IMG/VR virus record: IMGVR_UViG_3300037573_000018 | Coordinates: 1 to 23,557 of that record | Direction: 5' to 3' (one strand) | DNA: 23,557 nt | DNA from: a virus | Shown: piece by piece, positions 1 to 23,557 of the stretch | Layout of the letters: every line of letters begins with the position of its first letter | How positions within the stretch are numbered: the first letter of the stretch is position 1 | Translations under genes and position numbers: made by a program | Notes under the pieces: generated by a model | What the model was told of the DNA's origin: nothing | Databases searched by the model: none | Seen by the model: only the letters and a program-made list of their open reading frames with translations

Positions 1-657
1 ACGATTGCCGCAGCGACGTACACGATCACCGTCGGGGCAGGAGGCACTACCCCCTCATCAGGTTGGAACCAGCGAGGTGGTACCGGCGGTCAGGGCGGGG
101 CTGTATTTCCTTCAGCAATCTACTCCACGGGCGGCGGTGGCGGTGGTGCCGCCAGCGTGAGTGGCTATCCCGGCGGGTCTGGTGGTGGTGCCGAAGCAGG
201 TGGTGCCCAACCCGGTACTGGTACATCAGGGCAGGGTTACGCAGGCGCGAACGGCGTCATGTACCTTGTGTACTTTGGTCAAAACTATCAAACGTCTGGT
301 GGCGGTGGTGGTGCGTCAGCGGTTGGCAGCGGCGGTACCGCTACTGCCAGTGGTGGTGGTTACGCAAACGGTGGTGCTGGATCGTCCAACACATACTTCG
401 ATGGCACCACCGACTATTACAGCGGAGGCGGAGGCGGCAGCGGCGTTGTGGTGACGCCACCACAAGTCAACATGTACGGTGGTGCTGGTGGTACTGGCGG
501 TGGCGGCAATGGCAGCGGCCGTGTCTCATCCTCCGATGTCGCTGGTAGCGCTGGAACGGCAAATACTGGCGGCGGTGGCGGCGGTGGTACCGCCTATGTG
601 AGCGGCTATTACGGTGGGAGCGGTGTCGTCGTGATCCGTTACCCCTACGAGTGGTGA
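1..657 (+). CDS. Glycine-rich tail fibre/adhesin, C-terminal part (5' end outside window)
   Basis: The frame is open from base 1 to TGA at 655-657 (218 residues visible), so the gene starts upstream of the window. The product is dominated by runs of 4-7 glycines separated by Ser/Thr/Ala/Tyr/Asn, and ends GGSGVVVIRYPYEW, the usual closing strand of phage glycine-rich domains. Such domains can form packed polyglycine-II helices, as in the receptor-binding tip of the Salmonella phage S16 long tail fibre; assigning that fold here is inference. A second gene of the same type lies at 2202-3140 and ends GGSGFVVIRYAV. Both are followed directly by a copy of the same small gene (665-1030 and 3140-3517). 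The likely role is host recognition at the virion surface. The family type is clear; the target is unknown. Confidence 0.75.
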   Translation, partial: TIAAATYTITVGAGGTTPSSGWNQRGGTGGQGGAVFPSAIYSTGGGGGGAASVSGYPGGSGGGAEAGGAQPGTGTSGQGYAGANGVMYLVYFGQNYQTSGGGGGASAVGSGGTATASGGGYANGGAGSSNTYFDGTTDYYSGGGGGSGVVVTPPQVNMYGGAGGTGGGGNGSGRVSSSDVAGSAGTANTGGGGGGGTAYVSGYYGGSGVVVIRYPYEW

Positions 658-664
658 GGTTCTG

Positions 665-1030
665 ATGGCCCATTTCGCAGAAATAGACGCCGACAACATT
701 GTCCTACGGGTGCTGGTCGTAGGCGACGACGAGGAACACCGTGGGCAAGAGTTTCTGGCCGATGACTGTGGCCTTGGCGGCACATGGATTCAAACCTCTT
801 ACAACACCACCGCCAACAGTCATTCGTTGGGTGGCACGCCGCTGCACATGAACTACGCAGGCATCGGGCACGTCTGGGACGGCACCGGTTTCGCCGCAGC
901 GCAGCCGTACCCGTCGTGGACTCTGGATGGCGACTACCGGTGGCAGCCACCGACACCCATGCCAGACGATGACAAGGTTTACGTTTGGGATGAAGCCACA
1001 ACTTCATGGAAAGAACTGGAGACTGAATAA
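665..1030 (+). CDS. Small conserved phage protein paired with glycine-rich adhesin (copy 1)
   Basis: This 121-residue protein begins MAHFAEIDADNIVLRVLVV and carries GGTWIQTSYN, a YAGIGHVWD segment, QPYPSWTLD and a C-terminal WDEATTSW. I recall this pattern from many marine tailed phages as a hypothetical protein near tail fibre genes. It starts 7 bases after the adhesin stop and its own stop overlaps the next start (TAATG). A clear paralogue lies at 3140-3517, also right after a glycine-rich adhesin. The repeated pairing suggests a fibre accessory, for example a cap or assembly chaperone like the T4 gp37/gp38 pairing. No catalytic motif, signal peptide or membrane segment is visible. The gene is certain; the role is inferred. 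Confidence 0.8.
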   Translation: MAHFAEIDADNIVLRVLVVGDDEEHRGQEFLADDCGLGGTWIQTSYNTTANSHSLGGTPLHMNYAGIGHVWDGTGFAAAQPYPSWTLDGDYRWQPPTPMPDDDKVYVWDEATTSWKELETE

Positions 1031-1836
1031 TGGCCGTACAGATTCAACTAAGACGAGGTACTGCCGCAGCGTGGACCTCGGCCAACCCGACTCTCGCCAG
1101 TGGCGAGTTGGTTATAGAAACCGATACCGACAAGTACAAGATAGGTGATGGGTCAACTGCATGGACCTCCCTTGGCTACTCGTCACTGCCTAGTACTGCT
1201 ATTAGCAATACAGTGGTTGATGCCAAGGGCGACATCATTGCTGCCACAGCCGCCGACACTGTAGCCAAACTTACGGTGGGGTCCAACGGACAGGTGCTGA
1301 CTGCCGCCTCAGGCCAGAGCACGGGTCTCCAGTGGGCGACGATGACCCACACTGCCATTACCGTTGCTGATACTACCGATACAACTTGTTTCGTGGGCCT
1401 GTTTGAGTCGGCTACCGGTGATCTGGCCCCGAAGACTGATGCCGGGGTCACATACAACGCTGGTACAGGGATGCTGACGGCAACAGGGTTTACTGGTCCT
1501 CTGACCGGGAACGCTTCCGGGTCGTCCGGTAGCACCACGGGTAACGCTGCTACAGCGACTGCTCTAGCCACAGGACGCACTATTGGTGGCGTGTCGTTCG
1601 ATGGTACCGCCAACATTGCAGTCACACTGGCTGCCACGGCAACGGCCCTAGCGACAGGCCGCACCATTGGTGGTACATCCTTCGATGGAACGGCCAACAT
1701 CGCAGTCGGTTTGGCTGGGACGGCGACAGCCCTAGCCACCGCCCGCACTATTGCTGGTGTCTCATTTGACGGGACTGCAAATATAGACCTAGGCACAGAT
1801 GCTAATATAGTATTAGCGTCTCAATCGTTTAGTTAG
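1030..1836 (+). CDS. Tail fibre protein with Mtd-N-like N-terminus and C-terminal repeats
   Basis: A 268-residue protein. Residues 1-50 (VQIQLRRGTAAAW, ASGELVIETDTDKYKIGDG, TAWTSLGY) match the short N-terminal domain of phage major tropism determinants and many fibre proteins, which anchors the fibre to the virion. The middle is Ala/Thr-rich beta-type sequence. Residues about 174-254 hold three tandem repeats of the form TATALATGRTIGGVSFDGTA, typical of fibre shafts. It begins inside the stop of the preceding gene (TAATG at 1028-1032) and sits between the two adhesin cassettes, consistent with a shared fibre complex. No enzymatic or S74 chaperone domain is present. The fibre role is well supported; the receptor is unknown. 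Confidence 0.82.
   Translation: MAVQIQLRRGTAAAWTSANPTLASGELVIETDTDKYKIGDGSTAWTSLGYSSLPSTAISNTVVDAKGDIIAATAADTVAKLTVGSNGQVLTAASGQSTGLQWATMTHTAITVADTTDTTCFVGLFESATGDLAPKTDAGVTYNAGTGMLTATGFTGPLTGNASGSSGSTTGNAATATALATGRTIGGVSFDGTANIAVTLAATATALATGRTIGGTSFDGTANIAVGLAGTATALATARTIAGVSFDGTANIDLGTDANIVLASQSFS
1549..1789 (+). repeat. Three tandem ~84-base in-frame repeats in the fibre gene
   Basis: Three consecutive units begin near 1549, 1631 and 1718. Each encodes a version of ATALATGRTIGGxSFDGTANI. The third is diverged (ATARTIAGVSF, then DLG). Synonymous differences between units indicate an old duplication kept at the protein level rather than a recent slippage event. Such units usually form a repetitive beta-structured fibre shaft. 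Confidence 0.8.
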
Positions 1837-1845
1837 GGGTTAGTA

Positions 1846-2199
1846 ATGGCTACATTTAGCAAGGTTCTGCTCTCGGGCGGGACGACAGGCATGAACGTCA
1901 AGGTGGCTGCTACTTCATCGGCAGGCACCACTATTCATACTGCCGTATCCGGTACGTCCAACATGGATGAGGTGTGGCTCTACGCTTGTAACACCAGCGG
2001 GTCTGACGTGAAGTTGACTATCGAATACGGGGCCACTAGTGATGACCAGAGGCTGACCGAGATCACTATTACCACGGAGGCTGGGTGGACGCTGATTTGT
2101 CCGGGCCTGCTCCTCCAGAACAGTCTGGTTATCAAGGCGTTCGCCGCAACGGCCAATGTCATCAACGTCAATGGTTACGCAAACAGGATCACGGCCTAA
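1846..2199 (+). CDS. Small beta-rich conserved phage protein, probably fibre-associated
   Basis: A 117-residue protein beginning MATFSKVLLSGGTTGMNVKV. It shows alternating hydrophobic beta-strand patterns, TIHTAVSGTSNMDEVWLYACN, LTIEYGATSDDQ and a C-terminal FAATANVINVNGYANRI. I recall near-identical architecture in small hypothetical proteins encoded beside tail fibres in marine phages. An AGGGG ribosome-binding element (TTAGGGGTTAGTA) precedes the ATG. The gene ends two bases before the next start. There is no signal peptide, membrane segment or catalytic motif. A beta-sandwich virion decoration or fibre head is plausible but unproven. Confidence 0.75.
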   Translation: MATFSKVLLSGGTTGMNVKVAATSSAGTTIHTAVSGTSNMDEVWLYACNTSGSDVKLTIEYGATSDDQRLTEITITTEAGWTLICPGLLLQNSLVIKAFAATANVINVNGYANRITA

Positions 2200-2201
2200 C
2201 C

Positions 2202-3140
2202 ATGCCGTGGATCGGAAGGTACTTCGCAAGTTCCAAGGTGTCTGACTGGCGTTCGGGTTCGCTCGGCGGTGGAGGCACTGTTGCGTTTGCTGCTACTGGA
2301 GGTACAGAAAGATCCTATTCGGGCTATAAGTCTCATACCTTCACCGGTTCGGGGACGTTTACCGTTACTGGTGGTTCTATTGAAGTGGACATATTTATAG
2401 TTGGTGGAGGCGGTGGTGGCACCGCACAGACAGACACTAAGGCGACAGGCGGTTCTGGCGCAGGGGGCTTTATTCTGGATACCACTACAGTCTCTTCGGT
2501 AGGTGGTACCGGCGGGGACGGTGCTTACGCCATCGTGGTTGGTGGTGGTGGCTCCGGTTACAGAATCTATTCTTATGGGGGGTATAACACCTCTTACGGC
2601 GGCGACAACGGCAACGATTCGACGTTCAATGGTTGTGAAGCAATCGGTGGCGGTGGCGGTGGCGGTTCGTACGTCGTCATTGCCAACCAAGCCCACGGAG
2701 GCGGGTGTGGCGGCGGGCAAGGCGGTGCGTCCGGCAGTTTCTTGCCGGGGTGTCGCGGCGTCCAAGGTGGCGATGCCAACAACGCCTCCGGTGCTATGCA
2801 CAGCGAAGTAGGGAGCGGTGGAGGTGGGCACGGGAACACGACCGGAACCACCGGGCGCAACGGGCACAACGGTGCCAACAACGATTATTCGACAGGCTCA
2901 AACATTATGTATGGCGGTGGTGGTGGTGGAACCGACAACTACTATTATTCCCCACCGGGAACGGGCGGCTCCGGTGGCGGCTCCGCTGGATCAAGACCGT
3001 ACTACACCACCCAAGTTATTACGAATGCGACGGCAAACACCGGGGGTGGTGGCGGCTCAATGTGTAATAACGGAGCCTACAATGACTACACCTCCCCTAA
3101 TGGCGGTAGTGGGTTCGTCGTTATTAGGTATGCAGTCTGA
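2202..3140 (+). CDS. Glycine-rich tail fibre/adhesin (complete)
   Basis: A 312-residue protein. I chose ATG 2202 (MPWIGRYFASS) because it starts two bases after the upstream stop; the frame stays open back to an ATG at 2085, but that start would overlap the upstream gene by over 110 bases. Residues about 45-70 (YKSHTFTGSGTFTVTGG, DIFIVGGGGGG) are the standard entry to the phage glycine-rich domain. Long poly-Gly blocks follow, with Asn/Tyr/Ser inserts (for example HGGGCGGGQGG), ending GGSGFVVIRYAV. It is the second member of its family in the window and is followed, with a one-base overlap, by the small MAHFAE-type gene. The likely role is receptor binding at a fibre tip. The several cysteines are unusual for an intracellularly assembled adhesin. 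Confidence 0.82.
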   Translation: MPWIGRYFASSKVSDWRSGSLGGGGTVAFAATGGTERSYSGYKSHTFTGSGTFTVTGGSIEVDIFIVGGGGGGTAQTDTKATGGSGAGGFILDTTTVSSVGGTGGDGAYAIVVGGGGSGYRIYSYGGYNTSYGGDNGNDSTFNGCEAIGGGGGGGSYVVIANQAHGGGCGGGQGGASGSFLPGCRGVQGGDANNASGAMHSEVGSGGGGHGNTTGTTGRNGHNGANNDYSTGSNIMYGGGGGGTDNYYYSPPGTGGSGGGSAGSRPYYTTQVITNATANTGGGGGSMCNNGAYNDYTSPNGGSGFVVIRYAV

Positions 3141-3517
3141 TGGCTCATTTCGCTGAACTAGACGAGAACAATATCGTTCTACGGGTTATCGTTGTTAATA
3201 ATGAGGATACGGCTGACGCTGATGGCAACGAGGTTGAATCCATTGGTCAGCAGTTCTGTACCGATCTGCTTGGCGGGACATGGGTCCAAACCTCGTACAA
3301 CCGCAACCAGAGAGTCGGGTATGCGACGAAAGGAGACATCTATGATGCCGACTTGGATGCTTTCTATGTACAGCAGCCATTTCCGTCATGGACTCTTGAC
3401 GCAAGTATCCCAAACTGGGTAGCACCAATTGCATATCCGGTTGCTGATGAAGATGATGACGACCCAACAACATATAACTGGGACGAAGACACGACCTCAT
3501 GGGTTGAGGTAGAATAG
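3140..3517 (+). CDS. Small conserved phage protein paired with glycine-rich adhesin (copy 2)
   Basis: A 125-residue paralogue of the protein at 665-1030. It shares MAHFAELDENNIVLRVIVV, LLGGTWVQTSYN, QPFPSWTLD and a final YNWDEDTTSWVEVE. This copy has an extra acidic insertion (residues about 23-40: TADADGNEVESIGQQF), which I associate with the commoner marine-phage form. Its ATG overlaps the adhesin stop by one base (TGATGG), so translation is probably coupled. The DNA of the two copies is recognisably similar over the first 50 bases, which supports duplication of a two-gene cassette. The function is unknown; a fibre accessory or chaperone role is inferred from the pairing. Confidence 0.82.
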   Translation: MAHFAELDENNIVLRVIVVNNEDTADADGNEVESIGQQFCTDLLGGTWVQTSYNRNQRVGYATKGDIYDADLDAFYVQQPFPSWTLDASIPNWVAPIAYPVADEDDDDPTTYNWDEDTTSWVEVE

Positions 3518-3548
3518 GGTCCTACATAGCATTTGAAGGGGGTGCCCG

Positions 3549-3973
3549 ATGGGCCACCAAGAATCCCTACAAACCGCTAAACAAAAGATCGAAGAGGTCC
3601 TCAAAGACCTCCCCGGCCCCCCACCCAAGGCATCAGCAGGTAAACAGTTAAAGTCAACACAGTCCTTGCTTGAGAAGGCCAAGGACAACATCGCCTATGT
3701 TCTGGGCTTACCGGCTGCTATCACAGGGGCCTTCGGCTTCCTGTGGGACTCATCTTCTGACGAGGCTGCCCTCCAGTATCAGGTTGACCAGTTAGAGGCC
3801 GCTGTAGCCGATCTGAAGGCCGAGGGGGACCTTCTGGGGGGTGGGGTAAAGAACTGGTCTCTGAACCCCGCAGACGCCCCCGGTGGCTCTCTGACGGCAA
3901 TCCTAGTGGCTATGGTTATACTAGTACTTCTGGGATTGCTCTTCTGGTACCAGAACAGGCGTAAAGCACGCAA

Positions 3974-3977
<4 letters not shown>
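3549..3977 (+). CDS. Membrane-anchored hypothetical protein
   Basis: A 142-residue protein with a GGGGGTG ribosome-binding element just upstream of ATG 3549. Residues 1-48 are a charged helix broken by a Pro-rich patch ([11 protein letters not shown]). Residues 49-66 are hydrophobic ([17 protein letters not shown]), about 73-93 form a helix with coiled-coil character, and 114-134 form a strong transmembrane segment ([19 protein letters not shown]) followed by the basic tail YQNRRKARK. The basic C-terminus predicts a cytoplasmic tail and an N-out topology if the first hydrophobic patch does not cross. The stop overlaps the GTG start of the lipoprotein gene (GTGA), so the two are probably translated together. 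I do not recognise the family; a holin-like or lipoprotein-partner role are both possible. Confidence 0.7.
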
Positions 3978-7785
<3,808 letters not shown>

Positions 7786-7786
<1 letters not shown>

Positions 7787-8055
7787 TGAAGGTCTGGATC
7801 GACCAAGACTTGTGTACTGGGGATGGTCTTTGTGCTGAGATTTGTCCTGACATCTTTGAGATGCACGATGATGGGTTGGCCTATGTCAAGGAAGTTGAGT
7901 GGCCTACCATGTACGGACCTGATGGAGCAGCCAAGGGTGAACCCGTCTACAAGATGGCTACGGGTTTGGCAGATGTCCCTGAGGGGCTTTTAGAGGATGT
8001 CATTGAGTCTGCTGACGAATGCCCCGGTGAGTGCATCTACATTGAGGTAGAATAG
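7786..8055 (+). CDS. Single-cluster ferredoxin with Asp cluster ligand
   Basis: An 89-residue ferredoxin, a small cytoplasmic electron carrier. The N-terminus has Cys10-x2-Asp13-x2-Cys16-x3-Cys20-Pro and the C-terminus Cys79-Pro. This strongly resembles Pyrococcus furiosus ferredoxin (VDQDxCxGDxxCxxxCPDxFEM), where Asp14 replaces a Cys as fourth ligand of a [4Fe-4S] cluster that easily converts to [3Fe-4S]. Cys20 matches the Pyrococcus disulfide Cys21, but no partner is seen at the Cys48 position; Cys83 is the only other candidate. A roughly 20-residue insertion (about 38-58) separates the two cluster halves. The start overlaps the lipoprotein stop by one base (TGATG), so translation is likely coupled. 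Phage ferredoxins are known as auxiliary metabolic genes; its redox partner is unknown. Confidence 0.93.
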
Positions 8056-8074
8056 GGGGGGACAAGGAGAAGCG

Positions 8075-8884
8075 ATGACTGTTTTAGTACATGAAACATT
8101 TGAAGAAGGGTGGGAGAAGGCGTGGAAGGGGAAGATCAAGAACGCCTATGTGAGCGGCGACGCTCTACGGCTGATGTTCCGAAACGGCGATCACTACGGT
8201 TGCGCCCTCTATCAAGAGGTAACACCCTGTCGCCATGTGAAGGTGTCCTACATGGTCAGGGCGCTTGGCAACTGGAACTCCCACAGTACGGGAAAGACGC
8301 TGGGATTTGCCGACCTACGCTACAAGAACAAGAGGGGCCAGTCCTACGGGCACGGCAACAGGCAGCCCAACCCTGATGGTTTCTCGTTCCGCACATGGTT
8401 CGGCAAGTCCAAGGATGGATTCATGCCCATCGGCATGTACTTCTACCATCTGGGACAGGGTCCACGGTGGGGCGATTCGGTCAAGGTCGGACAACTCAAG
8501 ATTGGCGGCAATGCCGTTCTCTTTGAGTGCGAAGCCGACTTCGATGAAGGCTTTATCCGTGCTCGGGTGGATGGAGGCGAGTGGGTTCGCCACAACCTCG
8601 TAGTCACCGACAAGACGGCTGTCACATGGGCATGGTTGGACGCTTACTACGGCGGACCAGCCGTGGCTCCTGAGAACATGGCGTGGGACGTTTCTGACTA
8701 CAAGTTGGAGAACCTCGGCGTCGACATCGCTGATCCGGGTATTGACTGGGACGCTATCGCCCGAATGATTGCTGAGAAGGAAGCGGCTGCCAAGGAAACC
8801 GAGGAATCTGAAACTATTGTCGTTACGATTCCCTCCGTATCAGATAGGTTGAGGGAACTGGCTGATGAGTTAGAGGGCACCTGA
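8075..8884 (+). CDS. Polysaccharide lyase family 14-like protein
   Basis: A 269-residue protein with a good AAGGAG site (8064-8069). Residues 1-215 show a beta jelly-roll pattern. The order GK74TLGFADL, then S104-x-R106, then Y122-x-Y124-H125 and DGGEWVRHN (166-174) matches polysaccharide lyase family 14; as I recall, the Chlorella-virus enzyme vAL-1 uses Lys197, Ser219, Arg221, Tyr233 and Tyr235 in the same order. That suggests beta-elimination of uronic-acid glycans such as alginate or glucuronans. DAYYGGPAVAPENMAWDVSDYKL (residues 189-211, near the fold's end) also fits the family. No signal peptide is present, so it should act from the virion or after lysis. The C-terminal helix (225-269) could be an oligomerisation or docking segment. 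It might instead be a non-enzymatic glycan-binding homologue. Confidence 0.7.
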   Translation: MTVLVHETFEEGWEKAWKGKIKNAYVSGDALRLMFRNGDHYGCALYQEVTPCRHVKVSYMVRALGNWNSHSTGKTLGFADLRYKNKRGQSYGHGNRQPNPDGFSFRTWFGKSKDGFMPIGMYFYHLGQGPRWGDSVKVGQLKIGGNAVLFECEADFDEGFIRARVDGGEWVRHNLVVTDKTAVTWAWLDAYYGGPAVAPENMAWDVSDYKLENLGVDIADPGIDWDAIARMIAEKEAAAKETEESETIVVTIPSVSDRLRELADELEGT

Positions 8885-8926
8885 TACACTAGAAAGGTAT
8901 CCATCAGTACAGGTCAAGGAGCACCA

Positions 8927-9097
8927 GTGGACGTAGACAACATTCAACTCAACCCCCAGACCGTCATCAACGAACTTCAGAGCCGTTTAAATGCCATGCA
9001 GGGCGAGAACGTCGTGCTGGCAGCGATGGTAACTGAACTTCGGTCCCTTCTGGTGGGGTTACAGAACGAGGAGCCTACCGAGGATGCCGAGGAATAA
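8927..9097 (+). CDS. 56-residue coiled-coil peptide
   Basis: A short gene with GTG start at 8927 and a strong AAGGAG (8916-8921) at proper spacing. The sequence runs MDVDNIQLNPQTVINELQSR, then NAMQGENVVLAAMVTELRSLL and ends in an acidic tail EEPTEDAEE. Leu/Ile/Val at heptad-like positions across residues 14-46 predict a single amphipathic helix that would form a coiled coil. It overlaps the next gene by 14 bases in another frame. I do not recognise the family; a virion assembly or scaffold-like helper is possible. Codon use resembles its neighbours. Confidence 0.65.
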   Translation: MDVDNIQLNPQTVINELQSRLNAMQGENVVLAAMVTELRSLLVGLQNEEPTEDAEE

Positions 9098-9605
9098 AGG
9101 GGGCCTAGGTCCCAACTGGCAGGGCTTTGACAGTTACCTGACTGAGGAGTTCAAGTCCTCAGTTTCTACGGCTGGACCTCTTGACCCGGAGCATTTCGAT
9201 GCTCGTGACGAGCCCACGACAGCCGACAGACGACAGGCTGGATCTGCTACCTACTCGTTCTCCATTGAGCAGGAGAAGGAGCGACAGGAACTCGGCCCTG
9301 AAGACGAGCAACCAACTGGGTATATAGAACCACAGATAAACGGGGTTGACTTCAACAGTACTCGTGTAGAGTGGTACCGCTATGTTCCCAACGATCCCAA
9401 CAACGCCACTATGGGGCTGGGCACGATTTTCATGCGCTTTATCAAGCGGGGGGACCAGTACCGTTATGACAGCGTACCCTTCGATGTGTACGCCGCTATG
9501 ACAGGTGCAGGGGTGTCTAGGGGAAAGTTTGTCAACAGTACGTTGAATCACTACCCTTACACCAAGATAGGTAAGGATGATGAGACCGGTCTGTTCTTTA
9601 ACTGA
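9084..9605 (+). CDS. KTSC-domain protein
   Basis: A 173-residue protein. Residues 1-90 are polar and probably flexible. Residues 91-162 (NSTRVEWYRYVPND, LGTIFMRFIKRGDQYRYDSVPFD, VYAAMTGAGVSRGKFVN) match the KTSC domain, named for its occurrence at the C-terminus of some lysyl-tRNA synthetases and common as a stand-alone module in phages. The function of the domain is not established. The start ATG lies inside the preceding small gene with GAGGAG about 11 bases upstream. The stop overlaps the following micropeptide (TGATG). A nucleic-acid or protein-binding role is a guess. Confidence 0.8.
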   Translation: MPRNKGGLGPNWQGFDSYLTEEFKSSVSTAGPLDPEHFDARDEPTTADRRQAGSATYSFSIEQEKERQELGPEDEQPTGYIEPQINGVDFNSTRVEWYRYVPNDPNNATMGLGTIFMRFIKRGDQYRYDSVPFDVYAAMTGAGVSRGKFVNSTLNHYPYTKIGKDDETGLFFN

Positions 9606-9682
9606 TGTACTGGATCACCATGACAACCTTGTTCTTAGGTGGTATTGTACTGCTGTTGTGGTGGTATGACCTATATAAGTAG
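9605..9682 (+). CDS. 25-residue single-span membrane micropeptide
   Basis: An ATG overlapping the stop of the KTSC gene (TGATG, 9603-9607) opens a 25-codon frame, MYWITMTTLFLGGIVLLLWWYDLYK, ending in TAG 9680-9682. Residues 3-20 form a clear transmembrane helix flanked by aromatic residues. Translational coupling by stop-start overlap, as used throughout this genome, supports a real gene. It overlaps the start of the next membrane protein by 17 bases. Holin-type helpers or inhibitors can be this small, but nothing here fixes the role. Confidence 0.5.
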   Translation: MYWITMTTLFLGGIVLLLWWYDLYK

Positions 9683-10079
9683 GGTCACAGGGTACTCCCC
9701 TCTGGTTCTGGGGGTTTTGTTACTCCCTGCACTTCCCTTCATGCGGGGGTGGTGGCTCCTCGGCGCTGGTGTGGCTGGTATGATCTGTTGGTGGCTAGTA
9801 TTGAGAAACACACTGGACTTAGTACAAGGGGTGGGGCCTGTGTACTGGTTGACACGCCAGACGACCGTAAAGAAGATCGGGATACAGAGTTCCTTTATGA
9901 GGGAAACCGACTACCCGTGGAGGAATGGTCGTGGGATTCAGGCTGTGGTCCCCTACCGAACCTTTCAGGTTGGGGTTTGCAAACCTTCTGAGCACTACAC
10001 AAGCGAGGAGGGCCTACTCCACTCGTTGGTTGGCAGGAGTCTTCCCAGCAAACCAGAGGAGATTAGAGAATGGCACTGA
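9666..10079 (+). CDS. Two-span membrane protein with soluble C-terminus
   Basis: 137 residues from ATG 9666 (MTYISRVTGYSPLV). An alternative in-frame GTG at 9639 would add nine residues (MVLYCCCGG) and overlap the micropeptide more deeply. Two hydrophobic helices occupy residues about 10-26 (SPLVLGVLLLPALPFM) and 28-46 (GWWLLGAGVAGMICWWLVL), with a short Arg-containing turn between. The remaining ~90 residues are soluble and mixed-charge, ending KPEEIREWH. No Shine-Dalgarno site is obvious, so expression may depend on coupling to the micropeptide. I do not recognise the family. A membrane hairpin plus cytoplasmic domain could fit a holin, an exclusion protein or a virion entry protein. Confidence 0.65.
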   Translation: MTYISRVTGYSPLVLGVLLLPALPFMRGWWLLGAGVAGMICWWLVLRNTLDLVQGVGPVYWLTRQTTVKKIGIQSSFMRETDYPWRNGRGIQAVVPYRTFQVGVCKPSEHYTSEEGLLHSLVGRSLPSKPEEIREWH

Positions 10080-10306
10080 AGTTTTGGGGTGACAGTAAGA
10101 CCCATGCCGTTGCGACCTTTGATCGGCCTTCTCGTGTTACCAAGATGAGCACGTCGGAACTGGGGGACTGGATGGACCTAGAGATCATGCACCTTGGTGA
10201 GGCGTTTGATAGTTGGCGTCGCCACGCCTATGGTGGTGACGATGTTACCGCCCGAGTAGAGATGCTTGCCGCTATGTGGGATGAACTTGTGGAGCGGGGC
10301 GAATGA
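10070..10306 (+). CDS. Small protein directly upstream of terminase
   Basis: A 78-residue protein overlapping the previous gene by 10 bases and sharing an ATGA overlap with the terminase gene. It is helical in outline: a basic N-terminus (ALKFWGDSKTHAVATFDRPSR), then SELGDWMDLEIMHLGEAFDSW and ARVEMLAAMWDELVERGE. The tight coupling to the large terminase subunit and the small size make it a candidate packaging partner, but no helix-turn-helix is evident. I do not recognise a family. A terminase small subunit is possible yet weakly supported. Confidence 0.6.
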   Translation: MALKFWGDSKTHAVATFDRPSRVTKMSTSELGDWMDLEIMHLGEAFDSWRRHAYGGDDVTARVEMLAAMWDELVERGE

Positions 10307-11892
10307 GTGTCGCTACCGATACTGAGGACGATACTGAGGAACGGGCAGGCTTTGATGATGTTGCCGAGTTGGACCTTGACAGCGAACTGGATGAAGCGTC
10401 TACGGAGTTTGTCGATGAGTTGGTTAAGAAGTTAGTACTGTTCACAGAGGAGTTCTGTGGTGTAGAGTTCTTCCCTTATCAGATTCCCATAGCCTATAGG
10501 TTTATTGAGTCTGTTGTTGTAGGAGACGGTGAAGAACTGACCCTCATAGCCACCCGCCAGAGTGGTAAGTCAGAGGTGTTGTCCAACGTCATTGCTTCCA
10601 TGATGGTTATCCTTCCCAAACTGTCCAAGATTTACCCCGTGTGGCTGTCCAAGTTCAGCAAGGGGTTCTGGTGCGGGGTGTTTGCTCCCACTGAAGATCA
10701 GGCTGACACCGTGTTTAGTCGTATTGTTTCCCGGCTAACCAGTGATCATGCTTTGGAGTTCCTGCTTGACCCGGAGATTGACGACAAGGCTTCGTCAGGT
10801 GGAGCACGCGGTAAGGGAAAGATTGTCTCGCTGAAGAACTCTGGGTCACTCTGTCGGATGCAGACTTGTAACCCCAAGGCCAAGATTGAGTCGAAGACGT
10901 ACCACTTCGCTGTTGTGGATGAGGCGCAGGGAGCCGACGAGTTTGTGATTGCCAAGTCCATCAAGCCCATGTTGGCGTTCAACAACGGCACCATCGCTCT
11001 AACTGGTACTGCTACCCGTACCAAGTCGTACTTCTACAGGATGATTCAGTTTAATAAACGTCGGGACATCAACAGGAAGCGTGGGCAGCGCACGTCTCAC
11101 TTTGAGTATGACTGGACCGTAGCGGCTAAGTACAACGTCAACTACGGCAAGTTCATTAGAAAGGAGAAGGTTCGTATTGGGGAGGACTCAGACGAGTTCC
11201 GCATGTCCTACCTCAACCACTGGATGCTTGAGAAGGGGATGTTCGTCACTGAGGAGCGTCTGGATCGTCTGTATGACACCTCAATGCAACTGGTTCCAGA
11301 GTGGTGGCGTACTCCCATTGTCATTGGCATCGACGTGGCTAGGTCCAACGATTCCACAGTCGCCACGGCTGTGTGGGTTGACTGGGACCACCCCGATGGG
11401 CTGGGGTTCTTTGAGCATCGGGTCCTGAACTGGCTGGAAATACATGATACGGACTGGGAGTCTCAGTACTTTAAGATCGTGGACTTCGTGCGTAACTATG
11501 ACGTTCTGCGTGTAGGTATTGACGCCCAAGGTGTGGGAGGAGCGGTAGCCGAGCGTCTGGCCCTGCTTCTGCCAGACATCGAAGTGCTGGGGCTTTCCTC
11601 AGATGCAAAGGCACAGAATGAGCGATGGGTCCACCTAACCGAGTTGATTCAGCGAGACCAACTGGTCATTCCGGGCCACTCAAAGGCCAAGAGGACCCGT
11701 CGTTGGAAGAAGTTTAACCAGCAGATGGTGGACTTAGAACGGATCAACAGAGGACCATACCTGCTTGCTGAAGCCCCTGAGGAACGAGGGGCCTTTGATG
11801 ACTACCCCGACAGCCTAGCCTTGGCCTGCTGCCTCACAGTACACGATGTTATGCCAACTGTGTCGGTAGCAGAGAATCCATTCTTCGTTTAG
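10303..11892 (+). CDS. terL: Terminase large subunit
   Basis: A 529-residue DNA-packaging motor. The ATPase domain has Walker A TRQSGKS (residues 84-90; Lys89), Walker B FAVVDEAQ (Asp206, Glu207) and a coupling-type segment LTGTATRTKS (233-242). The C-terminal RNase H-like nuclease has acidic residues Asp344 (IGIDVARSND), Asp407 (VGIDAQGVGG) and Asp503 (DDYPDSLALA), the expected three-acid metal site. The enzyme docks on the portal, drives DNA into the prohead and cuts the concatemer. ATG 10303 overlaps the upstream stop. The length is normal for the family. The first 45 residues are an acidic extension. The portal gene lies about 4.7 kb downstream rather than next door. Confidence 0.96.
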   Translation: MSVATDTEDDTEERAGFDDVAELDLDSELDEASTEFVDELVKKLVLFTEEFCGVEFFPYQIPIAYRFIESVVVGDGEELTLIATRQSGKSEVLSNVIASMMVILPKLSKIYPVWLSKFSKGFWCGVFAPTEDQADTVFSRIVSRLTSDHALEFLLDPEIDDKASSGGARGKGKIVSLKNSGSLCRMQTCNPKAKIESKTYHFAVVDEAQGADEFVIAKSIKPMLAFNNGTIALTGTATRTKSYFYRMIQFNKRRDINRKRGQRTSHFEYDWTVAAKYNVNYGKFIRKEKVRIGEDSDEFRMSYLNHWMLEKGMFVTEERLDRLYDTSMQLVPEWWRTPIVIGIDVARSNDSTVATAVWVDWDHPDGLGFFEHRVLNWLEIHDTDWESQYFKIVDFVRNYDVLRVGIDAQGVGGAVAERLALLLPDIEVLGLSSDAKAQNERWVHLTELIQRDQLVIPGHSKAKRTRRWKKFNQQMVDLERINRGPYLLAEAPEERGAFDDYPDSLALACCLTVHDVMPTVSVAENPFFV

Positions 11893-11901
11893 TGGTATTA
11901 T
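11893..11901 (+). promoter_or_regulatory. Candidate extended -10 promoter upstream of 11940 gene
   Basis: TGG followed by TATTAT (11896-11901) fits an extended -10 element (TGn-TAnnnT). It lies immediately after the terminase stop and 38 bases before the next start, which has its own GGAGG site. No convincing -35 hexamer is seen at 16-18 bases. Confidence 0.3.
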
Positions 11902-11939
11902 AGAGGTCAGGTACCTACCCGTATTCCCCGGAGGATTTC

Positions 11940-12371
11940 ATGGCTAATGTAGCAAACCCAACAGTCGCTCCCGCAGCGCAGTTCCCTGAACGTGGACCCG
12001 AGGTCGGTAGCCACGGGTTTGAACGTGTTATGGGACCCGACATTCCGAACCAGCGTGGACCCCTGCGGTTTGAAGAGGGTGTCGCTACCGATACTGACGT
12101 GCCCAACGACTTCGCCATCGGCTCTCAGGTGGACGTTTCCTCGGCCCCCGGTCGTGCTAACCACAACAACCCGGCGATGTTCTACAAGCCCGCCGAGCAG
12201 ACGATGGCAGAACGTGCCCACGTCGGCTCTGCCTCATGGATTGAGGCCCCGTCGGTCCTTGGAGAGTTCGTTCAGGGCGTCGTGGCCGGAGATGGAATGC
12301 CCAAGTTTGAGCGTTCCTTCAACTCTGGCGCACACATGAATCGACCGAGCGCAGTTCGCGTCAACGACTGA
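11940..12371 (+). CDS. Hypothetical phage protein, possibly virion-associated
   Basis: A 143-residue protein with a strong GGAGG site (CCCCGGAGGATTTC) before the ATG. The sequence is rich in Pro, Asn, Gly and Ala with little predicted helix, for example MANVANPTVAPAAQFPERGP, GRANHNNPAMFYKPAEQTM and SWIEAPSVLGEFVQGV. That suits an extended minor structural or decoration protein. There is no signal peptide, membrane segment or known motif. It lies between the terminase and another hypothetical gene and may have its own promoter at 11893-11901. I do not recognise the family. Confidence 0.7.
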   Translation: MANVANPTVAPAAQFPERGPEVGSHGFERVMGPDIPNQRGPLRFEEGVATDTDVPNDFAIGSQVDVSSAPGRANHNNPAMFYKPAEQTMAERAHVGSASWIEAPSVLGEFVQGVVAGDGMPKFERSFNSGAHMNRPSAVRVND

Positions 12372-12398
12372 TCCTCTCTGACACCGGGGAGGTAGATC

Positions 12399-13631
12399 AT
12401 GGTCTGGAGGGACGACGAGTATCCTCTGATGGCCGAGGATCTCCCCAAAAAGAGTCTTAAGAAAGCACGGGACTCCATGCGAGAGTATGGGGCGACTGTG
12501 ACGGATCGCGTAGACTCTTCGATTGCAACCGCAGCGGCGGCTAAACTAAAGACTAGCAGTACGCCCGGTACAAGGCTCAAGGCTGCTCGCCGGGAGATGG
12601 CCCTCAAAGACATAGCCCCGGCTGTCAAGGACATCCCGTGGTCGGTTGAGCGGATGGCTAATCGCAAGATGGACTTGATCAAGTCCGGTGCTGAACGCTC
12701 TCGGGAAGCGGGTACGACCCTACAAGGGGCTGGCTGGTACTTTGAGCACCACAGAGATGTCCGTGATGCAGCCCCCGGAACAGACATGGACGTGGCGTCT
12801 GCGGCTTCAGCAGGACTGAGTCCCTTATCTCACCCCAAAAAAGATGAGATTCCCGCCCTTAGGAGTATTCATTCTGCGTTAGGTTCTGAGCAGTTAGAAG
12901 TACAGGTCAAGGCTGAGTTTGAACCCGAGACCTATGACCGAGCAGGCACTACCCCCGGACAGCGGTTAACCGTGGCTGACGCCACTACTGACCAGTTGGC
13001 TACAACTAACATTGGTGGCAGCACCGTTCAGAATATGGGAAGGGCAATAGGAGCCCTTCGTGGTGAGGTACCTCCCGACGAAGTTAACCGTCGTGGCAAA
13101 GCAAAGTCGTACCAGTTGAGTATTAGAGATGCTCCACCTGATACGCCTGAACACTTGGATTATATGGGGGTCGCCCATCACTTAGTTCACGGTGACCCCA
13201 ACCAAGGCATGTTGATGTTTGACAAGGCTGAACCGGGGGGTTATCCACGAGAATCCATGATGTCACCTGACAGAACTACTGCTGAAGATACGTGGATGCA
13301 AGGCATTAGCACTGGTCAGCGCATGGCATATACGGGTAAGCAAGGAAGGCTGCGTTCGCCCGCCAAGAGAATAGTGGACAAGGGCTCCCCTATGGACCCT
13401 TCAAAACTGTACAAGGGAGACCTAGGTATTACTAAGAAGGACATTGGTACGGTGGGGAACATTATTGAGGATGATGTGATCCATGCCGTTCAGAACATGG
13501 CTACCAGACGTGCCGCCGCCAAGATGGGGCCTATTTCGTTCAACCAGTTTGGAGAGAACATCGCTATGCCAGCGGTGATGGCTCAGGAAGTGTCTTGGAC
13601 TGAGGCCCGAGAACAGGCTGGTGAGGGATGA
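12399..13631 (+). CDS. Hypothetical phage protein with GWYxxHH/LSP motifs
   Basis: A 410-residue protein with GGAGGT (CGGGGAGGTAGATC) before ATG 12399. Residues 1-100 are basic and helical. GAGWYFEHH (110-118) followed by AASAGLSPLSH (136-145), a later DDVIHAVQNMATRRAA (358-373) and the C-terminal VMAQEVSWTEAREQAG (393-408) resemble an uncharacterised family I recall from actinobacteriophages, with pattern GxxWYxxA...AALSP...VDxHA...QAxxWxxxR. I cannot check that recollection. In that family the arrangement suggests a compact helical, possibly nucleic-acid-related domain. Here the domain would be split by a long insertion (about 150-350). The stop overlaps the next gene by four bases (ATGA). 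Confidence 0.7.
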   Translation: MVWRDDEYPLMAEDLPKKSLKKARDSMREYGATVTDRVDSSIATAAAAKLKTSSTPGTRLKAARREMALKDIAPAVKDIPWSVERMANRKMDLIKSGAERSREAGTTLQGAGWYFEHHRDVRDAAPGTDMDVASAASAGLSPLSHPKKDEIPALRSIHSALGSEQLEVQVKAEFEPETYDRAGTTPGQRLTVADATTDQLATTNIGGSTVQNMGRAIGALRGEVPPDEVNRRGKAKSYQLSIRDAPPDTPEHLDYMGVAHHLVHGDPNQGMLMFDKAEPGGYPRESMMSPDRTTAEDTWMQGISTGQRMAYTGKQGRLRSPAKRIVDKGSPMDPSKLYKGDLGITKKDIGTVGNIIEDDVIHAVQNMATRRAAAKMGPISFNQFGENIAMPAVMAQEVSWTEAREQAGEG

Positions 13632-13888
13632 CCGAAGCATGGGGACTTGTCACGGCGGCACTGGTCACCGGTACCTTTGGTGTACTGGGAGTACTTCTAC
13701 GTAGCCTCCGTAGTGAGAACAGGCGGGACCACGCCGTGGTAGCCAACAAACTCACCGGCCTATCCCGTGCTCTTGAGGCAATCAAGGGCTCTGTGGATAA
13801 GAATGGCGAGATCCTGACCGACCACTTGGAGTGGCATAAGACCCCCAAGCGGCAAACACGACAGAAGAAGTCATCTGCTAAGAAGTGA
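13628..13888 (+). CDS. Single-span membrane/coiled-coil protein, holin-helper candidate
   Basis: An 86-residue protein with an N-terminal transmembrane helix (residues 4-24, AWGLVTAALVTGTFGVLGVLL), then a basic stretch RSLRSENRR, a helical segment of coiled-coil type (about 35-68) and a Lys-rich tail (KRQTRQKKSSAKK). The layout resembles small actinophage proteins found in lysis cassettes (DUF2746-like), sometimes proposed as second holins. The match is by shape, not by a diagnostic motif. It overlaps the preceding stop (ATGA) and lies about 2.5 kb upstream of the r1t-type holin, separated by unrelated genes. Confidence 0.65.
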   Translation: MTEAWGLVTAALVTGTFGVLGVLLRSLRSENRRDHAVVANKLTGLSRALEAIKGSVDKNGEILTDHLEWHKTPKRQTRQKKSSAKK

Positions 13889-13951
13889 AGTGCTCACATG
13901 ACGGTGTCGTGTCGTGTAACATGAGTAGGAGCAGAAGGAGTACTTGCTTTG

Positions 13952-14248
13952 ATGGACGCACAGCCCGTAACTCTGGTGGAAGCCTTGGAAACCCCTCTTC
14001 GGAGTCCCCGCCCCCGTGACTGCCTGTTTGCCCGTGTCAGTGACGGGCTGGAGAATGAAGAGCAGGTAGCCCTGACTAAGGCGTTGGATAAGATCCGGTC
14101 TGACCTCAACAACGGACAGCGTAAGGTCTATTCCACAGCATGGCTGGCGACGGTGCTCACCAGTCAGGGATACAGCATCTCGGCAGCAACGATTCAGCGG
14201 CATCTGCGGGAGTCCTGCGGTTGCTACGCCTCTGGTGAGGTCAAGTGA
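13952..14248 (+). CDS. Small helix-turn-helix-like DNA-binding protein
   Basis: 98 residues from ATG 13952 (MDAQPVTLVEALETPL); an in-frame TTG at 13949 sits 8 bases from AAGGAG (13935-13940) and is possible. The C-terminal half, VYSTAWLATVLTSQGYSISAATIQRHLRESCGC, reads as helix-turn-helix (WLATVL, turn GYSIS, recognition helix AATIQRHLRE) followed by a Cys-x-Cys end. Small phage HTH proteins of this kind serve as regulators or terminase small subunits; which one is undecided. The stop overlaps the GTG of the phosphoesterase gene (GTGA). The 60-base gap upstream contains an imperfect inverted repeat (CTCACATG...CATGAG). Confidence 0.65.
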   Translation: MDAQPVTLVEALETPLRSPRPRDCLFARVSDGLENEEQVALTKALDKIRSDLNNGQRKVYSTAWLATVLTSQGYSISAATIQRHLRESCGCYASGEVK

Positions 14249-15396
14249 GTACGGCCAGCGAACTCTCCAAACGCTTGGGCAAGGCACCACCTAGGCAGGC
14301 CCTAGGCAAACTGGCTGACCTGCTGGACCGCCACAACATAGACCTAGAGGAAATCGGTGACATCAAGAAGGTGTCCCTTTATCAGTCTTTGACTAAGGAC
14401 GCAGATGGTGAAGCACAGATTCACGACTTGGTTGGTATCCAGATTTCTCCGTCGTGGGAAACAGGACCGGAGTGGCCCGTCATACAACCCGGACCCACAA
14501 TCACACTTCCCAAGGGTGTTACCCCCAAGAAGAAGAAGACGGAGTTAAAGACCTGTGTAGTTCTCCCCGACATGCAGATCGGGTACTTCCGAAACAAGGC
14601 GGGGGAACTGGAGGGGACTCACGACGAGGAGGCCATAGCGTTGGCTGTGGCGATGGTCTCCGACATCAAGCCCGAGTTGCTGGTGCTGGTTGGTGACAAT
14701 CTGGATCTTCCAGAGTTGGGTAAGTACCGTCTGTCTCCAGCCTTCCAGCAGACCACCCAAGCATCGGTGGACCGGGCGACCGAGATATGTGCAGCCTTGC
14801 GTGCTGCCGCCCCCGGAGCAGAGATCAAATGGTTGGCGGGCAACCACGAGGAGAGGCTGACCAACTTCATGTTGGACAACGCTGCCGCAGCCTTCGGTAT
14901 CCGTGTCGGCGCTCGCCCCGAAAGTTGGCCGGTGCTAAGTGTTCCCAGTCTGTGCAGGCTGGATGACTTCGACATTGAGTACCTTGCTGGCTACCCCGCT
15001 TCATGTGTGTGGATCAATGAGCACATCAAGGTCATCCACGGCGACATAGTTAGGTCTAATGGCAGTACCGCCCATGCCTACCTGAACCGTGAGAAGGTAT
15101 CGGTACTCTACGGACATATCCATCGTCGTGAGTGGGCAGAGATGACTCGGGAAGACTATGACGGTCCTAGGACTGTCGTCGCAGCGTCACCCGGTTGCTT
15201 GGCCCGCATTGACGGAGCGGTGCCGTCCACCAAGGGGGGTACCGACCTAGACGGTAGGCCACTGAGGAGACATGAGAACTGGCAACAGGGCCTCTGCGTG
15301 GTTCAGTACGAGGAGGGGGACGGCAAGTTCAACCTTGAGATGGTGACGATTCGTGATGGATGGGCCATGTACCGAGGTAAGGAGTACTGCCGATAG
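14245..15396 (+). CDS. Calcineurin-like metallophosphoesterase
   Basis: A 383-residue protein with the family metal-binding motifs in order: Asp109-Met-Gln111 (normally DxH), Gly150-Asp151-Asn152 (GDN), GNHEE (199-203), HGD (265-267) and GHIH (290-293). This active site hydrolyses phosphomonoesters or phosphodiesters with two metal ions. The Gln in place of the first His is seen in some phage members but may change the metal or the substrate. Residues 1-100 are a separate helical N-terminal part with a Lys-rich linker (PKKKKTELK). It starts at GTG 14245 overlapping the previous stop. The substrate could be DNA ends, nucleotides or a signalling molecule; the sequence does not decide. Confidence 0.9.
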   Translation: MSTASELSKRLGKAPPRQALGKLADLLDRHNIDLEEIGDIKKVSLYQSLTKDADGEAQIHDLVGIQISPSWETGPEWPVIQPGPTITLPKGVTPKKKKTELKTCVVLPDMQIGYFRNKAGELEGTHDEEAIALAVAMVSDIKPELLVLVGDNLDLPELGKYRLSPAFQQTTQASVDRATEICAALRAAAPGAEIKWLAGNHEERLTNFMLDNAAAAFGIRVGARPESWPVLSVPSLCRLDDFDIEYLAGYPASCVWINEHIKVIHGDIVRSNGSTAHAYLNREKVSVLYGHIHRREWAEMTREDYDGPRTVVAASPGCLARIDGAVPSTKGGTDLDGRPLRRHENWQQGLCVVQYEEGDGKFNLEMVTIRDGWAMYRGKEYCR

Positions 15397-15405
15397 TGGT
15401 ACACT
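15397..15405 (+). promoter_or_regulatory. Candidate leaderless promoter -10 before ATG 15411
   Basis: TGG (15397-15399) plus TACACT (15400-15405) is an extended -10 match. Five bases separate it from ATG 15411, so the transcript could begin at or next to the start codon. No Shine-Dalgarno sequence is near that ATG. A similar arrangement occurs at 22270-22282. Confidence 0.35.
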
Positions 15406-15410
15406 TGGGT

Positions 15411-16004
15411 ATGCCCACCGACCCAGACACTGGCCTCGTCACTCCTGAGCCTAAACTGGACATGAGTGGTCCAGCGGTCGTTGAGCGCATCAACCCAGAC
15501 GAGGTCGTTAGGGAGATGCACGAAGAGGGGGGACTCACAGTTAACCCCCGCACCGGAGAGCGCCCTGAAAAGGGTGTATTCGTTTCGGTAAAGGGACACG
15601 AGGAGAAGCACGCCCTTGACTCGTTTGGCAAGGAGGAGTTGTCTACGTACATCAACTCCCCGGAGAACTTGGCTGCCCTAACCCGAACACGTAATCTGGT
15701 TGGGGGCTGGTCAGAGGACGGAGAGGCTTACTTGGATGTCTCCCGTACCTTCCGTGAGATCCCCACTGGGTTCACGAGGGCGCGCACCTTTGCCAAACAG
15801 AATGACCAGATAGCCCTATTCCAACGCTCAAACTTCACCACCGAGTACAACCCCAACCACCCCAAGAACATCGCTCCGGGGCATACCTTGGCTAAGGGTG
15901 AGGCAGATCGGTGGGAGAGCAGCATGGCACCGCTAGACACCGACCAGCCTGTTGTGGAACGCGATTCCGACAACCAGCGTGGCTGGATGTTCGGCGGTAC
16001 TTAG
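15411..16004 (+). CDS. Hypothetical phage protein
   Basis: 197 residues from ATG 15411 (MPTDPDTGLVTPEPKLDMSG). An in-frame GTG at 15396 overlaps the upstream stop and has AAGGAG 12 bases away, so it is a real alternative (202 residues). I prefer the ATG because of the close TACACT box. Visible segments include KGVFVSVKGHEEKHAL, LSTYINSPENLAAL, VGGWSEDGEAYLDVSR and ARTFAKQNDQIALF. The GGW...YLDVSR...A...NDQIALF pattern resembles an uncharacterised protein type common in actinobacteriophages (recollection only). No catalytic residues are evident. Its stop overlaps the convergent minus-strand gene by four bases. Confidence 0.7.
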   Translation: MPTDPDTGLVTPEPKLDMSGPAVVERINPDEVVREMHEEGGLTVNPRTGERPEKGVFVSVKGHEEKHALDSFGKEELSTYINSPENLAALTRTRNLVGGWSEDGEAYLDVSRTFREIPTGFTRARTFAKQNDQIALFQRSNFTTEYNPNHPKNIAPGHTLAKGEADRWESSMAPLDTDQPVVERDSDNQRGWMFGGT

Positions 16005-16249
16005 ATCAACTTGTTGTCGGTCAGGTAGATCGTCACTTCCACAGCCAGACCGTCAGCGATCTCCTTGAGTTCCTTGTGGTGGTCAACGACCAACTTCTCC
16101 ATCGTCTCGGCTAGGAACGCATCGAAGCGTTCCTCTAGCCATCCATACTGGAAGATGCGGGACAGGTCCTCAGTGATTTGGTCGATAAGCCCCTGCTCAG
16201 GGTATGTTTCTAGGGGGTCAGTCACGATCTTGCTTGTCGTTCCGGGCAT
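16001..16249 (-). CDS. Minus-strand small acidic protein
   Basis: The only convincing minus-strand gene in the window, 82 residues. I chose the ATG at 16249-16247 because AAGGAG lies eight bases upstream (complement of 16257-16262). Upstream of that is a sigma70-like promoter, TTGCTT-18-TATAGT (16312-16283). The protein starts MPGTTSKIVTDPLETYPEQG and is mostly an acidic helix (LIDQITEDLSRIFQYGW, FLAETMEKLVVDHHKELKEIAD) with a C-terminal VEVTIYLTDNKLI. It converges with the plus-strand gene, sharing four bases at the stops. Its opposite orientation and private promoter suggest an independently expressed gene, for example lysogeny-, exclusion- or regulation-related. I do not recognise the family. 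Confidence 0.75.
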   Translation of the reverse strand: MPGTTSKIVTDPLETYPEQGLIDQITEDLSRIFQYGWLEERFDAFLAETMEKLVVDHHKELKEIADGLAVEVTIYLTDNKLI

Positions 16250-16260
16250 GGTTTCGCTCC

Positions 16261-16290
16261 TTGGTTCATCTGGCTCATGTATACTATAAC
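16261..16290 (+). promoter_or_regulatory. Possible opposing promoter for the holin gene
   Basis: On the plus strand TTGGTT (16261-16266), 18 bases, then TATAAC (16285-16290) could drive the holin at 16342. Its -10 overlaps the -10 of the minus-strand promoter, so the two would compete. The -35 is weak (3/6). Confidence 0.3.
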
Positions 16291-16312
16291 CGCTGACCCT
16301 GTGGGAAAGCAA
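16283..16312 (-). promoter_or_regulatory. Sigma70-like promoter for the minus-strand gene
   Basis: Read on the minus strand, TTGCTT (16312-16307) and TATAGT (16288-16283) are separated by 18 bases, giving 4/6 and 5/6 matches to the consensus. Predicted initiation near 16276 leaves a leader of about 27 bases that contains the AAGGAG site before ATG 16249. Confidence 0.55.
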
Positions 16313-16341
16313 ACCCCCATTTCCTATCAAGGACTTTACAT

Positions 16342-16548
16342 ATGATTACGAAGGACCTAGTAGAGAGAGTTGTCGCCACGTTCGTTCAGGCGGCTCTTGG
16401 TGTCATGGCAACCAACTCCATGTTCGACCTCGGCGTCGACCAGTGGAAGATGATGGCTGGTGCTGGTATCGCTGCCGCCCTCTCAGTAATCAAGGGCGCT
16501 CTGGCTACCAAGTTGGGTACGAAGGGCACGGCCTCCTTGGCTGACTGA
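16342..16548 (+). CDS. r1t-type holin
   Basis: A 68-residue protein with AAGGAC seven bases before ATG 16342. Residues 7-24 (VERVVATFVQAALGVMAT) and 36-54 (KMMAGAGIAAALSVIKGAL) are two membrane helices. The arrangement ERxxxTFxQ, WxxxxxAGxAAxLSVxK and a terminal GTASL is that of the lactococcal phage r1t holin family, common in phages of Gram-positive bacteria. Holins accumulate in the cytoplasmic membrane and open holes that release endolysin. No endolysin is recognisable beside it. The gene is isolated between the minus-strand gene and the portal, and may have a promoter overlapping that of the minus-strand gene. Confidence 0.85.
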   Translation: MITKDLVERVVATFVQAALGVMATNSMFDLGVDQWKMMAGAGIAAALSVIKGALATKLGTKGTASLAD

Positions 16549-16557
16549 CCTACTCAG

Positions 16558-16573
16558 ACACCACAAATGGTGT
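16558..16573 (+). other. Short perfect hairpin between holin and portal
   Basis: ACACCA-CAAA-TGGTGT forms a six-base-pair stem with a four-base loop. It follows the holin stop by about ten bases and lacks a T-run, so it is at most a weak terminator or mRNA end-protecting stem. A TATAGT sequence (16573-16578) begins at its 3' edge and could be a -10 box for the portal transcript. Confidence 0.35.
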
Positions 16574-16621
16574 ATAGTATTGAGTAGTTGCTACGTAGTC
16601 TTTCCTTAGGTGTGATTGTTT

Positions 16622-18298
16622 ATGGCTGTTGATTTCTGGTCTCCGTCCTATAGGGCCTCGGCTAGTGATCTAACGGTTGCAATCTCACCTCTCGGCCTAG
16701 TTGAACTGGCCGATGAGGAGTTTGAGGTCCACGGCCCACGTCTGAATCGGTATTCAGCAGCGTGGGCGTGGTACCTCGGACACCACTGGGCGTACCGCCG
16801 AGAGTTCGGTGAGTCCCAGTTCTATCTGAACTATGTCCGCACCATGTCGGACTACATCACTAACTTCTGCTTTGGCAAGGGTGTTCAGTTTAGGACTCCT
16901 GAGCAGAACAACGCTATTATCCCCCACCTCCTCAACAAGGTGTGGGAACAGCACAACAACAAGGAGCACACCCTGTGGGAGATGGGCCAGTTGGCCTCCG
17001 TCACTGGGGATTGCTTCGTCAAGGTTGCCTATGAGGAGCCCTACATGGACCCCATTGGCATTCCTATTGCGGGTAAGATTCGCATTCTCCCCCTTAACCC
17101 GGCCCACTGCTTCCCCGAATACCATCCCCACGACAGGACCCGACTACTTCGCTTCAAGTTGAAGTACCGGTTCTGGGGGACGGCTTCAGAGGGTACTCGT
17201 CAGGTCTATACATTCACCGAGATCATCACCGACGAGACCGTGGAGCAGTACATCAACGACGAGTTGGTGGACACCTATCCCAACGCTATTGGGCATATTC
17301 CTGTCGTTCACATTCCTAATACCACCATCTCGTCCTCCCCGTGGGGACAGAGTGACATCTGGGACATCATTCCGCTCAACCGAGAGTTGAACGAGAAGAT
17401 GGCTGAGGTGTCAGACATCATCAACTACCACGCTGCCCCGGTGACCATCATCACCGGAGCCAAGGCGAGCCAGTTGGAAAGAGGTCCTAAGAAGGTTTGG
17501 GCTGGGTTGCCCAAAGATAGCAACGTCTTCAACCTTGAATCCAAGGGGGAGATGGCAGGTGCGCTTGAGTTCATTTCTGTGATTAAGCGCACGATGCACG
17601 AACTTACCGGTGTGCCTGAAACGGCACTTGGTCAGACCCAGCCCATCTCCAATACCAGCGGCGTCGCACTGGCTATTCAGTACCAGCCTATGATGAATCG
17701 CTATACCATGAAGAAGGTACACTTCACTAGGGGATTACAGAAGGTCAATGAACTGGTTATCCGTACTGCTGCTATCTTTGAGCCTCAGTTACTGGTGTTC
17801 GATGCTTCCGTCTCTGAATTGCCAGAGAAGGACAACGCTATTGAACTTGATCCCACAGACCCTCTCACCTACATGACAACCGTCCACTGGCCTGATCCGT
17901 TGCCAGTTGACGTACTGATTGCCTTGAATGAAATCCAAGCCAAACTTGCTCTTGGTCTTGAGTCCAAGCGTGGAGCACTCCAGATTCTCGGGGAAGAGTT
18001 CCCGAATGAGAAGATGGCTGAGGTGTTTGAGGAGCAGATGGAAGATGCTATGGATGCTGGCACGTTGGAGATGTTCAACGCCCAGATCATGCAGGCCGTT
18101 TTTGCCGCCACTGGAATGCTACCCCCCGAAGGGGCGCAACCTCCCGGCGGAGCGTCTACCGGAGGGGACGATGGTGGGGGGATACTCCCCGGCGTTGCTG
18201 CCCCCGGTGCGGACGCAGGGTTGTTAGACAACTTGATTCAGCGGGCATACGGGGCGAGGTTCGCCCAGCGTCGTATTCCCTCAGACGAAGAAGCATAA
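16622..18298 (+). CDS. Portal protein
   Basis: 558 residues from ATG 16622 (MAVDFWSPSY), with an AGG-type site in TTAGGTGTGA about ten bases upstream; an in-frame TTG at 16616 would add two residues. The protein has the order of SPP1-gp6-like portals: an N-terminal region ending FYLNYVRTMSDYITNFCFGKGVQF, a GDCFVKVAYEE wing strand, IGHIPVVHIPN, then SDIWDIIPLNRELNEKMAEVSDIINYHAAP, a long stem/crown helix region with IKRTMHELTGVPETALGQTQPISNTSGVALAIQYQP, and a flexible Gly/Pro-rich C-terminus (about 500-545). Twelve copies form the ring through which the terminase packages DNA and onto which the connector assembles. Scaffold and capsid genes follow directly, as expected. Confidence 0.94.
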   Translation: MAVDFWSPSYRASASDLTVAISPLGLVELADEEFEVHGPRLNRYSAAWAWYLGHHWAYRREFGESQFYLNYVRTMSDYITNFCFGKGVQFRTPEQNNAIIPHLLNKVWEQHNNKEHTLWEMGQLASVTGDCFVKVAYEEPYMDPIGIPIAGKIRILPLNPAHCFPEYHPHDRTRLLRFKLKYRFWGTASEGTRQVYTFTEIITDETVEQYINDELVDTYPNAIGHIPVVHIPNTTISSSPWGQSDIWDIIPLNRELNEKMAEVSDIINYHAAPVTIITGAKASQLERGPKKVWAGLPKDSNVFNLESKGEMAGALEFISVIKRTMHELTGVPETALGQTQPISNTSGVALAIQYQPMMNRYTMKKVHFTRGLQKVNELVIRTAAIFEPQLLVFDASVSELPEKDNAIELDPTDPLTYMTTVHWPDPLPVDVLIALNEIQAKLALGLESKRGALQILGEEFPNEKMAEVFEEQMEDAMDAGTLEMFNAQIMQAVFAATGMLPPEGAQPPGGASTGGDDGGGILPGVAAPGADAGLLDNLIQRAYGARFAQRRIPSDEEA

Positions 18299-18346
18299 GT
18301 AGCATTACTCTAGTTATCAATCGCCAAACCAGAATGGAGAATAGTT

Positions 18347-19183
18347 ATGGCTAAGACACCTACGGACACCACTGCGCCTGAAGCCCTCGCCGGGCTAGTA
18401 GTGTTGCCCCCCAGTCAGGAAGTTACTGACAACACTGAGGTTACCGAGACTGCCTTTGCAGTGGGTACCGAAGAGTCAACCTCTGCTCGCACATTCACTG
18501 AAGAGGATGTAGAGCGTATTCGTACTCAGGAGAAAGACAAGTTGTACAAGAGGCTTGAGGACTCTGATGGACGAGTCAAGACACTTGAAGACCAACTGAA
18601 CATTCTTAATGTTGAGAGTGATGCGAACAGGTCAGAGGCCGCACGTTTGGCTAAGACTGAGTCCGATGCCCTCAGGAGGCGCGAAGAGGAAGAACTGAGC
18701 GCTAAGGATCTAATCGTTAAGCGCGAGACCGAGTTTGACGAGAAACTCAAGGTCGTGGAAACAGAATGGGAGGGACGCCTCGCCAAGATCGAAGAGGAGC
18801 GTGCCACCCAATCAGCGATGTTGGAGAAGGAACGACGGTACCGTGAACTGGAGACTTATCTTGGACGACGTATGTCCGAAGAAGAGGAATACATCATCCC
18901 TGAACTTCGGGATCTTGCTTCCGGTACTACCGAAGAAGAGATTGATAACTCTATAGCGGTACTAAGGGAACGTAGTAGTGCTATACTGGAATCAATCCAG
19001 CAGTCTGCTCAACCGAGTGGATTGCGGGGGTCGCCGGTAACGGCTCCCCCGGTTGGGCCAATGGAAACTCAGACGGAGCAGCAGACATTGTCAGCGGAGG
19101 ACATCCGTGATATGCCGATGGAACAGTACATGCAAATGCGGGACAGGCTCCTGAAGGCGCGACCCTCACAAGGTCGCTTTTAA
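18347..19183 (+). CDS. Capsid scaffolding protein
   Basis: A 278-residue protein with GGAG nine bases before the ATG. The first 45 residues are disordered (Thr/Ala/Pro/Glu). Residues about 48-175 are an unbroken charged coiled coil (EEDVERIRTQEKDKLYKRLE, RRREEEELSAKDLIVKRETE). Then comes a region RRYRELETYLGRRMSEEEEY and a C-terminal MPMEQYMQMRDRLLKARPSQ, similar to the short basic ends by which scaffolds bind coat protein. Its position between portal and major capsid genes and its composition are diagnostic; sequence itself is poorly conserved in scaffolds. It directs prohead assembly and is then released or cut. No protease gene is visible in the window. Confidence 0.85.
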   Translation: MAKTPTDTTAPEALAGLVVLPPSQEVTDNTEVTETAFAVGTEESTSARTFTEEDVERIRTQEKDKLYKRLEDSDGRVKTLEDQLNILNVESDANRSEAARLAKTESDALRRREEEELSAKDLIVKRETEFDEKLKVVETEWEGRLAKIEEERATQSAMLEKERRYRELETYLGRRMSEEEEYIIPELRDLASGTTEEEIDNSIAVLRERSSAILESIQQSAQPSGLRGSPVTAPPVGPMETQTEQQTLSAEDIRDMPMEQYMQMRDRLLKARPSQGRF

Positions 19184-19224
19184 CAACATAAAACCATAGT
19201 CCCCTAACGGAGGAAACCCCAACA

Positions 19225-20334
19225 ATGGCACTACCCGCACCGTCGGGTGGTTCGATTACGACGGCTGCTGACCAGTCTTCGCTAACCGGCTACTCGTCAG
19301 ATACAGCGCTGACCCCAGCGATACAGACTATCTGGAGCAAGGAAATCTTGTTTCAGGCTATGCCTGTACTCCGCTTTGAGCAGTTCGCTGTCAAAAAGAC
19401 GGAACTTGGCGTCATGCCGGGTCTCACCGTCAACTTCATGCGTTATACCAACCTAGGAGTCGACCAGAATGCTGGTGCGACACTGACGGAAGGTACCCGT
19501 ATGGAGCCTTCGGCCCTTTCGGCCAGCCAGATCCAGATTGTTGTTTCTGAGCGTGGTCAGGCCATTTCAGTGACTGAGTTGCTGCTCAACGCTTCATTCG
19601 ATGACGTTATGGCGTCGTCGTCCCGTCTCCTTGGCCGTCACATGGCTCAGTCGATGGACATTGAAGCACGTAACACCCTGTACAAGGCCGGTATCCCGTT
19701 CGGCGGTGGCTCGGCGGTTGCTCCGTCCATCACCTTCGGACGTACCAAGGCTTCTGGTGCCCGCACCACGGTTTCGCCATACGATGGCGGTACCATTGGT
19801 ACAGCGGCTTCACCGGGGTACCTCTCCCCCACGACTATCAAGGATTCGGTTGAGATCCTCGCTGCGGAGAACATTCCGCGACTGGGTGACACCTACGTCT
19901 GCTTCGTTCACCCGTCGCAGAGCCGCTCCCTGCGTGACTGGCCCGAGTTCATTGAGGTCACGAAGTACGCCGCTCCCGGCAACTTCATGCTCGGTGAGAT
20001 CGGTCGCCTGTACGACGTGGTCTTCATTGAAACCACTCAGGTTTCTAAGGGACTTGATGGTACTGCCGCAGGTTCGGCTCTCTCAGCCCTCTCGGGGTTG
20101 GATACCGACGCTGGCACCTCTGGCCTTCAGGAGAACGTCAACGCTTACAACGCCGTTATGATCGGTGACAACGCCTTCGGGCAGGCCATTGCCCTGCCGG
20201 TTGAGTTGCGCGATGGTGGCGTGATCGACTTCGGTCGTGAGCATGGCCTCGCTTGGTATGCCATCTGGGGCTTTGGTGTCATCACCAGTGAGTCCCGAGT
20301 CATCATCAACACCCTTGGTGGTGCAATCGCCTAG
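19225..20334 (+). CDS. Major capsid protein (N4-gp56 type, HK97 fold)
   Basis: A 369-residue protein with GGAGG (ACGGAGGAAACCCC) before the ATG. It has the features of the N4-gp56 family: the N-terminal TALTPAIQTIWSKEILFQAM, VLRFEQFAVKKTELGVMPG, the E-loop-like GATLTEGTRMEP, then IVVSERGQAISVTELLLNAS, a spine helix SSRLLGRHMAQSMDIEARNTLYK, and the conserved YVCFVHPSQSRSLRDWPEF and NFMLGEIGRLYDVVFIETTQ. It forms the icosahedral shell. It immediately follows the scaffold gene. A GC-rich hairpin lies just downstream. Strong Shine-Dalgarno and a regular codon choice fit high expression. Confidence 0.93.
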   Translation: MALPAPSGGSITTAADQSSLTGYSSDTALTPAIQTIWSKEILFQAMPVLRFEQFAVKKTELGVMPGLTVNFMRYTNLGVDQNAGATLTEGTRMEPSALSASQIQIVVSERGQAISVTELLLNASFDDVMASSSRLLGRHMAQSMDIEARNTLYKAGIPFGGGSAVAPSITFGRTKASGARTTVSPYDGGTIGTAASPGYLSPTTIKDSVEILAAENIPRLGDTYVCFVHPSQSRSLRDWPEFIEVTKYAAPGNFMLGEIGRLYDVVFIETTQVSKGLDGTAAGSALSALSGLDTDAGTSGLQENVNAYNAVMIGDNAFGQAIALPVELRDGGVIDFGREHGLAWYAIWGFGVITSESRVIINTLGGAIA

Positions 20335-20342
20335 TTGCGATT

Positions 20343-20351
20343 TGCTATAGT
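20343..20351 (+). promoter_or_regulatory. Candidate extended -10 just after capsid gene
   Basis: TGC plus TATAGT (20346-20351) is a close extended -10 match, located ten bases after the capsid stop and about 75 bases before the next start. No -35 is evident. Transcription from here would begin at the base of the hairpin 20357-20387, placing that stem at the RNA 5' end. Confidence 0.35.
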
Positions 20352-20356
20352 GTTGT

Positions 20357-20387
20357 GGGGGGTTGGGGTCTACGAGCCCCGCCCCCC
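20357..20387 (+). terminator. GC-rich hairpin downstream of the major capsid gene
   Basis: GGGGGG (20357-20362), TT, GGGG (20365-20368) pairs with CCCC (20377-20380), G, CCCCCC (20382-20387), giving about ten G-C pairs around a loop of eight bases. No U-tract follows (TGCTACACAT), so efficient intrinsic termination is uncertain. The stem could reduce read-through from the abundant capsid transcript, or protect an RNA end. This 90-base gap is the longest non-coding stretch in the window. Confidence 0.5.
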
Positions 20388-20424
20388 TGCTACACATACA
20401 CCCGTCGGAAAGGTTTAACACAAC

Positions 20425-20721
20425 ATGGCTGATGAAATCGAAGTAGAAGAAGTAACACCAACGAAGGTCCCTTCCAAGAAGAAGGCTGCTGCTGCTGCCA
20501 AGAAGGCAACTCCAGTTATTGAGGAGGAGCCGGTAGCAGAGGTGGTTACAGAAACCGTTACCGTAGAGGCTGAGACGAAGAAGGCCCGCGTCAAGGGAAC
20601 TTGGCGCATGTACTTCTCGGGTCAGGTCTACGACTTTACCGATGGGGAGTCCTATGACCTCCCGCCAGACCTGTACAACTACCTGCGTGGGAGCGGAAAC
20701 ATCTACGATACTCTCGCATGA
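20425..20721 (+). CDS. Small Lys/Ala/Glu-rich protein between capsid and fibre
   Basis: A 98-residue protein. The N-terminal half is low-complexity and highly charged (EVEEVTPTKVPSKKKAAAAA, then EEEPVAEVVTETVTVEAETK). The C-terminal half is ordered: GTWRMYFSGQVYDFTDGESYDLPPDLYNYLRGSGNIYDTL, a pattern I recall in small head-region proteins of marine phages, probably beta-structured. The start follows GGAAAGG (20407-20413). The position after the capsid gene suits a head-tail joining or decoration protein. There is no catalytic motif. Confidence 0.7.
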   Translation: MADEIEVEEVTPTKVPSKKKAAAAAKKATPVIEEEPVAEVVTETVTVEAETKKARVKGTWRMYFSGQVYDFTDGESYDLPPDLYNYLRGSGNIYDTLA

Positions 20722-20729
20722 GGTAGGAC

Positions 20730-22124
20730 ATGGCCTTTACGATACCTAACCGGCCAGATACCGTTGATGCCGATCAGGCAGAACCAGACAAGGGTGACTT
20801 CCAGTCCCTTGGCTACCAGAAGTCGGGAGTGTTGAGTGGTGGTGCTGTAACAAACAGTGCTACTAATACCGTAACCGCTGCTGCGGTGAGCGGTTACCTC
20901 AACGGTGAGTACTTTAGCATCACAGCAGACACCGTTCTGTCTATGTCTGCCCCGGCTACGGGGAACGCCAAGTTCGTCCTGATTAGTGTACAGAAATCAG
21001 GGGGAGTTTTCAGTGTGTATGCCCTACAGGGCACCACTGCCAACAACGGGGAGAGCGCTTCAAACGCTAGGTTCCCCGACTTCGACAGCACCACCGACCT
21101 GCTTCTGGCTACTGTCTACTACGCTTCCGGTGACACAGGCATAAACGCTGCTGCCATCGTTGACAAGCGTGTGTCCATCCTCCCGCAGGCCAACCCCACG
21201 GTAGTCACGTCCACGCCCGGTTCTGCTGTGGGTACTATCGGTGAAATACGCATCGACTCTAACATGACCGAGGCTACGGGTCAGACCAGAATCTATGTTA
21301 AGACTGATGCCACAACGTGGACCAACCTTGGGGCCGCTAGCGGTGGTGGCACCACTACTGAAGAAGTACAGGACATCGTCGGTGCCATGTTCACCACCGA
21401 CGCCACCCACTCTGGTATATCAGCCATCTATGATGACGCTGGTGGTGGAGTTGACCTGACGGGTTCTACAGAATGGAATCTCACGGTTGCTGGGAGTACC
21501 GAGAACATCGGTGGGTCCGATACGGTAGCGATAAACGTATCCAGTGACGCTGAGATCAGCCTGTCCCACGCTAACGGCACGATCACGATTAACGATGAGT
21601 GGCCCCGCACCCGGACCCTCACCAACTCAGCAGGGGCCACCAAGGACGGACACTACCTCGTATCAGACCCGTGGGGTTACGAGTGGGCCTTCACCAAAGA
21701 TCAGTTCATTTACACCTCGTTCGTCACTGCGTCCATCTGGCCCAATACAACCAACACTTGGACTTGTGGGGGTTGGAATAACAGATGGTCAGGCGTGTAC
21801 ACCAACGTGTCTTACTATCAGTCTACTAGTGGCTACTCAGATAGAGACTTAAAGCAAGACTTTGAGGCAGTTCCCGGCCTCAACTTTGTCAATGGGTTGC
21901 TGCCTCAGTCTTACACCTTTAGGAATGACCCAGCAAGTCGCCGCTGGGGAATCGTGGCACAGGATGTTGAGGCACTCTGCGCCGAGCAGAGTGTTGCAGA
22001 CAACAGTTTGGTTACGATAGATGAGGGAGGCTTCAGGAACCTAAACTACATAGACTTGCTTGCTCCGGTAGTCAACGCCATTCAGGAACTGGCTGCACGG
22101 GTGGAGGCCCTTGAGAATGGCTGA
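20730..22124 (+). CDS. Fibre protein with S74 intramolecular chaperone domain
   Basis: A 464-residue protein. The N-terminal ~160 residues resemble a virion-attachment region (MAFTIPNRPDTVDADQAEPD). The middle is Thr/Ser/Gly-rich beta-type sequence. The C-terminal ~100 residues are a peptidase S74 (endosialidase-type) chaperone: GYS370-DRDLK375-QDFEAVPGL, LLPQSYTFRND, RRWGIVAQDVEAL, LNYIDLLAPVVNAIQELAARVEALE. Ser370 and Lys375 have the spacing of the catalytic Ser/Lys pair that cuts the chaperone off after trimer folding. The product is therefore likely a trimeric fibre released by self-cleavage. Unusually the gene lies inside the head cluster, between the capsid gene and connector genes. It starts 8 bases after the upstream stop. 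Confidence 0.9.
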   Translation: MAFTIPNRPDTVDADQAEPDKGDFQSLGYQKSGVLSGGAVTNSATNTVTAAAVSGYLNGEYFSITADTVLSMSAPATGNAKFVLISVQKSGGVFSVYALQGTTANNGESASNARFPDFDSTTDLLLATVYYASGDTGINAAAIVDKRVSILPQANPTVVTSTPGSAVGTIGEIRIDSNMTEATGQTRIYVKTDATTWTNLGAASGGGTTTEEVQDIVGAMFTTDATHSGISAIYDDAGGGVDLTGSTEWNLTVAGSTENIGGSDTVAINVSSDAEISLSHANGTITINDEWPRTRTLTNSAGATKDGHYLVSDPWGYEWAFTKDQFIYTSFVTASIWPNTTNTWTCGGWNNRWSGVYTNVSYYQSTSGYSDRDLKQDFEAVPGLNFVNGLLPQSYTFRNDPASRRWGIVAQDVEALCAEQSVADNSLVTIDEGGFRNLNYIDLLAPVVNAIQELAARVEALENG

Positions 22125-22266
22125 CCTCCCCAAGCCTGACAGTACCTATTCTAACGTCCACGTAACAGCAGTTCGTCGTATAACACCTGCTCGCATTAGC
22201 GACAAGTTTCCCGCCATAAACCAACCCGGACAGGATTCCGTACCCGGAACAGACTCGGCCGGTTAG
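22117..22266 (+). CDS. 49-residue Pro-rich peptide
   Basis: A short frame with GGAGG (22103-22107) nine bases before ATG 22117, overlapping the end of the fibre gene by eight bases. It reads MADLPKPDSTYSNVHVTAVR, RITPARISDKFPAINQPGQD and ends SVPGTDSAG. It is polar, basic in the middle and lacks membrane helices or cysteines. Good ribosome-binding spacing and coverage of the otherwise empty gap favour a real gene. No family is recognised. Confidence 0.55.
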   Translation: MADLPKPDSTYSNVHVTAVRRITPARISDKFPAINQPGQDSVPGTDSAG

Positions 22267-22269
22267 TAG

Positions 22270-22275
22270 TACAAT
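22270..22275 (+). promoter_or_regulatory. Candidate leaderless promoter -10 before ATG 22282
   Basis: TACAAT (22270-22275) is a 5/6 match to a -10 box and is followed by exactly six bases, GGTGCT, and then ATG 22282. The start lacks a Shine-Dalgarno site. The usual six to seven bases from -10 to transcription start would place the first base of the RNA on the A of ATG. Leaderless mRNAs of this form are common in Actinobacteria. Confidence 0.4.
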
Positions 22276-22281
22276 GGTGCT

Positions 22282-23079
22282 ATGGCCGCGCTGACTGACG
22301 TTGAAACCACAGCGAGGAACTACCTGCGGGACTTCCCACGGTTCTTCCAGTTGGATTTTGGGGCCACAGGGCGCACCTTCGACCTAGGTCACCCCAACAT
22401 TGATGCAACGAAACTATGGGTAGCAACCTATGTCAGTGGTACGACGACGGAACTTACTACTAGCCAGTATTCCCTTGATGATAGGAACGGTTTGCTACGT
22501 CTGGCGGCTGCTCAGGCGACAGGTACGCAACTCCTGATAGAGGGCTACCACTTTGAGTGGCTACTACCCGCAGACCTGACCTTCTATGCCAAACTGGCCC
22601 TGAATCAGCACATGCACACGATGGACATGGACAGGGAGCAGTTGTCAGCGGTAGTCAAGGACGTTATCGGCATTGACGCCATGATTGAGTCCCTCTGGGG
22701 ACTGATGACTGAGTACAGCAGGGACATCGACGTTACTACGTCTGAGGCCGTCCACATTCCTGCCTCCCAGCGTTTCCGCATGGTCCAGCAACTGCTGACG
22801 TACTGGACCGCAGAGTACGAGAAGAAGGCCCGTGCTCTCAACATCGGTCTGGACCGCATTGAGGTCTTCAACCTGCGGCGCACCTCCCGCACCACCAACC
22901 GGCTGGTACCGGTCCAGAAGTCCCGTGAACTGGGTGACTACGGCCCGATTGAGCGCATCTACTCCCCGATTGATGACGGCCAGATCGTCATTGCTGAGGA
23001 GCAGGATGACCTACGCACTGACGTGTTCATCGACGGTGATCCTCCTGAAGGGTATGTCACAGGCATTAGGTATCTCTAA
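22282..23079 (+). CDS. Head-tail connector-type structural protein
   Basis: A 265-residue protein. Residues 1-30 (AALTDVETTARNYLRDFPRF) and the following mixed beta region (ATKLWVATYVSG, TTSQYSLDDRNGLLRLAAAQ, LLIEGYHFEWLLPADLTFYAKLAL) look like the small helical/beta adaptor proteins that bind the portal. A second half with QRFRMVQQLLTYWTAEYEKKARALNIGLDRIEVFNLRRTSRTTN carries a conserved helix and Arg-rich stretch. The assignment rests mainly on position, downstream of capsid and upstream of a second connector-like gene; no decisive motif is recognised. A short internal region TGIRYL closes the protein. The stop overlaps the next start (TAATG). Confidence 0.65.
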   Translation: MAALTDVETTARNYLRDFPRFFQLDFGATGRTFDLGHPNIDATKLWVATYVSGTTTELTTSQYSLDDRNGLLRLAAAQATGTQLLIEGYHFEWLLPADLTFYAKLALNQHMHTMDMDREQLSAVVKDVIGIDAMIESLWGLMTEYSRDIDVTTSEAVHIPASQRFRMVQQLLTYWTAEYEKKARALNIGLDRIEVFNLRRTSRTTNRLVPVQKSRELGDYGPIERIYSPIDDGQIVIAEEQDDLRTDVFIDGDPPEGYVTGIRYL

Positions 23080-23557
23080 TGACTAATGTGCGTCGTGAGG
23101 CAGACCACATTTGGGACACCTACCGGAGGTACCACCGTGAAACGGGGGAGTCACTCGTCTGGTATGAGTTGCAGCCCTTCGGGTCCACAGCAGCCACTGA
23201 CAGTCTGTACGACGATGTGTACGACGAGGGTCTGGCGTCTACAGGCGGATTGCGGTATCAAGCCGGAGTTGTTCTCCCGGTAATACAGATACAGGAGACC
23301 GAAGACACCAAGAGGGCTCAGGCCGACGGGCGTCTCGTCGTTCAGACCGCCATCGGGGTCCTCTCGGTCAAGGACATGCGAGATGCTGGTATTAGTGACG
23401 TTACGGAGTACCGCAAACACCTAAACGATATGTTCTTCTACGATGGTCGATACTACTCAGTGACTGGCTACCGGTCCCGTGGACGTGTCCGAGACGAACT
23501 GATCATTGGGTTTGAGGGTATGGAGAAGTACATGGATCAGGAGTTCACCCATGACCC
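23079..23557 (+). CDS. Head closure/joining-type protein, 3' end outside window
   Basis: ATG 23079 overlaps the stop of the preceding gene (TAATGA) and the frame stays open to the window end (159 residues visible). It reads MTNVRREADHIWDTYRRYHR, then ETGESLVWYELQPF, SLYDDVYDEG, a beta stretch GGLRYQAGVVLPVIQIQETE, GRLVVQTAIGVLSVKDM and FFYDGRYYSVTGYRSRGRVR. The strand-rich layout and the position after a connector-type gene suit a stopper or head-tail joining protein. No signal peptide or catalytic motif is visible. The function is inferred from context. Confidence 0.65.
   Translation, partial: MTNVRREADHIWDTYRRYHRETGESLVWYELQPFGSTAATDSLYDDVYDEGLASTGGLRYQAGVVLPVIQIQETEDTKRAQADGRLVVQTAIGVLSVKDMRDAGISDVTEYRKHLNDMFFYDGRYYSVTGYRSRGRVRDELIIGFEGMEKYMDQEFTHD

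Follow-up and report, generated by a model that had tools for sequence, protein, structure and literature searches.

A small MAHFAE-type gene family linked to glycine-rich adhesins in phages encodes candidate partners of receptor-binding proteins

Introduction

The gene for a fibre is usually followed by that for its chaperone (PMC7289586). The glycine-rich fibre adhesin gp24 of Pam3 and its small chaperone gp25 form a 3:3 complex (PDB 7YPX); gp24 alone is mostly insoluble without the chaperone, and co-expression with gp25 renders it soluble (PMC9608196). The beta domain of gp25 binds beside the glycine lattice, and gp25 was not detected in virions; Mu Tfa remains on its fibre, and Tfa proteins have been described as modular (PMC9608196). 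The Tfa/Caudo_TAP proteins (Mu gpU, lambda Tfa; PF02413) are likewise encoded by a small gene behind a fibre gene. In the marine Alteromonas phage V22, the DUF4376-type chaperone gp27 (195 amino acids) is encoded directly downstream of the receptor-binding protein, gp26, and is needed for its function; this client is not glycine-rich (PMC7289586). The T-even gp38 adhesins, such as gp38 of Salmonella phage S16 (PDB 6F45), also form a glycine-rich receptor-binding tip, according to the comparison in PMC9608196, with no MAHFAE partner reported there.

We here describe a pair consisting of a glycine-rich adhesin gene and a small gene of the MAHFAE type, two copies of which lie at the left end of a virus record that was analysed in its entirety (23,557 bases, a linear fragment; hereafter, the window). 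The two genes are a real and strongly linked pair. MAHFAE is a new family by sequence, and its putative function places it within a known kind of system, that of a fibre with its chaperone. A search of the accessible literature found no paper on the MAHFAE family or on permuted glycine-rich adhesins.

Results

All genes of the left-end locus lie on the plus strand. The first pair comprises an open reading frame for a glycine-rich adhesin (1..657; PF21722 Gly_rich_2, E = 2.6e-6; phrog_2295), the 5' end of which is cut by the contig edge so that 218 amino acids remain, and, after a gap of 7 bases, the gene for a MAHFAE-type partner of 121 amino acids (665..1030; phrog_7759, E = 1.8e-30). In the second pair, an adhesin of 312 amino acids (2202..3140, with the ATG at 2202; PF21722, E = 5e-15; phrog_2295) is followed by a MAHFAE-type partner of 125 amino acids (3140..3517; phrog_7759, E = 7.4e-39), with the stop codon TGA of the former and the start codon ATG of the latter overlapping by one base (TGATG). 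The PF21722 matches of both adhesins exceed the curated cut-off, and residues 1-119 and 1-124 of the two partners cover nearly all 125 positions of the phrog_7759 profile, which is annotated as of 'unknown function'. The adhesins end in GGSGVVVIRYPYEW (pair 1) and GGSGFVVIRYAV (pair 2), and the partners begin with MAHFAEIDADNIVLRV and MAHFAELDENNIVLRV. The two MAHFAE proteins are 52-54% identical over their whole length (E = 2.1e-19), far above chance. Between the pairs lie a fibre-type gene (1030..1836), whose product carries the N-terminal domain of a major tropism determinant (PF18454 Mtd_N profile, E = 3.1e-14) and matches many tail-fibre PHROGs, and a gene for a protein of 117 amino acids (1846..2199; phrog_30535, E = 8e-37). 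Neither Rfam nor tRNA scans gave a match in the window. The reading frames, PF21722 and phrog_7759 agree on two pairs, at 1-1030 and 2202-3517, as given in a preliminary description of this DNA.

That description had also regarded the two pairs as a duplicated cassette, and this part did not hold. In a MAHFAE tree built from few columns and with many unresolved forks, copy 1 (665) grouped with its nearest relative, from another contig, L090 (77% identity; bootstrap/SH-aLRT 100/88), which also sits behind a glycine-rich gene, and copy 2 (3140) fell in a different clade. A forced sister grouping of the two copies was rejected (AU p = 0.026), and with it a recent tandem duplication of the cassettes. 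The separate clades and the rejected grouping indicate either separate acquisition of the cassettes or a divergence that predates the split from L090.

For a survey of the genes that precede MAHFAE, loci were gathered from IMG/VR with each of the two MAHFAE copies and with the adhesin C-terminus pattern alone, as well as from isolated phages, and a MAHFAE family profile was searched against all six-frame open reading frames. We obtained 212 non-redundant members (85% identity), 189 of them with usable gene context. With the proviso that greedy calling of open reading frames may shift gene ranks by one, a glycine-rich gene occupied position -1 in 130 of 183 members (71%), position -2 in 39% and position -3 in 35%, the latter two reflecting spacers and adhesin runs; the value was 11% at position -4 and 0-8% at all remaining positions, including every downstream one. 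The nearest upstream glycine-rich gene had rank 1, 2, 3 or 4 in 130, 20, 17 and 4 members, respectively, or 171 of 189. As 16 of the 189 members run off the contig edge, an adhesin of rank 1 to 4 was present in 171 of the 173 non-edge cases. The proposal that the MAHFAE gene follows a glycine-rich adhesin was thereby borne out, with a strong association in this direction (171/189) and in the reverse one described below (59/84), and the 189 members did not show MAHFAE to be often far from such an adhesin. The stricter notion that MAHFAE is always the very next gene was rejected: spacers are common, and the adhesin then lies one to three genes further upstream.

Two members flagged as lacking an adhesin by the filter (L105 and L160) have a glycine-rich upstream neighbour when read directly. 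Exceptions were a MAHFAE gene behind a repeat-rich, non-glycine-rich Mtd-like fibre (L032) and another behind an 813-amino acid non-glycine-rich fibre and a 190-amino acid gene (L167); at L384, no glycine-rich gene was found within the 1 kb of upstream sequence at hand. The pair also occurs in the isolated phages S-SM1 (SSM1_049/050), Bellamy, phiPsal1, CRP-207 and Melnitz-3.

The reverse scan was keyed solely on the adhesin end GGSGIVIIRY and, being blind to MAHFAE, was without the bias of the first survey. A MAHFAE domain was encoded at most 3 kb downstream in 59 of the 84 sites with room downstream, and within 400 bases in 41 of them. Some of the other 25 sites open an adhesin run with a MAHFAE gene further on (L170, L200). 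A single-protein scan yielded 15 loci in cellular assemblies, mostly metagenome-assembled genome contigs of mixed phyla, and these MAHFAE-bearing contigs are likely phage DNA. A glycine-rich gene preceded MAHFAE in all 12 of the cellular loci with enough upstream sequence. The upstream protein of one locus (L374) has a long non-glycine C-terminal tail. A tblastn search with an adhesin query gave no match, consistent with low-complexity masking.

Adhesin and MAHFAE genes alternate in two or three repeats in the window and at three other loci (L061, L249, L088). Upstream sequence of 4.5 kb or more was available for 91 members; 61 of these lie behind a single adhesin and 30 behind runs of two to five, with the qualification that glycine-rich genes separated by fewer than 400 bases were merged into runs and a few alternating cassettes (L061, L249) were thus scored as such. 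The suggestion that each adhesin has a dedicated partner therefore applies usually, as in these 61 members, but not always, given the 30 runs and the third gene present in many cassettes.

The gene composition of these loci bears on a reading in which MAHFAE is a moron-type gene whose product makes no contact with the adhesin and which, through recombination at the conserved ends of the adhesins, moves along with hypervariable tail-tip loci. The sharing of one MAHFAE gene by an adhesin run fits such passive linkage, as does the accumulation of oxygenases, ferrochelatases and other genes at the same loci. MAHFAE, however, keeps its place behind the adhesin at nearly all loci while the other genes vary, the spacing is tight with stop and start codons often overlapping, and the alternation is repeated in multi-cassette phages, all of which makes this reading improbable.

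Spacer genes include an oxygenase, small genes of 80-115 amino acids and a 125-amino acid gene. The most frequent spacer is a family of proteins of approximately 200 amino acids, which made up 45 of 163 upstream neighbours and, among non-redundant members, 21 of 181, with an adhesin one step further upstream wherever the contig reaches. The one such spacer tested is a 2OG-Fe(II) oxygenase (TIGR02466; PF13759 2OG-FeII_Oxy_5; phrog_81). That no other gene intervenes between adhesin and MAHFAE as often as this oxygenase type would suit a role of MAHFAE, as a substrate adaptor or modification enzyme, in chemical modification of the adhesin together with its neighbour. We consider such a role highly improbable, given that 137 of 181 non-redundant members have no oxygenase in between and that the conserved MAHFAE residues, which are mainly aromatic, glycine and proline, form no evident catalytic set.

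Mapped on the MAHFAE tree, the classes of upstream gene are clustered, with 17 changes versus 40 expected for shuffled labels, a pattern that inheritance of whole cassettes would produce. The halves of MAHFAE also occur apart. The C-terminal half is joined to a different N-terminal domain in a gene behind an adhesin (L224) and to another N-terminal domain in a gene directly in front of one (L199), and the N-terminal half is joined to a different C-terminus in L238 and L241. We found no natural adhesin-MAHFAE fusions; long open frames proved to be frame artefacts or C-module variants.

To gain insight into the structures of the two proteins, we obtained AlphaFold2 models for the second pair. 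The adhesin model (2202-3137) has a pTM of 0.78, with tip loops of low confidence. In Foldseek comparisons it matched the Pam3 fibre gp24 (7ypx_A; E = 4.6e-5, probability 1.0) and the tail tip of Bxb1 (9d93; E = 1.1e-5), as well as, more weakly, the glycine-rich domain of ALK, and by its match to 7ypx_A has a beta-sandwich with a glycine-rich lattice. S16 gp38 was absent among the Foldseek matches listed for this model.

The MAHFAE model (pLDDT 93.5) consists of two N-terminal strands, one helix (33-44) and then short hairpins, with three beta-hairpin, tryptophan-rich segments in the C-terminal part. A Foldseek comparison with 350,542 PDB chains gave no significant match. Ranks 2 and 3 of this non-significant list (E = 3.0; probabilities 0.21 and 0.10; TM scores 0.25-0.35) went to 7ypx_a, which we took to be Pam3 gp25 because it is 162 residues long, and to the Mu Tfa chain 5yvq_B. 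Both are fibre chaperones, and these model-based matches are suggestive, not proof. A phmmer search with Mu Tfa recovered 5yvq_B alone in the PDB, which indicates that few Tfa-like chains are present there. In BFVD, all 14 significant MAHFAE matches were unnamed or uncharacterised, and weak matches included a DUF4376 protein, a 'tail fiber assembly' protein and a 'tail assembly chaperone' protein.

Pfam and NCBIfam gave no match to MAHFAE, and PF02413 (Caudo_TAP/Tfa) matched none of 112 family members and nothing in the window. Neither hmmsearch on the PDB nor hhalign against single Tfa sequences revealed a relation. Membership of MAHFAE in the Tfa family by sequence was rejected without a match to PF02413 or by either program.

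Compared with the known systems, Pam3 gp24-gp25 likewise combines a glycine-rich adhesin with a small chaperone, and the fold match is significant for the adhesin but weak for the partner. MAHFAE has 115-125 amino acids versus 162 for gp25, and beta strands form the end of its model, where Tfa and gp25 have a helical C-terminal domain for trimerisation; unlike the gp25 system, MAHFAE has no detectable sequence relation to Tfa proteins. The weak fold match to Mu Tfa is accompanied, by eye, by a similar short beta-hairpin appearance of the N-terminal part, whereas the C-terminal half differs and the putative clients of MAHFAE are glycine-rich adhesins. V22 gp27 showed no sequence match to MAHFAE.

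Discussion

Each pair is probably a receptor-binding tip with its maturation factor. MAHFAE most likely serves glycine-rich adhesins as an intermolecular maturation factor, with a role resembling that of Tfa, because its gene order and kind of client are those of Pam3 gp25 and its beta domain is possibly related. The adhesin/chaperone relationship raised in the preliminary description is the best reading of the data, and it gained strength from the comparison of predicted folds with gp24 and gp25 of 7ypx. Gene order, near-universal linkage, repeated alternation and the fold match of the adhesin were observed; from these we infer that MAHFAE binds the adhesin and acts as its chaperone and that the adhesin has a receptor role.

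The glycine-rich protein would be an adhesin of the Pam3 gp24 type, with a beta-sandwich and glycine-rich lattice and with variable loops facing the host. MAHFAE, whose translation would directly follow that of the adhesin, would act as a small intermolecular chaperone or a cofactor of the tip. It most likely binds the adhesin as the latter folds, close to the beta-sandwich and glycine lattice, and aids its folding and trimerisation, as gp25 does for gp24. After folding, it may either leave or stay on the adhesin. The two cassettes and the Mtd-type fibre would give the phage several alternative tips.

Counted against a maturation role are the non-significance of the chaperone fold matches, the lack of a Tfa sequence match, the missing trimerisation domain, the one third of members behind several adhesins, and the exceptions L032 and L167.

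MAHFAE might instead be a permanent part of the virion, a small protein of the tip or collar that remains bound to the adhesin and aids attachment and is not a released chaperone. The linkage data fit this equally, Mu Tfa stays on its fibre (PMC9608196), the tryptophan-rich hairpin segments could form a binding surface, and the C-terminal module occurs on other N-terminal domains beside adhesins (L199, L224). Slight evidence to the contrary comes from S-SM1, a phage with a measured virion proteome (41 proteins; PMC3037559), in which SSM1_050 is annotated as hypothetical, not structural. The S-SM1 adhesin SSM1_049 is likewise not annotated as structural, and few peptides are to be expected from glycine-rich proteins, so that the annotation cannot decide on presence in the virion. 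Overall, we consider a permanent virion role unlikely.

A broader form of the maturation reading is conceivable, and we advance it tentatively, as falling a little short of probable. MAHFAE may represent a modular class of intermolecular chaperones that is new, unrelated in sequence to known ones and dedicated to glycine-rich adhesins. Its genes would be carried as a mobile cassette, in many cases together with a 2OG-Fe(II) oxygenase, by phages whose hosts differ greatly, and its members would serve the adhesin domain in its normal as well as its circularly permuted form.

The family is widespread: phrog_7759 is found in isolated cyanophages, pelagiphages, roseophages, methylophages and a Pontimonas phage, and each of two scans of public virus contigs gave at least about 600 candidate stretches encoding a MAHFAE relative. 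The linkage turns phrog_7759, a family without a function, into a candidate partner of a receptor-binding protein. It also provides an annotation rule, in that a glycine-rich gene immediately preceding one for MAHFAE can be annotated as a candidate host-recognition tip, which may be of use for host-range prediction in uncultured phages. Given that Pam3 gp24 is mostly insoluble without its chaperone (PMC9608196), co-production of the MAHFAE partner may likewise help recombinant production of glycine-rich adhesins.

Adhesin forms and small genes adjoining MAHFAE

About one-third of the glycine-rich adhesins that adjoin a gene of the small MAHFAE family (phrog_7759) show an apparent circular permutation. 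The opening segment TTGSPTVTTSGGYRIYTFTGSGSITF, which is NH2-terminal in the window copy, is found in these proteins at the COOH-terminus, after the end motif GGSGIVIIRY. Examples among the surveyed virus loci are the adhesins of L021 (7094-7987), L177 (12881-13708), and L081 (7045-7986), with others having the same appearance. Adhesin end type underwent at least 19 changes on the MAHFAE tree, compared with 34 when labels were shuffled.

In phiPsal1 (MG835450, locus L086), a glycine-rich ORF of 298 amino acids (about 5100-6001) ends in GGSGIVIVRYAV and reaches up to the MAHFAE gene. Given that the deposited annotation places two short ORFs, phiPsal1_022 and phiPsal1_023, at this site, the phiPsal1 adhesin appears to have been overlooked.

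A recurrent gene of 80-115 amino acids with the motif W..PRPCP adjoins MAHFAE either upstream or downstream, as exemplified by L032 (7674-7967, phrog_21526) and SSSM5_045 of S-SSM5 (L388, 7735-8079); similar small genes are present in L045 and L062. Locus L191 carries two differing MAHFAE genes in tandem (at 4512 and 4961) after a run of three glycine-rich genes.

Other genes of the window

A gene weakly matching calcineurin-like phosphoesterases (14245-15396, E = 7e-4) is flanked by packaging and structural genes. The gene for a fibre-like protein with a COOH-terminal S74 intramolecular chaperone domain (20730-22124) follows the major capsid gene, apart from the tail-tip cluster. The 1270-amino acid protein encoded at 3974-7786, for which no informative family match was obtained, has a lipoprotein-like start, a long Pro-Glu/Val-Glu repeat, and a possible protease-like Cys-His-Asp region. 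The 4Fe-4S ferredoxin gene at 7786-8055 (Fer4_15, E = 6.7e-19) is an auxiliary metabolic gene on a phage contig.
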